DNA of 64,000 nt from assembly GCA_043820025.1 (NCBI GenBank), contig JBDRED010000028.1:18434-82433 (forward strand), in the 5' to 3' direction. Each line of letters begins with the position of its first letter. Position 1 is the first letter of the stretch. The DNA comes from JBDRED01 sp043820025 [NCBI: Elusimicrobiota bacterium]. GTDB taxonomy: Bacteria; RUG730; JBDRED01. The notes beneath the pieces are model-generated. The model ran no database searches. It saw only the letters and a program-made list of their open reading frames with translations, and was not told where the DNA came from. Positions 1 to 64,000 of this stretch are shown in pieces. A program made the position numbers and the translations under genes.

Positions 1-366
1 CACACGCTCTAAAATTTGATAACAATTTTTGCTTGATGAAATTATTGCTGTTTTAATATTTTCTTTTCGGAGATCTTTTATCAGCGAGAATGTAGATTTG
101 AATACCGGAATATCTTCTTTTTCAATATTCTCTAAAAAATATTCTTGTTTTTTATTTGAAGCGGATATCACCTTAGATTCTGCCATATCGGTAAATATCG
201 CGCGCGCGCCGTCTATTCTGGGAATGCCGTCAACCTTTTGTTTATAATCTTCAAAGGTAAATGGGACATTATAATCAGCAAACATCCTCTGCCATGCCTT
301 AAAATGTAACGGAACAGTGTCAACAACCACACCATCCAAATCAAAGATTGCTGCCTTCAAAGACAT
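1..366 (-). CDS. HAD-superfamily hydrolase, beta-phosphoglucomutase family (partial, C-terminus off the left edge)
   Basis: The 122 visible codons start at ATG 366 behind a GGAGGG Shine-Dalgarno and run off the window without a stop. The N-terminus has HAD motif I, FDLDGVVVD, with the nucleophile and acid/base aspartates. The following HFKAW and GIPRIDG segments are typical of beta-phosphoglucomutase-like cap domains, and ISSS fits motif II. Enzymes of this family interconvert sugar 1- and 6-phosphates or dephosphorylate small phosphates in the cytosol. The family call is good; the exact substrate is unknown. It lies 76 bp downstream of a mini-ORF and may share its transcript. Confidence 0.85.
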   Translation of the reverse strand, partial: MSLKAAIFDLDGVVVDTVPLHFKAWQRMFADYNVPFTFEDYKQKVDGIPRIDGARAIFTDMAESKVISASNKKQEYFLENIEKEDIPVFKSTFSLIKDLRKENIKTAIISSSKNCYQILERV

Positions 367-442
367 ATACCCTCCAAAATAAACGACACAATAGAAAAAC
401 AAATTGAAATTTATTTTAGGCAGTTTAGGGTCATGCCCGGGA

Positions 443-502
443 CTAAATACAACAGCCTTCTTTGCAATGCGCTACTGCTCTCAGCATCCATTTTTTCTTC
501 AT
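443..502 (-). CDS. Possible 19-residue peptide with a consensus ribosome binding site
   Basis: This 20-codon frame reads MKKKWMLRAVAHCKEGCCI and ends in TAG. It begins 5 nt after a perfect AGGAGGT (complement of 508-514). It is basic at the N-terminus and has three cysteines near the C-terminus. I recognise no family. It lies between the GDT1-like gene and the HAD gene on the same strand. It could be a leader peptide, a small secreted or modified peptide, or chance. The strong ribosome site is the main support. Confidence 0.4.
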   Translation of the reverse strand: MKKKWMLRAVAHCKEGCCI

Positions 503-604
503 TTTTTACCTCCTGCGAATAATATCCAAAATAATTGTAAATAATATACTAAATACAAAATCAGATTTGTAATTTTTTAGATTATTAGGAGATCCCTATT
601 TATA

Positions 605-877
605 TTAACTCTTGCTGATAAGCATCATTCCGCCAATTAACATAAAAATAATACCGCCAATAATTTTAATTACCTTTGGGTCAACATATTTTGATAGGAG
701 CGAACCGGCAATAACAGATAAAGCGGTAATAACCATATACGCGCTCACAGACCCCAGCCATACTAAAACCGGCCTGCCTGTTTTTGCCGTTAAAGTAATA
801 CCCACTAATTGTGTTTTATCAGCAAGCTCAGCTGCAAATATAGCCGCGAATGTTGTTAATAATATTTTCCACTGCAT
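605..877 (-). CDS. GDT1/TMEM165 (UPF0016) family small membrane protein, putative Mn2+/Ca2+ transporter half
   Basis: The 90-residue protein consists of about three transmembrane segments. It carries the family signature as ELADKTQ at residues 17-23, where the classical form is E-x-G-D-(K/R)-(T/S); Ala replaces the usual Gly. Family members export Mn2+ or exchange Ca2+/H+ across the membrane. Short one-motif proteins like this are expected to pair to make the six-helix unit, and no second half is visible nearby. The start lies just upstream of the response-regulator stop, so the two genes are probably co-transcribed. The C-terminus ends in a short polar ISKS tail. Confidence 0.8.
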   Translation of the reverse strand: MQWKILLTTFAAIFAAELADKTQLVGITLTAKTGRPVLVWLGSVSAYMVITALSVIAGSLLSKYVDPKVIKIIGGIIFMLIGGMMLISKS

Positions 878-879
878 AA

Positions 880-1572
880 TTATTCTTTGAACATATATCC
901 TACCGTGGGCACGGTATCAATACGTTTTCCTTCTTTGCCGAGTTTTTTTCTTAGATTTGCCACATGGCGGTCAATCGTCTGGCTGGTTTTATAATACTGC
1001 TGTTCCCATACACTTTCAGAAAGATACATCCTGGTCAATACCTTATTTTTCTTTTTCAAAAATAAGTAAAGCAATGAAAATTCTTTTGGAGTTAATGTAA
1101 TCTCCTTATTTGAAACAAAAGCTACTCTGGTTTCCATATTAATTGTAATCTCTCCGGACTGAAGCTCTATATCATCCTTTTGTATATGGCTATATCTTTG
1201 TATTATAGCTTCTATGCGCGCATTGAATGTAGCGGGGAATACGGGCTTTATTAAATAATCCTCAACACCCATCGTAAACGCCTTAACCTCATCCTCATAA
1301 TTATAATCATCCTTTGACGAGAGAATAACAACAGGAATTGATTGAGTAGGAATATTTTTTTTCAATATACCAAGCAGATCAACTGCGTTAAAATCAGTCA
1401 GCACCCTGTCAGCTATTACAATATTTGGATTATCTTTCCAGGCCATATCTATGCCCTGTTCGCCTTTTGATGTTATTAGAAAGGTTACTTCGTCCTTAAC
1501 ATTATACAATATTTCTTGAAGCGATTTTACGGTATTTGAATCTGAAGAAATTATAAGAATTTTCTTTTTCAT
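880..1572 (-). CDS. OmpR/PhoB-type winged-helix response regulator
   Basis: The receiver domain covers about residues 1-122 and a winged-helix DNA-binding domain follows at about 133-228. D55 in NIVIAD is the expected phosphoacceptor, with S85 and K109 as the switch Ser/Thr and invariant Lys. The usual acidic pair near the N-terminus is reduced to S10-D11. The C-terminal segment with LTPKEF, TIDRHVANLRKKLG and VGYMF is characteristic of the OmpR class. I chose ATG 1572, because the longer reading from TTG 1620 would overlap the -10 of the promoter. No histidine kinase is adjacent. The next gene downstream is the GDT1-like transporter. Confidence 0.88.
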   Translation of the reverse strand: MKKKILIISSDSNTVKSLQEILYNVKDEVTFLITSKGEQGIDMAWKDNPNIVIADRVLTDFNAVDLLGILKKNIPTQSIPVVILSSKDDYNYEDEVKAFTMGVEDYLIKPVFPATFNARIEAIIQRYSHIQKDDIELQSGEITINMETRVAFVSNKEITLTPKEFSLLYLFLKKKNKVLTRMYLSESVWEQQYYKTSQTIDRHVANLRKKLGKEGKRIDTVPTVGYMFKE

Positions 1573-1611
1573 GAATAAATTATATATAAATTTGCCTTTA
1601 AAAACAATAAA

Positions 1612-1639
1612 ATAATACAAAGGCAGTGGGATTAGTCAA
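1612..1639 (-). promoter_or_regulatory. Sigma70-type promoter of the response-regulator operon
   Basis: On the minus strand a -35 TTGACT (1634-1639) and a -10 TATTAT (1612-1617) are separated by 16 nt. Transcription would begin near 1605 and give a leader of about 33 nt to ATG 1572. Confidence 0.6.
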
Positions 1640-1640
1640 C

Positions 1641-1780
1641 ACATGTGACACCCCAGGTAAACATAGCCGCTGAGTAGAATGAATTTAGAGTTGCCCATAA
1701 ATGGGTTTTTGTTTGGATGTTAATTTACCATGGATTTCTGATTTGCAGGAATGACAAAGAGAAAGCAGGGTGTCACATGT
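1641..1780. repeat. Short inverted-repeat element with ACATGTGACACCC ends
   Basis: Perfect 13-bp terminal inverted repeats, ACATGTGACACCC at 1641-1653 and its complement at 1768-1780, bound a 140-bp noncoding segment. The same end motif, with one base changed (ACATGCGACACCC), bounds the larger element at 26782-27275. Both interiors contain TAGAATGAATTTA. It looks like a non-autonomous mobile repeat inserted between the response-regulator promoter and the end of the barrel gene. Confidence 0.6.
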
Positions 1781-1799
1781 ATTGCAGCATTCCCAAAAA

Positions 1800-3578
1800 T
1801 TAAAAACTATAGGATACGGTGGCATTCCATTTAACGCGTTCGCCCGGAACAGAGTATAATAACTCGTCAATATCTTCAAACATTAAACTATCAAACTCTG
1901 AATTATTCATCACAGTCCACTCGCTCTGAAAACATATTTTTTTATTGGGTTTATATACCGTTTTAATTGCCCATGAAGACCTTTCATTGCCGCTTAAAAA
2001 AAGCTTTGAGTCAGACATAGACCACCTGGCGCAAAACACAATACTTCGTCCGGCCAACACTTTAACAACAGCGCTTATTGACTCGCCTGCATAACTTTTA
2101 CTCTGAAGATCTACATACTTAAAATAGCGGGTATATGACAAGCTTAGGCTTATTGGTTCAGCGCCTTGATTAACTTTATATCGAAGATATGAATCCTTTC
2201 TACTATTAGTGTCACTGCCCCTTGTATAAATATCCCTATCCTTTTCTTGGTATTTAACTCCAAATTTAGTGTCATTTATCTCATAAAATATCTCAGCTGA
2301 ATACATATCATCTGTCACCGGCAGTCCATATTTAATTTCATAGACACCTTTATCGCTATCCCACAATGCGTTAGCGCTATGATTAAAAATGTCATACATT
2401 CCCGCAAAGGAAATTTTACCCGCCCTACTCGCTAATTTAAACCTGTATCCTTTTTCATCCCTGCATCTCAAATACATTGACGGCCTGTTCATGCTTATTG
2501 CATTGGCATAAGGATTGTAGTAATTCTTATCATAGTTTCTCAGCGACACGCTCCACGCGCAAAGTTTATTATTTATACTGCTAAGCGTTATTATATTGGC
2601 TGAGTTATTCCTGTTTTTAGACAATTCTCCTTCAAATTTGAGCAGGGTATTTGAAACATTACAATAAAAACCCAAGTAGTTTTCTTGATATCCTGTGTTT
2701 AGAAAATATGCCGAGTCGTAAAGCAGTGTTCTGCTCAATCTATAATTGATTAGCCCTAAATATCCTTGAAAACCGCTATTCTTCCCTCCTATCTCATAAG
2801 ATAGATTAATCCCTTTCACATCGTCTACAACGCCATTATTTATTGTCACGCTCTTATTAGTATTAAGCTCGTCAAAATCTGTTTTCACTCCGCTCAAAGC
2901 AATACCGGTATTTGAATAAAAAAAAGTAATCTGAGTTTTGTTAAATATTTTTTTATCCAACGCCGCTCCATTCAATCTTGAACTATAAACGCAATACGCG
3001 CCATCTTTATATTCCGCGCTCTGCGGAGCAATTCTAATCCTATATCTTCTTGAATAAGGCATTGAAATATCGGGTAAGAAACCCTGCTTTATTCCTTTAA
3101 AATTTCCAAAAGTCAGTCCCTGCCCAAATCTTGCTTTATAATTGCCCAGTATCCAATCGCAATGTTTTGACTTATACCCAAAGTATTTTTTGCTTATAAT
3201 ATTTTTTTGACTCATGCTTACGCTGAAATTTACAAATTCCAACATTGAAATACTATGCCCGATAATCCCAAAATAATACCTATCAAGAATATTGTCCCAC
3301 TTAAGCGCTGCTGTTAAGCGCGGGGCTGAATTATCGTCATTATATGTATATGACCCGGCTGAAAGATTAAGATATTTAGATGTTTTTTTATCATCGTTTG
3401 AAAATAACCGGCTGTCATAATATTCCTCCAGCATCTCTAAATATGCCGTCTCGTCAATGTCGCCGCTGATATAAAGATCAATTATTTCATCTTCAAAATT
3501 AATTGATTCGTTTATCACAGCAAAACTATTAACAGATAAACCAAATATACACAAAATAATCCCAAATATTTTTATCAT
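1800..3578 (-). CDS. Outer-membrane beta-barrel protein, possibly related to Bacteroidota helix-hairpin-helix barrel proteins
   Basis: The 592-residue protein has a signal peptide (about residues 1-20, ending NSFA). A short acidic helical region follows, then a long run of alternating aromatic/polar segments typical of barrel strands. It ends in SYSF with a terminal Phe, as many outer-membrane proteins do. The segment NYKARFGQGLTFG near residue 150 resembles the FGQGL signature of a barrel family that in Bacteroidota often follows helix-hairpin-helix repeats; no such repeats are evident here. It starts 8 nt after the preceding barrel gene and is the last gene of a three-gene surface operon. 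Function is unknown. Confidence 0.6.
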   Translation of the reverse strand: MIKIFGIILCIFGLSVNSFAVINESINFEDEIIDLYISGDIDETAYLEMLEEYYDSRLFSNDDKKTSKYLNLSAGSYTYNDDNSAPRLTAALKWDNILDRYYFGIIGHSISMLEFVNFSVSMSQKNIISKKYFGYKSKHCDWILGNYKARFGQGLTFGNFKGIKQGFLPDISMPYSRRYRIRIAPQSAEYKDGAYCVYSSRLNGAALDKKIFNKTQITFFYSNTGIALSGVKTDFDELNTNKSVTINNGVVDDVKGINLSYEIGGKNSGFQGYLGLINYRLSRTLLYDSAYFLNTGYQENYLGFYCNVSNTLLKFEGELSKNRNNSANIITLSSINNKLCAWSVSLRNYDKNYYNPYANAISMNRPSMYLRCRDEKGYRFKLASRAGKISFAGMYDIFNHSANALWDSDKGVYEIKYGLPVTDDMYSAEIFYEINDTKFGVKYQEKDRDIYTRGSDTNSRKDSYLRYKVNQGAEPISLSLSYTRYFKYVDLQSKSYAGESISAVVKVLAGRSIVFCARWSMSDSKLFLSGNERSSWAIKTVYKPNKKICFQSEWTVMNNSEFDSLMFEDIDELLYSVPGERVKWNATVSYSF

Positions 3579-3586
3579 AAATTATT

Positions 3587-4429
3587 TTAAAAATACAAAC
3601 TAAAGCTAGTCAGATGCTGTAAAGATAAGTATTGATGCGACCTTATGCTGTAATCTAACCTTAACTTAAACAGCTTAACGCAAAATCCGGCTCCTATAAA
3701 CGCGGGCCTGGCCTGCATTCCAAACAACAGCTTAAGCCCATCCGTAATTTTGTAATCAATGCCATATCTAAAAGATAAGTCGTATGGTATTTCTTTGAAT
3801 GATTCCATATACATATTGACACGCGCATTAATAAGAAGATTAACGCCTAATACAATTTCTCTTCCAATATTTTCTTTATAGTTTCTGCCTATCTGCGCTG
3901 AATTAATATTTTTTATCAGGAATGATATAAAGACCGGATTTTTTTTAAACCCGCACGATATGTCAAATGCAGGGACATATTCAATTTTATTAATGTAATC
4001 CTGCTCATTAATCTCTAAACTCATAAATCGAACAGCTAACCCAAGACTGCTTATTTCTTTTATTCTGAGTCCGCAAGCTAAAACGATCTCCTGTTCTTGA
4101 TATAACTCTCTTTTTCCAAAAACAGAATAACCTGCGGCCAGGCAAACAGACTTCAATACCGGAAATCCAAAAGCCGCAGCATTGACTGAAAGCTCTTCCA
4201 TATTAAATATTCTTGTATAGAATGTCTGTATGCTAAATCTATTAAGAAGAACTAAATTGCATGGCATATAAAATATGCTTAATGGTTCAGGCTCGCTGAC
4301 TGCCTGCGCGCCTCCGCAGCCGGCGCTATAAGCTGAAAGAAGTTTATATTCAAACGCAGAAAATCCATCTGTTACTAAAAACACCACCACAGCGCAAACC
4401 ATTACCCTGCATCGCAAGAATTTTACCAT
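3587..4429 (-). CDS. Outer-membrane beta-barrel protein, PorV/PorQ-like in layout
   Basis: The 280-residue exported protein has a hydrophobic signal segment (about residues 8-24) and begins after a GGAGGG site. The start of the mature part and the segment FYMPCNLVLLNRFSIQ resemble the short FxNPA-type opening of PorV/UPF0164-like barrels. The rest alternates like beta strands and the chain ends SLYF. Such barrels escort cargo in type IX secretion, but the resemblance is by eye and weak. It is sandwiched between a lamin-tail surface protein and a second barrel with short spacers, so the three probably act together at the outer membrane. Confidence 0.5.
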   Translation of the reverse strand: MVKFLRCRVMVCAVVVFLVTDGFSAFEYKLLSAYSAGCGGAQAVSEPEPLSIFYMPCNLVLLNRFSIQTFYTRIFNMEELSVNAAAFGFPVLKSVCLAAGYSVFGKRELYQEQEIVLACGLRIKEISSLGLAVRFMSLEINEQDYINKIEYVPAFDISCGFKKNPVFISFLIKNINSAQIGRNYKENIGREIVLGVNLLINARVNMYMESFKEIPYDLSFRYGIDYKITDGLKLLFGMQARPAFIGAGFCVKLFKLRLDYSIRSHQYLSLQHLTSFSLYF

Positions 4430-4481
4430 CGCCTTCTATCCCTCCCATAAAATTACCGTAACATCAAAAATATTTACGCGC

Positions 4482-6062
4482 TTACAATCTTTTACTGATC
4501 ACTACTACCCGCTTATTAGTTTCCGTTTTACCTGTTTCCTTATCAACCGCCTCAGCATAAATCACATACATCCCTATTGGCAAAACAACGCCGTTCTCAT
4601 CAGTCCCATCCCAAATAAGCTCTTCGCAAAAATCGGTTTCTCCATGCCACAGATCTTTAACCATTCTGCCTTGGATATCAAATATTTTAATGCCTGCGCT
4701 TCTTCCATGAGTATTAATTTTTATTAATGCGTTCCTGTGTTTTCCTTCTCCAAACGGCGAAAATACAGAAACAGGAACCGCCATAAGACAATCAATGCTT
4801 TCATCCTTATCATTGGTAATATTATAATTATACCCGGCGCCGGGATCAGGCTCGTCAATAATCCAATCACCCGCGCTGTTTGTATCGAGCGGAAATGTTT
4901 GAATATTTTGTTTTCTTTTTATTGAACTGCCGGTTGATCCTCCCCATACAACACAATCCTCTTGAGAATAATCATTGCTGACTGCCAGCCATTGTCCGCA
5001 GTCTATACCTTCCTCAAACAAAAGTTTATTAGCGTCGCTCCAAATCGTGTCATTATTCGCATAAGCAATAAAATCAATAATTTCATTGTCGCGATTTCGT
5101 AATATTATAGTATTATCAGTGCCCGCCAAGCCTGTGTCAGTTGTATAAAATCGTAACGTATTATTCACGGAACTTGCCTCATCAATATCGGATGAATTAA
5201 AATAAATTAAAATATAACTATTTTTGGACGGTATAATATCCGGAAATGTTTTTATTAGCTTAGCGCCCTCGTACAATTTATATCCGCCAATACTGCCTTC
5301 TGATTCCGTTATATACAGCTCTACCCAATCCTTTTCGCTCGAATAAGGCATTATCTCAGTGATATATCCATGAAATTTTCCTTGAGGCAAAATATCCTCT
5401 TCATCAATCTGCGATATACTGTTTAACATTCCCGGAGTAGCCCCGGTTTCACATGCCTTCCAATTACTCTCAGTATCCGCGCCAAGAGCGTTAATTCTCT
5501 CAACAGAAATACCATTACCCGGATCAAATGGGATACCATCCAACCCATCATCATCCGCATTTAAATAACTGCCGGGCGACTCTGTAATTTTTGGCGTTCC
5601 ATAAGTACTTACACAGGTTCCGCTTGAATCGAACAAAGTAATCGGGTCAGAAGAATTACTAAGTCCACTGCCGCCAAGCGTAGAATCTTTGGTAGTAAAA
5701 ATAACAGCGTCGTTACCAAAGTCATATACCTGAGATCCGCCTGCATAATCCGCGTCTAAGATAACAGCATACGCTCCTGCTGGCACAACAAATGTTTTAA
5801 ACACCGCCTTACTATCAGTTATTACGCCATGCGCTTCCGGATCCCAAGGAACAATATTATCTAAGCCGTCGCCGTCAGTAAATTTATAGCCATTAATATT
5901 AATCTCCGTTGAATCAGCATTATACAATTCAATAAACTCGCCGCCGGATTCATCATCCGCATTTGCCATTACTTCATTAATAACCAATGAATAACTGTTC
6001 GAATACGCAAATCCGCAAATGATAAATACCGGCAATAAAAATATAAAATACCTTACTGCCAT
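4482..6062 (-). CDS. Secreted protein with two lamin-tail domains and a FlgD/type IX-like C-terminal domain
   Basis: The 526-residue protein has a signal peptide (residues 1-20). It then has a lamin-tail domain starting LVINEVMANADD with GGEFIELYN, and a second copy near residues 225-335 containing GYITEIMPYS and DWVELYI. The last ~90 residues (KIFDIQGRMVKDL, then WDGTDENGVVLPIGMYV) match FlgD-Ig/type IX sorting-type domains. These domains mark proteins passed through a type IX-like route or anchored at the surface. The gene heads the operon with the two barrels and is preceded by GGCGGT. Which ligand or polymer it binds is unknown. Confidence 0.75.
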   Translation of the reverse strand: MAVRYFIFLLPVFIICGFAYSNSYSLVINEVMANADDESGGEFIELYNADSTEININGYKFTDGDGLDNIVPWDPEAHGVITDSKAVFKTFVVPAGAYAVILDADYAGGSQVYDFGNDAVIFTTKDSTLGGSGLSNSSDPITLFDSSGTCVSTYGTPKITESPGSYLNADDDGLDGIPFDPGNGISVERINALGADTESNWKACETGATPGMLNSISQIDEEDILPQGKFHGYITEIMPYSSEKDWVELYITESEGSIGGYKLYEGAKLIKTFPDIIPSKNSYILIYFNSSDIDEASSVNNTLRFYTTDTGLAGTDNTIILRNRDNEIIDFIAYANNDTIWSDANKLLFEEGIDCGQWLAVSNDYSQEDCVVWGGSTGSSIKRKQNIQTFPLDTNSAGDWIIDEPDPGAGYNYNITNDKDESIDCLMAVPVSVFSPFGEGKHRNALIKINTHGRSAGIKIFDIQGRMVKDLWHGETDFCEELIWDGTDENGVVLPIGMYVIYAEAVDKETGKTETNKRVVVISKRL

Positions 6063-6111
6063 AAAGCATTACCGCCTAAATAATTAATTTGAAGTTGTTT
6101 TTTCTAAAAGA

Positions 6112-6130
6112 GATTTACAGTAAGTAAATC
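6112..6130. promoter_or_regulatory. Small palindrome upstream of the lamin-tail operon
   Basis: GATTTAC and GTAAATC are separated by 5 nt in the spacer 50-68 bp before the lamin-tail gene start. The symmetry would suit a dimeric regulator. No known operator is recognised. Confidence 0.25.
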
Positions 6131-6238
6131 ATTTTGAATTGTTCGAAATAAAAGGCATCACCGCTTTTTTATGTAGAATTGTATCGTTTTTTATGCGCTT
6201 AATTGCATGTTAAAATGTATTAAATAGCCTGTTGTGTG

Positions 6239-6814
6239 TCAATTTATTTTTGATAAATATTTATCTATTATCGCTTTCTCAACATCGCTTTTTAGTTTTT
6301 TATTTAACACATACACAATATTTCCGTACTTGCCTGCTTCATCCTTTTTCGCAGGCCATGCCACCCAAAGGCCTTTTTTTCCCTGCATTACTCCGCAGTG
6401 AACAGCAATAGAATTATTAAACACAATCACTGCGTTTGCTTTTCTACTGCTATTCTTTTTTAAGATATTTATTTCAGAAATTTTAAATTCAATTGCGGTA
6501 TTTATCTGCCGTGTTTCAGCGCCGGAACGGACTGATTCAATAATTTTGTTTTTTAAATCAGGATCTATAATCTCGACCTGCGGAAGTTCAAACCCGTCAA
6601 TTACTTTATAATGCGGCAGTAAAATGCTTTTATCTTCATACAGGATTATATCTTCAATAACTAAAAATCCGCCTGCTATAATCCGCGCTCGCGTCTGTGT
6701 ATTATCATGAACAGACACAACGCTTGTAATTTCTAAAAAAGATTCAGCAAAAACCAATCCGCTGAAAACTAAACAAAGAAACGCTAAAACAATGAGACAT
6801 ATTTTAAATTTCAT
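6239..6814 (-). CDS. Exported protein with two SpoVG-like domains
   Basis: The 191-residue protein starts at ATG 6814 after AGGATC. A 24-residue signal peptide (KFKICLIVLAFLCLVFSGLVF) leads it. The C-terminal half (ISEINILKK, then GKKGLWVAWPAKKDEAGKYG and KAIIDKYLSKI) follows SpoVG nearly strand for strand; in SpoVG the equivalents are NGLFVAMPSKR and the terminal helix. The first half (LEITSVVSVHD, then LPHYKVIDGF and IIESVRSG) looks like a second diverged copy. SpoVG proteins bind nucleic acids in the cytosol, so the export signal is odd. The preceding gene, for a membrane protein, ends 7 bp upstream. Function is not known. Confidence 0.65.
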   Translation of the reverse strand: MKFKICLIVLAFLCLVFSGLVFAESFLEITSVVSVHDNTQTRARIIAGGFLVIEDIILYEDKSILLPHYKVIDGFELPQVEIIDPDLKNKIIESVRSGAETRQINTAIEFKISEINILKKNSSRKANAVIVFNNSIAVHCGVMQGKKGLWVAWPAKKDEAGKYGNIVYVLNKKLKSDVEKAIIDKYLSKIN

Positions 6815-6821
6815 ATAGATC

Positions 6822-7328
6822 CTATGCCCTAACAAACAACCCTATAATGTTTATTAAAAGCAGTATTGCTCCGGGTATCATCGCAAGAATGTTTTTCCAT
6901 GTAATTCTGCTGTTAGGGTCCATGTCAGGAGCAGACTTAGCGTTCGCCTTATTAACCGCTTCCTGAATATAAAGAAGCGGAATAAATTTTAACATGCCTA
7001 TTATCACAAGAACAGGCGCCAGGCCAAAGATCAAAAACAAAACATACCAGATTGTAAGATAAAGCGCGCTCTTGCTTAGCTTAATATTATGCTTCTCAAC
7101 CTCATTACTCACATGCGCAAAACACTGATAACAAAAAATAATTGCAATTACAGCTCTCGTTATTGGCATAATATTTTCACCGGTTTTCTTCTTTATGTAA
7201 ACCCAATACTTATAAAACCAATAAATGTCATAAATCCCCAGCGTGCATAATGACATAACAGCCAGCTTCATCTTTGACACAGGGAAAAATATCGCCCCAT
7301 CATTCGCATTTACTTTTTGTTCGCTCAT
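6822..7328 (-). CDS. Integral membrane protein, DUF4234-like, function unknown
   Basis: The 168-residue protein has about four hydrophobic segments. The first contains the pattern TLGIYDIYWFYKYWVYIK, a short aromatic hairpin typical of DUF4234 and related small membrane proteins that lack known activity. An AGGAGGT site lies just before ATG 7328. It is translated just ahead of the exported SpoVG-like protein, and the pair may function together at the envelope. Confidence 0.5.
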   Translation of the reverse strand: MSEQKVNANDGAIFFPVSKMKLAVMSLCTLGIYDIYWFYKYWVYIKKKTGENIMPITRAVIAIIFCYQCFAHVSNEVEKHNIKLSKSALYLTIWYVLFLIFGLAPVLVIIGMLKFIPLLYIQEAVNKANAKSAPDMDPNSRITWKNILAMIPGAILLLINIIGLFVRA

Positions 7329-7403
7329 TTCTTACCTCCTAAATAAGTTTTTAAGTAACACTCGGCGTTTCCCAACACCAAGCATCATCCCTGATACTCG
7401 AGC

Positions 7404-8333
7404 TTAAACGCTTACGCGCTTCCTAACATACTCTATGTCTCTATTAACCTGATTAAATAACTCTTCCATGTTTTTATATTTCTTTTCGTCTCGTATTTTT
7501 TCCTTAAAATATATTTTAACATTTTTATTGTATAAATCACTTGAGAATTCCAATATATGCGCTTCGACTGTAAACCTATGGGGATCATGTATCAGCGTAG
7601 GCCTATTGCCGCAGTTAATGACAGCTTTGCGCTTTTTCCCTAAAACCTCAGCATAACCGCCATAAACCCCTCTGGGAATTAATTTTCCGTAAGGTATATG
7701 CAAATTCACGGTAGGCACATTATATTTTGACCCTATAGCTTTTCCATGCACCACCAGCCCGTCTACTGAATATAACCTGCCTAAATATTTAGCGGCTGTG
7801 GCAACATCTCCTCTTTCCATGCATTTTCTAATCAGCGTGCTGGAAACAATCTTTCCTCCAAGTTTAATATCACGCGCAATCTCAACAATCACATCATGTT
7901 CCTTCCCCATTTTTTTAAGAAGATCAATATTTCCGGACCTGTTATTTCCAAAACAAAAATTACTGCCTACAACAATTCCTTTTACTCCTAACCCCTGAAC
8001 AAGAACCTTTTTAAAAAAATCTTCCGGAGTCATTTCAGCTATCGCATGCCCAAAGTATAAAAATATTATTCCGTCTATTTCCATTGTTTTTAAGAGCTCT
8101 GTTTTTTCTTCATTAGTTGTAAGCATTGCGACCTTTTGCTCCGGGTATAGCAATGAACGCGGATGCAGGTCAAAGGTAAGAACAATATTTTTAGCATTAA
8201 GCTTTTTAGCTAATCTGCCGGATTTATTTATTATACTTTGATGCCCTATATGCGCGCCGTCAAAGACGCCAATAGGCATAACTATAGGCTTTTTAGTTTT
8301 TTTCCACTCATGTATTCCATTATAAATCTTCAT
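7404..8333 (-). CDS. ribF: Bifunctional riboflavin kinase / FAD synthetase
   Basis: The 309-residue protein converts riboflavin to FMN and then to FAD in the cytosol. The N-terminal adenylyltransferase domain carries GVFDGAHIGH at residues 22-31. The later STLIR segment and a C-terminal flavokinase domain with GRLYSVDGLVVHGKAIGSKYNVPTVNL fit RibF. Length is normal for the family. Its start overlaps the end of truB by 14 nt, so it is translationally coupled as the last gene of the nusA-infB operon. Confidence 0.95.
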   Translation of the reverse strand: MKIYNGIHEWKKTKKPIVMPIGVFDGAHIGHQSIINKSGRLAKKLNAKNIVLTFDLHPRSLLYPEQKVAMLTTNEEKTELLKTMEIDGIIFLYFGHAIAEMTPEDFFKKVLVQGLGVKGIVVGSNFCFGNNRSGNIDLLKKMGKEHDVIVEIARDIKLGGKIVSSTLIRKCMERGDVATAAKYLGRLYSVDGLVVHGKAIGSKYNVPTVNLHIPYGKLIPRGVYGGYAEVLGKKRKAVINCGNRPTLIHDPHRFTVEAHILEFSSDLYNKNVKIYFKEKIRDEKKYKNMEELFNQVNRDIEYVRKRVSV

Positions 8334-9222
8334 ACAGAAACACCTTAATAATCTTTAGGCTTGATTCATTATACTTCGCAAGCGTTATTATTTTATCATT
8401 ATACGTTAATTTAATCAATCCGCCAATTTTAAGCTTCTTTTTCAAGCCTGTCCAATCTTTGAATTTAAAATTGCCATTCCTGCATTTATTATATTCCTCT
8501 GATGAAAGCTTAACCTCGTATGTGTCTTTAAATATTCTCTCAATTGGAGTTATTTTATCCGGAAGATCGTCACTAGACCAGTTATCAATAATATCCTCAG
8601 CATTATACGCGTCCTTTAGCGAGAATATTCCTGACCTTGTTCTAACTAAGCCTGCAAGACTGGCTCCGCAACCCAGCCTTTTGCCAATATCTCTGGCAAG
8701 CGCCCTAATGTAAGTGCCTGACCGGCATCTAACCTTTAAAGTAAGAATTAAATCTTTAAAGCTTTCTAAAGAAATATCCTTAATTACAACCTTCCTCGGC
8801 AATACCTTTTTTTCAATGCCGCGGCGCGCGTAATCATATAAACGCCTGCCATCAACGTGTATCGCTGAATACACGGGCGGCACCTGATCAATTGTTCCGA
8901 TAAATTCAGGCAGGATTTTTTTAATATCTTTTTGCTTAACATTTACCTCTTCATTTTTTTTAATTATTTTACCATCCATGTCATCTGTGTCTGTTGTTGT
9001 TCCAAGCAAAATATCAGCAATATACGTTTTTTCTGTCTGCTGTAAATAACTCGCGGCCTTTGTCGCTTCTCCAAGACAAATAACCAGAACGCCTGTTGCT
9101 GCGGGGTCAAGAGTCCCTGCATGGCCGGCCTTAATATTAAATTTTCTTTTAATTGTGTTTACGGCTCTATGTGAAGTCCAGTGAAGCGGTTTTATAATAG
9201 GAAGTATCCCTTTAATATTCAT
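8320..9222 (-). CDS. truB: tRNA pseudouridine(55) synthase TruB
   Basis: The 300-residue enzyme isomerises U55 to pseudouridine in the T-loop of tRNAs. The catalytic motif is HAGTLDPAATGVLV, with the nucleophile at D39. The YSAIHVDGRRLYDYARRG and RCRSGTYIRALARDIG segments are also standard. The C-terminal extension to residue 300 includes a PUA-like tail. The gene begins 2 nt after the NrnA-like gene ends and overlaps ribF. Confidence 0.95.
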   Translation of the reverse strand: MNIKGILPIIKPLHWTSHRAVNTIKRKFNIKAGHAGTLDPAATGVLVICLGEATKAASYLQQTEKTYIADILLGTTTDTDDMDGKIIKKNEEVNVKQKDIKKILPEFIGTIDQVPPVYSAIHVDGRRLYDYARRGIEKKVLPRKVVIKDISLESFKDLILTLKVRCRSGTYIRALARDIGKRLGCGASLAGLVRTRSGIFSLKDAYNAEDIIDNWSSDDLPDKITPIERIFKDTYEVKLSSEEYNKCRNGNFKFKDWTGLKKKLKIGGLIKLTYNDKIITLAKYNESSLKIIKVFLYEDL

Positions 9223-9224
9223 AA

Positions 9225-10184
9225 CTAAATATATTTTTTACAATAATCCTCTAAATCTTTTAGAACGCTGTCTACAGTTTCATCCAATGAACCCTTTATC
9301 GTACAGCCCGCAGCTCTTTTATGCCCGCCGCCTTTATACCTAGCGGCAAACTCGTCAACAGAAACCAAATTTATTGACCTTAGACCGACCTTAATTATAT
9401 TTTCTTTTAATTCTCTAAATAAAACAGCTGCCTCTACTCCGGCAATATCCCTTATATAATCAATGATTCCTTCTAATGTTTCTTTTGACGCGTCGCACTC
9501 GCGAATAACCTTATCTGAAATAACAACATAAGATATTTTATCTTTATATCTAAATTTAAAATTACTGAGCACATAACCGAGCAGTCTGCAATACGCCGGG
9601 CTTTGGCTCCCATATACATGATGATAAACATCGCTTACGGAAATCCCGGTGTCTACAAGTTCAGCGATTATGTTATATAATTTTTTATGGGTATTAGAGT
9701 ATTGAAATTTTCCTGTATCAGTCAATATCCCCACATAAAGGCATACCGCTATTTTTTGCGTAATAGGCGTTTCCAGAGCTTTTGCTAAATAATAAATCAA
9801 TTCGGCTGTTGCTGAAGCGCTGCTATCTACCCAGTTTACGCTGGTAAAATCGCCGCTTATTGTATGGTGATCAATATTAACTATAATCCGGCTGTTTAAA
9901 TCTCCTCTTTCAAATCCTGATCTCTCAATACAGCCGCACTCAAGAAGTATTAACACATCAGACTCCGGCAGATACCTGGTTTCTTCAACATATTTAACAT
10001 CAGGCAAAAAGCTGTATTTATTAGGAATTCTTTCTCTGGAACAAATACGAACATCTTTTTTTAAAGTCTTTAATATTTGGGAAAGCGCGAGCGCAGACCC
10101 TATAGCGTCTCCATCAGGGTTCTGATGATAAACAATAACAAAGGATGAATTTGAATGGATACATTCTATAACCTTGTCAATCAT
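9225..10184 (-). CDS. nrnA: DHH-family phosphoesterase, NrnA-like (nanoRNase / pAp phosphatase)
   Basis: The 319-residue protein has the DHH domain with HQNPDGDAIGS at residues 20-30 and NIDHH near residue 107, which bind two Mn2+. A DHHA1 domain ends with GGGHKRAAG near residue 288. NrnA degrades short oligoribonucleotides and dephosphorylates 3',5'-pAp. Its place between rbfA and truB is the usual one in many bacteria. Confidence 0.9.
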   Translation of the reverse strand: MIDKVIECIHSNSSFVIVYHQNPDGDAIGSALALSQILKTLKKDVRICSRERIPNKYSFLPDVKYVEETRYLPESDVLILLECGCIERSGFERGDLNSRIIVNIDHHTISGDFTSVNWVDSSASATAELIYYLAKALETPITQKIAVCLYVGILTDTGKFQYSNTHKKLYNIIAELVDTGISVSDVYHHVYGSQSPAYCRLLGYVLSNFKFRYKDKISYVVISDKVIRECDASKETLEGIIDYIRDIAGVEAAVLFRELKENIIKVGLRSINLVSVDEFAARYKGGGHKRAAGCTIKGSLDETVDSVLKDLEDYCKKYI

Positions 10185-10224
10185 AAATTAATCCTTATAG
10201 AGTTTATTTAACTCTATGAATACA

Positions 10225-10569
10225 TTATTCCTTAATCTTATTAAACAATTCGTCTAATCTTGCGACTCTAGCCGAAGTTTCATCATAAATAAAATTAAAA
10301 TCCGGAACAGATCTAAATTGTATCCTTTTGCCTAACTTGAATTTTATTTGCGATTTATTTTTTTTAAACAAACCCTCCGCAGTCTTTTTAACGTCCTGGC
10401 CGCCTAAAATACTGTAATAAATTTTCACATTGCGCAGATCGCTCGACATATTGACATCAGTGATAGTAATAAATAAGTCCGCAAAATCTTCGAACTCGTG
10501 CTGAAGTATTACTGTAACCTGCTGTCTTATTAATTCCGCATATCTCTCCGCTCTTCTGGAACCGGCCAT
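10225..10569 (-). CDS. rbfA: Ribosome-binding factor A
   Basis: The 114-residue KH-like protein acts in 30S maturation and helps 16S processing. It starts with RAERYAELIRQQVTVILQ and contains TDVNMSSDLRNVKIYYS, both standard for RbfA. Length is typical. It sits between infB and the NrnA-like gene. Confidence 0.93.
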   Translation of the reverse strand: MAGSRRAERYAELIRQQVTVILQHEFEDFADLFITITDVNMSSDLRNVKIYYSILGGQDVKKTAEGLFKKNKSQIKFKLGKRIQFRSVPDFNFIYDETSARVARLDELFNKIKE

Positions 10570-10690
10570 ATCACTATCCCCGCGAGTTAAACATAGAATT
10601 CTGAATTTTATATTTTATTTCCGAATCCATTATTTTAATATTTTCTCATTTATGTTCGCGCAACGCATTTCGCATCGCGCTTTACGCTGT

Positions 10691-12961
10691 TTATCTGGCT
10701 TCTAAACGCCTGGCCACCTTTTCCTTATGATAAAACTCCAGGACATCGCGCTCAGCAAGCTCCTGATAACCTTCAATACTTATTCCGCACTCATATCCCT
10801 TATCCACTTCTTTAACATCATCCTTAAATCGTTTTAAATTCTGAATTTTACCTTCAAATAACTTAGCATTCCCTCGATAAACACGCACAAAATCGCCTCT
10901 TATGACTTTGCCTTCAGTTACCATTGACCCTGCGATGCGCCCAATCTTAGGAATTGCAATAATCTTTCTAACCTCTGCCTTACCTGTCACAACTTCCTTA
11001 TAGTCAGGCTCTAGCAATCCTTCCATAGCGGCTTTGATATCGCTGATTACTTCATAAATAATACTATAAGACCTTATATCAACGCCCTCTCTCTCTGCAG
11101 CAGCCAAAATACCGGCTGAAGGCGGCGCGCTGAAACAAATCACTATTGCGTTAGACGCAGCGGCTAATATTATATCTGATTCATTCGCTGCGCCGACTCC
11201 ACTGTGTATAACTCCGAGTTTGATCTCATTATTACTCATTTTTTCTAATGAATCGCGCAATGCTTCAACAGATCCTCTAACATCCGCTTTTAAAATAATA
11301 TTGCATTCCTTAGCTTTCCCTTCTTCAATCTCTTTATGAAGCTCCTCAAGCGTAATATGTTTTTTTCGCGCCAGTTTCTCTTCTCTAAACATATCCTTTC
11401 TTTGTTCAGAAATATAACGAGCTTCCCGCTCATCGCTTACCACAATAAACTTGTCTCCGGCAAGCGGTATTCCGTTAAGGCCCAGCACCTCAACAGGTAT
11501 TGACGGAGTCGCTTCATTGTGCGACGCTCCCAAATCATCTACCATAAAGCGCACCTTTCCATACGCAGATCCTGTTACAAATGAATCCCCTATCCTTAAT
11601 GTTCCTTTCTGGATTAATACAGCCGCTACTGCTCCGCGTTTTTTATCCATCTTAGCTTCAACAACTACTCCTCTCGCTTTTCCTTCATAACTTGCTTTTA
11701 ACTCAAGCATCTCAGATTGTAAAATAATCATTTCAATCAGGCCATCTATCCCAATATTCTTCTTTGCGGATATCTCGACACAAATCGTCTGCCCGCCCCA
11801 ATCCTCCGGAACAAGCTTATACCGCATAAGATCCTGCTTAACCTTTTCAACATTCGCGCCCGGAACATCTATCTTATTTATAGCTACAATAATAGGCACA
11901 CCTGCCGCGCGCGCGTGGTCAATAGCCTCAACTGTCTGAGGCATAATACTATCATCGGCCGCCACAACAATAATTACAATATCAGTAACTTTCACTCCTC
12001 TCGCGCGCATTGCAGTAAAAGCCTCATGGCCCGGAGTATCCAGGAAAATTATTTCATTACCATTCTTGTGAACTCGATACGCGCCCATATGCTGTGTAAT
12101 GCCGCCGGCTTCCTTGTCTACAATATTTGATTTACGAATAGTATCTAGAAGTGTCGTCTTTCCATGATCAACATGCCCCATTATTGTAACAACAGGCGGC
12201 CTTGGGGAAACAATTCCTTCCTTCTCCTCTTCCTCATCTATATCTCCATATAGAGGCACGAGCTCAATAACCGAATTATATTCCTCTGCCACAAGAGACG
12301 CCACATCAAAATCAAGCCTCTGATTAATAGTTGCCAAAGTACCTAGCGATAAAAGCTTCTTTATCAGGTCTGTGACTTCTATGCCGAGCTTCTCAGACAG
12401 AGTTTTTACAGTAAGCGTTTCATTTACCTTTATTATCTTTTTCTCTATTATTTCAGGCTTAACTTCTTCTGTAACAGCCTTTGTATATTCTTTTGTTACT
12501 TCTTTTTCAGCCGGTTTCTGTTCAGTCTTTTTTTCTTCTGCTATTTGCGGCTCTGCTTTCTTTTCCTTCGCAGTAACATGCGCCTTCTTTACAATCTCCT
12601 TTTTTTCTTCCTTAATAATATCTTCTTTAATAATATCTTCTTTTATAGCGCCGGTTTCTTCAACCGCCTTTTTTGAGATTCTTTTTTTTGCCGGAACTTT
12701 TTTAACTGCCGTCTCTTTTGCTTCAGTAGTTTTCTTCGCGGTCTTTTTTGCAGCTGCTTTTACCGGCTTCTTTTCATCCGCAGTTAGTTCTATCTTCTTA
12801 GCCTTTGCGGCAGCTTTAGGCGTTTTTTTAACAGCCTTAGCTTTAGGCTTTATAGTCTTCTTAGTTTTTGTTCCGGCTTTCTCAGCTGTTTTAGACTTAG
12901 GCGTAGCGCCTTTAGCCGTTTTTTTATCTTTTATTTCATCTTCTGTTTTCTTTTTCGGCAT
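10691..12961 (-). CDS. infB: Translation initiation factor IF-2
   Basis: The 756-residue GTPase positions initiator tRNA on the 30S subunit. The first ~165 residues are a repetitive Lys/Ala/Glu-rich linker, with short repeated IIKEDIIKE units. The IF2_N segment ([17 protein letters not shown]) follows. The G domain has [16 protein letters not shown] and NKID. Then come the beta-barrel, IF2 core and C-terminal domains to [13 protein letters not shown]. It begins 3 nt after the nusA stop. A long open frame on the other strand over the Lys/Ala-rich part is a composition artefact. Confidence 0.96.
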
Positions 12962-12964
12962 AGG

Positions 12965-14236
12965 CTATTTCTCCTTTTTCTTTTTTTTCACATATTTTTT
13001 CACTGCGTTTACTATTTTATCAGCCATCTTATCGCCAATACCCTGCAATCCCATTAATTCATCTTTTGATGTTACAACCAAACGATCCATTGAATATCCG
13101 GCCTTAACTAAAAGCGCGGCTGTTTTTTCTCCGATCCCGTCCAATGCAAGTATCTCGTCATGAGTTACAGCCATCTTCTCTTCTTTATCCTGCTTTCTCT
13201 GTTTTTCGCTCTTTATATCTAAGTGCCATCCCAAAAGCCTTGCAGCCAGCCTGACATTTTGCCCCATCTTGCCAATAGCCAGAGATAACTGATCATCAGC
13301 TACGATTATATCAGCCTTCTTTTTTTCTTGATCAATAATAATATTAAGCAGTTTAGCAGGATTAAGCGCATTCCCAATGTATGTCTTTACATCATTGCTG
13401 TACAACACAAGATCTATCTTTTCGCCGCCTATCTCTTCAATAATAGCCTTTATGCGCGATCCCTTAACTCCTACGCAGGCTCCGACAGGATCCACCTTTA
13501 TATTATGCGAAATTACCGCAACCTTAGATCTGAATCCGGGCTCGCGCACAATACCCTTTATCTCAACTGTCTTGTCTGAAACTTCAGGAACCTCTAGATC
13601 AAAAAGCTTATGTAAAAACCCCGGATGCGTCCTGGATAATATAATCTTAGGCCCGCGCGGCATCTGTTCAACCTTAAGCACATACGCTTTTACAAAATTA
13701 CCCGGCCTATATTCTTCTCTTGGAATTTGCTCGCGCTCAGGTAAAATACCCTCTGTCTTTCCAAGATCAACAACTACTGTGTTACCTGCAAGCCTATACA
13801 CCTGCCCATTAACTATATCTCCTTCACGCTCCTTAAATTCTGTAAACAAGTTATCCTTTTCTGTTTCGCGTATACGCTGAATAATTACCTGCTTTGCTGT
13901 CTGAGCGGCAATTCTACCAAAATTAGTTGTATCAATTTTTATTTTAATCTCATCGCCTATCTTAGCGTCCTTTTTAATCTTCTGCGCCTGGCTCAGATCA
14001 ATCTCAACCTGGGGATCTTCAACATTCTTAACCACGTTCTTTATCACAAACGCTTCAATCATGCCTGTCTCTTTATTAATATGCGCCTCAGCAACTTGTG
14101 ATTTTCCTGAATGTTTTTTAAATGCTGATACAAGAGCCTGCTCGATCATCTTTAATAAATCTTCTTTTTTTATGCCTTTATCCCTTTCTATCTGTTCGAG
14201 AACCGGCAATAATTCCCCGCCAATATTAGCTACCAT
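12965..14236 (-). CDS. nusA: Transcription termination/antitermination factor NusA
   Basis: The 423-residue protein binds RNA polymerase and nascent RNA. Its N-terminal domain starts NIGGELLPVLEQIERDKGI. The S1 domain is near residue 135, and two KH domains follow with VDPVGACVGVKGSRI and AIGKMGQNVRLAARL. A helix-hairpin-helix tail, LDGIGEKTAALLVKAGY and LQGIGDKMADKIV, ends the protein. The gene leads the nusA-infB operon with a GGAGGA site. The rimP gene that usually precedes it is missing here. Confidence 0.95.
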   Translation of the reverse strand: MVANIGGELLPVLEQIERDKGIKKEDLLKMIEQALVSAFKKHSGKSQVAEAHINKETGMIEAFVIKNVVKNVEDPQVEIDLSQAQKIKKDAKIGDEIKIKIDTTNFGRIAAQTAKQVIIQRIRETEKDNLFTEFKEREGDIVNGQVYRLAGNTVVVDLGKTEGILPEREQIPREEYRPGNFVKAYVLKVEQMPRGPKIILSRTHPGFLHKLFDLEVPEVSDKTVEIKGIVREPGFRSKVAVISHNIKVDPVGACVGVKGSRIKAIIEEIGGEKIDLVLYSNDVKTYIGNALNPAKLLNIIIDQEKKKADIIVADDQLSLAIGKMGQNVRLAARLLGWHLDIKSEKQRKQDKEEKMAVTHDEILALDGIGEKTAALLVKAGYSMDRLVVTSKDELMGLQGIGDKMADKIVNAVKKYVKKKKKEK

Positions 14237-14321
14237 TTGTTCCTCCTAATAAGTTTAATAAATTTAATTATTTACCAAATATCATTCAATTCTAAATAAA
14301 AACCCTTTCATAAAATATTGT

Positions 14322-14353
14322 AAAAATAAAAAAGCCGCCCTAAATCGGGAGGC
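14322..14353 (-). terminator. Rho-independent terminator after the prepilin peptidase gene
   Basis: Read on the minus strand, GCCTCCC and GGGCGGC form a 7-bp stem with one mismatch around a 6-nt loop (stem 14334-14353). It is followed by TTTTTTATTTTT. It lies 35 bp past the peptidase stop and separates it from nusA. Confidence 0.75.
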
Positions 14354-14387
14354 TCTTTAAACCTAATCTATGTAAATTAAACAAAAT

Positions 14388-15167
14388 TTAGCCAAAAAAA
14401 GCAAGATATTTTCCGGCGTATAAATATATCAAAACTCCGATACTCATAAACGGCCCAAAGGCCATCTTATCCTTTCTGCTTTTTTGCCCTGTGATTATAA
14501 GAGTTATTCCTGCGACAGAAGCCGCAAGACTGCTATAAAATAACACAAAAACTACGCTTGAAAATCCAAAAACAGACCCAATTCCGGCCATATATTTAAT
14601 ATCACCGCCACCCAGCGCCTCCTGCTTGAAAACCTTTTCTCCAAACAGCGCGATTATCCACATAACCAGCCCGCCCCATAAAAGTCCGGCGAACGAATAC
14701 AAAACCGCAGTAAGTCCCTGCTTCCCCGGTAAGGGATTTACCAACGAAACTAAGAGCCCGAAAATTATCATACCCACAGTTAATTCATCAGGAAGTATCT
14801 GATGTTTAAAATCTATAACCGTCATAGTATATATAAAGAAAAGCAATACCGCTTCTATACCTGATTGGATACTTATTCCATGCATTAGATATGGAACAAA
14901 AAAAAGAAGAACCATTACAATCTCTGAAACAGGATATAACAAAGAAATTCCGGAACCACAATATTTACATCGCCCCTTTAAAAAGAGATAACTGACTATC
15001 GGCACTAAATCAAGCGCGCCAAGCTTTTTGCCACAATGCGCGCACTCGGATCTTGAAAACATATAAGGCTTATTGTATGGAAGCCTGCATATTAGAACAT
15101 TTGCAAAGCTTCCAAAAGCTAAACCTAAAAAAATAATAATTGTTATGTGTAATATAACCATAATCAT
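14388..15167 (-). CDS. Prepilin peptidase (A24 aspartic protease)
   Basis: The 259-residue polytopic membrane protease cleaves type IV prepilin leaders and N-methylates the new N-terminus. The cytoplasmic N-domain carries two CxxC pairs, CAHCGKKLG and CKYCGSG. The catalytic GGGDIK motif is in the C-terminal half, and the first catalytic Asp is in the TVIDFKHQILPDE segment. It lies directly downstream of the pilin gene it presumably serves, but the terminator between them suggests partial separation of expression. Confidence 0.92.
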   Translation of the reverse strand: MIMVILHITIIIFLGLAFGSFANVLICRLPYNKPYMFSRSECAHCGKKLGALDLVPIVSYLFLKGRCKYCGSGISLLYPVSEIVMVLLFFVPYLMHGISIQSGIEAVLLFFIYTMTVIDFKHQILPDELTVGMIIFGLLVSLVNPLPGKQGLTAVLYSFAGLLWGGLVMWIIALFGEKVFKQEALGGGDIKYMAGIGSVFGFSSVVFVLFYSSLAASVAGITLIITGQKSRKDKMAFGPFMSIGVLIYLYAGKYLAFFG

Positions 15168-15190
15168 CCAATCAACTTATTAATACAAAT

Positions 15191-15223
15191 AAAAAAGGAG
15201 GTTTTTTTAAACCTCCTTTTTTT
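15191..15223 (-). terminator. Strong hairpin terminator after the pilin gene
   Basis: The 14-bp perfect stem (15191-15204 with 15209-15222), AAAAAAGGAGGTTT and its complement, has a 4-nt loop and T-rich flanks in both directions. It lies 26 bp downstream of the pilin stop. It should cause abundant pilin mRNA to end here, with some readthrough into the peptidase gene. Confidence 0.85.
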
Positions 15224-15248
15224 ATTAAACAGATATTATTCTATTTAT

Positions 15249-15659
15249 TTACCAAGTGCTGATAACTACGCCCTTTGTATCTGTGTGCGAACAATTTACG
15301 CAAACATGCCCGGTTGCTGAGTCATAATACCAGCCGCCGGCATCATTTGTCCCGCCGTTAACTTTAACAGCCGCTGAATCTGCGTGATAGGTTCCAAGCC
15401 TTACCTGAGGAATGCTATCAATAAATGTTCCAACGAAAGGAGCAGTTGCAATCGTTGTTGGGAATTCACCTTCGCTCTGGCCATAATAAATCGAAATTGC
15501 GCTTCTGACCGCGCCTAATCCACCCTTTGTAGCGCCTTCTTTTGACTTACGAATAAGATCAGCAAATCTTGGCACAGCCACTGCTGCTAATATACCAATG
15601 ATTGCCACAACGATCATAAGTTCGATAAGTGTAAAACCTTTCGGTCCCCTCTTTTGCAT
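15249..15659 (-). CDS. Type IV major pilin / pseudopilin
   Basis: The 136-residue prepilin has an 8-residue basic leader and the processing site G8|FTLIE, with the usual Glu at mature position 5. A long hydrophobic helix (MIVVAIIGILAAVAVPRF) follows. The C-terminal head holds two cysteines in HVCVNCSH that may form a disulfide loop. An AGGAGGT site is 5 nt from ATG. The gene has its own promoter and terminator, suited to high expression. Whether it is the major pilus subunit or a secretion pseudopilin cannot be told. Confidence 0.9.
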   Translation of the reverse strand: MQKRGPKGFTLIELMIVVAIIGILAAVAVPRFADLIRKSKEGATKGGLGAVRSAISIYYGQSEGEFPTTIATAPFVGTFIDSIPQVRLGTYHADSAAVKVNGGTNDAGGWYYDSATGHVCVNCSHTDTKGVVISTW

Positions 15660-15696
15660 CAGGCACCTCCTTTAAAAGATTCTTTATTCTTTGGTA

Positions 15697-15726
15697 ATAT
15701 TACATATTGATAAACGCTTTAGTCAA
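15697..15726 (-). promoter_or_regulatory. Sigma70-type promoter of the pilin gene
   Basis: On the minus strand -35 TTGACT (15721-15726) and -10 TAATAT (15697-15702) are 18 nt apart, 38 bp ahead of the pilin ATG. The -35 adjoins the divergent mazG promoter. Confidence 0.65.
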
Positions 15727-15751
15727 GTAAAAAATTAGTATTTTATTCGAT

Positions 15752-15780
15752 TTTACATTTAATTCTATCTTTGCTATAAT
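15752..15780 (+). promoter_or_regulatory. Sigma70-type promoter that would give a leaderless mazG mRNA
   Basis: TTTACA (15752-15757) and TATAAT (15775-15780) are separated by 17 nt. The ATG of mazG begins only 6 nt after the -10, which is where transcription should start. There is no Shine-Dalgarno. Confidence 0.7.
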
Positions 15781-15785
15781 CCGGC

Positions 15786-16211
15786 ATGAAGATTAATAAA
15801 AAGAAAAAAGAACACTACACATTTAAAGAACTCGTCGAAATAATGCTTTATCTGCGCAGCGAAAAAGGCTGTCCCTGGGATAAAAAACAAACTCATTTAT
15901 CGCTTATAAAATATCTTCGGGAAGAGACCGAAGAAACAATAGAAAATATAGAAAATAATTTACTTGAACACGACCTAAAGGAAGAACTAGGCGATATACT
16001 TCTTCAAATACTTTTTCATTCTCAAATCGCCGATGAAGAAAAAAGGTTTAATATTTACGACGTAATTGACACGCTGGCAAGAAAACTCATAAGGCGTCAT
16101 CCTCATGTATTTGCAGGAAAAAAAATAAAAACCTTAAAGGAACTAAATAAGGCATGGCAGGAAATAAAGGACAAAGAAAAAAAAAGACCAAAAAAAATCT
16201 CTATAGTTTGA
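15786..16211 (+). CDS. mazG: MazG-type nucleoside triphosphate pyrophosphohydrolase
   Basis: The 141-residue all-alpha NTP-PPase hydrolyses (d)NTPs, probably damaged ones, to monophosphates. The Mg2+-binding motifs EETEETIENI and EELGDILLQ supply the acidic residues. CPWDKKQTH and RRHPHVF complete the MazG pattern. It is a single-domain form about half the length of two-domain E. coli MazG. It is one of few rightward genes here and convergent with uvrC. The start is fixed by the ATG directly after the -10 box. Confidence 0.93.
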   Translation: MKINKKKKEHYTFKELVEIMLYLRSEKGCPWDKKQTHLSLIKYLREETEETIENIENNLLEHDLKEELGDILLQILFHSQIADEEKRFNIYDVIDTLARKLIRRHPHVFAGKKIKTLKELNKAWQEIKDKEKKRPKKISIV

Positions 16212-16236
16212 AATAGACCCGCTTTTTCAGAACAAA

Positions 16237-17526
16237 CTACGCAAGTTTATCTCTCAGTTTTCTATGATATGCCACAGCGAATCTATGCGCTTCATCGCGC
16301 ACTCTCTGCAAAAGTTTTAATACGCCGGACTCCTTGCTTAATATAATTGGCGCATTAAAACCGGGTTTAAACAGCCATTCATTCTTTTTCGCTATCCCGA
16401 TAACAGGAACAATTTTTCCATATTTATTCATCTCATCATATGCCGCATTTACCTGTCCTTTGCCTCCATCAATAAGATACAAATCTATATCATCCGAATC
16501 TTTGCCCGCAATACATCTTTTAATTATCTCTCTCATCATAGCAACATCGTTCGGCGTTTCTTTTGTAAACCGTATTTTATATTTCCTATACCTATCTTTA
16601 TTGGGTTTTCCGTCAGTAAAAAAAACGCGCGAACCAACAGCATAATTTCCGGATATATTTGAAATATCAAAACCGGCAATATTATGAACCGTATGCGCAA
16701 TACCCAAAACAACATCTATTCCTTGCTCTACATTTTTCACGCTCTTAATCATATCATTAATAATTCCCTCATTTATTTCCCATAGGCGTATATCATGGCG
16801 CGTCAATGTGTCAAGAATCTCTACATTCTTTTTTATTATATCAGCCTCTTCAAATCTTAAGTCTTTGCAGTATTCCTTTATCTGACTCTTCCATTTCTTT
16901 ACTACGCTCGCGCATCTTCCTGACACAAACGCCTTAACGTCTTTTACAATCTTTGCGTATTCTTTTGTATCAATCTGATTAACGCATGGAGCAAGGCATC
17001 GTCCCATCTGTCCATGCAGGCACGGCCTGGCATATTTCCTGCCGGTTATATCCTTTCCGCACTTTCTTATTAGGAACAATTTTTCCGCAAGCTTCTTAAC
17101 TCTTCGAAGCAGTCCGGCGTCAACATACGGGCCAAAATACACACTGCCGTCCTTAACAAATTTTCTTGTTATCTCTAAATACGGGTATGGATTATTGACC
17201 AGCTTTAGATATGGATACGTTTTTGAATCTTTGAGGTCAATATTATATTTAGGCCTGAATTTTTTAATTAGTTTATCTTCCCAGAGCAATGCTTCGCGTT
17301 CGCCATGAGTCGCCATAAATTCTATATATCTGACATTAGCCATCATGACCATGGTTTTAATATAATCGGTTTCTCTGAAATAACTCAGGAGCCTTGACCT
17401 TAATGATTTGGATTTTCCAATATAAATAATCTTGTTTGTATTATCCTTAAAAAAATACACTCCGGGTTTTTTGGGCACGTTGGAGAGCTGTTGACGCAGA
17501 TATTCTAATTTGTCATTTGCCGCCAT
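16237..17526 (-). CDS. uvrC: UvrC-like excinuclease subunit lacking the C-terminal HhH domain
   Basis: The 429-residue protein has the GIY-YIG nuclease domain (KPGVYFF at residues 18-24, IIYIGKSKSLRSRL). Cysteines near residues 137-181 follow. A UVR/UvrB-binding segment lies near residues 205-235, and an RNase H-like domain carries FDISN, DLYLIDGGKGQ and RDEAHRFAVAYHR. It stops right after that His motif, about 150-180 residues short of normal UvrC, so the tandem helix-hairpin-helix DNA-binding domain is absent. Only 25 bp separate its stop from the convergent mazG stop, leaving no room for lost sequence. It nicks both sides of bulky lesions with UvrAB. Confidence 0.9.
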   Translation of the reverse strand: MAANDKLEYLRQQLSNVPKKPGVYFFKDNTNKIIYIGKSKSLRSRLLSYFRETDYIKTMVMMANVRYIEFMATHGEREALLWEDKLIKKFRPKYNIDLKDSKTYPYLKLVNNPYPYLEITRKFVKDGSVYFGPYVDAGLLRRVKKLAEKLFLIRKCGKDITGRKYARPCLHGQMGRCLAPCVNQIDTKEYAKIVKDVKAFVSGRCASVVKKWKSQIKEYCKDLRFEEADIIKKNVEILDTLTRHDIRLWEINEGIINDMIKSVKNVEQGIDVVLGIAHTVHNIAGFDISNISGNYAVGSRVFFTDGKPNKDRYRKYKIRFTKETPNDVAMMREIIKRCIAGKDSDDIDLYLIDGGKGQVNAAYDEMNKYGKIVPVIGIAKKNEWLFKPGFNAPIILSKESGVLKLLQRVRDEAHRFAVAYHRKLRDKLA

Positions 17527-17611
17527 AACTTCCTCAAATAAATTTTATAAGTTTAAAAAGTTATTATAATTCTTCTGTATTTTTATCCGGCCTTCAAGCT
17601 GGGCTGCATTC

Positions 17612-19159
17612 TTATTTTCTTATTCTATTTTTTATTGCGTTATAAAAAATATGCGCCTCTTCTACTTTTAGAAAATATGTTATTATTCCATAAACAACTG
17701 TTCCGAATACAATTGAAACAAGCACCTGCAAAAGCTTATGTCCGGCAAAAACCGCATACGCTGAAAAATAACAGACACCGCCCATAATAAACCCTGCTAA
17801 AATAACCTTTAATGCTGTCCAGAAAATGCGCTTCAATCCTAATTTTCCAATTTTCTGCCTCAACGCGCTCATCAGAAATATTACATTAAACGCAGAAGAT
17901 ATCGCTGTGGCAAGCGCTAATCCCCCGACATTTAAATAATTAATCAAGATAATATTAAGTTCAACATTTAATATCATAGCAAACACCGCGATCTTTACGG
18001 GAGTTTTAGTGTCTTTCAGCGCATAAAACGCGGTAGCTAAAATCTTTACGCCTGCGTAAGCGCTAATGCCAATAGCGTAAAAAACAAGCGCAAACGCTGT
18101 CATCTCACTCGCTCTCGCGTCAAACCTTCCTCGTTCAAACAATACGCTGACTATCGGTTTTGCTAAAATCATTAAACCTATCGACGACGGAACCAGAAGA
18201 TACATCATAATGCGCATGCTTGATTGAATTGTGGCCTTCATCTCTTCAATGTTTTTATAAGCCGCTGATTTAGATAGAGAAGGCAGGGAAACGCTCGCAA
18301 CGGCTATTCCGAATAATGCCAGCGGAAACAGCATCAAGTGATTCGCGTAGTAAAGCGCCGTAACACTGCCCTCAGCCAGCCATGACGCGCAAATAACGTC
18401 AACAAATGCGTTTATCTGATCCACAGACACAGCAATGGTCGAAGGCGCCATGAGCATAAGCACCCGCCTGAATCCCTTATTTGCTGATTCAAAATATGGC
18501 GCTATCTTTATTTTACTTTTTATTATAGACGGCAATTGAAATAAGCACTGCATTGCTCCGCCGCATACAACTCCTACCGCAAGCCCCTTTATCGGCACTG
18601 CTAAAAATGGGCAGACAACAAAAAGAAAAAATAATTCTGAAATACTCAAGAAACAAGGCGCTGCCGCAGGCACCATGAAAATTTGATGCGCGTGGAGTAT
18701 ACCCATAAAAATAGCGGATAACCCAATAGCAATGAAGAACGGGAACATTAAACGCGTCAGCGTCACAGCTAAACGCATGCGCTCAGGATACGACGTAAAT
18801 CCGGGAGCTATGGTTTTTACAATAAGCGGAGTAAACACAATGCCTAGAATTGTTACTATAATCAAAATAATGGTGAAAAAAGTTATAACAGTGCCTAAGA
18901 ACTTATCCCTTTCTTCCCGGGTTTTATGTTCTAAATATTCTGTATAAATCGGTATAAAGGCAGCAGTAAGCGACCCCTCGCCCAAGAGCCTCCGTAAGAG
19001 ATTTGGTATTCTGTAAGCCACATAAAAGGAGTCTGCTACCCAATTAGCTCCAAAAAAATTCGCTATAGCCATATCACGCGCATAACCCAAAATCCTGGAC
19101 ATAAGCGTTCCTGTAGTGATTTTGCCGACATTACGTAATATGTGTTTAGTTTGATTCAT
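17612..19159 (-). CDS. murJ: Lipid II flippase MurJ (MviN family)
   Basis: The 515-residue protein has about 14 transmembrane helices and belongs to the MOP exporter superfamily. The N-terminus, SRILGYARDMAIANFFGA, then ADSFYVAYRIPNLLRRLLGEGSLTAAFIP, is the classical MurJ signature with its conserved arginines. It flips lipid-linked peptidoglycan precursor to the periplasm. It ends 86 bp upstream of uvrC, and a GGGGACAGTCCC copy lies before its start. The Shine-Dalgarno is the AAAAAGG stretch. Confidence 0.94.
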   Translation of the reverse strand: MNQTKHILRNVGKITTGTLMSRILGYARDMAIANFFGANWVADSFYVAYRIPNLLRRLLGEGSLTAAFIPIYTEYLEHKTREERDKFLGTVITFFTIILIIVTILGIVFTPLIVKTIAPGFTSYPERMRLAVTLTRLMFPFFIAIGLSAIFMGILHAHQIFMVPAAAPCFLSISELFFLFVVCPFLAVPIKGLAVGVVCGGAMQCLFQLPSIIKSKIKIAPYFESANKGFRRVLMLMAPSTIAVSVDQINAFVDVICASWLAEGSVTALYYANHLMLFPLALFGIAVASVSLPSLSKSAAYKNIEEMKATIQSSMRIMMYLLVPSSIGLMILAKPIVSVLFERGRFDARASEMTAFALVFYAIGISAYAGVKILATAFYALKDTKTPVKIAVFAMILNVELNIILINYLNVGGLALATAISSAFNVIFLMSALRQKIGKLGLKRIFWTALKVILAGFIMGGVCYFSAYAVFAGHKLLQVLVSIVFGTVVYGIITYFLKVEEAHIFYNAIKNRIRK

Positions 19160-19183
19160 GTCATTACCTTTTTCAATCTCAGA

Positions 19184-19195
19184 GGGGACAGTCCC
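19184..19195. repeat. Single GGGGACAGTCCC repeat copy
   Basis: One half-unit of the dispersed GGGGACAGTCCC family lies between the divergent murJ and rpsT genes, about 25 bp upstream of the murJ start. The other copies cluster at 47371-62298. Confidence 0.6.
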
Positions 19196-19253
19196 TGTTA
19201 AATTCTTCTGAATCCTGAATTCTATTTATAATAATACATAATACATTTTTTGT

Positions 19254-19282
19254 TTGACTTTTTCTATTGTTTTTGTTAACTT
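19254..19282 (+). promoter_or_regulatory. Probable rpsT promoter
   Basis: TTGACT (19254-19259) is a good -35. The matching -10 at 17-nt spacing is only TAACTT (19277-19282). A strong AGGAGG (19298-19303) follows, 8 nt before ATG. Confidence 0.4.
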
Positions 19283-19311
19283 AAACTACACTTTTTTAGG
19301 AGGCTAACACT

Positions 19312-19590
19312 ATGGCAAAGCTTAAAACCGGAAGGCATACATCAGCATTAAAGGAACTGCGTAAGAGTATAAAACGAAAGGCTAACAACGCCCCACGTAA
19401 AACATATATACGCACATTAACAAAAAAGATCGAACTTGCCGTAAAAAACAAGGATCTCGATGGCGTTAAGAAACTTCTTAATGAGGCTTTTTCCGCATTT
19501 GACCGCGCTGCAAAAACAAACCTTATTCATAAGAAAAACAGCGATAGGAACAAATCACGCTTAGCGAAAAAGGTTTCATCTCTATCATAA
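19312..19590 (+). CDS. rpsT: 30S ribosomal protein S20
   Basis: The 92-residue, very basic helical protein binds 16S rRNA. It has the S20 pattern, with repeated Lys/Arg helices, KNKDLDGVKKLLNEAFSAFDRAAKTNLIHKKNSDRNKSRL. It is monocistronic on the plus strand, with a good AGGAGG site and a hairpin terminator. It is convergent with holA. Confidence 0.95.
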   Translation: MAKLKTGRHTSALKELRKSIKRKANNAPRKTYIRTLTKKIELAVKNKDLDGVKKLLNEAFSAFDRAAKTNLIHKKNSDRNKSRLAKKVSSLS

Positions 19591-19605
19591 CGCAGTAATT
19601 ATTAG

Positions 19606-19648
19606 AGGGCTAAACTCAGTAGTAATACCATTGAGCTTAGCCCTTTTT
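19606..19648 (+). terminator. rpsT terminator shared by convergent holA
   Basis: AGGGCTAAACTCA (19606-19618) pairs with TGAGCTTAGCCCT (19632-19644), with one mismatch and a 13-nt loop. A run of T follows. The right arm overlaps the holA stop codon, so it may also affect the leftward message. Confidence 0.75.
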
Positions 19649-20623
19649 AATAATACGCGTTATATCAACAATTATTCTTTCCATTATAATCTCAGGAGAA
19701 AGTTTTCCGGTCTTTATACTGCAGTCAGAGTCTGCAAGAATATTAATTATCTGCGCTAATTGTTTATTATTGTATTTAGGCGCTGTATATTGAAAACTTG
19801 GATCAAGGAACGGAATAACGCGCAAAGACTTAAGCGCCTGGGCTGAAGCCGCTCCTTCTTGAATTAATGTATTGTACTTGTAGAACTTTATAAACCTGTC
19901 TGATAGTGCGTATAGCATAAAATTCAGAGAGCGCGGATCATTTAATGATATATGCAAAAGCATTCTTAACGCGTCTTTATACTTGCCATCGCTCACCTTC
20001 GCGCTCCATTCATAAACATTCGAATCTCCGGAAAGCATAACAGCCGCGACATCATCGCGCGTAATAACGCCTCTCCCTTCGCTATAACTAATCATTGACT
20101 CTATCTCTTTGCCAACATCAACTGTGTTTTCGCCCACAAGCTCAACAAACGCGTGAAGAGCGTCTTCATTTATGCGCGCCTTTCTTTTTAGGCATTCCGC
20201 ATACACAAGTTTTGTCAGATCAGATTTTTTGTACGGCCAAAATATCCTGGCATCGGAATTATCAGTCAAGGTTTTAAACCATGCTTCTGATTTATTCGGA
20301 CGTTCGGGGTTTACAACTATTAGATAAGTAAATGGGCTTGGATTCTTAGAATATTCAGCAAGCTTTTTTTTATCTTTAGCTTGATACGCTCCGGCGTTTT
20401 TAAGTATTATTAATCTCTTTTGCGACGAGAAAGGCAGTGTATTTGCGGTCTGAGCAACTTCGTCAAATCCTGTTTCGTCAGCATAAAAAATATTTATATC
20501 AAATTCAGAAATCCCCTCCTTAACAAACCCGGCCTTTAGAGCATCTACCTCTCTATCTATAGCAATGCTGTTAGCTCCTGAATAAAAATAAATATTAGCG
20601 CTCTTCTGCTTTGCTTTTGCCAT
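19637..20623 (-). CDS. holA: DNA polymerase III delta subunit
   Basis: The 328-residue clamp-loader subunit opens the sliding clamp. The YFYSGANSIAIDREVDALK opening, FSSQKRLIILKNA and the C-terminal alpha-helical collar fit HolA. Its ATG overlaps the lptE stop by one base. The arrangement leuS-lptE-holA with rpsT nearby is a conserved bacterial cluster, supporting both names. Confidence 0.9.
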   Translation of the reverse strand: MAKAKQKSANIYFYSGANSIAIDREVDALKAGFVKEGISEFDINIFYADETGFDEVAQTANTLPFSSQKRLIILKNAGAYQAKDKKKLAEYSKNPSPFTYLIVVNPERPNKSEAWFKTLTDNSDARIFWPYKKSDLTKLVYAECLKRKARINEDALHAFVELVGENTVDVGKEIESMISYSEGRGVITRDDVAAVMLSGDSNVYEWSAKVSDGKYKDALRMLLHISLNDPRSLNFMLYALSDRFIKFYKYNTLIQEGAASAQALKSLRVIPFLDPSFQYTAPKYNNKQLAQIINILADSDCSIKTGKLSPEIIMERIIVDITRIIKKG

Positions 20624-21147
20624 TACTCCTTCCTCTCGCTAATCCTTTCGGCAATATCCTCGGCTAAGTATTTGAGCGCTCTTGTTTGCGCTTCCTTTTC
20701 CAGCGTGACATCGCTCTTCCCGGAAGTATCCACAACGCTTGTGAAAAATATATCATCGCCTGTTATACCCTTTTCACGCCATATAACTTCCTCATCGCTC
20801 GTTCTTTTCATTATAACATTCGCGAATATAAGAAGCTGATATTCCTCTACCTCATTATCTTTGCTAAAGGTAAGCGGCATAAGCTTATAATCTGAAATTC
20901 TGCCTTCAATATAGTATTCAGAAGTCTCTTTGTTTGTTAACACAACATACCTGCTGCTCATAAGTTCGTTGATTATAATATTTGTCAGCGCGGACTCTAA
21001 GCCATAATAAACCGTGTCATTAGAGAATTGCGTTAAATAAACATTAACCGGTTCCTGGAATTTCTCTGAATCTGCTTTAGGCGCGCTCGCGCACCCGGCC
21101 AATAAAAATAATGATACCATGACAAACGATATTAATATTCTTTTCAT
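20623..21147 (-). CDS. lptE: LPS-assembly lipoprotein LptE
   Basis: The 174-residue outer-membrane lipoprotein has the lipobox FLLAGC with Cys19. The mature body, VNVYLTQFSNDTVYYGLESALTNIIINELMSS, then YIEGRISDYKL, fits the LptE fold. LptE plugs the LptD barrel and helps place LPS at the cell surface. I chose ATG 21147 with GGAGGT 4 nt away over an upstream start inside a repeat. The leuS-lptE-holA context strengthens the call. LptD is not in the window. Confidence 0.8.
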   Translation of the reverse strand: MKRILISFVMVSLFLLAGCASAPKADSEKFQEPVNVYLTQFSNDTVYYGLESALTNIIINELMSSRYVVLTNKETSEYYIEGRISDYKLMPLTFSKDNEVEEYQLLIFANVIMKRTSDEEVIWREKGITGDDIFFTSVVDTSGKSDVTLEKEAQTRALKYLAEDIAERISERKE

Positions 21148-21170
21148 CTTACCTCCCAAAAAAGTTAATG

Positions 21171-21207
21171 AGCGACACGAAGTGCCGTCCCCGCGAAAAC
21201 GGGGATC
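21171..21207. repeat. Dispersed hairpin repeat, CGACACGAAGTG / CCCCGC type (copy 1)
   Basis: A 37-bp unit has two possible stems, CGACAC-GAA-GTGCCG and CCCCG-CGAAAA-CGGGG. It recurs almost identically at 40269-40305. Both copies sit just ahead of the ribosome binding site of a minus-strand gene (lptE here, accB there). Confidence 0.6.
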
Positions 21208-21303
21208 TAGTTTCAAAAGTTATTATAATAAATCCCCCTAACCCCATTTGAAAAAAAGGGGGATTAAGGATGTTTTTGTATTATAATTCTTCCGGCTTCC
21301 GGC

Positions 21304-23754
21304 TTACACTACTATATTTATCAATTTATTCGGAACAAATATTTTCTTAACTATATTTTTACCCTCAATAAAAGACTTTACCTTTTCATTTTCTAATATA
21401 ATCTTCTCTAAATCATTTTGAGGCATATCGCGCTTAACATTTAACTTTGTCCTAAGCTTTCCATTAACCTGCACAATAAAAGTAACCTCTGTCTTCATTG
21501 TTTTATTTTCATCAAAAACAGGCCATGCTTCATTAAACAGCCCGCCTTTATTATTTATACGCCATAATTCCTCGGAAATGTGCGGGGTTATAGGATAGAG
21601 CATTACAACAATCGCTAAAACATAATCAATACAGACTTTTACGTCAATATCGTTCTTATCCTTTTGCCGGTACAGATAATTAACAGCCTCCATAACGCGG
21701 GCGATTGCCGTGTTATAAGAAAAACTATTCATATCATCCGTTATGCTCTTTATTGTAATATTCATCTCTATCTCTACATCTTTAATAAATTCCTCTGATC
21801 CTTTACTCACAGGCATACTAATTAAATCGTCGGCTAATCTCCATAATCTGTTTAAAAATCTACGCGCTCCCTCAATCCCATCCTCGCTCCATTCCAAATC
21901 CTTTGTCGGAGGCGAAGCAAAAAGAGTAAAGAGCCTTAATGCGTCAGTGCCGTATTTATCGAGCATATCATTAGGATCGACTATATTGCCTTTTGATTTG
22001 GACATCTTAGCTCCATCCTTAATAACCATACCTTGATTTAATAGCCTGGTAAACGGCTCGCCGGCTTGAGCCTTTAGCATACCCATATCTATTAATACCT
22101 TATTAAAAAATCTTGCGTACAAAAGATGCATACAAGCATGCTCAGGCCCGCCGACATATTGGTCAACAGGCATCCAGTAATCAACCGCTTCTTTACTAAA
22201 AGGCAGTTTAGTGTTTTTTGGATCGCAATATCTTAAAAAATACCAGGAAGAATCGACAAATGTATCCATTGTATCCGTTTCCCGCCGCGCTTTGCCGCCG
22301 CATACAGGGCATTTTGTATTAACAAATTCCTCGGCATATTTAAGCGGAGAGTCTCCCATTCCTCTAAACTCAATATTTTTAGGAAGCTTAACCGGCAGGT
22401 CATTCTCGTTAACAGCCTGCATACCGCATTTATCGCAATAGACAAATGGTATTGGCGTGCCCCAGTATCTCTGACGAGAAATTAACCAGTCTTTAAATCT
22501 GTAATGTTTCTTAAAAGATCCTCTCTTTTTAGATATTAAATATTCCGTAATATTTTTTTTAGCTGTCTCTGTGTCGCATCCGTCAAACCGGCCTGAATTA
22601 ATTAGCGCGCCATAATCCTCAAACGCCTTGCCTTCGGGCGCTTTAACGCTCCGGTCTTTTGGAGCAATAACAGTCTTAATACTGAGATTATATTTTTGCG
22701 CAAACTCATAGTCTCTCTGATCATGGGCAGGAACAGCCATAACAGCGCCTGTTCCATATTCCAATAAAACATAATTACCTATCCAGATAGGAACCGTTTC
22801 TCCTGTAATGGGGTGCACTGCGTTAGCGCCTGTGTATATTCCAACCTTATCCTGTGTTTGCCTATCAAGCGTTGACTGTATTGAAACCTTTTCTATGAAC
22901 TCATTAATCTCTTTTTTGCGCGCCGCGCCTTTTACTAATTTTTTAGAAAGCTCATGTTCAGGCGCAAGCACAATATAAGTAACGCCTAAAAGCGTATCAG
23001 CTCTTGTAGTGAACACATCTATAGTGTCGTCTGCGCCTTCAACAGAAAACCGTATTATGGATCCCTTGCTTTCGCCTATCCAGTTTTTCTGCATTGTTAT
23101 GATACGTTCTGCCCATCCTTCCCGAATAAGCTCATGATCTTTCAAAAGCGCTTCTTTATAATCAGTTATCTTAAAAAACCATTGCTCAAGTTCTTTTTGC
23201 GCAACAAGAGACTCGCATCTCCAGCATTTCCCCTCTTCAACCTGTTCATTTGCTAATACTGTCTCGCAATCAGGACACCAATTAACCGTAGCCCTTTTCC
23301 TGTAAACAAGCCCTTTCTCATAAAATTTTAAAAACAGCCACTGATTCCATCTGTAGTAATCATCCTTGCAGGTAGTAACCTCGCGCGCCCAATCATAACT
23401 GAATCCCATACGCCTAAGCTGGCCGCGCATTGCTTCTATGTTTGACATAGTCCAGTCTTCCGGGTCCTTTTTATATTTAACAGCCGCGTTTTCAGCAGGC
23501 AGGCCAAAGGAATCCCAGCCAATCGGATGCATAACATAATACCCCTGCATTCTTCTATGCCGCGCAATAACATCCGCTATTGTATAATTGCGCACATGCC
23601 CCATATGCAGTTTACCCGACGGATATGGAAACATTTCTAATATATAGTATTTTTTTTCTTTCTTCTTTGGATCTTCTGTAACGGTAAACAGGCCTTTATC
23701 ATTCCAATATTTCTGCCACCTTTCTTCGATCTCATGCGGGTCATACGTTCTCAC
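21304..23754 (-). CDS. leuS: Leucyl-tRNA synthetase
   Basis: The 816-residue class I synthetase has the HIGH motif as HMGH (residues 50-53) within FPYPSGKLHMGH, and KMSKS as KMSKSKGN. An editing (CP1) domain with TTRADTLLGVTY and a zinc-binding region with CDKCGM and CPVCGGKARRE are also present. The C-terminal part ends in VFIVQVNGKLR-like and IVKKIFVPNKLINIVV. It is complete and standard for bacteria. Confidence 0.97.
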   Translation of the reverse strand: MRTYDPHEIEERWQKYWNDKGLFTVTEDPKKKEKKYYILEMFPYPSGKLHMGHVRNYTIADVIARHRRMQGYYVMHPIGWDSFGLPAENAAVKYKKDPEDWTMSNIEAMRGQLRRMGFSYDWAREVTTCKDDYYRWNQWLFLKFYEKGLVYRKRATVNWCPDCETVLANEQVEEGKCWRCESLVAQKELEQWFFKITDYKEALLKDHELIREGWAERIITMQKNWIGESKGSIIRFSVEGADDTIDVFTTRADTLLGVTYIVLAPEHELSKKLVKGAARKKEINEFIEKVSIQSTLDRQTQDKVGIYTGANAVHPITGETVPIWIGNYVLLEYGTGAVMAVPAHDQRDYEFAQKYNLSIKTVIAPKDRSVKAPEGKAFEDYGALINSGRFDGCDTETAKKNITEYLISKKRGSFKKHYRFKDWLISRQRYWGTPIPFVYCDKCGMQAVNENDLPVKLPKNIEFRGMGDSPLKYAEEFVNTKCPVCGGKARRETDTMDTFVDSSWYFLRYCDPKNTKLPFSKEAVDYWMPVDQYVGGPEHACMHLLYARFFNKVLIDMGMLKAQAGEPFTRLLNQGMVIKDGAKMSKSKGNIVDPNDMLDKYGTDALRLFTLFASPPTKDLEWSEDGIEGARRFLNRLWRLADDLISMPVSKGSEEFIKDVEIEMNITIKSITDDMNSFSYNTAIARVMEAVNYLYRQKDKNDIDVKVCIDYVLAIVVMLYPITPHISEELWRINNKGGLFNEAWPVFDENKTMKTEVTFIVQVNGKLRTKLNVKRDMPQNDLEKIILENEKVKSFIEGKNIVKKIFVPNKLINIVV

Positions 23755-23793
23755 TCTATCCTCCTAAGCAAAGTCTAATGAATTAATAAGTTA

Positions 23794-24594
23794 TTATGAT
23801 TCTTCTGAATTCCGGCTTCTGACTTCTAAATTCTCTAGGAATATAAAATATTCTATATTGCCTTTAGGCCCTTTTATACCGGACCGGCATATTCCCTTTA
23901 TATCAAATTTCAAATCTTCGCAAAACATCTTAATATTAGACACAGCCTCTTCTCTAATTTTATCGTCAACAACCACGCCTTTTTTTACCTTTTTAGGCCC
24001 TACCTCAAACTGCGGTTTTATAAGCGCGAATATCCTATAAGGCGGTTTTAAAATTTCCTTCAGCCTTGGCAGAATCTTTGTAAGAGATATAAAACTTGCG
24101 TCTACAGTTGCAAAGTCAATGTGTTCGATAACTTCGTTAGCGTCCCAGTATCTTATATTTGTTTTCTCAATACATACAACACGCGGGTCATTTCGCAAAG
24201 ACCAGTCTAACTGGCCATATCCCACATCCAGCGCATAAACCTTTTTGGCTCCTCTTTTTAGCATGCAGTCAGTAAATCCGCCTGTAGAAGCTCCAACATC
24301 AAGACAAACATTATTTTCTAAATTGATATTAAATTCTTCCAACGCTCCGTCGAGTTTTAATCCGCCTCTTGAAACAAAGCTTTTAATACCGTTATCCTGA
24401 ACAACAATTGAATCAGCGCCGCTTATTTTATGGCCGGGTTTTGCGCAAACCTTTCCATTTACCAGAACACTGCCGCCGACTATTTTAAGATGCGCTTCGC
24501 CCCTGCTTTTAGCGTATTTTTTTTCAAATAAAACAGTATCAAGCCTTTTCCTTTGCGAGTGTTCGTTCTGTAATAATTCTTTTGAATCTTTCAT
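23794..24594 (-). CDS. tlyA: TlyA-family rRNA 2'-O-methyltransferase (S4 domain)
   Basis: The 266-residue protein has an N-terminal S4 RNA-binding domain with RLDTVLFEKKYAKSRGEA, then an FtsJ-like methyltransferase domain with DVGASTGGFTDCMLKRGA. The K-D-K-E residues are in FVSRGGLKL, VDASFISL and ALIKPQFEV. TlyA methylates C1409/C1920 of rRNA, though many members are annotated as hemolysin A. The start overlaps the dxs C-terminus by 56 nt, and no closer in-frame start with a ribosome site is visible. Confidence 0.88.
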   Translation of the reverse strand: MKDSKELLQNEHSQRKRLDTVLFEKKYAKSRGEAHLKIVGGSVLVNGKVCAKPGHKISGADSIVVQDNGIKSFVSRGGLKLDGALEEFNINLENNVCLDVGASTGGFTDCMLKRGAKKVYALDVGYGQLDWSLRNDPRVVCIEKTNIRYWDANEVIEHIDFATVDASFISLTKILPRLKEILKPPYRIFALIKPQFEVGPKKVKKGVVVDDKIREEAVSNIKMFCEDLKFDIKGICRSGIKGPKGNIEYFIFLENLEVRSRNSEES

Positions 24595-26416
24595 AAAGTT
24601 TATCCGCGCTTAGGCCATAAGCGTCACGAACAGTATTTACTGCTCCATGTTTAACAAAATCATCCGGAATACCAATACTGTATACAGGCACATCTATTCC
24701 TTCTAAGGTTTCCTTTACCGCGCTGCCGAATCCGCCCATAAGCGCGTTTTCCTCGACAGTAATAACGCATTTTACATCAGACGACATTTCAATAATTTTA
24801 TCTCTTTCTATAGGTTTCGCAAACCTTGCGTTAATAAATTTAATGAAACAGCCTTCATTTTCCAATTTTTGAACAGCCGACAATGAATTCCGGACTACGC
24901 CCCCAATAGCAATGACCAGCGCTTCGCCTTTCGTAATTCTCACATCGGGCCTGCCTATATCTAAAAGCGGTATATCGCTGTAAAGATTTAGGCCCAATCC
25001 CGAACCGCGCGGGTATCTAATAGCGCAAGGCCTATTCGAGTGAAAAGCTGTCTTAAGCATAGCCTGCAATTCTTTCTCATCAGCAGGCGCCATAACAATA
25101 ATATTTGGAATCATCCTAAGATATGAAAGGTCAAACACGCCATTATGAGTAGCACCGTCTTCTCCGACAATTCCCGCTCTGTCTAACGCAAGCACAACAG
25201 GCAGTTTTTGTAGACATATATCATGTATTATTTGATCAAATGCTCTCTGCATAAATGTTGAATAAATAGCGCATACAGGCTTAATGCCTCCGGAAGCAAG
25301 CCCTGCGGCAAATGTAAGAGCATGCTCTTCAGCTATGCCCACATCAAAAAATCTGTCAGGGAATTTCTTTGCGAATCGCGTAAGGCCTGTGCCTTCGGGC
25401 ATTGCGGCAGTAATTGCGACTATTCTCGGATCTTTTTCCGCTAAATTAACCAATGTGTCTCCAAACACCTTGGTGTATGACTGCGCTTCGCCTTCAGTCT
25501 TTCTTGAAACACCTGTTGCAGAATCAAAAGAACCTATTCCATGGAACCTTCCGGGATCATCTTCAGCCGGCTTATAGCCTTTTCCCTTTTTTGTTATTAT
25601 GTGCAGAAGAACAGGCCCTTTTAATCTTTTAATATTTTTCAGAGCCTCAATAAGGCCTTCTGTATCATGTCCGTCCATAGGCCCTAAATAACAAAATCCC
25701 ATCTCTTCAAAAAACATTCCGGGAGTAAGAAGGGTTTTCATACGTTTTGCCACCTTCATAAGCCCTTGGCTGTGTGAAGATACCCTTTTCGCGATTTTCT
25801 CAAGAAGCTCTTCCATTTCCATAAAGAACCCGCCTGATAAAATCTTGGTCAAATATTTTCCCAGGGCTCCAACACGCTCGGATATAAACATCTCATTGTC
25901 ATTGAGAATAACCAGCATATCCTTATTAAGATGCCCCGCATTATTTAGTCCTTCAAACGCAAGCCCGCCGGTCATTCCTCCATCGCCCACCACAGCCACA
26001 ATCCTTTGATCCCGGCCTAAAATATCCCTTGCGCACGCTATTCCCAAAGCCGCAGACACTGCTGTAGACGAATGCCCTGCGCCAAACGCGTCATACTCGC
26101 TTTCGCTGATTTTAGGAAAACCGCTTATGCCTTCCCACTGCCTTAATGATTTAAATTTATCCTTGCGGCCGCTAAGAATTTTATGAGCATAACTCTGATG
26201 CCCAACGTCCCATATAATTTTATCGTCAGGAAGATCAAAAACATAATGAAGCGCTATTGTAAGCTCAACAACACCCAGACTCCCGGCAAGATGGCCGCCA
26301 TTCTCTGACACAACCTTAATGATTAAACCGCGTAGTTCATCCGCAAGAGGTTTAAAATCCTGCTTCGAAATATTTTTAATATCATTAGGATTTTGTAATT
26401 TACTAAGTATAGACAT
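24539..26416 (-). CDS. dxs: 1-deoxy-D-xylulose-5-phosphate synthase
   Basis: The 625-residue TPP enzyme condenses pyruvate with glyceraldehyde 3-phosphate, the first step of the non-mevalonate isoprenoid pathway. The TPP motif is GDGGMTGG followed by GLNNAG. The DVGHQSYAHKIL and DVGIAEEHALTFAAGL segments contain the substrate-binding His and general-base Glu. It overlaps tlyA, its frequent neighbour, and follows two tRNA genes. Confidence 0.96.
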   Translation of the reverse strand: MSILSKLQNPNDIKNISKQDFKPLADELRGLIIKVVSENGGHLAGSLGVVELTIALHYVFDLPDDKIIWDVGHQSYAHKILSGRKDKFKSLRQWEGISGFPKISESEYDAFGAGHSSTAVSAALGIACARDILGRDQRIVAVVGDGGMTGGLAFEGLNNAGHLNKDMLVILNDNEMFISERVGALGKYLTKILSGGFFMEMEELLEKIAKRVSSHSQGLMKVAKRMKTLLTPGMFFEEMGFCYLGPMDGHDTEGLIEALKNIKRLKGPVLLHIITKKGKGYKPAEDDPGRFHGIGSFDSATGVSRKTEGEAQSYTKVFGDTLVNLAEKDPRIVAITAAMPEGTGLTRFAKKFPDRFFDVGIAEEHALTFAAGLASGGIKPVCAIYSTFMQRAFDQIIHDICLQKLPVVLALDRAGIVGEDGATHNGVFDLSYLRMIPNIIVMAPADEKELQAMLKTAFHSNRPCAIRYPRGSGLGLNLYSDIPLLDIGRPDVRITKGEALVIAIGGVVRNSLSAVQKLENEGCFIKFINARFAKPIERDKIIEMSSDVKCVITVEENALMGGFGSAVKETLEGIDVPVYSIGIPDDFVKHGAVNTVRDAYGLSADKLYERFKRIITERTLAKEKA

Positions 26417-26471
26417 ATCATTCCTCGCAAAATAATTCTACAGGAGGGAATATAGAAAAGCAAATAAAAAA

Positions 26472-26543
26472 TACGCCATGTGGGATTTGAACCTACAACC
26501 TACTGATTAAGAGTCAGTTGCTCTACCATTGAGCTAATGGCGC
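26472..26543 (-). tRNA. tRNA-Lys (anticodon CTT)
   Basis: The 72-nt cloverleaf has the acceptor stem GCGCCAT with ATGGCGT (first pair G-U) and the D-arm GCTC...GAGC. The anticodon loop is CTCTTAA, giving CUU, on an ACTGA/TCAGT stem. The T-loop is GTTCAAATC. CCA is not encoded. It lies 14 bp after tRNA-Arg. Confidence 0.93.
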
Positions 26544-26557
26544 ATAATATCAATCCA

Positions 26558-26631
<74 letters not shown>

Positions 26632-26781
26632 ACTGTATTAACAAAAAAGATAAAATTGCCTTAAATATCAGATAATTCGATAAATGCGCATATATTTTGT
26701 TTTGAGTTTAAAATGTTACACATTTTTGACGTAAAAGTAAAGATTTTTCTACTTTTTCAACTTTTTTCTTGGGAATACTGC

Positions 26782-27275
26782 AATACATGCGACACCCCCG
26801 CTGTAAAATAGCTAAACCGAGTAGAGATAATATTCTCAGGACCGCTTGAAATCCCCGCCGAGGATATTCTGCGCTTGGTGAAAATTCTCGCTCGTCCCGA
26901 CATTAGTCGGGACACCATGGCCGCTCGAATTTTCAACATCCCGCGAATATTATCTCTACTCAGCTTAATAGAATGAATTTAATATGTTTCTCCGCTTCAT
27001 AGCGGAGTGGTTTAGAAGCGCTGCGCAGCAAAAAATAAAGCGCGCGGTGTGTGAGCCCTGCCGCATCTTTTATCTAGTCCCAACTTTAGTTGGGGCGTAA
27101 ATTATTCATATTTAACGATATCTCCGGCAGGGCGAGTTCAAGAGCAGCGCATTTTTTGCAAGTTAGCAATTCTTAATCACGCAGCTCCGAAGCGGAGAAA
27201 AATATTAAATTCAAATATTGATTTTTAGTTTAAGTATAATATTAACTATTTTACAGCGGGGGTGCCGCATGTATT
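26782..27275. repeat. 494-bp non-coding element with 29-bp terminal inverted repeats and nested palindromes
   Basis: The ends (26782-26810 and 27247-27275) are inverted copies of a 29-bp sequence with one mismatch, containing ACATGCGACACCCCCGC. Inside are two large imperfect palindromes. The left is bounded by a perfect 17-bp pair (26819-26835 and 26945-26961) with a GTCCCGAC hairpin at its centre. The right is bounded by a 24-bp pair (26975-26998 and 27189-27212, one mismatch). No convincing gene is inside. It resembles a MITE-like mobile element and fills most of the gap between tRNA-Arg and the next gene. A small relative lies at 1641-1780. Confidence 0.8.
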
Positions 27276-27324
27276 ATATCATTCCCATTTCTGCTTTTTC
27301 TTCTTTGCCCATAATACATTTCAC

Positions 27325-27354
27325 TTGCCGAACAGAATATTTATTATATATAAT
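27325..27354 (+). promoter_or_regulatory. Probable promoter of the cyclic-nucleotide-binding gene
   Basis: TTGCCG (27325-27330) and TATAAT (27349-27354) are 18 nt apart, 30 bp before ATG 27385, which has GAGG ahead of it. It lies just outside the inverted-repeat element. Confidence 0.5.
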
Positions 27355-27384
27355 CATTCATTAATAAACTAAGCGAGGTAATAT

Positions 27385-27888
27385 ATGGGATTAGTAAACT
27401 TGTTTAAAAACATCTTGATTGATAAAGCAATCAAGGAAAAAATAGCATTCCTTAAAACCTGCCCTATTTTCTCAAGGCTTGAAGATTTTGAGATGCGTAA
27501 AGTATACAACATAATGTTTCAAAAAACTTATCCTGCCAATGATTTAATATTTGAGGAAGGCAAGATTGGTAAAGCGCTTTTTTTTATTCTCAGCGGCAAT
27601 ATTTCAATACTAAAAAAGAGAACTGACAATAAAGAAAAAGAAATAGCTAAACTCCACGCAGGCGATTTTTTCGGAGAAATGGCGTTATTAGAAGAGCTTC
27701 CAAGATCAGCGTCTGTAAAAACCAATGAACCAACCAAGGTCTATTTAATTTATAAATCAAATTTTGATGAGTTGATATCATCTAATCCAAAAATCGGAAT
27801 AAAGATTATTCTTAATATCGTAAAAATATTAAGCTCGAGATTGCGAAATACAAGCGCTTCAATAACAAGTGAGACCAAAGGAGACTAG
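27385..27888 (+). CDS. Cyclic-nucleotide-binding domain protein without a DNA-binding domain
   Basis: The 167-residue protein is a single CAP-type sensor domain. The phosphate-binding cassette is FGEMALLEELPRSASV (near residues 94-109), where the Glu and Arg contact cyclic nucleotide. It ends soon after the C-helix, so there is no helix-turn-helix. Such proteins usually act as sensors for a partner. The downstream AI-2E transporter gene begins 2 nt after its stop, which suggests coupled action. Confidence 0.85.
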   Translation: MGLVNLFKNILIDKAIKEKIAFLKTCPIFSRLEDFEMRKVYNIMFQKTYPANDLIFEEGKIGKALFFILSGNISILKKRTDNKEKEIAKLHAGDFFGEMALLEELPRSASVKTNEPTKVYLIYKSNFDELISSNPKIGIKIILNIVKILSSRLRNTSASITSETKGD

Positions 27889-27890
27889 CC

Positions 27891-28940
27891 ATTAACAGTA
27901 ATAAAATATTAAAAATTTTCTTAGTCTTATTCCTGCTTATTATTGCCGGATATTTTTTTCTGCTGACAAAAAAAATACTAATGCCTTTCATATTTTCAGC
28001 GCTATTCGCCTACATATTAAATCCTATTGTGTCATATATTGAGTCCTTTGGAATAAAAAGGGCATTCGCTGTAACTCTTCTTTATTTAATAATTATTATT
28101 ATGCTTATAATTCTTATAAATTTTATTTTCCCTTTGCTGGCAAATGAAATTATAAATTTCAAAGAACATCTCCCGTATTACGCAAATCAGACAAAAAATT
28201 ATATTATTCTAACTAAAAACTATATTATTTCGCGTCCTTTCCTTAAGCAGCAAGGAGGATTGGTTTTATTCACAGAAGAGATTTTCCCAAAATTCGCTCA
28301 GTTTTTAACAGCGAACATATCCAAAGCGCCTAAACACATTTTTAACATATTATCAACTGTTTCTCTAATGCTCCTTATCCCATTTATAAGTTTCTTTATG
28401 CTGATAAACGGTAAAAAATTTATTAAAACAGTCTTTAATACAATACCCAGCAAGTATGTTGAAACATCCTTAAGCCTAATCTGCGAAATCGACGTAGTAA
28501 TAGGCAAATATATCCGCGGCCAGCTATTAGACGCTGCAAGCGTTGGTATTTTGAGCACAATAGGATTATTAATACTTAATGTTGATCATGCGCCATTACT
28601 CGGCACATTAGCAGGCATAGGAAATCTTATACCGTATTTGGGGCCGATTGTAGGCGGAGTGCCTGCGGCAATTATAACGCTATTTAAAACTAAAAGCCTT
28701 TTTGCTGTTATTAAAGTAGTGTTAATGTTTATGACTGTGCAATTTGTTGATAATAATTTCATTACACCGTTCGTTGTGGGAAAGACTGTAGAGCTTCATC
28801 CTATTGCGATTCTTTTTGCTCTTCTTGTTGGCGGCCAATTTTTCGGGCCTATCGGGATGCTGTTTGCTGTCCCAACTCTATGTATTTTTAAGATAACAAT
28901 TTCAATTCTTTTCAAACATTTCACAAAACAACAATCATAA
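27891..28940 (+). CDS. AI-2E family (PerM) transporter, probable ATT start codon
   Basis: The gene encodes an AI-2E/PerM-type membrane protein of 349 residues with about seven transmembrane helices. From ATG 27981 it would lose the first helix. In frame upstream, codons from ATT 27891 encode KILKIFLVLFLLIIAGYFF, a proper first helix, and AAAGGAG lies 7 nt before it. An in-frame TGA at 27870 blocks further extension, and no ATG, GTG or TTG lies between. The C-terminal helices with GNLIPYLGPIVGGVPA and FFGPIGMLFAVP fit the family. Substrate is unknown. Confidence 0.8.
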   Translation: MNSNKILKIFLVLFLLIIAGYFFLLTKKILMPFIFSALFAYILNPIVSYIESFGIKRAFAVTLLYLIIIIMLIILINFIFPLLANEIINFKEHLPYYANQTKNYIILTKNYIISRPFLKQQGGLVLFTEEIFPKFAQFLTANISKAPKHIFNILSTVSLMLLIPFISFFMLINGKKFIKTVFNTIPSKYVETSLSLICEIDVVIGKYIRGQLLDAASVGILSTIGLLILNVDHAPLLGTLAGIGNLIPYLGPIVGGVPAAIITLFKTKSLFAVIKVVLMFMTVQFVDNNFITPFVVGKTVELHPIAILFALLVGGQFFGPIGMLFAVPTLCIFKITISILFKHFTKQQS

Positions 28941-28992
28941 TAAATCTAAAACTCATGTTTTCCTGATGTATTTGGGGCCGGGCACTAAAAGA

Positions 28993-30228
28993 TTACTCAA
29001 ATATTATTTTTACGGTTTTTGATATACCGCCCTGATGAGAAGTAAGGAAGTTAAGCGCTTTTAGAGAAAGTTCCTCTGCCTTTTTGGGGGTTAGTAGAAT
29101 ATCTTTAACAGCGCAAATTAATTCTTCAGAATTTTTAACCTGAACTCCTGCGTTGTTTTCCAATACCAGCTTTGCTTCATCAATAAAGTTTCTCATATAT
29201 TCTCCGAAAATTACCGGTTTTCCTAATGCAATAGGCTCAAGTATATTATGTCCGCCTGTATCGACTAAACTACCTCCCACAAAAACCACATCAGCCATTT
29301 TATAAATATTAATTAAATCTCCCACAGTATCCACAACAATAATATCTTCGTCATTATACGCGCTAATTTCCGTATATCTTTTGTAAGAGATATTCTTGTT
29401 TTTAAGAACATCTATAATTTTTTCTACATTATGCATATGCCTTGGAGCTACAACGCACACTAAATCCGGAAAAATTTCTTTTAGCGCTGCAAAGCAATTA
29501 ATTATTATTCCCTCCTCGCCACTACGCAAACTGCCGGACACAAATACCTTTTTTCCGAGAAGAAAATCTTTTTTCACTTCCTTGGCGTTAGTCTGTAATA
29601 AATCATATTTTAAATTTGGTATCAGTTTAACCTTATAGTCATGACAGCCCATACCAAGAAACCTTTTTTTATAAACATCATTCTGAGCGCATATGCAGAC
29701 CATATTATTAAGAAGCGGCGCAAATAAAAAATTTAACTTTTTATATAATTCGTAGGTTTTGTCCGAAATTCTCGCATTAATTAAATAAACCGGGATTTTA
29801 TTTGATATGCATGTATAAATCATGGTAGGCCAAAGTTCAGTCTCGATCAATATTAGTTTTTTGATATTAACCTTATAGTGTAAATAACAATGAATAGGCT
29901 TGAAATCAAATGGCGCGTAGCAAAGAAATGTATTATGCGGCAGTTTATTCACAGCTGACGAAAAACCTGTCTCAGTCTGGACAGACAACATCACCGGTTC
30001 AAACGAAGACTTTCTAAGCTCTTCAATAAACCTTAACGCTATCTTTACCTCTCCCACAGAAGCCGCGTGTATCCAAACATAATCATTGTTGTCAAAATCA
30101 TAAAATCCAAACCTGTTTTTTAAAAGCCTTGTTTTGCCTTTAATAATCAAATAAATATAGTATGGAAAAATAATTATTAATAAAATAAATAAAATCAGGT
30201 TATAGAGGATAATTGAAGCTAAATACAT
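28993..30228 (-). CDS. waaA: 3-deoxy-D-manno-octulosonic acid (Kdo) transferase
   Basis: The 411-residue GT-B enzyme (KdtA) transfers Kdo from CMP-Kdo to lipid IVA in LPS inner-core synthesis. It has an N-terminal membrane anchor (SIILYNLILFILLIIIFPYYI). It then has the family motif DYVWIHAASVGEVKIA with the catalytic Glu, and VFVGGSLVDTGGHNILEP near the C-terminus. It shows that the organism makes an LPS-like lipid. The DUF374 acyltransferase gene lies just upstream on the same strand. Confidence 0.93.
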   Translation of the reverse strand: MYLASIILYNLILFILLIIIFPYYIYLIIKGKTRLLKNRFGFYDFDNNDYVWIHAASVGEVKIALRFIEELRKSSFEPVMLSVQTETGFSSAVNKLPHNTFLCYAPFDFKPIHCYLHYKVNIKKLILIETELWPTMIYTCISNKIPVYLINARISDKTYELYKKLNFLFAPLLNNMVCICAQNDVYKKRFLGMGCHDYKVKLIPNLKYDLLQTNAKEVKKDFLLGKKVFVSGSLRSGEEGIIINCFAALKEIFPDLVCVVAPRHMHNVEKIIDVLKNKNISYKRYTEISAYNDEDIIVVDTVGDLINIYKMADVVFVGGSLVDTGGHNILEPIALGKPVIFGEYMRNFIDEAKLVLENNAGVQVKNSEELICAVKDILLTPKKAEELSLKALNFLTSHQGGISKTVKIIFE

Positions 30229-30254
30229 ATTACACCATATAAAAAGGATTGTCT

Positions 30255-30893
30255 TTACAATCTGGATATTTTATCGTCAAGTTCTTTTGTTACTTTATTT
30301 AATGAAGCGTTCAATTCCTTCCTTTTTTCTTCGAGATCATCGCCTTTTTTTATCTCAATAGGCTCGCCGTACATGTACGCTGCTTTTGAAAATGGAACAG
30401 GGATTCTGTACTTATCCCAAGTTTTTTCAAGCACCCAAAATTTTACAGACCCTGTGGCAACCGGGATTATAACGCGCCCGCTATGCGCGGCAAGAAAAAT
30501 TACGCCCATCTTAGCGTCAAAAGCAGGGCCCTTCGGGCCATCAACGGTAAACGCGACATCAAGCCCGTCTTTAATTTTTTTAAACATTTCACGCGCAGCG
30601 CCAACAGCGCCCCTGCTGCTCGACCCTCTAACAATATTATAACCAAACCCTTTTAATATTTTTGTCTGCAGTTCTCCGTCTTTGGATAAACTTGTCATAA
30701 TACAAATACCGCGATTTCTATGCGAAAAAACGAGAAGAAACTGCCTGCCATGCCAGAATGAAAATATTACATTCTTCCCGCTTTTTTTTATACTATCATA
30801 ATATTCTGTATTAAAGGCGCGCCATCGAAGTGTCCTGCTTAGAAAGGAAATAAGGCATCTGCCAAAAAATGAAATGATTGATATTTTAAACAT
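30255..30893 (-). CDS. DUF374 lysophospholipid acyltransferase family protein
   Basis: The 212-residue protein has WHGRQFLLVF, with the catalytic His, then SLSKDGELQTKIL, RGSSSRGAV and FTVDGPKGPAF, the usual DUF374/LPLAT motifs. Family members are thought to acylate lipid A or glycerophospholipids at the inner membrane. It is followed by kdtA, which supports a role in LPS. It overlaps the end of metH by 8 nt. Confidence 0.85.
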   Translation of the reverse strand: MFKISIISFFGRCLISFLSRTLRWRAFNTEYYDSIKKSGKNVIFSFWHGRQFLLVFSHRNRGICIMTSLSKDGELQTKILKGFGYNIVRGSSSRGAVGAAREMFKKIKDGLDVAFTVDGPKGPAFDAKMGVIFLAAHSGRVIIPVATGSVKFWVLEKTWDKYRIPVPFSKAAYMYGEPIEIKKGDDLEEKRKELNASLNKVTKELDDKISRL

Positions 30894-33276
30894 ACATTTT
30901 CTTCAATAGATTAACAGTTTCTATTGGATCCTTGGCGTAACCGTCTGCTTGAATACGTTCCGCATACTCTTTATTTACCACAGCTCCGCCTATTATTATT
31001 TTATATTTATCTCTTAGTCCTTTTTCTTTGAGTTCAATGATCAATTTTTCCATCTCTTTCATGCTTGTAGTCATTAAAGCGGATAACGCTATAATATCCG
31101 CTTTATATTTTTCAGCATTTTTTATAATACTTTCAGAATCCGCATTCTTCCCAAGATCAATTATTTTATATCCATAGTTTTTTAAAACAGAGATTACAAT
31201 ATTTTTCCCGATATCGTGTAAATCCCCTTTAACTGTAGCGAACAATATTGTCGCCTTATATGAAGCTTCCTTATTTTGCGAAATTAATTTTTCTTGAATA
31301 ATTTTTGTAGCTGCCTCAGCCGCTTCAGCTGCAAACAAAAGCTGAGGCAGAAAAAATTCGCCTTTATCATATTTACCGCCAACTTCGTCTAAAGCAGGTA
31401 TTATCAGATCATTTATTATTTGTAACGGCTCCTTACTCTCTAATTCCTTTTCTACAAGCCCGGCGATTTTAGACTTTACGCCCTTTATAATCGCTTTCCT
31501 CAAATTCAATGGCTCATTTTTAACAACATTTAATTCTTCTTTTTTATCTGTAACAACCGCGAGATATCTTTCTGCCGCCTTGTCTGACCCTCTTAAAAGC
31601 GCGCCGGCGGCAAACATGTTTCTTACATATTTATTCTTAGGATTCATAATCGCGGCGTCTAAGCCTTGCCCAACCGCCATTCCCAAAAATCCGGCGTTTA
31701 ATACTTCTTTTCCCGGAAGGCCAAAAGAAATATTGCTAATACCTAAAAGGCCTCTCACTCCAAATTTTTCTTTAATTATACGCATTGCCTCAATTGCTTT
31801 GACAGCTCCCTGCGGTTCAGTGGATATAGTCAAAGTTAAAGTATCTACAAATATATCTTTTCTCTGAATGCCTATCTTATCGCATTCCTTAATTACTCTT
31901 TCGGCAATCCTAACGCGTTCGTCTACTGTTTCAGGTATGCCGTTTTCGTCCATAGTAAGACAAATAACCGCGGCCCCGTATTTTTTTACAAGCGGAAGTA
32001 TATTTGAATATCTTTCCTTTTCACCATTCGTGGAATTAACAAGCGCTCTCCCCGGAAAAGCGCGAAGGCCTGCTTCTAACGCATCGTACGACGGTGAATC
32101 AATACAAAGCGGAGTATTCACAATAGATGAAAGCTGAGACACTAGTTCCCTCATTATTTCAGGCTCATCCACATTTGGAACAGAAACATTGACATCTAAA
32201 ATATCAGCTCCGGCATCCGTCTGTGATTCAGCTTCGTGGATAATAAAACTATATTCCTTGTCATGCACGCTTTGCGCAACCATCTTCAAAGCGTTTGGAT
32301 TAATCCGCTCGCCCACAATAACCGGATACTTATCTATTCTTAAAAGCTTGGATCTAGACGCTAAAAAGGTCGCCGGATTTATATTTCTTTTCTTTATCGT
32401 TAATTTTTGAGCTGTTCGTTTTAATGCCCTGATATGTTCAGGCGTAGTGCCGCAGCATCCGCCAATAATACTTGCGCCCTGATCAATAATCTCTTTATAA
32501 AAACCCGCAAAATCTTCCGGATTAAGAGGAAAAATGGTTTTACCGTCTTTTTGTATAGGCGTTCCCGCATTAGCCTGCGCGATAATCGGGATATTTGAAA
32601 TATCCGCCATTTTCTTTACGGCATGCGCCATATCATCCGGCCCGCTGCTGCAATTCATTCCTACTGCGCAAGCGCCAAGGCTTGATAAAACCGCAGCCGC
32701 TGCCTCGGGAGGCGTGCCTGTTGCCGAGCGGGCGCCTCCTTCAAAGGTCATCATAACAACAATCGGAATATCTGTATTTTCGCGGCAAGCGAAAAGCGCT
32801 GCTCTAGCTTCGTGAAGATCGAGCATTGTTTCAATAATAATAAGATCCGCGCCTACCTCATCAAAAGCTTTTACCATTTCCGCGTATATTTCAACAGCAT
32901 CATCAAAATCCATTTTTCCGAGCGGAGACAATAATTTTCCTATAGGCCCTATGGACGCTGCAACACAAACATTCTTACCTGCCGCTTCCTTTGCTATCTT
33001 AACTCCCGCGTAACATAATTCGTAAACCTTATCAGACATGCCATATTGTCCGAGTTTATAACGATTAGCTCCAAAAGTATTTGTTGTTATAACATCGCTT
33101 CCCGAATCAATATACGCTTTGTGAATTTTTTTTATTGCGGCAGGGTTTGAAACATTGAGTATCTCAGGAGGCATATTAGAAAGTTCTATGCCGTATTCAA
33201 TAAGCATTGTACCCATTGCCCCGTCGAAAAGCACAGGTTTTTTACTCTTTAACAGGTTAACGAATTTATTGCTCAT
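30886..33276 (-). CDS. metH: Cobalamin-dependent methionine synthase without the reactivation domain
   Basis: The 796-residue MetH core has four modules. The homocysteine-binding module (residues 1-290) has Zn ligands in VGMNCSSGP and GGCCGTTPEHI. The pterin module (about 310-560) has YPVIVGERINP and INSTNGEKERY. Next come the B12 cap and a B12 Rossmann domain with DLHDIGKNIV, whose His binds cobalt. It transfers methyl from methyltetrahydrofolate to homocysteine. The AdoMet-binding reactivation domain of long MetH is missing; a separate gene for it lies 18 bp upstream. Confidence 0.93.
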   Translation of the reverse strand: MSNKFVNLLKSKKPVLFDGAMGTMLIEYGIELSNMPPEILNVSNPAAIKKIHKAYIDSGSDVITTNTFGANRYKLGQYGMSDKVYELCYAGVKIAKEAAGKNVCVAASIGPIGKLLSPLGKMDFDDAVEIYAEMVKAFDEVGADLIIIETMLDLHEARAALFACRENTDIPIVVMMTFEGGARSATGTPPEAAAAVLSSLGACAVGMNCSSGPDDMAHAVKKMADISNIPIIAQANAGTPIQKDGKTIFPLNPEDFAGFYKEIIDQGASIIGGCCGTTPEHIRALKRTAQKLTIKKRNINPATFLASRSKLLRIDKYPVIVGERINPNALKMVAQSVHDKEYSFIIHEAESQTDAGADILDVNVSVPNVDEPEIMRELVSQLSSIVNTPLCIDSPSYDALEAGLRAFPGRALVNSTNGEKERYSNILPLVKKYGAAVICLTMDENGIPETVDERVRIAERVIKECDKIGIQRKDIFVDTLTLTISTEPQGAVKAIEAMRIIKEKFGVRGLLGISNISFGLPGKEVLNAGFLGMAVGQGLDAAIMNPKNKYVRNMFAAGALLRGSDKAAERYLAVVTDKKEELNVVKNEPLNLRKAIIKGVKSKIAGLVEKELESKEPLQIINDLIIPALDEVGGKYDKGEFFLPQLLFAAEAAEAATKIIQEKLISQNKEASYKATILFATVKGDLHDIGKNIVISVLKNYGYKIIDLGKNADSESIIKNAEKYKADIIALSALMTTSMKEMEKLIIELKEKGLRDKYKIIIGGAVVNKEYAERIQADGYAKDPIETVNLLKKMYV

Positions 33277-33294
33277 AAAATTCTCGTTTATTCA

Positions 33295-33912
33295 TTATTT
33301 ATTCTTGGTTTTCTTTGCGGATTTTTTTGCTTTTTCCCAGCCTATGACAGCGGTGATTGTTTTATTGGGAACTAGCATATCATACTCATTTACAGACACG
33401 CCTATCCTCTCTGCGCCTAAAATATCTATAATTTTTTTATTATTCTTTATACCCCAGTCTCCATATCCGGCGCTAAACCGCGGCGTAATTATACTGCCCT
33501 CAGACCCGGCTTCTTCCTTAACGAGCCTATTCACAAAATTCGCAGACTGCTCAACCGCTTCACTGCCAATAGCGTCCCAAATACTTGCGTCTGCTACTCT
33601 ATTTTGTTCAATCAGCGCGTCTATTTCTTTACAAAGCGCATCGCCAATAGTCACAACTAATATTGTAACAAAAACGCTGTCTTTTAAAAGCGCTGAAACA
33701 TCCTTGCTATCCGAGTACAATTCCGATATTTCTGAAATATTAAATGTGTCATATACAACAGCGGGCTGAATAAAATCGTAGGCTTTAAGAACCTCTTTTT
33801 GAATATGATCCTTAAGCTGATCCGCGTCTTCAGTAATATCATCTTTATACTTAAGCATAGATAAGATTAGATTTTGCCTTACAGCAACTCTAAATTTCTT
33901 AATTTTCTTCAT
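33295..33912 (-). CDS. MetH-type vitamin B12 reactivation domain protein
   Basis: The 205-residue protein matches the AdoMet-binding activation domain of methionine synthase. The signature is RFSAGYGDWGIKNNKKI, comparable to RxSxGYGDWxxxxQ. In full-length MetH this part re-methylates cob(II)alamin. It is encoded as a free subunit directly before metH, so the two should work as a complex, as in some thermophiles. The N-terminal ~60 residues are less conserved. It carries a Lys-rich tail. Confidence 0.85.
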   Translation of the reverse strand: MKKIKKFRVAVRQNLILSMLKYKDDITEDADQLKDHIQKEVLKAYDFIQPAVVYDTFNISEISELYSDSKDVSALLKDSVFVTILVVTIGDALCKEIDALIEQNRVADASIWDAIGSEAVEQSANFVNRLVKEEAGSEGSIITPRFSAGYGDWGIKNNKKIIDILGAERIGVSVNEYDMLVPNKTITAVIGWEKAKKSAKKTKNK

Positions 33913-33928
33913 TCGAAATCCCTAAAAA

Positions 33929-34807
33929 TTATTTAGATCTATTTTTCCAGTCATAGACAATGGGGCTGGCAACAAATATTGACGAATACGTACCGACAAT
34001 AACTCCTAGAAGCAGGACTAATGAAAAATCATGTATTACCTTGCCGCCAAAAAGAAAAAGCGCTAACACAGTTACCAGTGTTGTGCCTGAGGTAATAACT
34101 GTTCGGGAAAGCGTCTGATTTATACTGTCATTAAAAACTTTTTCTTTAGCTTCTTTATATCTTACTCGAAGATTCTCTCTAATCCTGTCATATATTACAA
34201 TTGTATCATTTATTGAATATCCTACGAGTGTCATCAACGCGGCAACAACAGGCAATGTGATCTCTTTATTTAATATAGAAAATATTCCTACCACAATCAA
34301 TACGTCGTGAATAAGCGCAAGAACGCCCGCAACGCCCCAAACACCGCCTTTAAATCTTATAGCAACATAACAAATGATTCCTAAAAACGCGAAACTAAAT
34401 GCTAAAGCCGCTCTTTTTACCAGCCAGATTCCTACAGCAGGCCCAACCATTTCAATCCTCTCAACAACAAAATTCTTATTCATGTTTGTCTTAAGGGTTT
34501 CCATTAACGGGCCGGTAACCTGCGCGCTCTGTTGTAAACGAAATATCACAACATTGCTTCCAACAAACCTTTGTAATGTTACATTGCTAAATCCAATAGT
34601 CTCTAAACCGGTCCTAACCTCATCATTTGTTACTGCTTCCGTAAAATTTATCTGCACTAACGCGCCGCCGGTAAAATCAATACCCCAATTCGGCCCGCCT
34701 TTAATAATCATAGATATTATCCCTGCAGTTATTAATATTCCGCTTAATAGGTATGCAATTTTCTTTTTTTGTATGAATTTAATATTTGTATTTTGAAAAA
34801 GATTCAT
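33929..34807 (-). CDS. secF: Protein translocase subunit SecF
   Basis: The 292-residue inner-membrane protein has six transmembrane helices and WGIDFTGGALVQINF near the N-terminus. GYSINDTIVIYDRIREN is the standard motif of the fourth/fifth helix. With SecD it uses the proton gradient to pull exported proteins. It lies 71 bp downstream of secD, in the usual order yajC-secD-secF. Confidence 0.95.
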   Translation of the reverse strand: MNLFQNTNIKFIQKKKIAYLLSGILITAGIISMIIKGGPNWGIDFTGGALVQINFTEAVTNDEVRTGLETIGFSNVTLQRFVGSNVVIFRLQQSAQVTGPLMETLKTNMNKNFVVERIEMVGPAVGIWLVKRAALAFSFAFLGIICYVAIRFKGGVWGVAGVLALIHDVLIVVGIFSILNKEITLPVVAALMTLVGYSINDTIVIYDRIRENLRVRYKEAKEKVFNDSINQTLSRTVITSGTTLVTVLALFLFGGKVIHDFSLVLLLGVIVGTYSSIFVASPIVYDWKNRSK

Positions 34808-34878
34808 TTCTCCCCCTTTATTCTAATGCCTATTGCGTCCACCGCCTTTGGCCGGACAAACGCGCATACTGCGAGTTA

Positions 34879-36258
34879 TTATATACTTAGCTTCTTTATC
34901 TTTGGATTTTTCAATACTAATTCATAAACAACCTTTGTAACAATTATTGATGTGAACATACTGCTTAAAATACCTATTGATAATGTGACAGCAAATCCTT
35001 TAATCGGCCCTGTGCCGAATTGGAATAAAAACGCCGCCGCAATAAGCGTTGTAATATTTGAGTCAAGAATTGTGCTGAACGCTTTATCATACCCGGCGTC
35101 TATAGCAATTCGTATAGTCTTACCTGCGCGCATTTCTTCGCGTATTCGTTCAAAGATTAACACATTCGCGTCCACAGCCATACCGATTGTCAAAATTATA
35201 CCCGCAATACCGGGAAGAGTTAAGGTCGCATGGAAATACGCCATCATACCCATAAGTATAATCATATTTAGCAAAAGAGCAAAGTTTGCAAGAAGTCCTG
35301 ACCACTTATAATAAATAATCATAAATACAAGCACAATCAAAAGCCCTAAAATACCGGCTGTAGTCCCTCGACGCACAGAATCAGCTCCCAGTGTCGGCCC
35401 CACAGTCCTGTTTTCAATAATTCTAACAGGCGCCGGTAAAGCGCCGGCCCTTAATATAATAGACAAGCTCTTTGCTTCTTCGGGAGTAAAATTTCCCTCG
35501 ATTATCGCATGTCCGTCAGGAATCCTTGATCTTATCACAGGCGCTGATTGCACTATCCCGTCTAACACGATCGCAAGCTTTCTATCAACATTACGTTCTG
35601 TTAAGTCGGCAAATCTTACTGCTCCTTCTTTGTTAAAATCCAGAGCGACATAAGGCGCGCCATAATCGCCGCCAACCTTGACCTCGGCATTAGTCAGGAA
35701 TGATCCTGTCACATCTGAGCGGTCTTCAACAACATAATATCTGTCTTCCTTTCCCGGAAGAACAACAAAACCTTTTGGAACCTTTTCTGCGTCGATATCC
35801 CCTTCTTCATTCATGAAATCACGAGGGCTGTGTTCCTCATCAACCAATCTGAATTCCAAGAGAGCGGTTTTTCCTATAAGCTCAACCGCTCTATCAGGAT
35901 CCTTTACTCCGGGAAGCTGAACAGTTATCCAACGATCACCCTGCATAGCTATATGAGGTTCGGCAACGCCAAACTGGTCAACGCGATTTCTAATAATTTC
36001 TATAGCTTGAGCTAAAGCGTCCTCTAATTTAATATCCTTTCGCAGTTTATCAACATCCAGTTCAAGAATAAGATTCATTCCGCCGCGTAAATCCAAGCCG
36101 AGTTTAATAACCCTTGTAGATATCTCGTCTTTGAACCTTTCAAGACTATTTCTTTCGTCTGCGGTCATTGTATACCATTTTATCGTCGGATATAAATTCC
36201 AAATAGAAAATCCTAAAACAAGCGCGATTAAAAATAAACGCCATTTCTGCCGCTGCAT
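34879..36258 (-). CDS. secD: Protein translocase subunit SecD
   Basis: The 459-residue membrane protein starts with one helix and then KLGLDLRGGMNLILELDV. Its large periplasmic domain is followed by five helices. The latter include GMAVDANVLIFERIREE, with the conserved Asp used in proton flow. The size is intermediate and complete. It is co-transcribed with secF and yajC. Confidence 0.95.
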   Translation of the reverse strand: MQRQKWRLFLIALVLGFSIWNLYPTIKWYTMTADERNSLERFKDEISTRVIKLGLDLRGGMNLILELDVDKLRKDIKLEDALAQAIEIIRNRVDQFGVAEPHIAMQGDRWITVQLPGVKDPDRAVELIGKTALLEFRLVDEEHSPRDFMNEEGDIDAEKVPKGFVVLPGKEDRYYVVEDRSDVTGSFLTNAEVKVGGDYGAPYVALDFNKEGAVRFADLTERNVDRKLAIVLDGIVQSAPVIRSRIPDGHAIIEGNFTPEEAKSLSIILRAGALPAPVRIIENRTVGPTLGADSVRRGTTAGILGLLIVLVFMIIYYKWSGLLANFALLLNMIILMGMMAYFHATLTLPGIAGIILTIGMAVDANVLIFERIREEMRAGKTIRIAIDAGYDKAFSTILDSNITTLIAAAFLFQFGTGPIKGFAVTLSIGILSSMFTSIIVTKVVYELVLKNPKIKKLSI

Positions 36259-36278
36259 ATTTCCTCCTAAAAAAACTT

Positions 36279-36620
36279 CTATTTATTAGACACTACTTCC
36301 GGCTGAACAACAACCTTTTTCGCTATAGCATCCCTTGTTATCATAATAGTTACATTATCAGAAACCTTTAAGTGATATAAATCAGGTTTAACTAAAACTA
36401 TTGTGCCTATTATACCGCCTGTTGTAACAACCTTATCGTTCTGTTTTAATTCGCTTAACATTCTTTGATGTTCCTTGGCGCGTTTTTGCTGAGGGCGTAT
36501 TAAGAAAAAGTAAAATATTATCAAAAGCGCGAATAATGGAAATAAATTAACTAACGGATTTCCGCCCTGCGCCTGCGCTCCCTGAGGAGCGGTCCCCATT
36601 GCATATGCTAAACTAAACAT
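36279..36620 (-). CDS. yajC: Preprotein translocase subunit YajC
   Basis: The 113-residue protein has a single transmembrane segment (FPLFALLIIFYFFLIRPQQKR). The cytoplasmic domain includes LKQNDKVVTTGGIIGTI, which is diagnostic. It associates with SecDF. The start is ATG 36620 after GAGGGGGAATT. A hairpin shared with accC lies just upstream, and a longer reading from ATG 36650 would read through that hairpin. Confidence 0.93.
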   Translation of the reverse strand: MFSLAYAMGTAPQGAQAQGGNPLVNLFPLFALLIIFYFFLIRPQQKRAKEHQRMLSELKQNDKVVTTGGIIGTIVLVKPDLYHLKVSDNVTIMITRDAIAKKVVVQPEVVSNK

Positions 36621-36634
36621 AATTCCCCCTCTTG

Positions 36635-36654
36635 AAAAATGCTGACGCATTTTT
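36635..36654 (-). promoter_or_regulatory. Repeated 5' hairpin ahead of yajC
   Basis: AAAAATGC (36635-36642) and GCATTTTT (36647-36654) form an 8-bp stem around a 4-nt loop. It sits 15-34 bp before ATG. A nearly identical hairpin precedes accC at 39767-39785. It could act as a translational element or a weak terminator. Confidence 0.45.
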
Positions 36655-36684
36655 TAGTTTAAATTTTAAGTGCTGAGTGTTGAG

Positions 36685-37836
<1,152 letters not shown>

Positions 37837-37879
37837 TCATAAATTTCATGAGTTATTATAATTATTATGTCTTCTGTAT

Positions 37880-38389
37880 TCAGCTGTTCTTTATTTTGTT
37901 TATTATATCTGAAGTGGATTTTCCTTTAATTAAAGGAATGGTTACAACCTTTCCGCCGTATGATTCAAGAAAGTCTCGGCCTACTATAGTATCAAGAGTG
38001 TAATCTCCGCCTTTAATTAATACGTCGGGTTGAATTTTTTTTATAAGGTTTAAAGGTGTGTTTTCATTAAACATCGCGACATAGTCCACGCATGAGAGCG
38101 CTGAAAGAACCTCAGCGCGTTCGCGTTCAGGGAATATTGGCCTTTTTGGCCCTTTAAGCCTTCTTATAGACGAATCGCTATTTAATCCGATTACTAATAT
38201 ATCCCCATATCTTTTCGCTTTTTCGAGATACGCAACATGCCCTTTATGCAGTATGTCAAAACATCCATTCGTAAAAACTATCTTTTTACGCTGTTTGCGC
38301 TTCTGTTTTAAAATCTTAACCAGTTTATCTATGTCAATAAATTTTGTCATTTTTATTTTTTTAGCAGTCTGCCTTATATTATCCGGCAA
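37880..38389 (-). CDS. rfaE2: D-glycero-beta-D-manno-heptose 1-phosphate adenylyltransferase
   Basis: The 169-residue nucleotidyltransferase has FTNGCFDILHKGHVAYLEKAK, where HKGH is the HxGH motif, and KGGDYTLDTIVG. It activates heptose 1-phosphate for LPS core. In enterobacteria this is the C-terminal half of HldE; here it is a stand-alone gene. The longest reading starts at TTG 38389. ATG 38350 is an alternative, and neither has a well-spaced ribosome site. It follows accC by 4 bp. Confidence 0.9.
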   Translation of the reverse strand: MPDNIRQTAKKIKMTKFIDIDKLVKILKQKRKQRKKIVFTNGCFDILHKGHVAYLEKAKRYGDILVIGLNSDSSIRRLKGPKRPIFPERERAEVLSALSCVDYVAMFNENTPLNLIKKIQPDVLIKGGDYTLDTIVGRDFLESYGGKVVTIPLIKGKSTSDIINKIKNS

Positions 38390-38393
38390 GCTC

Positions 38394-39755
38394 CTATTTT
38401 TTACCTTTAAATTCTTTTGTCATACGCGTCTGTAAAAAGTTTGTATAAAATTCGCCTTTTATAAAATATTTATTCTGCATAACCTTCTGATGAAATGATG
38501 TAGTCGTAGCTATGCCGCGAATCGTTATTTCATCAAGCGCGCGCGCCATCCTGTTTATAGCTTCCTCTCTATTTTTTCCAAACGCCAATATTTTCGCTAC
38601 CATTGAATCATAAAACGGAGGTATGGTGTACCCTTGATATACATGCGTATCAATTCTTATGCCGGGCCCGCCGGGCATTATAAAAGCCTCTATCGTTCCG
38701 GGCGACGGAATAAAATCCTTATCCGGATCCTCGGCATTTATTCTGCACTCTATTGCATGCCCTAAAATATTCACATCATCCTGTTTAAGTTTTAGGCGCT
38801 CGCCGGCAGCCAGCAGTATCTGTTCTTTAATTAAGTCGAGGCCTGTCACAAGTTCTGTAACCGGATGCTCAACTTGAATACGAGTATTCATCTCCATAAA
38901 ATAATAATTTCCCTTTTTATCTAAAAGAAACTCCACTGTGCCAACGGTCACATAATTAACAGCCTTAGCGGCGCGCACAGCAGACCTGCCCATTCTGCGC
39001 CGAAGTTTTTCATTTACTGCAGGCGAAGGAGATTCTTCAACAAGCTTTTGATGCCTTCTCTGTATAGAACAATCGCGCTCAGGCAGATAAATGGTATTGC
39101 CTTTTGAATCAGCCATAATCTGAAATTCAATATGACGCGGTTCTTCAAGATATTTTTCAATATAAACTTCGTCATTGCCAAACGCGGCTTTTGCCTCAGC
39201 CTTTGCCGTAAGAATAGCATTTTCAAGAGCGTCTTCATTCTGCACTACGCGCATACCCTTACCGCCGCCGCCCGCTGAAGCCTTTACAATAACCGGATAA
39301 CCGATTTTTTTTGCTATACGTTTAATCGGCGTATCCTTATCAATAATACCCTCGCATCCCGGAACAACAGGCACATCAGCCTTTATCATAGTCTCGCGCG
39401 CTTTCGCCTTATCGCCCATAAGAAGTATTGATTCCTTAGACGGCCCGATAAATTTAATACCGCATGACTCGCACACATCGGCAAAGTATGTATTCTCCGC
39501 AAGAAACCCATATCCCGGATGTATAGCGTCCACGCCTGTTATTTCAGCTGCGCTTATAATATTTGGAACGTTTAAGTAACTCTCACTTGCTGAAGCAGGG
39601 CCGATACAAAATCTCTCGTCGGCATACCTGACATGCATACTATCAGCATCCGCCTCAGAATGCACTGCAACGGTTTTAATACCCATTTCTTTGCATGCTC
39701 TTATTATCCGAACAGCTATTTCGCCTCTATTCGCGATAAGTATTTTCTTAAACAT
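38394..39755 (-). CDS. accC: Biotin carboxylase subunit of acetyl-CoA carboxylase
   Basis: The 453-residue ATP-grasp enzyme carboxylates biotin on AccB in fatty-acid synthesis. It begins [21 protein letters not shown] at ATG 39755. [13 protein letters not shown] is the glycine-rich ATP loop, and [12 protein letters not shown] holds catalytic residues. It follows accB by 41 bp. The upstream 21 bases include a hairpin repeated before yajC. Confidence 0.96.
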
Positions 39756-39766
39756 AAGTCCCCCTG

Positions 39767-39785
39767 AAAAATGCTGACGCATTTT
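39767..39785 (-). promoter_or_regulatory. Repeated 5' hairpin ahead of accC
   Basis: AAAAATGC pairs with GCATTTT around a TGAC loop, 12-30 bp before the accC start. The core AAAATGCTGACGCATTTT is identical to that ahead of yajC. The matching bases reach the CCCCC next to the ribosome site. Confidence 0.45.
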
Positions 39786-39796
39786 AAGTATAAGTG

Positions 39797-40243
39797 TTAA
39801 GCGCTGAGTTTTACTAAAAATATTTCTTCGCCATATTCGACAGGTTTGCCGTTCTTTATAAGAACCTTATCAATAACTCCGTCTATCTCAGACACTACCT
39901 CTTTCATTATTTTCATTGCTTCCACAACGCCCAGCTTTGTTCCTTTTTTTATTACATCGCCCTCTTTAACAAAAGGCTTATCGTTCTTTGCGTCATTACT
40001 ATAAAAAGTGCCCACCATCTTTGACTTAATAACACAATATTCGCTGTTATTATTATCAAGCCTAAGCTTTGCAGTCTCAGATTTTTCCGCAGTAACCACA
40101 GCCTGTTTTGTAATAGGATGAGGCATGCAAGAAACAGCATTTCTTTTTACTCGAACTCTTATTCCATGTTTTTCCCATGATAATTCAGAAATATCGGTTT
40201 TATTAATAACGTCAAAGAAATTTTCAATACGCTTTACATCCAT
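39797..40243 (-). CDS. accB: Biotin carboxyl carrier protein of acetyl-CoA carboxylase
   Basis: The 148-residue AccB starts at ATG 40243. Its C-terminal biotinyl domain has [10 protein letters not shown] with K111 as biotinylation site. The N-terminal part, [30 protein letters not shown], is the usual region, and a Pro/Ala-poor linker joins the two. AccA and AccD are not in this window. It is paired with accC and followed by a repeat-rich spacer. Confidence 0.94.
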
Positions 40244-40268
40244 AAATCCCCCCAAAAAAAGTTTCAAA

Positions 40269-40519
40269 AGCGACACGAAGTGTCGTCCCCGCATAGGCGG
40301 GGATCCGGTTATAATAACTTACAACACACAACGTGTCATCCTGAGGATTACTATCCGAAGGATCTCCGGGAAAGGTTCCCCGCTCGAAGATTGCCACCGC
40401 ATTTTGCGGGGCCCCGCCAGCGGCGGTAGCTTCGGTCACTATCGTTCCCTCGCAATGACAATATAAGTTATTATAATATTCTGACTTCTGTATTCTGTCT
40501 TCTGTATTCTGACTTCTAA
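40269..40519. repeat. Repeat-rich intergenic segment between accB and efp
   Basis: This 251-bp stretch has no gene I can support. It begins with a second copy of the CGACACGAAGTG / CCCCGC hairpin repeat (40269-40305). A GTCATCCTGAG-type and CCTCGCAATGACA-type repeat follows (40337-40462). It ends with degenerate TTCTGTATTCTGACTTCT repeats (40478-40518). Copies of such tandem fragments occur in many environmental bacterial genomes. Confidence 0.6.
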
Positions 40520-40524
40520 ATATA

Positions 40525-41082
40525 TTATACTCTTCCTAAATATTCGCCGGTTCTTGTGTCTATCTTAATAGTATCCCCGATTTCTACAAACAATGGGACC
40601 TGCACGACAGCCCCTGTTTCAACTGTAGCAGGTTTTAATGTGCTTGATACAGTGTCTCCCTTTAAACCCTTTTCAGTGTAATTAACCTTAAGTTCAACTG
40701 TATTTGGCAGTGATACGCCCATAACTTCATCGCCATAATATAAAACATCCGCTTCCATATTATCCTGCAAAAACCGTATGCCGTCTCCCAAATGATCCGC
40801 GTCAAATGAAACCTGTTCGTAAGTCTGGGTATCCATAAAATGATAGCTTTCTCCCTCTTTATATAAAAACTGCATCTTCTTTCTATCAAGATTAACCTCT
40901 TTAAATTTTTCGCCTGACCTTACAGTGCGCTCAATAATAGCGCCTGTCCTAAGATTCTTAAGTTTGAGCCTAACCATAGCTCCGCCTTTACCGGGTTTAT
41001 GATGCTGAAACCAAACAACTGTAAAAAGCTGTCCATCAATCTCTAAATTTGCTCCATTTGAAATTTCAGATGTTGAAATCAT
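40525..41082 (-). CDS. efp: Translation elongation factor P
   Basis: The 185-residue factor relieves ribosomes stalled at polyproline. It starts MISTSEISNGANLEIDGQLF at ATG 41082 with GGAGG 6 nt upstream. The tip loop KPGKGGAMV carries Lys32, the site that is post-translationally modified in many species. The efp-accB-accC order with an M24 peptidase and aroQ upstream is common. Confidence 0.96.
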   Translation of the reverse strand: MISTSEISNGANLEIDGQLFTVVWFQHHKPGKGGAMVRLKLKNLRTGAIIERTVRSGEKFKEVNLDRKKMQFLYKEGESYHFMDTQTYEQVSFDADHLGDGIRFLQDNMEADVLYYGDEVMGVSLPNTVELKVNYTEKGLKGDTVSSTLKPATVETGAVVQVPLFVEIGDTIKIDTRTGEYLGRV

Positions 41083-41108
41083 TACTGCCTCCAAAAAGTA
41101 TAATGAGT

Positions 41109-42155
41109 TTACACTGTTAATATCTTTGCGCCATTCTTTGTCACAAGCACAGTATCTTCAAGCCTTACTCCGCCAATACCGGGCATATACACCCCAGGTT
41201 CGATTGTAATAACCATGTTTTCCTGTAAAACTTCTGTTGACCTTTGATTTATAAAAGGTTTTTCATGAATCTCAAGCCCAACGCCATGGCCGGTGCCATG
41301 AAGATAATATTTTAACAGGCCGGCGTCTTTTGCGTAAGAACGCGCCCTTAAGTCAATATCCCGCGTTTTTATTCCGGGTTTTACCATAGCTATAAGGCTT
41401 TTTTTAGCCTGATTTACAAAATTAAACATAAGATTCAGTTCATTATTATAGCGTTTGATTCTATCTAAAAAGTATACCCTTGTCAAGTCAGAGCAATAGC
41501 CATTTATCTTAGCGCCGCAGTCAATAAGCAAAATGCTATGTTTATCAAACCTTTTTAAAGACGCCTCATGATGCGGGAATTGCGTATTTGAGCCGTAAGC
41601 AACTATTGTGTCAAAGGCTTTTCCATCCCCTTTTTGCATAAAAAACATGTCTATCTTTTTACTAAGTTCCTTTTCTGTGATCCCGTCTTTGCACAAAGAA
41701 TTTACATTTCCCGCTAATTCGCCGGTAATTGAGCATGCTTTTTTTATATTATTTATCTCGCAGGTATCCTTTTTCGCGCGCAGTTCCTCAATAATACCCG
41801 GAGCCTTTTTACATTTTGAAATATTCCCAAGCGTCTCCTGCCATGCAACTGAAAGACTATCCGGATTAAATCCAATTATACTGCCTTTACCAATAATCCG
41901 CTTTATGCGCGCAGACACACTGTCCTCAACCTTAATAACAGATACTGCTTCTGATAAATTTTTTGATTTTGAAACATGGTCAAAAAGCATAGGCGGGACG
42001 AATAAATATATACTCTTCAGCCCTGCTAAAACAGGAAACACATTGCCTTTAAATCCTGTCAGATAATAGCTGTTAATTTCTTGAGTATCAAAAAAATACT
42101 CAAGAGCGTTCTTTTTGAGAAGCTTTTTAAGAGCATCAAATCGTTTTGTAATCAT
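41109..42155 (-). CDS. M24-family Xaa-Pro aminopeptidase/dipeptidase
   Basis: The 348-residue metallopeptidase has the two-metal site as DCGAKINGYCSDLTRVY (two Asp), GTGHGVGLEIHE (His) and ENMVITIEPGVY plus RLEDTVLV (two Glu). Its N-terminal creatinase-like domain is about 115 residues. It cleaves peptides at proline. It starts 4 nt inside aroQ and lies upstream of efp, a typical arrangement. Confidence 0.9.
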   Translation of the reverse strand: MITKRFDALKKLLKKNALEYFFDTQEINSYYLTGFKGNVFPVLAGLKSIYLFVPPMLFDHVSKSKNLSEAVSVIKVEDSVSARIKRIIGKGSIIGFNPDSLSVAWQETLGNISKCKKAPGIIEELRAKKDTCEINNIKKACSITGELAGNVNSLCKDGITEKELSKKIDMFFMQKGDGKAFDTIVAYGSNTQFPHHEASLKRFDKHSILLIDCGAKINGYCSDLTRVYFLDRIKRYNNELNLMFNFVNQAKKSLIAMVKPGIKTRDIDLRARSYAKDAGLLKYYLHGTGHGVGLEIHEKPFINQRSTEVLQENMVITIEPGVYMPGIGGVRLEDTVLVTKNGAKILTV

Positions 42156-42625
42156 TTTGGAATAAACCTAATTCCTGAAAGATGCCGCGACATTTCAATA
42201 AGCGCAAGATAATAACTATCCCCGCCAAACCCTGCTATCTGCCCGATACACGCAGACGAAATAACAGAGGTATGCCTAAATTCCTCGCGTTTATAAATCT
42301 GCGATATGTGCGCCTCAATAGCCGGCAGAGTTGACGCCTTTATTGCGTCATGAATAGCAACGCTTGTATGCGTATATCCGCCGGGATTTATTATTATCCC
42401 GTCAAAAAGTTTTTTTGACCCGGCCCAGGCTTCTCCTATCTTTTTCACTATCTCGCCTTCTATATCGGATTGAAAACATTCTAACCGGATATTCAAGCCT
42501 TCTGCTTGTTTTATTAGTCCGTTTTCAAGTTCAGGAAGAGAAAACGAGCCATAGGTGTCAGGCTCGCGTTTGCCAAGCAGGCTTAAATTCGGGCCGCTAA
42601 TTAATAAAACTCTCTTTTTTGCCAT
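42152..42625 (-). CDS. aroQ: Type II 3-dehydroquinate dehydratase
   Basis: The 157-residue dodecameric enzyme acts in shikimate synthesis. It has ISGPNLSLLGKREPDTYG with the catalytic Arg/Tyr, then INPGGYTHTSVAI and EAHISQIYKREEFRHTSV with the catalytic His. It overlaps the M24 peptidase by 4 nt. Confidence 0.95.
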   Translation of the reverse strand: MAKKRVLLISGPNLSLLGKREPDTYGSFSLPELENGLIKQAEGLNIRLECFQSDIEGEIVKKIGEAWAGSKKLFDGIIINPGGYTHTSVAIHDAIKASTLPAIEAHISQIYKREEFRHTSVISSACIGQIAGFGGDSYYLALIEMSRHLSGIRFIPK

Positions 42626-42636
42626 AACTCCCCCAA

Positions 42637-43239
42637 TTATTTTTCATTATATTTAATTATATGTTCTTGCGCGACATTATCTTTATTGTACGAATACTTG
42701 CCTGCAACAGCCGCAGATACAATAATTGCCATTGCCTTTGCCGCAGGAATATCCAATGGCGTAACATGCGACTTAGGCACAATCAATAGATTACCGGCAA
42801 AATTATAAGATTGCGGCACATAAACCGCTATCGCATCATTCACGCCGATAACCTCTAAATCTTCTGTTGTAATAAAACCCATAACCTTGATACCCTGCCC
42901 CGGAAACAGTGTAATAAGCGCAGGCTTATTAAATTTTTTCTCTTTACCGACAAACGCGTTTATAAGGTCGCGCATTGACGAATACAAAAGCTTCACAAGC
43001 GGCATTTTATCCAATAAATCTGACATGAATTTAAAATATTTTTGAGTTACGAGTAAGGACGTTAGAAATCCAACAATTGTTATTATAATAAATGTGATTA
43101 AAAGCCCTACTCCGGGAATAGGTATTCTGACAAATAATTTATCTACCTTAGCGAATACAATATAAAAAACAAATAATGTGCCGACAACCGGCAGCATCAC
43201 AAGAAGCCCGTTTATAAAATATTTCATTATTTTTTTCAT
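42637..43239 (-). CDS. DUF502 family membrane protein
   Basis: The 200-residue protein has two transmembrane segments, LLVMLPVVGTLFVFYIVF and LLITFIIITIVGFL. A soluble part follows with SMRDLINAFVG, LFPGQGIKVMGFIT and VYVPQSYNFAGNLLIVPKS. These are the typical DUF502 features. The function of this widespread family is not known. It lies between a BI-1 protein and aroQ. Confidence 0.85.
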   Translation of the reverse strand: MKKIMKYFINGLLVMLPVVGTLFVFYIVFAKVDKLFVRIPIPGVGLLITFIIITIVGFLTSLLVTQKYFKFMSDLLDKMPLVKLLYSSMRDLINAFVGKEKKFNKPALITLFPGQGIKVMGFITTEDLEVIGVNDAIAVYVPQSYNFAGNLLIVPKSHVTPLDIPAAKAMAIIVSAAVAGKYSYNKDNVAQEHIIKYNEK

Positions 43240-43262
43240 AATATCTGCTCCTGTTTTTTAAT

Positions 43263-43970
43263 CTATCTCCACCCGCCGCGCCTGTTTCCGAATAGACGCA
43301 GTAACATAAGAAAAAGATTAATAAAATCTAAATATAATCTGAGAGCGCCCAGGACCGCTTCCTTTCTATCCTCGTCAGTGCCGTCATTTCCAATAATATT
43401 CATCTGCTTTATTTTCTGCGTATCATACGCCGTAAGGCCGACAAAAATTAATATCCCAATGTATGTAATCATCCAATAAAGCTGTGAGCTTTTAAGAAAG
43501 AAATTAACCACAGAAGCAATAATAATACCAATAAGGCCCATAATCATAAACTGTCCCACTCCTGTTAAATCCCTCTTGGTCACATATCCATATAAACTCA
43601 TTACAGCGAATGTGCCTGCTGTCACAAAAAATGTTACTGCTATTGATTCGGCTGTGTAAACAGCGAATACAACAGACAAAGTCAAACCATTCATAGCTGA
43701 ATATCCGAGAAACAATGCTGTTGCCCTGCCTGCGCTAATATTCATTATTGAACCGGCCAGTTTAAATACAATGATAAGTTCTCCGATAATCAGGCCAAAA
43801 AATATAATCGGATTGCCGGCAATTGAACGAAACAAGACAGGCGAAGACATAACAAAATGCGCGATAAATCCTGTTAAAACTAATCCGATTGACATCCATC
43901 CGTAAACCTTATTCATAAACCTGCGCTGTTCAGCAGCAACCATATCTTCCGTCATATAATCTGTATTCAT
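43263..43970 (-). CDS. Bax inhibitor-1/YccA family membrane protein
   Basis: The 235-residue protein has seven transmembrane helices and starts at ATG 43970 with AGGAGG 7 nt upstream. The N-terminal NKVYGWMSIGLVLTGFIAHFV and the C-terminal YDTQKIKQM and GALRLYLDFINLFLMLLRLFG are diagnostic. Bacterial homologues form Ca2+ leak channels or regulate FtsH; no role can be assigned here. Confidence 0.9.
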   Translation of the reverse strand: MNTDYMTEDMVAAEQRRFMNKVYGWMSIGLVLTGFIAHFVMSSPVLFRSIAGNPIIFFGLIIGELIIVFKLAGSIMNISAGRATALFLGYSAMNGLTLSVVFAVYTAESIAVTFFVTAGTFAVMSLYGYVTKRDLTGVGQFMIMGLIGIIIASVVNFFLKSSQLYWMITYIGILIFVGLTAYDTQKIKQMNIIGNDGTDEDRKEAVLGALRLYLDFINLFLMLLRLFGNRRGGWR

Positions 43971-44077
43971 TTCTTTGCCTCCTCTTATCCGCATAGAGAC
44001 TGAATTCTGTATTGTCTATTATGTATTCTCTATTTTCATTTAATCTTATCAAACTATGTAAATTTATCAAGGTAAAT

Positions 44078-45328
44078 TTACAGATATTCAGCTTCAAATA
44101 TTACAGGCCAAGCGTCATTAACTTTTTTTAGTTTTACTTCGATTATTTTATTAATCAAACCCTTTTTATAAGGAACGCCTGCCTTAATATACTGAGGAGT
44201 CATCCCATACAGCCTGCCGTCTGCTCCCCGGCTTTCAATTAAAATACTTGAAACTTGATTCAAGTATTTCTTACATTCTGTTTTTCTTAACTCAATATCC
44301 AACTGCCTTAATATTTCTTTACGCTCTTTTATTTCCTGCGCAGGCACGTTATCTTTCATATCATACGCTCTTGTGCCCGGCCGCGCTGAAAACGGGAAAA
44401 CATGCATACCTCTTATTCCAATGTTTTTTAAAAACTTTACAGTATTTTTAAAAGATTCTTGAGTCTCGCCCGGAAAACCGGCAATAATGTCAGTTGTAAC
44501 GCTTATAACCGGGAACGCCTTTTTTATTCTTTGTAAAAGGTTTATTATATCGCAGGTGTTATACTTGCGCCCCATTTTTTTTAAAATTAAATCATCGCCT
44601 GATTGAAATGAAATATGCAGATGCGGGCATAATTTCCCATTAGGATACCCCGCTTTTCTCATTACCTCAATAAGATCATTGGTTATTTCTAAAGGCTCTA
44701 TTGAGCTTATCCTTATGCGTTCTACTCCGGATTTTTTATTAAGCCACATTATCAGGTCTGATAATCTCCATTCGCATTTATTATCGTCAACTGAATTAAA
44801 CATTCCGACACGCACGCCTGTAAGAACAATCTCCTTGTACCCGCTTTTTAAAATTTCTTCAACCTCTGTCTTAATGTCAGTAATATTCTTACTCCGCATA
44901 TCAGAACGAACATAAGGAACTATGCAGTAAGCGCAAAACGCGTCGCACCCGTCCTGAATCTTAAGAAATGCCCTGGTTCTGGAACGCGCTTTCTTTTTAA
45001 TAACATTTTTTTTATCTAATTTTAAAACATCCATAATCCGCAGTTTATCTATATTTGAAACAATAAACACGCTCGGAAATTCACGCTCAATATTTTTTTT
45101 ATCGCGTTCAATATAACAGCCTGTTAAAACTATTTTAAAATCAGGATTTTCATTTATAAGCCTGCGTATCAGCTGTCTGCATTTTGTGTCAGCGCGCGAA
45201 GTGACTGTGCATGAGTTAATAATAGCGACAGCGCTTGTGTCATACTCATTTAACGATGCCTCTATCTCTTCTGATTCGACTTGATTTACCTTGCATCCAA
45301 ATGTATAAACCAGTTTTTTTATTTTCAT
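44078..45328 (-). CDS. mtaB: tRNA (t6A37) methylthiotransferase MtaB
   Basis: The 416-residue radical SAM enzyme converts t6A37 to ms2t6A37. The UPF0004 domain has YTFGCKVNQVES, INSCTV and TGCYIER, whose cysteines bind the auxiliary cluster. The radical SAM motif is CDAFCAYC. A short TRAM-type tail ends the protein. Its downstream neighbour on the strand is a BI-1 protein. Confidence 0.92.
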   Translation of the reverse strand: MKIKKLVYTFGCKVNQVESEEIEASLNEYDTSAVAIINSCTVTSRADTKCRQLIRRLINENPDFKIVLTGCYIERDKKNIEREFPSVFIVSNIDKLRIMDVLKLDKKNVIKKKARSRTRAFLKIQDGCDAFCAYCIVPYVRSDMRSKNITDIKTEVEEILKSGYKEIVLTGVRVGMFNSVDDNKCEWRLSDLIMWLNKKSGVERIRISSIEPLEITNDLIEVMRKAGYPNGKLCPHLHISFQSGDDLILKKMGRKYNTCDIINLLQRIKKAFPVISVTTDIIAGFPGETQESFKNTVKFLKNIGIRGMHVFPFSARPGTRAYDMKDNVPAQEIKERKEILRQLDIELRKTECKKYLNQVSSILIESRGADGRLYGMTPQYIKAGVPYKKGLINKIIEVKLKKVNDAWPVIFEAEYL

Positions 45329-45431
45329 CTCACTGCCTCTTTCCCCATATTTCTCTCTGTCATTCCCGCGCCTTTATTATAATGCTCCTTCTTCCCGCAG
45401 GGGTTTATCCCTCCATCAGACGTCATTTTTA

Positions 45432-46172
45432 TTACAGTTCGCCAAGGATATATTTCACTATTGATAAAATAACTATTGGCGCTGTCTCAGCCCTCAGAAT
45501 ATTTCCATGAAGCCTAAAGCTTCTCCAATTATTTTTATGAGCAGTTTTTATCTCATCGCCGCTTAGCCCGCCTTCAGCGCCTATTAAAATTTTTATGTTC
45601 GTATTTTTAAGAGACACGCCCGCTTCTTTTTCAAGTATATTTTTTGATAAAGGCTCATCACCCATTTCATAAGCAACCAACTTTACTGAAGAATCTTTTA
45701 AAGAAAACGCGTCCTCAATAGACATAAATTCAGAAATAACAGGAACAACCGCGTTCCCTGACTGTTTCGACGCAGAGAGCGCGATGCACCGCCATCTTTC
45801 GATCTTATGATTCATACTGCTCTTTTCAGGCCTGGCAACTACATATTTTGAAATAACGGGAACAATATTTGATACGCCAAGCTCCGTGGCTTTTTCTACT
45901 ATAAAATCCATCTTAGAAGACTTTGGCAGACATTGATATAAAGTAATTTCATATCCCTTATCTCTTTGCCTCGTTTCTGTTATCTTGCAAATAACGGCAT
46001 CGTCATTAATACACGCAATAACAGCCGAATATTTTTTTCCGTTCTCGTCGAATAAATCTATCTGATCGCCTGTTTTTTTTCTAACCACCCTGCAAATATG
46101 ATTAAATTCGTCTCCTTTAATCATAACATGATTATTCGAAATATGCGCAGATGAAATATGAAATTGAGGCAT
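45432..46172 (-). CDS. rsmE: 16S rRNA (uracil(1498)-N3)-methyltransferase
   Basis: The 246-residue SPOUT methyltransferase has an N-terminal PUA-like part (EFNHICRVVRKKTGDQIDLFDENGK). The C-terminal knot has ILIGAEGGLSGDEI and FRLHGNILRAETAPIVILSIV, which are diagnostic. It lies just after dnaJ, a frequent place for rsmE. Confidence 0.93.
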   Translation of the reverse strand: MPQFHISSAHISNNHVMIKGDEFNHICRVVRKKTGDQIDLFDENGKKYSAVIACINDDAVICKITETRQRDKGYEITLYQCLPKSSKMDFIVEKATELGVSNIVPVISKYVVARPEKSSMNHKIERWRCIALSASKQSGNAVVPVISEFMSIEDAFSLKDSSVKLVAYEMGDEPLSKNILEKEAGVSLKNTNIKILIGAEGGLSGDEIKTAHKNNWRSFRLHGNILRAETAPIVILSIVKYILGEL

Positions 46173-46202
46173 AGAATCCTCCGTAAAAATTGATATGAAA
46201 TC

Positions 46203-47333
46203 CTATTTAAACATGTTCTTAAAGAATCCATCGTTAGGCAGGTCTTCGCCTAGAGCTGTTGCGTAGGCGGCAAGCGCTTCAGCTTGTTTAACGGAAAGCT
46301 TTTTGGGCACATCAATTTCAATCTTAACGAGCTGGTCGCCCTGCCCTCTGCCGTTAATATTGGGCACTCCCTTACCACGCAGGCGGAATACCGTGCCGGG
46401 CTGTGTGCCGGGCGGAATCTTCATATCCGCATGGCCTTTCATTGTAGGAACGCTAATCTCAGCGCCTAAGGCAGCTTTTGTGAAAGTAATTTTTTGTTTT
46501 AAAAGTATATCAGATCCATTTCTCTCGAACGGAGTATCATTTATAACAGATAATACTATATATAAATCTCCTACAGGCGCGCCCTTTTCTCCGGCGTCGC
46601 CTTCGCCCCTCAGCCTTAAAGTAGAACCATCATCAACTCCGGCAGGAATCTTTACTGTAAGCGTTTTCTCGGTTTTTACAACTCCCCGGCCATTACACTT
46701 AGAACAAGGCGATTCTATAACACTTCCACTGCCTCCGCACGTTGAACACGTCTGAACAGAACTAAAAAAACCCTGAGAATACCGCACCTGGCCATTGCCT
46801 TTGCATGTTGGGCATGTTTTTGTTCTGGTACCCGGCTTTGCTCCTGTTCCGCCGCAAGTTTCACAACCTTCTAAATGAGAAATTATTATTTCCTTCTCAG
46901 CGCCGAACGCAACCTCTGAAAGATTAACGCGCACTCTATACTGCAGATCTGAACCGCGCCTTGTTTTCTGTTTTCTGCCGCCTCGGGAAGTAAATCCGCC
47001 GCCAAATATATCTCCAAAAACATCTCCGAACATTTCGCCTAAATTATCAAACCCCTCAAACCCTTGAAAATTTTGGAATCCGCCTGCGCCCGGGCCGCCT
47101 GCGCCAACACCGGCATGCCCAAACTGATCATACATTTGTCTTTTTTTCTTATCGCTTAACACTTCATACGCTTCGTTTATTCCCTTAAACTTTTCCTCAG
47201 CTGTTTTATCGCCCTGGTTCTTATCAGGATGAAACTTAATAGCAAGATTCCTATACGCAGTCTTTATCTCTGCATCGGACGCTGTTTTTGAAACGCCTAA
47301 TATCTCATAATAATCACGTTTATTCCCGGCCAC
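46203..47333 (-). CDS. dnaJ: Chaperone DnaJ
   Basis: The 376-residue type I Hsp40 has a J domain with [10 protein letters not shown] Gly/Phe linker follows. The zinc finger carries four CxxCxGxG repeats ([32 protein letters not shown]), and substrate-binding domains follow. I chose GTG 47333, preceded by AAAGGAGA at good spacing; an upstream ATG would translate a GGGGACAGTCCC repeat. It stimulates DnaK. Confidence 0.95.
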
Positions 47334-47355
47334 AAAAATCTCCTTTACATTTCCT

Positions 47356-47436
47356 TTCTCATCAACGCTCGGGGACAGTCCCCGCATTTGTTCTCATCAA
47401 CGCTCGGGGACAGTCCCCGCATTTGGGACTGTCCCC
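47356..47436. repeat. GGGGACAGTCCC repeat array between dnaK and dnaJ
   Basis: A 35-bp unit carrying CGCTCGGGGACAGTCCCCGC is repeated twice in tandem (47356-47390, 47391-47425). An inverted GGGACTGTCCCC at 47425-47436 follows. It separates dnaK from dnaJ without a gene. Confidence 0.75.
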
Positions 47437-47450
47437 TCTAGAGACATTAA

Positions 47451-49316
47451 CTATTTATCTTTTTTATCGTCTTCTTCTTTAAACTCAGCGTCTACCACAT
47501 TATCATCCTGCTTCTTTTTTTCAGCTTCTCCTGCGCCGGGCCCTGCCTGCTGCTGCTGCGCTTTTTCCTGAGAAGCTTTATATATTGCTTCAGCGAGCTT
47601 ATGCGAAGCAGTGCTTAGAGTCTCCTGCTTTTGTTTTATTGCTTCAATATCCCGGCCTTTAAGCGCTTCTTTAAGGTCATTAACCGCTGTTTCAATATTC
47701 TTTTTATCATCAGCGCCAATCTTATCGCCGTGTTCCTTTAATGATTTTTCCGTCTGATACGCCAAAGAGTCGGCTTGGTTTCTAACCTCGATTTCTTCTT
47801 TGCGTTTCTTATCTTCATCAGCGAATTTCTCGCCCTGTTTGACCATCTCGTCTATCTGCGATTCATCCAGCTTTGACGCAGCGGTTATTTTAATACTCTG
47901 TTCTTTCTTAGTGCCAAGGTCCTTTGCCGACACATGCAAAATACCGTTCGCATCAATATCAAACGTAACCTCAATTTGCGGGATGCCGCGCGGCGCAGGA
48001 GGTATTCCCATAAGCTCGAACCTTCCAAGCTCAACATTATCGTTCGCCATAGCGCGCTCGCCCTGCAGAACGCGGATATCAACAGCAGGCTGGTTATCAG
48101 CGGCTGTTGAAAATATCTGACTCTTTCTTGTAGGCACTGTTGTGTTGCGTTCAATAAGCTTTGTGCAGACTCCGCCTAATGTTTCTATTCCCAGAGACAG
48201 CGGAGTAACATCTAAGAGAAGCACGTCCTTTACCTCTCCTGTTAAGACTCCTGCCTGTATAGCCGCGCCCATTGCGACGCACTCCATTGGATCCACCCCT
48301 CTCTCAATTGGTTTATTAACAAACTGCTCAACATATTTTTGCACAATAGGCATTCTCGTAGGGCCGCCCACCATAATAATTTTATCTATCTGGTTTGAAC
48401 TCAACTGCGCGTCAGTTAACGCCTGTTCAATCGGGTGCTTGCATTTTTCTATAATCGGCGAAATAAGCTCTTCCAGCTTTGATCTTTGAATCTTAGCCGT
48501 AAAATGCTTAGGCCCCTGCGCGTCGGCAGAAATAAACGGCAGATTAATATCTGTCTCAAGCGTTGTTGAAAGCTCAATCTTAGCCTTTTCCGCAGCTTCG
48601 CGCAGTCTTTGAACAGCCATACTATCGTTTCTAAGATCAATCCCGCTCTCTTTTTTAAATTCTTCAGCAAGATACGCGACAATAATATTATCCATATCAG
48701 TTCCGCCAAGCTGAGTATCGCCGCTTGTGGACTTTACCTCAAAAACTCCATTTGCCATTTCCATAATAGTAACATCCAGAGTTCCTCCGCCAAGGTCAAA
48801 AACGAGAATCTTTTTTTCAGACTTATCCTTATCAATGCCGTATGCCAAAGAAGCGGCTGTAGGCTCATTGATTATTCTTACAACCTCAAGTCCCGCTATT
48901 GTTCCCGCATCCTTTGTCGCCTGTCTCTGATTATCATTAAAATACGCAGGAACCGTGATAACTGCCTTTTCCACCTTATAACCTAAAAACGCTTCAGCGT
49001 CGCGCTTTATCTTTTGAAGAATAAAAGCAGAGATCTGCTGAGGCGTATACTCTTTGCCATGCACCTTATATTTATGCGTAGTTCCCATTTTGCGCTTTGC
49101 GGCTGCAACAGTTCCATCAGGATTAGCGACTGCCTGCCTTCTTGCAGGCTCGCCGACTAAAAGCTGGCCGTCCTTTGTAAAAGCCACATACGAAGGGAAC
49201 GCTTTTCCCCCAACGCTTGCTCCTTCAGCGCTTGGTATTATTGCAGGCCTTCCTCCTTCTAAAACCGCTGCCGCTGAATTTGACGTTCCTAAATCAATTC
49301 CAATTATTTTTGACAT
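47451..49316 (-). CDS. dnaK: Chaperone DnaK (Hsp70)
   Basis: The 621-residue ATPase opens with [33 protein letters not shown] and [12 protein letters not shown] are the ATPase signatures. The substrate domain follows, and a Gln/Glu-rich tail ends EEDDKKDK. It belongs to the hrcA-grpE-dnaK-dnaJ heat-shock operon controlled by CIRCE. Confidence 0.97.
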
Positions 49317-49364
49317 GTTTTCCTCCTTAAAAAATTCTGCAAGAAATTTTTTCCTTATTCAATC

Positions 49365-49889
49365 TCATAACTTATTATCAAGCTTCTTTTTGCTGATTAC
49401 CACCATTGCGGGCCGTAAAACCTTATCATGCAGTAAATAACCTGCGTGTGTTTCTTCGATTACAATATTTTCTTCAACATCGCTCTTTTCCACTACTGCT
49501 ATAGCCTCATGGAAATGCGGATCAAACGCGCTGCCGGCAGCATCCATCTTTTTAAGTCCGTTTTTCTTAAGCATATCCATTAAAGACGCAAATATCATTT
49601 TAATGCCGTTGTAAAACTCGTCTTTATCCCCATTACGCTGATCCATCGCTTTCTCAAAGCTGTCAACAATCGGAAGCAAAGCGCGCAGTATATCCTTGTG
49701 CGCATAATCCATTAAATCCTTTTTTTCGTTTGCCACGCGTTTTTTGTAATTATCAAATTCAGCGTTAAGCCGCATTAATTTATCAGACAGCTCATCAACT
49801 TCCTGCTTTTTACTATCAAAAGACTGCTTTAAAATTTCTAACTCGGCGATCTTTTCAATCCTTACTATTTTTTCCTCTTCCCTTTCCAC
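49365..49889 (-). CDS. grpE: Nucleotide exchange factor GrpE
   Basis: The 174-residue protein has a long coiled coil (about residues 5-65), then RVANEKKDLMDYAHKDILRALLPIVDSFEKAM and a beta-rich C-terminus with GSAFDPHFHEAI and HAGYLLHDKVLRPAMV. It releases ADP from DnaK. It starts 3 nt after hrcA. Confidence 0.95.
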   Translation of the reverse strand: MEREEEKIVRIEKIAELEILKQSFDSKKQEVDELSDKLMRLNAEFDNYKKRVANEKKDLMDYAHKDILRALLPIVDSFEKAMDQRNGDKDEFYNGIKMIFASLMDMLKKNGLKKMDAAGSAFDPHFHEAIAVVEKSDVEENIVIEETHAGYLLHDKVLRPAMVVISKKKLDNKL

Positions 49890-49892
49890 ATT

Positions 49893-50924
49893 TCACTCCT
49901 TAATTTTCTTAATATTCTTATTAAGCGCCTGCGCAATATAGTCAACTAATGCGATCATCCTCGAGTATTCCATGCGTTTAGGCCCGATAATTCCTAAAAC
50001 CCCGATAGTATTATCATCAGTTTTATAAGCAGACGTCACAAAACTGCAATTTTTCATTTCCTCACACGAACTTTCTTTGCCTATACACACCTTAATGCCT
50101 TCGTTTGATACCTGTTTTGATAGAATATGCGAAAGCATTTCTTTCTGTTCAATAACTTTATACACAGCCTTTAGACTATTCATATCCTCATGTTCCTGCT
50201 CAATTATATTCGCCGCGCCATCTAGAAAAATGATATCCTCGTTTGATATTTCAAATATTTGATCCGATATTATCTTTGCGATTTTTACAAATGACTCCTG
50301 CCTTATTTTTTCATTTTTAAGCTCCTGATGCAGTATATTTATTGCTTCAGAAAATGTCTTTCCTCTTGTGGCGTTTGCAAGCATCTGCGATAAATTTCTT
50401 ATCTGCGCGTCTGTAAGCGAAACATCCGGCTGAACAACCTTATGTTTCACAAGGCCGTCCTTAGTCACAATAACCATCAAAACACTGCGCTGATCAAGTC
50501 TGATAAGCTCTAAATGAGATACAATCGTTTTGTTTATATGCGAGCTTACAACAAACCCGGCATAATTACTTACCATTGCCAAAAGCTTTGATGTCTGCAT
50601 CATAACATCCTGCAGTTCGCCTATCCTAATAGAAAATTCATCCTCTATTCTTCTCTGCTCTTTTGAAGTAAGCCTCTGTATTTCAAGAAGCATATCCACA
50701 TAATATCTGTATCCTATATCTGTAGGGACCCTGCCGGCTGATGTATGAGGATGCGTCAAATATCCATCGTCTTCCAGCTCCGCAAGTTTATTCCTCACAG
50801 TAGCCGGACTGCACCCAAGTTCAAAACTGTCGCTTATATGCCTGGATCCTACGGGCTTTCCGGTGCGAATATACTGCTGTACCACTATCTGTAATATTTT
50901 TTGTTTACGGTCCAATAATTCCAT
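49893..50924 (-). CDS. hrcA: Heat-inducible transcription repressor HrcA
   Basis: The 343-residue repressor has an N-terminal winged helix (ELLDRKQKILQIVVQQYIRTGKPVGSRHIS, GCSPATVRNKLAELEDDGYLTHPHTSAGRVPTD). A GAF-like middle and C-terminal domain follow. It binds the CIRCE operator, found perfectly conserved 16 bp upstream of its own start, so it is autoregulated. GroEL is not in the window. Confidence 0.96.
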   Translation of the reverse strand: MELLDRKQKILQIVVQQYIRTGKPVGSRHISDSFELGCSPATVRNKLAELEDDGYLTHPHTSAGRVPTDIGYRYYVDMLLEIQRLTSKEQRRIEDEFSIRIGELQDVMMQTSKLLAMVSNYAGFVVSSHINKTIVSHLELIRLDQRSVLMVIVTKDGLVKHKVVQPDVSLTDAQIRNLSQMLANATRGKTFSEAINILHQELKNEKIRQESFVKIAKIISDQIFEISNEDIIFLDGAANIIEQEHEDMNSLKAVYKVIEQKEMLSHILSKQVSNEGIKVCIGKESSCEEMKNCSFVTSAYKTDDNTIGVLGIIGPKRMEYSRMIALVDYIAQALNKNIKKIKE

Positions 50925-50939
50925 TTCGTCATTCCTATA

Positions 50940-50966
50940 TTAGCACTCTTATCTATTGAGTGCTAA
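50940..50966 (-). promoter_or_regulatory. CIRCE operator
   Basis: TTAGCACTC-N9-GAGTGCTAA is a perfect match to the CIRCE inverted repeat. It overlaps the -10 by one base and lies between the promoter and hrcA ATG, so HrcA should block transcription initiation. Confidence 0.96.
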
Positions 50967-50994
50967 TTATATCCTGAGTACTTATTTTTGTCAA
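50966..50994 (-). promoter_or_regulatory. Consensus sigma70 promoter of the hrcA operon
   Basis: TTGACA (50989-50994), a 17-nt spacer and TATAAT (50966-50971) match both hexamers fully. The comFC stop codon (50991-50993) lies inside the -35 box. Confidence 0.9.
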
Positions 50995-51728
50995 GAAGTA
51001 ATACTTCTTGCAGCAGAAAAGACAAACGCGTCAACACAGCCGGCGCCTGCTTTTCTTTTTAAAAGTTTCGCGCATGCGTGCAAAGTCGCGCCTGTGGTTG
51101 CTATATCATCCACCAAAAGAATTCTTTTATTTTTTAATAATATTGGATTATTTATGCTAAACGCGTCCTTAAGTTCATTTTTTCTCTCCTCTTCGGACAA
51201 TCCGAAAAGCGGTTTTGTATTCTTACTTCTGATTAAAACGCTATTATTAATCGGCGTAGATATTTTTTCATGCAGCAGATGAGCAATAAGCTCAGCCTGA
51301 TTAAACCCGCGTTTTCTAAGCCTCTTTTTATGCAGAGGCACAGGGATAATATAGTCCCATGATCCGTGAATAATTCTTTTAATATTAATCTCCGGCCTAA
51401 ACAAAAGCGTTCTATACTCGCTTATCAAATATTTTTTGTTTGAATATTTTAGACGATGAATAAGTTTGCGCAATGCGGCATTATAATAAAATACAACGCA
51501 TAATGAATCGTAGCTTCTCTTTCTGCCTTTGCACACAGCGCACGAATTCCTCGCAGCAGTAACAGGCATGCCGCAGTTAAGGCATCTATTTGTCGCATAG
51601 TTTATTGTTTTAAAACATGTCAGGCATATACGCGAATTTTGATCATCAATTATTTTCCTGCAAACCGCGCATCTGTGCGGAAGTATTAAATTCCAAAATA
51701 TTTTTATAATTTTCCCGGCTAAGCTCAT
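50991..51728 (-). CDS. comFC: ComFC-family phosphoribosyltransferase-like protein
   Basis: The 245-residue protein has a zinc-ribbon region with C-pairs (CAVCRKI, CLTC, CLNCGM, CAVCKG). The PRTase domain has the PRPP loop ILLVDDIATTGATL. ComFC proteins assist DNA uptake in naturally competent bacteria. It starts inside the lipoprotein gene end (ATG 51728, 4-nt overlap) and follows the SprA-like operon. Pili and the surface barrels in the window make uptake plausible but unproven. Confidence 0.88.
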   Translation of the reverse strand: MSLAGKIIKIFWNLILPHRCAVCRKIIDDQNSRICLTCFKTINYATNRCLNCGMPVTAARNSCAVCKGRKRSYDSLCVVFYYNAALRKLIHRLKYSNKKYLISEYRTLLFRPEINIKRIIHGSWDYIIPVPLHKKRLRKRGFNQAELIAHLLHEKISTPINNSVLIRSKNTKPLFGLSEEERKNELKDAFSINNPILLKNKRILLVDDIATTGATLHACAKLLKRKAGAGCVDAFVFSAARSITS

Positions 51729-52276
51729 AACCTTTCGCTCACCCCTGACACAACGCCCCATCCATCAATTGTGCGTTTCATGATATTTTCCGCAAGAATC
51801 TTTGCCGCAGCATCCTGAGCTTCTAATTCGCTTGTGAGCCCGCCTGCGCTTATGTCATTAATTGAGTAATTAAGCTTTACCTCTAACCGTTTCTCGACCC
51901 AGACAACATCTTTTGTTTTTAGATCAACAAACGCTATATCCACCCATATCCATAATTGGTAAACCTTTGGAGCGTAAAATTCATCAAACTCAACCGGTTC
52001 AACTATATACCTGGTTATAGCTCCCTGCAAAAGCGCGTCCGCATCCTGAACTGCGCCAATACCTACGCGGCTGTCTCTGACAAACGCGTTTTTTACCTCA
52101 TACACAAGTTTCTGTGTCATTGTGGTATGGCCTGTCGGATCAACAAAATCAGCAATAGCGATCTTTCTTATATTCTCAGGAATATTTATCGGCACTCGGT
52201 GATACCCATTATCAGCGCAGCCGCTCATTAATCCCATTAATAAAAACCCGCTCAACGCGCAAAATCTTTTTTTCAT
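51725..52276 (-). CDS. LptE-like outer-membrane lipoprotein encoded beside the SprA-like barrel
   Basis: The 183-residue lipoprotein has a lipobox LMSGC (Cys20) and starts at ATG 52276 with GGAGGT 5 nt upstream. IRKIAIADFVDPTGHTTMTQKLVYEVKNAF, then LLQGAITRYIVEPVEF and DIAFVDLKTKDVVW, follows the LptE-type fold also seen in the lptE gene at 20623, though similarity is modest. It begins 20 nt after the giant SprA-like gene. It may serve that barrel rather than LptD, which I infer from position only. Confidence 0.6.
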   Translation of the reverse strand: MKKRFCALSGFLLMGLMSGCADNGYHRVPINIPENIRKIAIADFVDPTGHTTMTQKLVYEVKNAFVRDSRVGIGAVQDADALLQGAITRYIVEPVEFDEFYAPKVYQLWIWVDIAFVDLKTKDVVWVEKRLEVKLNYSINDISAGGLTSELEAQDAAAKILAENIMKRTIDGWGVVSGVSERL

Positions 52277-52296
52277 TTTACCTCCAAAAATAAGTG

Positions 52297-55200
52297 TTAA
52301 AATATTATAGAAACATTTACGCTTAACGCAAATGCCCAAAAATCTCCTTTGTCAAATTCCGGATAATGCGCATAAGTAAAGGTTGCGCCAATCTTTGTCT
52401 TAACATTCTTACTTGCTTCATAATCAACATCTGTTGACCATGAATACCTGTTTTCATTATCCGTTTCAACATTAAGCGAGCTCCTCTTAAAATCCGCTTT
52501 TATTGTGCTGTCAATTATAAGCCTGTTGTCGAACTTAAGGTAAATACGCGTAAGCGGCAGTTTTACGGCTGTAGGCAGAGCAAAATCAGCCCTTGTCTGA
52601 ATACTCGCCGAACGCGTTGTTATATCTTGAGTAAGCTCCTGATTTATATTTCTTTCTTCTGAAAAACTCTCGCCATATTTCGGCGTTATACGCCAAGGGC
52701 CATACTGCATTCCCACCTGCATTGACCTTGACATTGCGTTGCCGTTTCTCGTTATCTTTTGCTGTATAATATCAAAGTCCTTGTCCCAGCTCTTATTATA
52801 GTCTAGAGAAATTTCAAATCTGCTGAATAAATTAAATCTGTATGACCCGCCTGTATTATATTGATCCTTCATTGATATTCTAAATGTCTCGATTGTCTTA
52901 AATAAATATTTGCCGGACACCTTGCCATTTGTTATATATTTTGATAAAAATAACATTTTTTCAATTTCATCCATACTTGCCAAGACATCCGGGTATACTA
53001 TTGTCTGCGTTTCTTCAACTGTGCCTGTCACCTCTTTCATATCGTCTATCTTGCTATAGTTAACCGTTGTGTCTAATGTGGATATGGGGCTTAGCTTATT
53101 TTGTAAATTTAAAAACGCTAATGGCTGCCATTTCCCCGTAAGCCTTACTGTATCGCGCAATGATTTTGAAACCCTATTGTATTTATTATTAAACTCATCA
53201 ACGCCATGAACATTACGAATAAAGAATTTATCCCAAACAATGTAATCCTTATCAACATTATCCCACCTGTCGCTGTCGTCTAAATTATAACTGCCGGAAA
53301 AATTAAGCGAGGAAACAGGAGAACACCATCTCCACGGCAAAAACTTTTTTACAGACAAGGACGCGTTAACAGCTCCTCTTGATTCGCGGCTGATGTTTTT
53401 TGTTGTAAGTTCTACGCGGCCTGTTTCCGTGCTCATATCCTGGGTATAATTATAATCCTCGCCCACACTCATTTGATAAGAAACCGACGGATTAAACCAT
53501 CTCTCTAAAAGAAGAATCCTGGACGTCACGCTCGCGCTATAATCAGCGGATTTATCATAATAATTCATATCGCCCGACATAAGAGACTTTCTTTCCTTTG
53601 TCTTAGTATATCCGGCAGACGGGTTAAGAGTAAGGAGCCATGGAACATTAAACTGCGTCTCAGCATTATAATTATCTGTTGTCTCAAGCAGAGCCTCATA
53701 ACCTCTGGTTGGAGTCGTAGCCCTAAAGACACCGTATTCCGTCCATTTATTTGAGTGGCCATAACTACCGCTGACATTCTGAGGCAAAAAGCTTCTTATA
53801 AAACCCGGCAAAAGCAGAAATCTTCGAGGCACACTATAAGAAAACCCTGAAGTATAGCTCTCTGTTTCATCCTTACGGTTTAAACGTTCCGTCTCATCAA
53901 TACTTCTTAGCGCTGTTCCGGTAAATACCGGCAGATATTTTAGTTTTAGGCTTCCGCCGACTTTCCCGCTCTCGCTTCGAACCAAACCCTCTTCTTCAAT
54001 ACTCGCGTTTGTTTTTTGAGCGTCCGGTATATTACTCTCTGACTTAATATACTCCGCGTTAAGAGGCATAAAACTTATTCTATTAAACAGCATATTTGCT
54101 CCATAAGCATCCTCTTCCCTGCCTGAAGTAATACTGCTTGTGCCTACCAATTCCCCTTCGCTCGTGCCTGTTGTGATTTTTTCAAAATCAGCGTCAATGT
54201 GTTTGTAATGCCCGCTCACATCCATCCATCCGGGCAGAGAAATATCGGCCGCAGTTTTATACGCGATTCCTTCCTTGCGTTTAACGTCTTCTAAATATAT
54301 ATCATTAATCATTAGTTCGCCTTTTGTTATGGTAAAGTTTGTATAGTTGCCCACGCCTATTCTCACATCAGTGATGTTAGTCAGCCTAGGCGCGCCTTTA
54401 TAACCGGTAAATCCGTCGGGAAACCCGTCTAAATCCTTATCTTCCAGTTCAATCTCTATGGTTTTCCATCCTGTCCATGTAACCGTTGTGTCCCATATAA
54501 AATAATTACTTTCCCCTGCTCCTACTTTCATATACATGTTTTCCCCGCTGTTATCTCCATATACAAAAAACACGAGACGCCTATACGCCGAGAAATCCTG
54601 CGCGCGCCCAAATTGATAGAGAGTATAACCATTATCTCCGGGCGCTAAATTTTCATATTCCAAAAGCAAAGCCTGCTCATCTTCATCCTCATACAACTTG
54701 CCTTTATACAGCTTTTCTGCGAGCGTTTTTTTAATGTCTTCGAGCTTATCCGTATAATTTGAATTAATCTTTTCATTTACAGCCTGCACGCGCATTGTGC
54801 CGGCAGATGTTGCAGGCGTTATGATTGGTTTTTCCCAGTTAGTATTAACGCTTCGCAGTCCGGCAAGTTTTATCTCGCCATTAATCGCGAAACCTGTCGT
54901 GTTTTTTATCGTTAGCCTGACATGTTTTATTGCCACCCAATTATTGGAATTCGCTGCCGTAATATTCATCGGAGTAATAAACTGCTTCCAGCCTGACCAG
55001 CTGACACCGTCAAATGTCTGTCCGTTTTCTGCGACAATAGTATTTAAGCCGCTGCCATTCGTTCCATACGAAGAACCCATCAATGGGTCGCCGTTGGATA
55101 AAATACTGTCTCCATCCAGGTCTTCTGTGTCTATCTCTCCGTTATCCGGACGTATTCTTGCATACGGTTCATTTAACGGATTATATTCCCATCCTATATC

Positions 55201-57471
55201 CTCTCCTCTATTTAAAGTTCCATCATGGTTTACATCTTCAGTATCCAGCACATTATCCTGGTCCACGTCCTCGGGAATAACTCCGTAATCAATAAACACA
55301 TCCTCTCCTTTATTGTCTCCGTAAATGGCAAGCTCCATAAATTCCTTTTGCGAATAATCTGATCCGATATTTGATATAGGATACATGATCGCGGCCTCTT
55401 CGCCCGCTTCGAGGCTGTAACCAACTTTAAGAACCTGTTCCTTTTTCTCATTATCATCAAGATTAGGATTAATATCACTAGCCGGGATTTCTTCATCATC
55501 CCAGGTAATATGCGTAGTATTAGGAGAGACCCCTGAAAGAGTTCTCGCTATCCTCCATGAATCCCCATTCATTGGCACATTGTCCTCAAACTTTATGCCC
55601 TCCATATTATCAATAAGCGCCTTGCCTTCAATATTCGGATCCTGCCAGCTCTTAGCGATTTCTCCTCTTAACGTAGTCTTTATCGGCATCCATCTTGGCT
55701 CTAAATTAATCATTGTGTCAGCGTCAATTATTGTTACGCTCTTTGGAGTTGACCGTATTTGCGGAATAGCCGCGCTTTTTGACGACCTGTTATCAATAAC
55801 TGTCGCGCCGATAAACCCGTCATGCGGCAGGTCGTATGTTGTGCGCAAACCAACAAGCGTCTGCTGGTATTGCCCGCCAAAAGGCATGTATTCGTATGTT
55901 ACCGTAATCTTGCTATCCTTGCCTATACTGCCCTCATTCATAAATGTAATAAATCCGATATCATAGTCTATAATATAATCAACATCCCTAGCCAAAACAT
56001 TTCCGTCTATCTCAATACGCTCCGACCCGATTACAAGATTAGGCCTTACGTTAAATGTTTTTATTCTATGATAATACTCTGTATAGATTATGTAATGATG
56101 CTTCGCGCTGTTTACGTCATAAATGTCAGGGTAATCAGTTGAGAAAGGCTTATCTGAAACAAAATCCATAATACCTGTGTCAAAATCAATATTAACTTTA
56201 TCGTATATATTTTCCCAGCCGGGGACAGCGTCTCTATTCTGGTCAATTATTTTAACTATAAAATCGCGGCCAAGCGTTCCTTTAATAATTTTTCTATTGC
56301 CTAAGTAATAGTAATTTTTTTGTTCCTGCGCGCCGGCAACCTGAGCAGTCTCAGGCGCATCCTTTAAAAGCACACAATCATTTTCTGAACCGTTTGCGAA
56401 CCACGCGCTGTCACCCTTTTTCTTATAATTTATTGCAATAATATACCCCGGGTCGATCGTTGTCTTAAAGCTAATTATATTTTTGGCAAAATCGATTGTG
56501 TAATCCCGGCCCGGATATTGCAGATCAAAGTAATAAGTCGCATCGCTCGCAAGCGATCCGTTTATATATTTTAATGCCGCCCTCTCTGCGCCGCTGTAAT
56601 TATTATTGCCGTTTCTATCGTCAATATAAACCTTAATATTTTCTATATTGCCGTCAGGCTCTATATTGCCAAATCTCAATGAGTAATGTTTTCTGCGCAT
56701 GTAAGAGGTATCGAACATGTCCTTTTTTTCAAAGGTTGTGTTTCCGGAAAACCGTTTTGTTTCTGTAATACCCTTTGTGCGCGACGCAATACCCATCATA
56801 CCAAGCTTATTGTATTTCGCCTTAAATCTTAATCCGAACAAGTTTTTATTATATCCGACAAATTCCGTAGAAGGCAGGCTTAGATTAATATCTCCAAAAG
56901 CTATTTCCTCTATAACCTCGTCATTTTCAGCCACTGCTCCATAATCATCGATTATATCGCCTTTCTTATCCCCCCTATAAACCACTGATATATCGCGTTT
57001 ATTAGTTGTCTGGTCGTTATAATCAACATCAACCGATATCTTTCTCCCAACCTTGCCTTTGATCTTTACCTGTAATTCCTGCGTCATATCAAAACCTTTT
57101 GTTACGCCTGCGGGAGTGCCGCGCTTCTCGCCTTCATCTTTGTCATTATAATTAACAAACCCATATTTAATCCCTATAGATTTTTGTCCCGAAATACTGA
57201 GCTTTGACTGATATGGCAGGTCAAATGTAAAGCCTTCTTCCTGTAAGGCTTCATGAAGCGTGCATGTAGAAAATGCTGTCTCTATTTGCATCTCCGGAAT
57301 TTTTTTGGGCGAATAAGCGCTTTTTTCTTTTTCTTTACGCATGCGTTTCCAGTAAGTTCTATTTAGTTTTATATTTGAATCTGAAACCACGCCTGTGCCA
57401 TATACCGGGAATATTGCGCTTACCCAGAAAACATAAAGCAGGATTATTGTGATGAGTTTATTTTTCAGCAT
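52297..57471 (-). CDS. SprA/Sov-like giant outer-membrane protein (type IX secretion translocon family)
   Basis: The 1724-residue protein has a signal peptide (about residues 1-25). It then has the features of SprA: KLSISGQKSIGIKYG, a repeated GFDMTQELQVKIKGKVGRKISVDVDYN segment, and IEEIAFGDINLSLPSTEFVGYNKNLFGLRFKAKYNKLG. These are the beta-strand patterns of the Bacteroidota SprA N-terminal domain. Acidic repeats (DVNHDGTLNRGED) and many C-terminal strand-like segments follow, ending SVNVSIIF. SprA is the outer-membrane pore of type IX secretion. No other core T9SS genes occur here. It leads an operon with an LptE-like lipoprotein and comFC. The promoter is nearly leaderless. Confidence 0.7.
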   Translation of the reverse strand: MLKNKLITIILLYVFWVSAIFPVYGTGVVSDSNIKLNRTYWKRMRKEKEKSAYSPKKIPEMQIETAFSTCTLHEALQEEGFTFDLPYQSKLSISGQKSIGIKYGFVNYNDKDEGEKRGTPAGVTKGFDMTQELQVKIKGKVGRKISVDVDYNDQTTNKRDISVVYRGDKKGDIIDDYGAVAENDEVIEEIAFGDINLSLPSTEFVGYNKNLFGLRFKAKYNKLGMMGIASRTKGITETKRFSGNTTFEKKDMFDTSYMRRKHYSLRFGNIEPDGNIENIKVYIDDRNGNNNYSGAERAALKYINGSLASDATYYFDLQYPGRDYTIDFAKNIISFKTTIDPGYIIAINYKKKGDSAWFANGSENDCVLLKDAPETAQVAGAQEQKNYYYLGNRKIIKGTLGRDFIVKIIDQNRDAVPGWENIYDKVNIDFDTGIMDFVSDKPFSTDYPDIYDVNSAKHHYIIYTEYYHRIKTFNVRPNLVIGSERIEIDGNVLARDVDYIIDYDIGFITFMNEGSIGKDSKITVTYEYMPFGGQYQQTLVGLRTTYDLPHDGFIGATVIDNRSSKSAAIPQIRSTPKSVTIIDADTMINLEPRWMPIKTTLRGEIAKSWQDPNIEGKALIDNMEGIKFEDNVPMNGDSWRIARTLSGVSPNTTHITWDDEEIPASDINPNLDDNEKKEQVLKVGYSLEAGEEAAIMYPISNIGSDYSQKEFMELAIYGDNKGEDVFIDYGVIPEDVDQDNVLDTEDVNHDGTLNRGEDIGWEYNPLNEPYARIRPDNGEIDTEDLDGDSILSNGDPLMGSSYGTNGSGLNTIVAENGQTFDGVSWSGWKQFITPMNITAANSNNWVAIKHVRLTIKNTTGFAINGEIKLAGLRSVNTNWEKPIITPATSAGTMRVQAVNEKINSNYTDKLEDIKKTLAEKLYKGKLYEDEDEQALLLEYENLAPGDNGYTLYQFGRAQDFSAYRRLVFFVYGDNSGENMYMKVGAGESNYFIWDTTVTWTGWKTIEIELEDKDLDGFPDGFTGYKGAPRLTNITDVRIGVGNYTNFTITKGELMINDIYLEDVKRKEGIAYKTAADISLPGWMDVSGHYKHIDADFEKITTGTSEGELVGTSSITSGREEDAYGANMLFNRISFMPLNAEYIKSESNIPDAQKTNASIEEEGLVRSESGKVGGSLKLKYLPVFTGTALRSIDETERLNRKDETESYTSGFSYSVPRRFLLLPGFIRSFLPQNVSGSYGHSNKWTEYGVFRATTPTRGYEALLETTDNYNAETQFNVPWLLTLNPSAGYTKTKERKSLMSGDMNYYDKSADYSASVTSRILLLERWFNPSVSYQMSVGEDYNYTQDMSTETGRVELTTKNISRESRGAVNASLSVKKFLPWRWCSPVSSLNFSGSYNLDDSDRWDNVDKDYIVWDKFFIRNVHGVDEFNNKYNRVSKSLRDTVRLTGKWQPLAFLNLQNKLSPISTLDTTVNYSKIDDMKEVTGTVEETQTIVYPDVLASMDEIEKMLFLSKYITNGKVSGKYLFKTIETFRISMKDQYNTGGSYRFNLFSRFEISLDYNKSWDKDFDIIQQKITRNGNAMSRSMQVGMQYGPWRITPKYGESFSEERNINQELTQDITTRSASIQTRADFALPTAVKLPLTRIYLKFDNRLIIDSTIKADFKRSSLNVETDNENRYSWSTDVDYEASKNVKTKIGATFTYAHYPEFDKGDFWAFALSVNVSIIF

Positions 57472-57478
57472 AATGTAT

Positions 57479-57507
57479 ATAATATCCTACAAATAGCCTA
57501 TTTGCAA
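57479..57507 (-). promoter_or_regulatory. Sigma70-type promoter of the SprA-like gene
   Basis: TTGCAA (57502-57507) and TATTAT (57479-57484) are 17 nt apart on the minus strand. ATG 57471 follows the -10 by 7 nt, with no Shine-Dalgarno, so the mRNA is probably leaderless. Confidence 0.6.
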
Positions 57508-57580
57508 GATATAAGGCAATATAAAAATGTATGATCTTATTTATTATAAGCAGTGTTTCTATAGAAATTTTCTATTATGT

Positions 57581-58744
57581 TTATTTCTTTCCCATTCCTA
57601 CTCTCTGGACCTTTTGAAGGAGTTTGCCTTCTGTCTTTATTGCAGGAGCAACAACCATGTCAACAAGCTGCATATCGCGTATGCTTTTTGCGCCAAGCGT
57701 ACCCATGCTTGTTTTTAACGCGCCCAATAAATTTTGCGAGCCGTCGTCTAATCTTGCAGGGCCGAGAAGTATCTGTTCGAGCGATGCGGAAACTCCGACA
57801 TTAATTCTTGTTCCTCGAGGAAGATTACTATCCGGCGTTGCCATTCCCCAGTGGTATCCTTTGCCGGGCGCTTCTTCAGATCTGGCAAATACAGACCCTA
57901 CCATTACAGCATCCGCTCCGCTCGCAATCGCTTTACAAATATCGCCGCCGCTGTCCATACCGCCGTCTGTAATTATTGAAACATATCTGCCTGTTTTTTT
58001 ATAATAAAACTCTCTTGCCGCAGCGCAGTCAACAGTCGCTGTTACCTGAGGCACGCCTATTCCCAAAACGCCTCTTGTAGTGCATGCGGCGCCCGGCCCG
58101 ACGCCGACCAATATTGCGCTTACCCCGGTTTCCATGAGTTCAAGAGCAGCGTCATAGCTTACACAATTACCTATTATTACAGGCATCTTTAATCCGCTGA
58201 TAACCTTTTTAAAATCAACCGGCTCATACTGCGTGGCAATATGCTTTACAGTTGTGACAGTTGACTGAATAACAAAAATATCAGCGCCTGCTTCCTGAGC
58301 AATCCTGCCAAATCGTTCAGCCTTTCTAGGAATAGCCGATACGACCGCAAAAGCGCCGGCATCCTTTATTTGTTTAATTCGTTTTGCTATTAATTCTTCC
58401 TTAATCGGTTCTTTATAAATAGTCTGTACCAGCCTTGTCGCCTCTTCGGGCGTTGCCTGCACAACTTCTGAAATAACCTTGTCCGGATTCTCATACCTTG
58501 TTTGCACTCCTTCAAGATTAAGAACAGCCAGCCCGCCAAGCTTTCCCATAGCTATGGCAAACTTAACATCAACAACACCGTCCATTGCCGCAGCAATAAT
58601 CGGCACATCTATTTTAAGGCCGCCTATTTTCCATGTTGTATCCACCTCATCCGGATTAATGGTAACTGTGCCGGGCACCAAAGCAACCTCGTCAAATCCA
58701 TAAGCCTTTCTTATTTCTCTGTCTCTGCCGATAAAAACTCCCAT
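57581..58744 (-). CDS. guaB3: GuaB3-type IMP dehydrogenase/GMP reductase family protein
   Basis: The 387-residue TIM barrel begins REIRKAYGFDEVALVPGTVTINPDEVD, the GuaB3 opening, and has IIAAAMDGVVDVKFAIAMGKLGGLAVLNLEG. The catalytic loop is GPGAACTTRGVLGIGVPQ. CBS domains are missing, unlike most GuaB. GuaB3 was described in actinobacteria and cyanobacteria and behaves as a GMP reductase in the latter. It sits last in the nucleotide operon behind dut. Substrate direction cannot be told. Confidence 0.8.
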   Translation of the reverse strand: MGVFIGRDREIRKAYGFDEVALVPGTVTINPDEVDTTWKIGGLKIDVPIIAAAMDGVVDVKFAIAMGKLGGLAVLNLEGVQTRYENPDKVISEVVQATPEEATRLVQTIYKEPIKEELIAKRIKQIKDAGAFAVVSAIPRKAERFGRIAQEAGADIFVIQSTVTTVKHIATQYEPVDFKKVISGLKMPVIIGNCVSYDAALELMETGVSAILVGVGPGAACTTRGVLGIGVPQVTATVDCAAAREFYYKKTGRYVSIITDGGMDSGGDICKAIASGADAVMVGSVFARSEEAPGKGYHWGMATPDSNLPRGTRINVGVSASLEQILLGPARLDDGSQNLLGALKTSMGTLGAKSIRDMQLVDMVVAPAIKTEGKLLQKVQRVGMGKK

Positions 58745-58781
58745 TTATATTTCCCCCTTTGAAAAATTCCGGAATCCCGGA

Positions 58782-58811
58782 GGGGACAGTCCCTATTCAG
58801 GGACAGTCCCC
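58782..58811. repeat. GGGGACAGTCCC pair between dut and guaB3
   Basis: One unit with half-sites at 58782-58793 and 58800-58811, separated by TATTCA. The half-sites face each other and can pair. Confidence 0.75.
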
Positions 58812-58820
58812 TAGAATTAT

Positions 58821-59258
58821 TTATTTTGTTCCTGTACTGCCAAACCCGCCTTCGCTTCTCGTTGTATCGTCTAAGTTGTTGTGTTCGTCCCATTCAATAA
58901 ATTCAATCTTTTTTAAAACTGCCTGAGCTATTCTCTCGCCGGATTTTATTTCTACCGGCTCATCAGGGTTTGAATTAAAAATTATAATTCCTACTTCGCC
59001 TCTATATCCGGCGTCAATTGTGCCAGGCGTATTTAACAGAGTAAGTCCTCTATTTATCGCCAAACCGCTTCTTGGCCTTATTTGGAGTTCATAGCCATAC
59101 GGTATCGCAACCTTAATACCTGTTGGCAACAACGTTCTGCCGTGCGGAGGAATAACAGTATCATCCCCCATATTAACAAGGTCCATACCGGCATCTCCGT
59201 CATGCTTATATATAGGAAGCGGCGTATTCTCTCGAACTCTTTGTATTTTTACCTTCAC
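58821..59258 (-). CDS. dut: dUTP diphosphatase
   Basis: The 145-residue trimeric enzyme hydrolyses dUTP to dUMP. It has GDAGMDL, RPRSGLA, NTPGTIDAGYRGEVG and the C-terminal RSEGGFGSTG, the five conserved motifs. It is surrounded by class III RNR genes and is probably co-transcribed with them. Confidence 0.96.
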   Translation of the reverse strand: MKVKIQRVRENTPLPIYKHDGDAGMDLVNMGDDTVIPPHGRTLLPTGIKVAIPYGYELQIRPRSGLAINRGLTLLNTPGTIDAGYRGEVGIIIFNSNPDEPVEIKSGERIAQAVLKKIEFIEWDEHNNLDDTTRSEGGFGSTGTK

Positions 59259-59280
59259 AAGATCCTCCCGTTTTTTCAGA

Positions 59281-59388
59281 GGGGACAGTCCCCGAGTCCG
59301 GTCCTTTCGGCTTCTCAGAGGGGACAGTCCCTGTTCAGGGACAGTCCCCGAGTCCGGTCCTTTCGACTTTTCAGAGGGGACAGTCCCC
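59281..59388. repeat. GGGGACAGTCCC array between the small glycyl protein gene and dut
   Basis: Four half-sites occur at 59281-59293, 59320-59331, 59338-59349 and 59376-59388. The linker reads CGAGTCCGGTCCTTTCG. No gene is in this spacer. Confidence 0.8.
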
Positions 59389-59422
59389 GAGTCCGGTCCT
59401 TTCGGCTTCTGAATTCTGTCTT

Positions 59423-59719
59423 CTATATGTTGTAATTCCCTTTTCTTCTATCTCTTAATTCGCCCAGTTTTGATTTATTCCAGTTAGATGTCTTGCTGAA
59501 ATATCCGACTATTCTTGTAATACCGTCCAGCACCTGCGGTTCGCGGCCGCGCATTACGCTATAAATATTTTCCCAGTCAGACGCATCAATTGATGATTTA
59601 TTTATTCTATATTTCTCATCACGCGTTTTATTATAAATAATATAACTATCTTTAAATTCCTGTTTAATCTCTAAATCTTCCGCGCTATTTACCTTTTCTA
59701 AAAAATCATTGCTGGACAT
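59423..59719 (-). CDS. Small protein carrying the glycyl-radical motif of class III ribonucleotide reductase
   Basis: The 98-residue protein has about 60 unfamiliar residues followed by ITRIVGYFSKTSNWNKSK and LGELRDRRKG. This matches the C-terminal glycyl-radical segment of NrdD (E. coli RVCGYLG with its radical Gly681). The expected radical glycine here is G72. The neighbouring NrdD lacks that segment, so this protein is likely the missing tail. It starts behind AGGGGGT at good spacing and lies between nrdD and dut. The N-terminal part may dock to NrdD. Confidence 0.7.
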   Translation of the reverse strand: MSSNDFLEKVNSAEDLEIKQEFKDSYIIYNKTRDEKYRINKSSIDASDWENIYSVMRGREPQVLDGITRIVGYFSKTSNWNKSKLGELRDRRKGNYNI

Positions 59720-59756
59720 ATTAACCCCCTAAAAAAATTTCTTTCGGCTTCTCAGA

Positions 59757-59841
59757 GGGGACAGTCCCTGTTCAGGGACAGTCCCCGAGTCCGGTTCTTT
59801 CGGCTTCTCAGAGGGGACAGTCCCTGTTCAGGGACAGTCCC
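59757..59841. repeat. Two tandem GGGGACAGTCCC units between nrdD and the small glycyl protein gene
   Basis: Half-sites occur at 59757-59768, 59774-59785, 59813-59824 and 59830-59841. The two units are almost identical. Each unit can fold on itself. Confidence 0.8.
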
Positions 59842-59861
59842 CGAGTCCGGTTCTTTCGGCT

Positions 59862-62207
59862 TTATTCTACCCTCATTACTCCGGGCACATTCGCAGAGCC
59901 GCAGTATGAACATACATCTTTTAATCCGCGCATGCTCTTGTGACAATTGCTGCAAATTGAAAACTCTGGCGACACAACTATCTGCGCAGCTTTTGTATTA
60001 TACCAAGTTTTTTTAACAAGGTTAAGTATTGATTCCGGAGCAGGCTGCTGTTCGCCGACAAATGCGTGTATAATCGCGCCTGCCGCAATCATGCTGTGAA
60101 ACTTTGCGAGCTTTTCAATGCGCTCTATAATACTCATTTGCGTGCTTGCCGAAAAATGCACGCTGTTGGTGTAATAAAACATATCTTCGTCGACAGATCC
60201 CTTTAAAACCGACTTTGTTTGTTCGGAGAACTTCTCCATATCTATCTTTGCCATTCTGCGCGCCGCAGATTCCGCGGGCGATTCCTCGAGAACAAACTTA
60301 AGCTTATGCTTTTCGCCAAGCTGATTAATTTTAATAAACATATGCGACACAATCTTGAGCCCGAGCTTAAAGGCGTCATCGCTTTCATGCAGCTGCTGTC
60401 CAACAAGAAACTGAACCGCTTCATTTAGGCCTATCATTCCCATAATATACGAAGCCTTTTCAAGATCAACGTACGGAAACCCGTCGAACACCTCTTTGCC
60501 AATCTGCCAGAGCGGAAGGCCTCTTCTCAGCATAAGCTTATGAATAAATTTCTTTTTCTGCAAATGCGCCTTTACGCATATATCCATCATATCCAAAACT
60601 TCATTTATCATTCCGTCAATATTGCCCTTGCCTGCCCTATAAGCTGCCTGAGGCAGATTTATGGTAACATTCTGGAATCCGCAAAAACGCATGCTCTCAG
60701 GATGTTTAATCATACGCTTATCAAACTCGTCAGAAAGGTTTAATGTTGTTCTAAGCCTGCAGCACTGCGATAATGTTACCTCGTCCCTGTCAAACACAAA
60801 GTATGGAGAACCGTTTTCACTTGATATCTGACACGCGTATTCCAGTATCTCATACTGCGCAGGTTCGTCGAGCGTTGCCTGATTAATATGCAGATCCATC
60901 TTTGGAAATTCAAATACCTGGCCATACGCGTCTCCCTTTCGCCATACATCCATCATAGCGCGCGCGAACATCTGCGCTTCTTTTTCATACTCGCCATAAT
61001 TTTTGCCTGTATACTTGCCGCCGGGCCCGATCGCAGGAACATCCTTTAAGTATTCCGGCACGCCTGTATGGATATTAAAATCAATAAACAATGTCTGGCC
61101 GCCTCGAGAGAACGCGTTCTGCGCGCAGCTGTATATTAAATACTGCGCCTCCTGGACAAGCTGTTCATAAGTATATCCTACAACATAAGGAGCATACGCG
61201 ATATTAGTATACGCGATCCCCAGCGCGCCTGCGTAATACGCCTGCATGGACGCAAGGAATGTATTCAAATGGCCTGTTAATGTATGCGCGTGCCTCGCAG
61301 GCGAAGAAACAATATTTAAATTTTCAAGCTCAAGCCCGTATTTTTTTATATATTCGAGCGAATGCGTACTGCAATAAACGCGCGTAGGATAACCAAGGTC
61401 ATGCAGATGAATCGCGCCAGAATAATGCGCGTTTGCCACATCCTCGGAAAAAATATTATGCAGCGCGTACTGCTTTAATATTATCTCAGCTATTGCAAGG
61501 TTAACCGCCTCAGGATTATTAGCGGCCAAGTTACTGTTCTCCTGGCTTTTAGAAAATATTAATGATTCTAAATTATATATTGGTATGCCAAGACTTGTCT
61601 GCTTCTGCATCTTTTTTTCATAGCCCAAAACTACCAGCTCGTGATCTACCAGCTCTCGTATAAGGCTCGTAGTTACCTTTGTTATTTGCGAAGCTATTAA
61701 TTTTTTTTCAACGCGCTGAGCGATCTCGCCGGCAACCTTTAAAGGAATACCCGCTTCCTTCTCAAGCGCAGCCGCGATCTTTGACTTATTCCATGGGATA
61801 ATCTCGTCCTCAGACTCAGTCACAACCAGGAGCGCTATATCGGTAGAATTCGAATTTTCTGTTCTAGACTTTGAAACAGTAAGTTTCTTTTTCATCTTCT
61901 GTTTCATTTGATGGTGATGCCTATACGCTTTTGCCGTTAACGCGTAGTCATCGTGCTTTAACGCGAACTCCATAGCATTAGCAATTGTATCAGCTGATAG
62001 TGTTTCTCCGGGGAAGAATCTCTCTTTTAAATAATTTTCAACATTATCCGCGAGCTTTAATGAAATCAGGCGTGTTACCTCGCCTGTTATCTCCCCCACA
62101 TTTAAAAGCACCTTTGCGATCTTGCTTTTACTGTATGGCACAACCCGTCCATCACGTTTGCGAACTGATGAAAAATATTTTGTCTCTTTTTTCTCTGCGA
62201 CCGCCAT
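59862..62207 (-). CDS. nrdD: Anaerobic ribonucleoside-triphosphate reductase, large subunit truncated before the glycyl-radical motif
   Basis: The 781-residue class III RNR reduces NTPs to dNTPs without oxygen. It has two N-terminal ATP-cones (about residues 10-100 and 125-215), each with VPYSKSKIAKVL-type sequence. The catalytic domain has RHAHTLTGHLNTFLASMQAYYAG and the FVFDRDEVTLSQCCRLR cysteine region. The C-terminal zinc site is C752, C755, C766 and C769. It then ends at residue 781. The usual RVxGY radical segment that follows the zinc site is not present but is encoded by the next gene. Neighbours are nrdG, a redoxin and nrdR. Confidence 0.92.
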   Translation of the reverse strand: MAVAEKKETKYFSSVRKRDGRVVPYSKSKIAKVLLNVGEITGEVTRLISLKLADNVENYLKERFFPGETLSADTIANAMEFALKHDDYALTAKAYRHHHQMKQKMKKKLTVSKSRTENSNSTDIALLVVTESEDEIIPWNKSKIAAALEKEAGIPLKVAGEIAQRVEKKLIASQITKVTTSLIRELVDHELVVLGYEKKMQKQTSLGIPIYNLESLIFSKSQENSNLAANNPEAVNLAIAEIILKQYALHNIFSEDVANAHYSGAIHLHDLGYPTRVYCSTHSLEYIKKYGLELENLNIVSSPARHAHTLTGHLNTFLASMQAYYAGALGIAYTNIAYAPYVVGYTYEQLVQEAQYLIYSCAQNAFSRGGQTLFIDFNIHTGVPEYLKDVPAIGPGGKYTGKNYGEYEKEAQMFARAMMDVWRKGDAYGQVFEFPKMDLHINQATLDEPAQYEILEYACQISSENGSPYFVFDRDEVTLSQCCRLRTTLNLSDEFDKRMIKHPESMRFCGFQNVTINLPQAAYRAGKGNIDGMINEVLDMMDICVKAHLQKKKFIHKLMLRRGLPLWQIGKEVFDGFPYVDLEKASYIMGMIGLNEAVQFLVGQQLHESDDAFKLGLKIVSHMFIKINQLGEKHKLKFVLEESPAESAARRMAKIDMEKFSEQTKSVLKGSVDEDMFYYTNSVHFSASTQMSIIERIEKLAKFHSMIAAGAIIHAFVGEQQPAPESILNLVKKTWYNTKAAQIVVSPEFSICSNCHKSMRGLKDVCSYCGSANVPGVMRVE

Positions 62208-62228
62208 AATCCCTCCTTAGTTTTCAGA

Positions 62229-62298
62229 GGGGACAGTCCCTATTCAGGGACAGTCCCCGAGTCCGGTTCTTTCGGCTTTTTCAGAGGGGACAGTCCCC
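62229..62298. repeat. GGGGACAGTCCC copies between nrdG and nrdD
   Basis: Half-sites occur at 62229-62240, 62247-62258 and 62286-62298. The last is only 5 bp beyond the nrdG stop. No gene is in this spacer. Confidence 0.8.
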
Positions 62299-62302
62299 TC
62301 GT

Positions 62303-63001
62303 TCAATTCCTGCGCTCAATATTTGGCATTATCTTTTTTATATCATCCAGCCATTCTTCTAATAATTTTAAACCATATGGTTTTACTTTACTAAAATTAT
62401 CATCAAGCGCGTTTTCAGGATTAAATCCCTGCCACGTCCAAAGCTTCGCGTGCTTAATATGCCCGGCTATATTTATTAAATCATCTTTTTCAACCAGTTC
62501 AGGCACAACTGTAGTTCTAAACTCATACTGAATATCAGACGAAATCACAAACTTGATAGTCTCAAAAACATTCTCTAAAAGCGGATTAGCGCCTGCTGAC
62601 TTTGCATACCTATGCTCAGTTAATCCGGACTTTATATCCATAGCAATAAAATCAACAAGCGTAGATTTAACCAGTTCCTTCACGAGCTCCGGGTTTGTTC
62701 CATTAGTATCCAGCTTAACAAGAAGGCCTTTGTCCTTAACTCTTCCAATAAACTCCGGCAGATCGCTTTGAAGGGTTGGTTCTCCGCCTGTTATTACAAT
62801 CCCGTCTATCCACTTTTTATGAGTTTCAATGTATTTAAACACATCCTCTTCTTTAACAACGCTAAGCTCAGGGTCATTAAAAACCAGCTCAGAGTTATGG
62901 CAGAATGGACATTTATAATTACATCCCGGGACAAACACGACCGAACAAATCCTGCCCGGCCAATCTATAAATGTATTTTCAATAAAACCTTTAATTAACA
63001 T
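62303..63001 (-). CDS. nrdG: Anaerobic RNR activating protein (radical SAM)
   Basis: The 232-residue radical SAM enzyme has the [4Fe-4S] motif C27-N-Y-K-C31-P-F-C34 and GGEPTLQSDL. It uses S-adenosylmethionine to make the glycyl radical on its partner. It is upstream of nrdD. Because the radical glycine is on the separate small protein, NrdG should act on that. Confidence 0.92.
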   Translation of the reverse strand: MLIKGFIENTFIDWPGRICSVVFVPGCNYKCPFCHNSELVFNDPELSVVKEEDVFKYIETHKKWIDGIVITGGEPTLQSDLPEFIGRVKDKGLLVKLDTNGTNPELVKELVKSTLVDFIAMDIKSGLTEHRYAKSAGANPLLENVFETIKFVISSDIQYEFRTTVVPELVEKDDLINIAGHIKHAKLWTWQGFNPENALDDNFSKVKPYGLKLLEEWLDDIKKIMPNIERRN

Positions 63002-63046
63002 AGTCTATACCCTTACAATACCTCTCTATCATTCCCGCCTATTCCC

Positions 63047-63316
63047 CTATTCGAAAAATCCTCTAAATTCCTGCGAGACCGGCGATTTTTTTTCCCAGCG
63101 CGCGACCTCGCTCCCATCTTTTTCTATTATAGTTGTCGGCACATCGGTTGCATTAAGCATTGCGCCCTCTACAAGCCCTTCCGGCGTATCTAAATCGTAA
63201 AATGTGATATTTACTCCATCCTTTTTTTCCCAATGCGCTAAAAAAACATCAAATTTTTCCTTTACCTTTTTACATAAATCACAATTCTGTTTTCCAAATA
63301 TCTTTACTGTTACCAT
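63047..63316 (-). CDS. Glutaredoxin-like small redox protein
   Basis: The 89-residue thioredoxin-fold protein has the active site QNCDLCKKV (C12, C15) and the cis-Pro segment DVPTTIIEKDG. It lies between nrdR and nrdG. It probably supplies electrons to the reductase, as NrdH-like redoxins do. That role is inferred from position. Confidence 0.8.
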   Translation of the reverse strand: MVTVKIFGKQNCDLCKKVKEKFDVFLAHWEKKDGVNITFYDLDTPEGLVEGAMLNATDVPTTIIEKDGSEVARWEKKSPVSQEFRGFFE

Positions 63317-63769
63317 CTATACCCCCTGCTTTATCTTTTCTATCTCATTCAAAAATGTGCTTACGCTGTCAAACTGTTTGTAAACAGACACGAACCGCAC
63401 ATATGCAACCTCGTCGAGATTTTTGAGCTGTTCGATTATTTTATCGCCTATCTCTGACGATTTAACCTCTCTGACATAATCCTGAAGCTCATATTCAATA
63501 TCATTAATTATTTTTTCGATTGTATCAACAGGTATTGGCCGTTTTCTGCAGGCGTTTAAGACTCCGTCGCGTATTTTATTTCTATCAAAGGGCTCTCTTC
63601 TGCCGTCGCGTTTTACAACAGTTATAGGCATCATCTCAAGTCTTTCGTATGTAGTGTATCTTTTATGGCAGTCGACGCACTCGCGCCTGCGCCGCACAAC
63701 GCTAGATGCATCCAGAGGCCTTGAATCAATTACCATATCATTATTTGAATCGCAGTAAGGACATTTCAT
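63317..63769 (-). CDS. nrdR: Transcriptional repressor NrdR
   Basis: The 150-residue repressor has a zinc ribbon (C3, C6, C31, C34) within RRRRECVDCHKRYTTYERLE. An ATP-cone follows (VVKRDGRREPFDRNKIRDGV) that senses (d)ATP. It represses RNR genes by binding NrdR boxes. A strong palindrome of that type lies in its own upstream region, so it appears autoregulated with the nrd operon. Confidence 0.96.
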   Translation of the reverse strand: MKCPYCDSNNDMVIDSRPLDASSVVRRRRECVDCHKRYTTYERLEMMPITVVKRDGRREPFDRNKIRDGVLNACRKRPIPVDTIEKIINDIEYELQDYVREVKSSEIGDKIIEQLKNLDEVAYVRFVSVYKQFDSVSTFLNEIEKIKQGV

Positions 63770-63786
63770 AAAGTCTACCTTAAGTC

Positions 63787-63807
63787 ATCCCGGACTTGAT
63801 CCGGGAT
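63787..63807. repeat. ATCCCGGA hairpin in the nrdR leader
   Basis: ATCCCGGA and TCCGGGAT form an 8-bp stem around a 5-nt loop, in the 5' leader just 18 bp before the nrdR start. The unit recurs widely in environmental genomes, and here a role in nrdR translation is possible. Confidence 0.5.
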
Positions 63808-63859
63808 CTTCGTTAAATATATATTTGATTTATTGGAAGGTATTTTAACCTCTTCATAT

Positions 63860-63877
63860 ACCACAATATATTGTGGT
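63860..63877. promoter_or_regulatory. NrdR box
   Basis: ACCACAATATATTGTGGT is a perfect 18-bp palindrome that matches the known NrdR-box pattern (ACACwATATATwGTGT). It lies immediately downstream of the promoter -10, near the expected transcription start. Confidence 0.8.
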
Positions 63878-63884
63878 AAGCGTG

Positions 63885-63913
63885 ATATTATCACACTACC
63901 TATGGGTTGTCAA
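63885..63913 (-). promoter_or_regulatory. Sigma70-type promoter of the nrdR operon, -10 within a second NrdR-like half palindrome
   Basis: TTGACA (63908-63913), a 17-nt spacer and TAATAT (63885-63890) lie on the minus strand. The -10 is inside GTGATATTATCAC (63882-63894, plus strand), an imperfect palindrome about 20 bp centre to centre from the first box. Confidence 0.75.
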
Positions 63914-64000
63914 GACTAAAAAAATATTTTTTTTATTAGTTGAAAAGATGTGTTATTTTAAAGGCAAAAGAGAGGAGTATCCTTATCAAAGGGCCATAAC

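What the first reader, a model, noticed from the sequence alone, without database searches (positions are those of the whole stretch)
59423..62207. Class III ribonucleotide reductase appears split: the glycyl-radical segment is a separate 98-residue protein
NrdD (781 residues) runs through its zinc site (C752, C755, C766, C769) and stops 12 residues later. In known class III enzymes the zinc site is followed within the same chain by an RVxGY glycyl-radical segment. That segment is absent here. The next gene on the same strand encodes a 98-residue protein ending RIVGYFSKTSNWNKSK plus LGELRDRR, which matches it; predicted radical residue G72. This protein has its own ribosome site and a ~60-residue N-terminal part of unknown origin. 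A detachable radical subunit, comparable to the GrcA spare part of pyruvate formate-lyase, would change how the enzyme is activated and repaired.
Basis: partly seen in the sequence, partly recalled or inferred. Interest (0 to 1): 0.82.

Follow-up and report, generated by a model that had tools for sequence, protein, structure and literature searches.

The report
Ribonucleotide reductase with separate radical subunit
This uncultured bacterium appears to make its oxygen-sensitive DNA-building-block enzyme as two proteins, with the radical-carrying tip as a small separate subunit, an arrangement that recurs in related bacteria, archaea and viruses and could let cells swap a damaged radical part.

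Summary
The 781-residue NrdD (59862-62207, -) matches the class III reductase profile PF13597 up to position 539 of 562. The next gene (59423-59719, -, 98 residues) matches positions 532-561, with the predicted radical glycine G72. It is not an artefact: the same truncated NrdD plus small protein occurs in three related genomes, where the profile finds no full-length NrdD. Window, these three and one virus form a clade at 100/100. The small protein is under purifying selection, and its own N-terminal domain models with confidence. The same kind of split occurs in a Lokiarchaeon and in viruses. A second split, inside the zinc site, occurs in DPANN and Asgard archaea, some with three such radical proteins. 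I conclude that this is a two-chain class III reductase whose glycyl radical sits on a separate, obligate subunit. It resembles the GrcA spare part in architecture, but it is not a spare and not a GrcA family member. Exchange after oxygen damage is untested. A tethered model of a relative puts the segment in the usual place, with a low-confidence loop.

The parts
59862..62207 (-). nrdD core subunit, 781 aa: ATP-cone match in two stretches, barrel domain, complete zinc site, no glycyl-radical segment
   Evidence: PF13597 1-539/562 and PF03477 two stretches; TIGR02487 361.3 bits against cut-off 326.35
59901..59954 (-). zinc site C752/C755/C766/C769 of NrdD
   Evidence: sequence; C752, C755 and C766 invariant in alignment A5 of 25 rows
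60759..60764 (-). C482-C483 of a QCCR motif, like the SCCR motif of Thermotoga maritima NrdD
   Evidence: C482, C483, R484, L485 invariant in A5; motif described in PMC4493059 (passages)
59423..59719 (-). separate radical subunit, 98 aa
   Evidence: PF13597 532-561; conserved in relatives
59546..59719 (-). N-terminal domain of the radical subunit (residues 1-58), predicted a-b-b-b-a-a
   Evidence: AlphaFold2 pLDDT 86-91 in the blocks for residues 1-50, 78 for 51-60
59441..59536 (-). glycyl-radical segment (residues 62-93) with RIVGYFSKTSNWNKSKLGELRDR
   Evidence: Pfam match; R69, G72, Y73, S75, N79, W80, N81, S83, K84, E87, L88, R91 invariant in 9 sequences
59504..59506 (-). codon of predicted radical glycine G72
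   Evidence: alignment to NrdD C-termini
59725..59730 (-). AGGGGG ribosome-binding site of the radical subunit gene
   Evidence: sequence
62303..63001 (-). nrdG activase (NrdG2 type, radical SAM), upstream of nrdD on the same strand
   Evidence: TIGR02495 E 5.1e-57, 192.3 bits against cut-off 131.15
63047..63316 (-). glutaredoxin-like protein, probable reductant
   Evidence: weak Pfam matches PF05768 E 3.2e-4 and PF00462 E 0.0026, both under cut-off; homologue near nrdD in L001 and in Omnitrophota loci
63317..63769 (-). nrdR repressor
   Evidence: PF22811 and PF03477
58821..59258 (-). dUTPase, next gene downstream (context)
   Evidence: PF00692 E 1.1e-27
59742..59860 (.). 56-nt repeat units with GGGACAGTCCC filling the gap between nrdD and the radical subunit gene
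   Evidence: a 24-nt form of the repeat is absent from all 161 loci held at the time

Best explanation
This is a functional class III (anaerobic) ribonucleotide reductase made of two chains. NrdD supplies the ATP cones, the catalytic barrel and the zinc site. The 98-residue protein supplies the glycyl-radical segment in trans. It docks with its C-terminal segment where the same segment lies in one-chain NrdDs, so that G72 reaches the active-site loop. NrdG, encoded in the same gene row, makes the radical on G72, and the neighbouring glutaredoxin-like protein probably re-reduces the active site. The extra N-terminal domain of the small protein is probably the grip that holds it on NrdD or presents it to NrdG. 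Shown: the split, its conservation, the homology of the segment, the absence of a detectable full-length copy in three relatives, and selection on the small protein. Inferred: binding, radical formation in trans, and the role of the N-terminal domain.
For: Complementary profile coverage of the two genes. The same pair in G001, G002 and G003, where the NRDD profile at E <= 1 finds only the truncated NrdD and the small protein (in G003 NrdD lies on two contigs); 3 of 3 genomes held of that phylum carry the small protein. The window, these three and a virus NrdD form a 100/100 clade, all split. No class I/II reductase (PF02867, E <= 1e-5) in G002 and G003, so there the split enzyme is the only reductase found. 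Rough purifying selection: dN 0.32-0.61 (N-terminal domain) and 0.09-0.18 (radical segment) against dS of 0.84 or more, saturated in half of the comparisons. N-terminal domain modelled with confidence. In the tethered model of the L001 pair the aligned range 188-897 matches Prevotella copri NrdD 8p2s_B 85-735, rmsd 2.9 A over 553 residues, Z 33.6. Gene order nrdR-grx-nrdG-nrdD-small in the window and L001.
Against: No biochemical data. In the tethered model the blocks that hold the radical loop (861-880) have pLDDT 24 and 36; 22 of the 24 other rows of its alignment are one-chain NrdDs, which by itself pulls the segment to the usual place; and the alignment range does not tell whether the loop residues themselves are superposed. 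The small protein alone scores under Pfam's gathering cut-off. The N-terminal domain is less constrained than the segment (dN/dS about 0.68 for L001 against G003). Relatives are metagenome assemblies of unstated completeness. G001 also has class I/II reductase genes. In L002 no nrdR or grx was found in the 4 kb held upstream. The window's own genome is not held.
Confidence: 0.85

Rival explanations
1. Spare part in the strict GrcA sense: the small protein is a repair copy for a full-length NrdD that exists elsewhere, and the truncated NrdD here is a relic.
For: Architecture of an extra N-terminal part plus radical segment, as in YfiD/GrcA (PMC8683613, passages). No own genome held. Viral records G203, G204, G205 and G206 carry such a protein with no NrdD found in the same, possibly partial, record.
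Against: No full-length NrdD found in G001, G002 or G003. The truncated NrdD is conserved and lies in an intact nrd gene row.
Confidence: 0.06
2. Assembly or sequencing artefact, or recent gene decay caused by the repeats between the two genes.
For: GGGACAGTCCC repeats fill the gap right after ...VMRVE-stop.
Against: The split is present without these repeats in L001, L002 and G003, with gaps of 72, 129 and 31 nt; the small protein has its own start and ribosome site and an N-terminal domain conserved in these relatives.
Confidence: 0.02
3. The two genes yield one fused chain by recoding (frameshift or stop read-through) or by trans-splicing of a split intein.
For: In L001 and L002 the two genes happen to be in the same frame (gaps of 72 and 129 nt).
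Against: Stops lie between the genes; the window and G003 gaps are out of frame; the small genes of window, L001 and L002 have a clear ribosome site and ATG. None of nine small proteins matches an intein family in Pfam at E <= 1, and NrdD ends directly after the zinc site.
Confidence: 0.04

Closest known systems
One-chain class III ribonucleotide reductase (NrdD: phage T4, Thermotoga maritima, Prevotella copri, Streptococcus thermophilus structures)
   Same: Barrel, ATP cones, zinc site, NrdG activase, radical segment RxxGY...WN..K, nucleotide-metabolism context
   Different: The radical segment is on a separate 98-residue protein with an extra domain
YfiD/GrcA (and T4 Y06I), spare part of pyruvate formate-lyase
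   Same: Small protein with an N-terminal part plus a glycyl-radical segment like the end of the big enzyme
   Different: Related to NrdD, not to pyruvate formate-lyase; not a duplicate, since NrdD lacks the segment; the N-terminal domain is predicted folded, while that of YfiD is reported disordered (PMC8683613, abstract passage)
NrdJa/NrdJb split class II reductase (Pseudomonas aeruginosa)
   Same: A reductase split so that a C-terminal part with a zinc finger is a separate chain (PMC9669993, passages; PMC4520616, search listing)
   Different: Class II, B12-based; no glycyl radical is involved
Phage nrdD genes broken by introns, inteins or homing endonucleases
   Same: nrdD coded in pieces (PMC3653736, passages)
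   Different: Most of those are interruptions by mobile elements; here the break is at the radical segment, no mobile element was seen in the gap, and the small piece has its own extra domain

Membership tests
Class III ribonucleotide reductase (NrdD) | NrdD profile match with barrel domain | tested here: met
   PF13597 384.5 bits; TIGR02487 361.3 bits against cut-off 326.35
Class III ribonucleotide reductase (NrdD) | Four-cysteine zinc site at the C-terminus | tested here: met
   C752, C755, C766, C769 in the sequence; first three invariant in A5
Class III ribonucleotide reductase (NrdD) | Glycyl-radical segment in the same chain | tested here: not met
   NrdD ends at profile 539/562; the segment is on the next gene
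Class III ribonucleotide reductase (NrdD) | NrdG activase gene nearby | tested here: met
   62303-63001, TIGR02495 E 5.1e-57
Class III ribonucleotide reductase (NrdD) | Glycyl radical and reductase activity | not testable with these tools
   needs EPR and assay
GrcA/YfiD autonomous glycyl radical cofactor | Membership in the pyruvate formate-lyase-type glycine-radical family (family recalled, not scanned by name) | tested here: not met
   no such family among Pfam matches at E <= 1 for the nine small proteins; all nine match NRDD
GrcA/YfiD autonomous glycyl radical cofactor | Duplicates a segment that a full-length enzyme also has | tested here: not met
   no full-length NrdD found in G001, G002 or G003; not testable in the window's own genome, which is not held
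GrcA/YfiD autonomous glycyl radical cofactor | Restores an oxygen-cleaved enzyme | not testable with these tools
   bench test only
NrdJa/NrdJb split class II reductase | Class II catalytic chain | tested here: not met
   catalytic chain is class III by profile, and the model of the L001 relative matches NrdD structures best

The most novel reading that the evidence does not exclude
The radical subunit is truly exchangeable. When oxygen cuts the chain at the glycyl radical, only a roughly 11-kDa subunit is lost and replaced while the roughly 88-kDa NrdD survives. Splitting arose at two positions (after, or inside, the zinc site). Some Asgard archaea keep three paralogous radical subunits for one NrdD, and some viruses bring their own radical subunit to a host's NrdD. 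Radical storage in class III reductases is then a modular, regulated subunit, as in class I enzymes.
Probability: 0.3. Interest if true: 0.9.

Novelty: new variant of a known kind. Interest (0 to 1): 0.75.

Why it matters
[quoted passage not shown] PMC11226230), and oxygen cuts the chain there (PMC3019208; PMC2795772). A lineage with the radical segment on a separate small chain turns an old question (how anaerobes keep or repair such enzymes, and whether spare parts exist beyond pyruvate formate-lyase, raised in PMC8683613) into a direct test with two genes. It would also give a tool: an isolated glycyl-radical subunit for EPR, activation and exchange studies. Recurrence in bacteria, Asgard and DPANN archaea and viruses suggests that the split has a use rather than being an accident.

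Tried and rejected
Fold of the N-terminal domain: Foldseek against PDB gave nothing better than E 0.38; VIA-align 2 gave only rows of Z 4.2 and below. No known relative was found and none is excluded. PHROGs: the window small protein has only E 0.062 (unknown function) and 0.068 (NrdD-like); the five other type A proteins have no match or unknown-function matches (best E 0.0088); type B L123 matches NrdD-like phrog_487 at E 4.6e-6.

Annotated phages: for the window small protein the 20 listed of 30 records have E of 0.5 or more, so chance level (10 not listed, one of them ANMV-1); L121's protein finds none at E <= 0.1; L123's finds 39 records, 20 listed, of which 6 are annotated as anaerobic reductase and 14 have no annotation. 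I did not check these for splits. A viral scan with type B proteins gave 6 loci, all in records already found. tRNA and Rfam scans of the window gave two tRNAs and nothing near the finding.

Lokiarchaeon G004: type A by architecture, but its NrdD rows are not in the window's clade; the small protein lies upstream, not downstream, of its NrdD; the NRDD profile missed this small protein and the A2 alignment found it. G004 also has an NrdD cut by a contig end and a 98-aa frame covering profile 482-562, so a one-chain copy there is not excluded. I did not run the test that would decide between one and two origins of type A.

Trees: (69 rows; L052, L062, L097 dropped as too short) I labelled L136 (G210) and L054 fused; one search shows L136's record has its segment in a separate 51-aa frame, and L054's NrdD runs to a contig end. 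For one search I left out 33 of the 69 rows, among them these two, the long-branched L125 and L126, and many close Elusimicrobiota rows.

Papers: the listings (20 of 31; 4; 8; 40 of 57; 20 of 35; 15 of 25; 5), and the passages looked at, showed no NrdD with its radical segment on a separate chain; phage nrdD genes in pieces are described in PMC3653736. Most subscription papers are not held, so this does not prove absence in print.
Full report
Observation. One search gives the two ORFs on the minus strand as stated. Profile searches divide the NrdD family between them: PF13597 positions 1-539 on the 781-residue protein and 532-561 of 562 on the 98-residue protein; TIGR02487 gives 1-557 and 552-580 of 581. 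The coverage overlaps by about 6-8 positions: NrdD ends ...VPGVMRVE, the small protein has ...LDGITRIVGYF. So the small protein is not just the chopped-off end; both sides keep a version of the junction. The small gene has its own AGGGGG site. The 142-nt gap is out of frame, and reading on after a one-base shift meets two more stops.

Context. From upstream to downstream the row is nrdR, a glutaredoxin-like gene, nrdG, nrdD, small protein, dUTPase, and an IMP dehydrogenase/GMP reductase-family gene (the glutaredoxin matches are weak and under cut-off). L001 has nrdR, grx, nrdG, nrdD, small protein in the same order; in L002 only nrdG, nrdD and the small protein were found in the DNA held. The IMPDH-family protein of the window is 71-74% identical to G001-G003, 68% to an Omnitrophota genome, and 56 and 44% to two others, and NrdD is closest to the same three; the window probably belongs to or near that small phylum. 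Its own genome is not held.

Relatives. A scan of genome contigs with NrdD gave 53 loci. Reading their ends: 6 are split (L001, L002, L039, L011, L012, L014), 44 carry the segment in one chain, and 3 end too early to tell (L013, L047, L052). G003, the genome of L013, holds NrdD on two contigs and the small protein 31 nt behind it if it starts at its ATG. In G001, G002 and G003 the NRDD profile at E <= 1 finds only the truncated NrdD and the small protein (the same search rings in 9 of 14 control genomes). These three are the genomes held of their phylum, and 3 of 3 have the small protein. Class I/II reductase (PF02867, E <= 1e-5) is not found in G002 and G003 and is present in G001. Completeness of these genomes is not stated.

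Two kinds of split. Type A (window, G001-G003, Lokiarchaeon G004, virus G202): NrdD keeps the zinc-site region, and the small protein has an N-terminal domain of about 60 residues and no zinc CxxC. G004 is the least clean case: it also has an NrdD cut by a contig end and a 98-aa frame covering profile 482-562. Type B (DPANN L011, L012, L014; Asgard; virus G207): NrdD stops after the first CxxC and the small protein holds the second, so that zinc, if bound, would be shared by the two chains (the sharing is inference).

Surveys with the five-sequence small-protein alignment A2. Asgard phylum of G004, E <= 1e-3: 23 of 195 genomes match; 9 have short frames of 74 aa or more (G004 type A; G089, G134, G166, G171, G185, G190, G192, G196 type B), 2 have frames of 45-46 aa that I did not resolve, and 12 lie in frames of 232 aa or more. 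DPANN phylum of G006, E <= 1e-6: 11 of 147 match, 6 with short frames (60-92 aa), 5 in long ones. Omnitrophota, E <= 1e-6: 10 of 193 match, all in frames of 587 aa or more. Eight type B cell genomes (G005, G006, G007, G089, G166, G171, G185, G196) show no PF02867 match, so their split enzyme may be their only reductase.

Several radical proteins per genome. Seven of the eight Asgard type B genomes have three matching short frames, and none of the eight shows more than one NrdD (none found in G134 and G190, part of one in G192). One copy is beside nrdD in the five genomes with a nearly complete NrdD and in G192. Other copies have repeated neighbours: a gene that looks like uvrA (L083, L103, L104), or roadblock-like genes (L080, L107, L112) (names read by eye, not by profile). 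Not all copies need be intact: the G166 copy in L104 has a stop within the matched stretch, and L082, L083 and L098 show no ATG before the motif.

Viruses. Of 15 viral loci found with A2, L125, L126 and L127 have the segment in one chain, and L130 and L132 seem to. Ten records were searched with the NRDD profile. G211 (L131) is one-chain. G202 has an NrdD ending at profile 534, interrupted by other coding sequence, plus a type A protein about 5 kb away. G207 has type B (NrdD to 518, a 53-aa frame at 521-561). G210 has NrdD to 531 and a 51-aa frame at 534-560. G203, G204, G208 and G209 show only the small protein. G205 and G206 show no NRDD match; their small protein is seen by tblastn only. 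These records may be fragments.

Tree. With 36 rows and the radical segment left out, window, L001, L002, L013 and the virus NrdD L135 form a clade at 100/100; type B rows form one at 92/86 (not starred); the two Loki rows lie in a group with one-chain Omnitrophota and others (97/95). The fewest changes of state are 3. So splitting probably happened more than once, or was reversed.

Small protein. Alone it models with mean pLDDT 74.7: residues 1-50 at 86-91 per block, residues 61-98 at 47-62, as one would expect if that segment needs NrdD to fold. No fold match stands out. Its family profile finds P. copri NrdD in the PDB at E 0.0066, through the segment. Across window, L001, L002 and G003, amino-acid identity is 35-56% in the N-terminal domain and 76-88% in the radical segment; dN is 0.32-0.61 and 0.09-0.18, with dS 0.84 or more and saturated in 6 of 12 comparisons.

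Docking. A complex of two chains could not be run. In L001 the two genes are in one frame, so the pair was folded as one tethered chain of 901 residues (mean pLDDT 76.7, pTM 0.68). The blocks with the radical loop (861-880) have pLDDT 24 and 36; the block with the last helix (881-890) has 78. The model aligns to P. copri NrdD 8p2s_B from 188 to 897, rmsd 2.9 A over 553 residues, and to other NrdD chains with ranges ending at 877-900; five further NrdD rows end at 736-737. So the radical segment appears to land in the known place. As 22 of the 24 other rows of its alignment are one-chain NrdDs, this agrees with docking but is weak proof.

Chemistry. The window NrdD has QCCR where T. maritima NrdD has SCCR; mutants of either cysteine there were inactive (PMC4493059, passages). 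Together with the glutaredoxin-like neighbour this points to a thiol reductant rather than formate (inference). In P. copri NrdD the radical domain is mobile and its order depends on what the ATP cone binds (PMC11226230, passages), which makes a separate radical chain mechanically plausible.

What is known. At the time of PMC8683613 only the spare parts YfiD and Y06I of pyruvate formate-lyase had been validated, and the authors suggest that others may exist (passages). A split class II reductase is known (PMC9669993, passages). The searches listed no report of a class III reductase with its radical segment on another chain; most subscription papers are not held.

Verdict. The finding is real and more general than reported. 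It is best described as an obligate two-chain class III ribonucleotide reductase. The GrcA comparison fits the architecture, not the role; exchange after oxygen damage is the open, testable part.

Noticed in passing
window 58783-62297: A GGGACAGTCCC palindrome occurs 17 times in the window against 0.01 expected; 13 of the 17 lie in the gaps between guaB-like gene, dut, radical subunit gene, nrdD and nrdG. None of 161 loci has a 24-nt form of the repeat.
   Followed up: partly
L078-L117 (Asgard genomes G089, G134, G166, G171, G185, G192, G196): Three separate short radical-segment frames per genome; copies away from nrdD keep similar neighbours across genomes, one set beside an apparent uvrA (by eye). 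Some copies have no clear ATG or a stop inside.
   Followed up: partly
L119, L120, L121, L122, L124, L128 (viral contigs): Virus records with a stand-alone NrdD-type radical protein and no NrdD found in the record, possibly a virus-borne part for a host reductase; the records may be fragments.
   Followed up: partly
L118:10989-12273 and record G202; L039/L061: NrdD genes of a virus and a Lokiarchaeon are interrupted by long inserted coding sequence near the conserved C279 region, intein-like by eye.
   Followed up: no
L017, L019, L028, L031, L041, L043, L048, L053 and similar loci: One-chain NrdDs with a glutaredoxin- or thioredoxin-like stretch fused behind the radical segment (by eye).
   Followed up: no
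window 52297-57471: A 1724-residue ORF on the same strand downstream of the nucleotide genes, with a signal-like start by eye; not examined.
   Followed up: no
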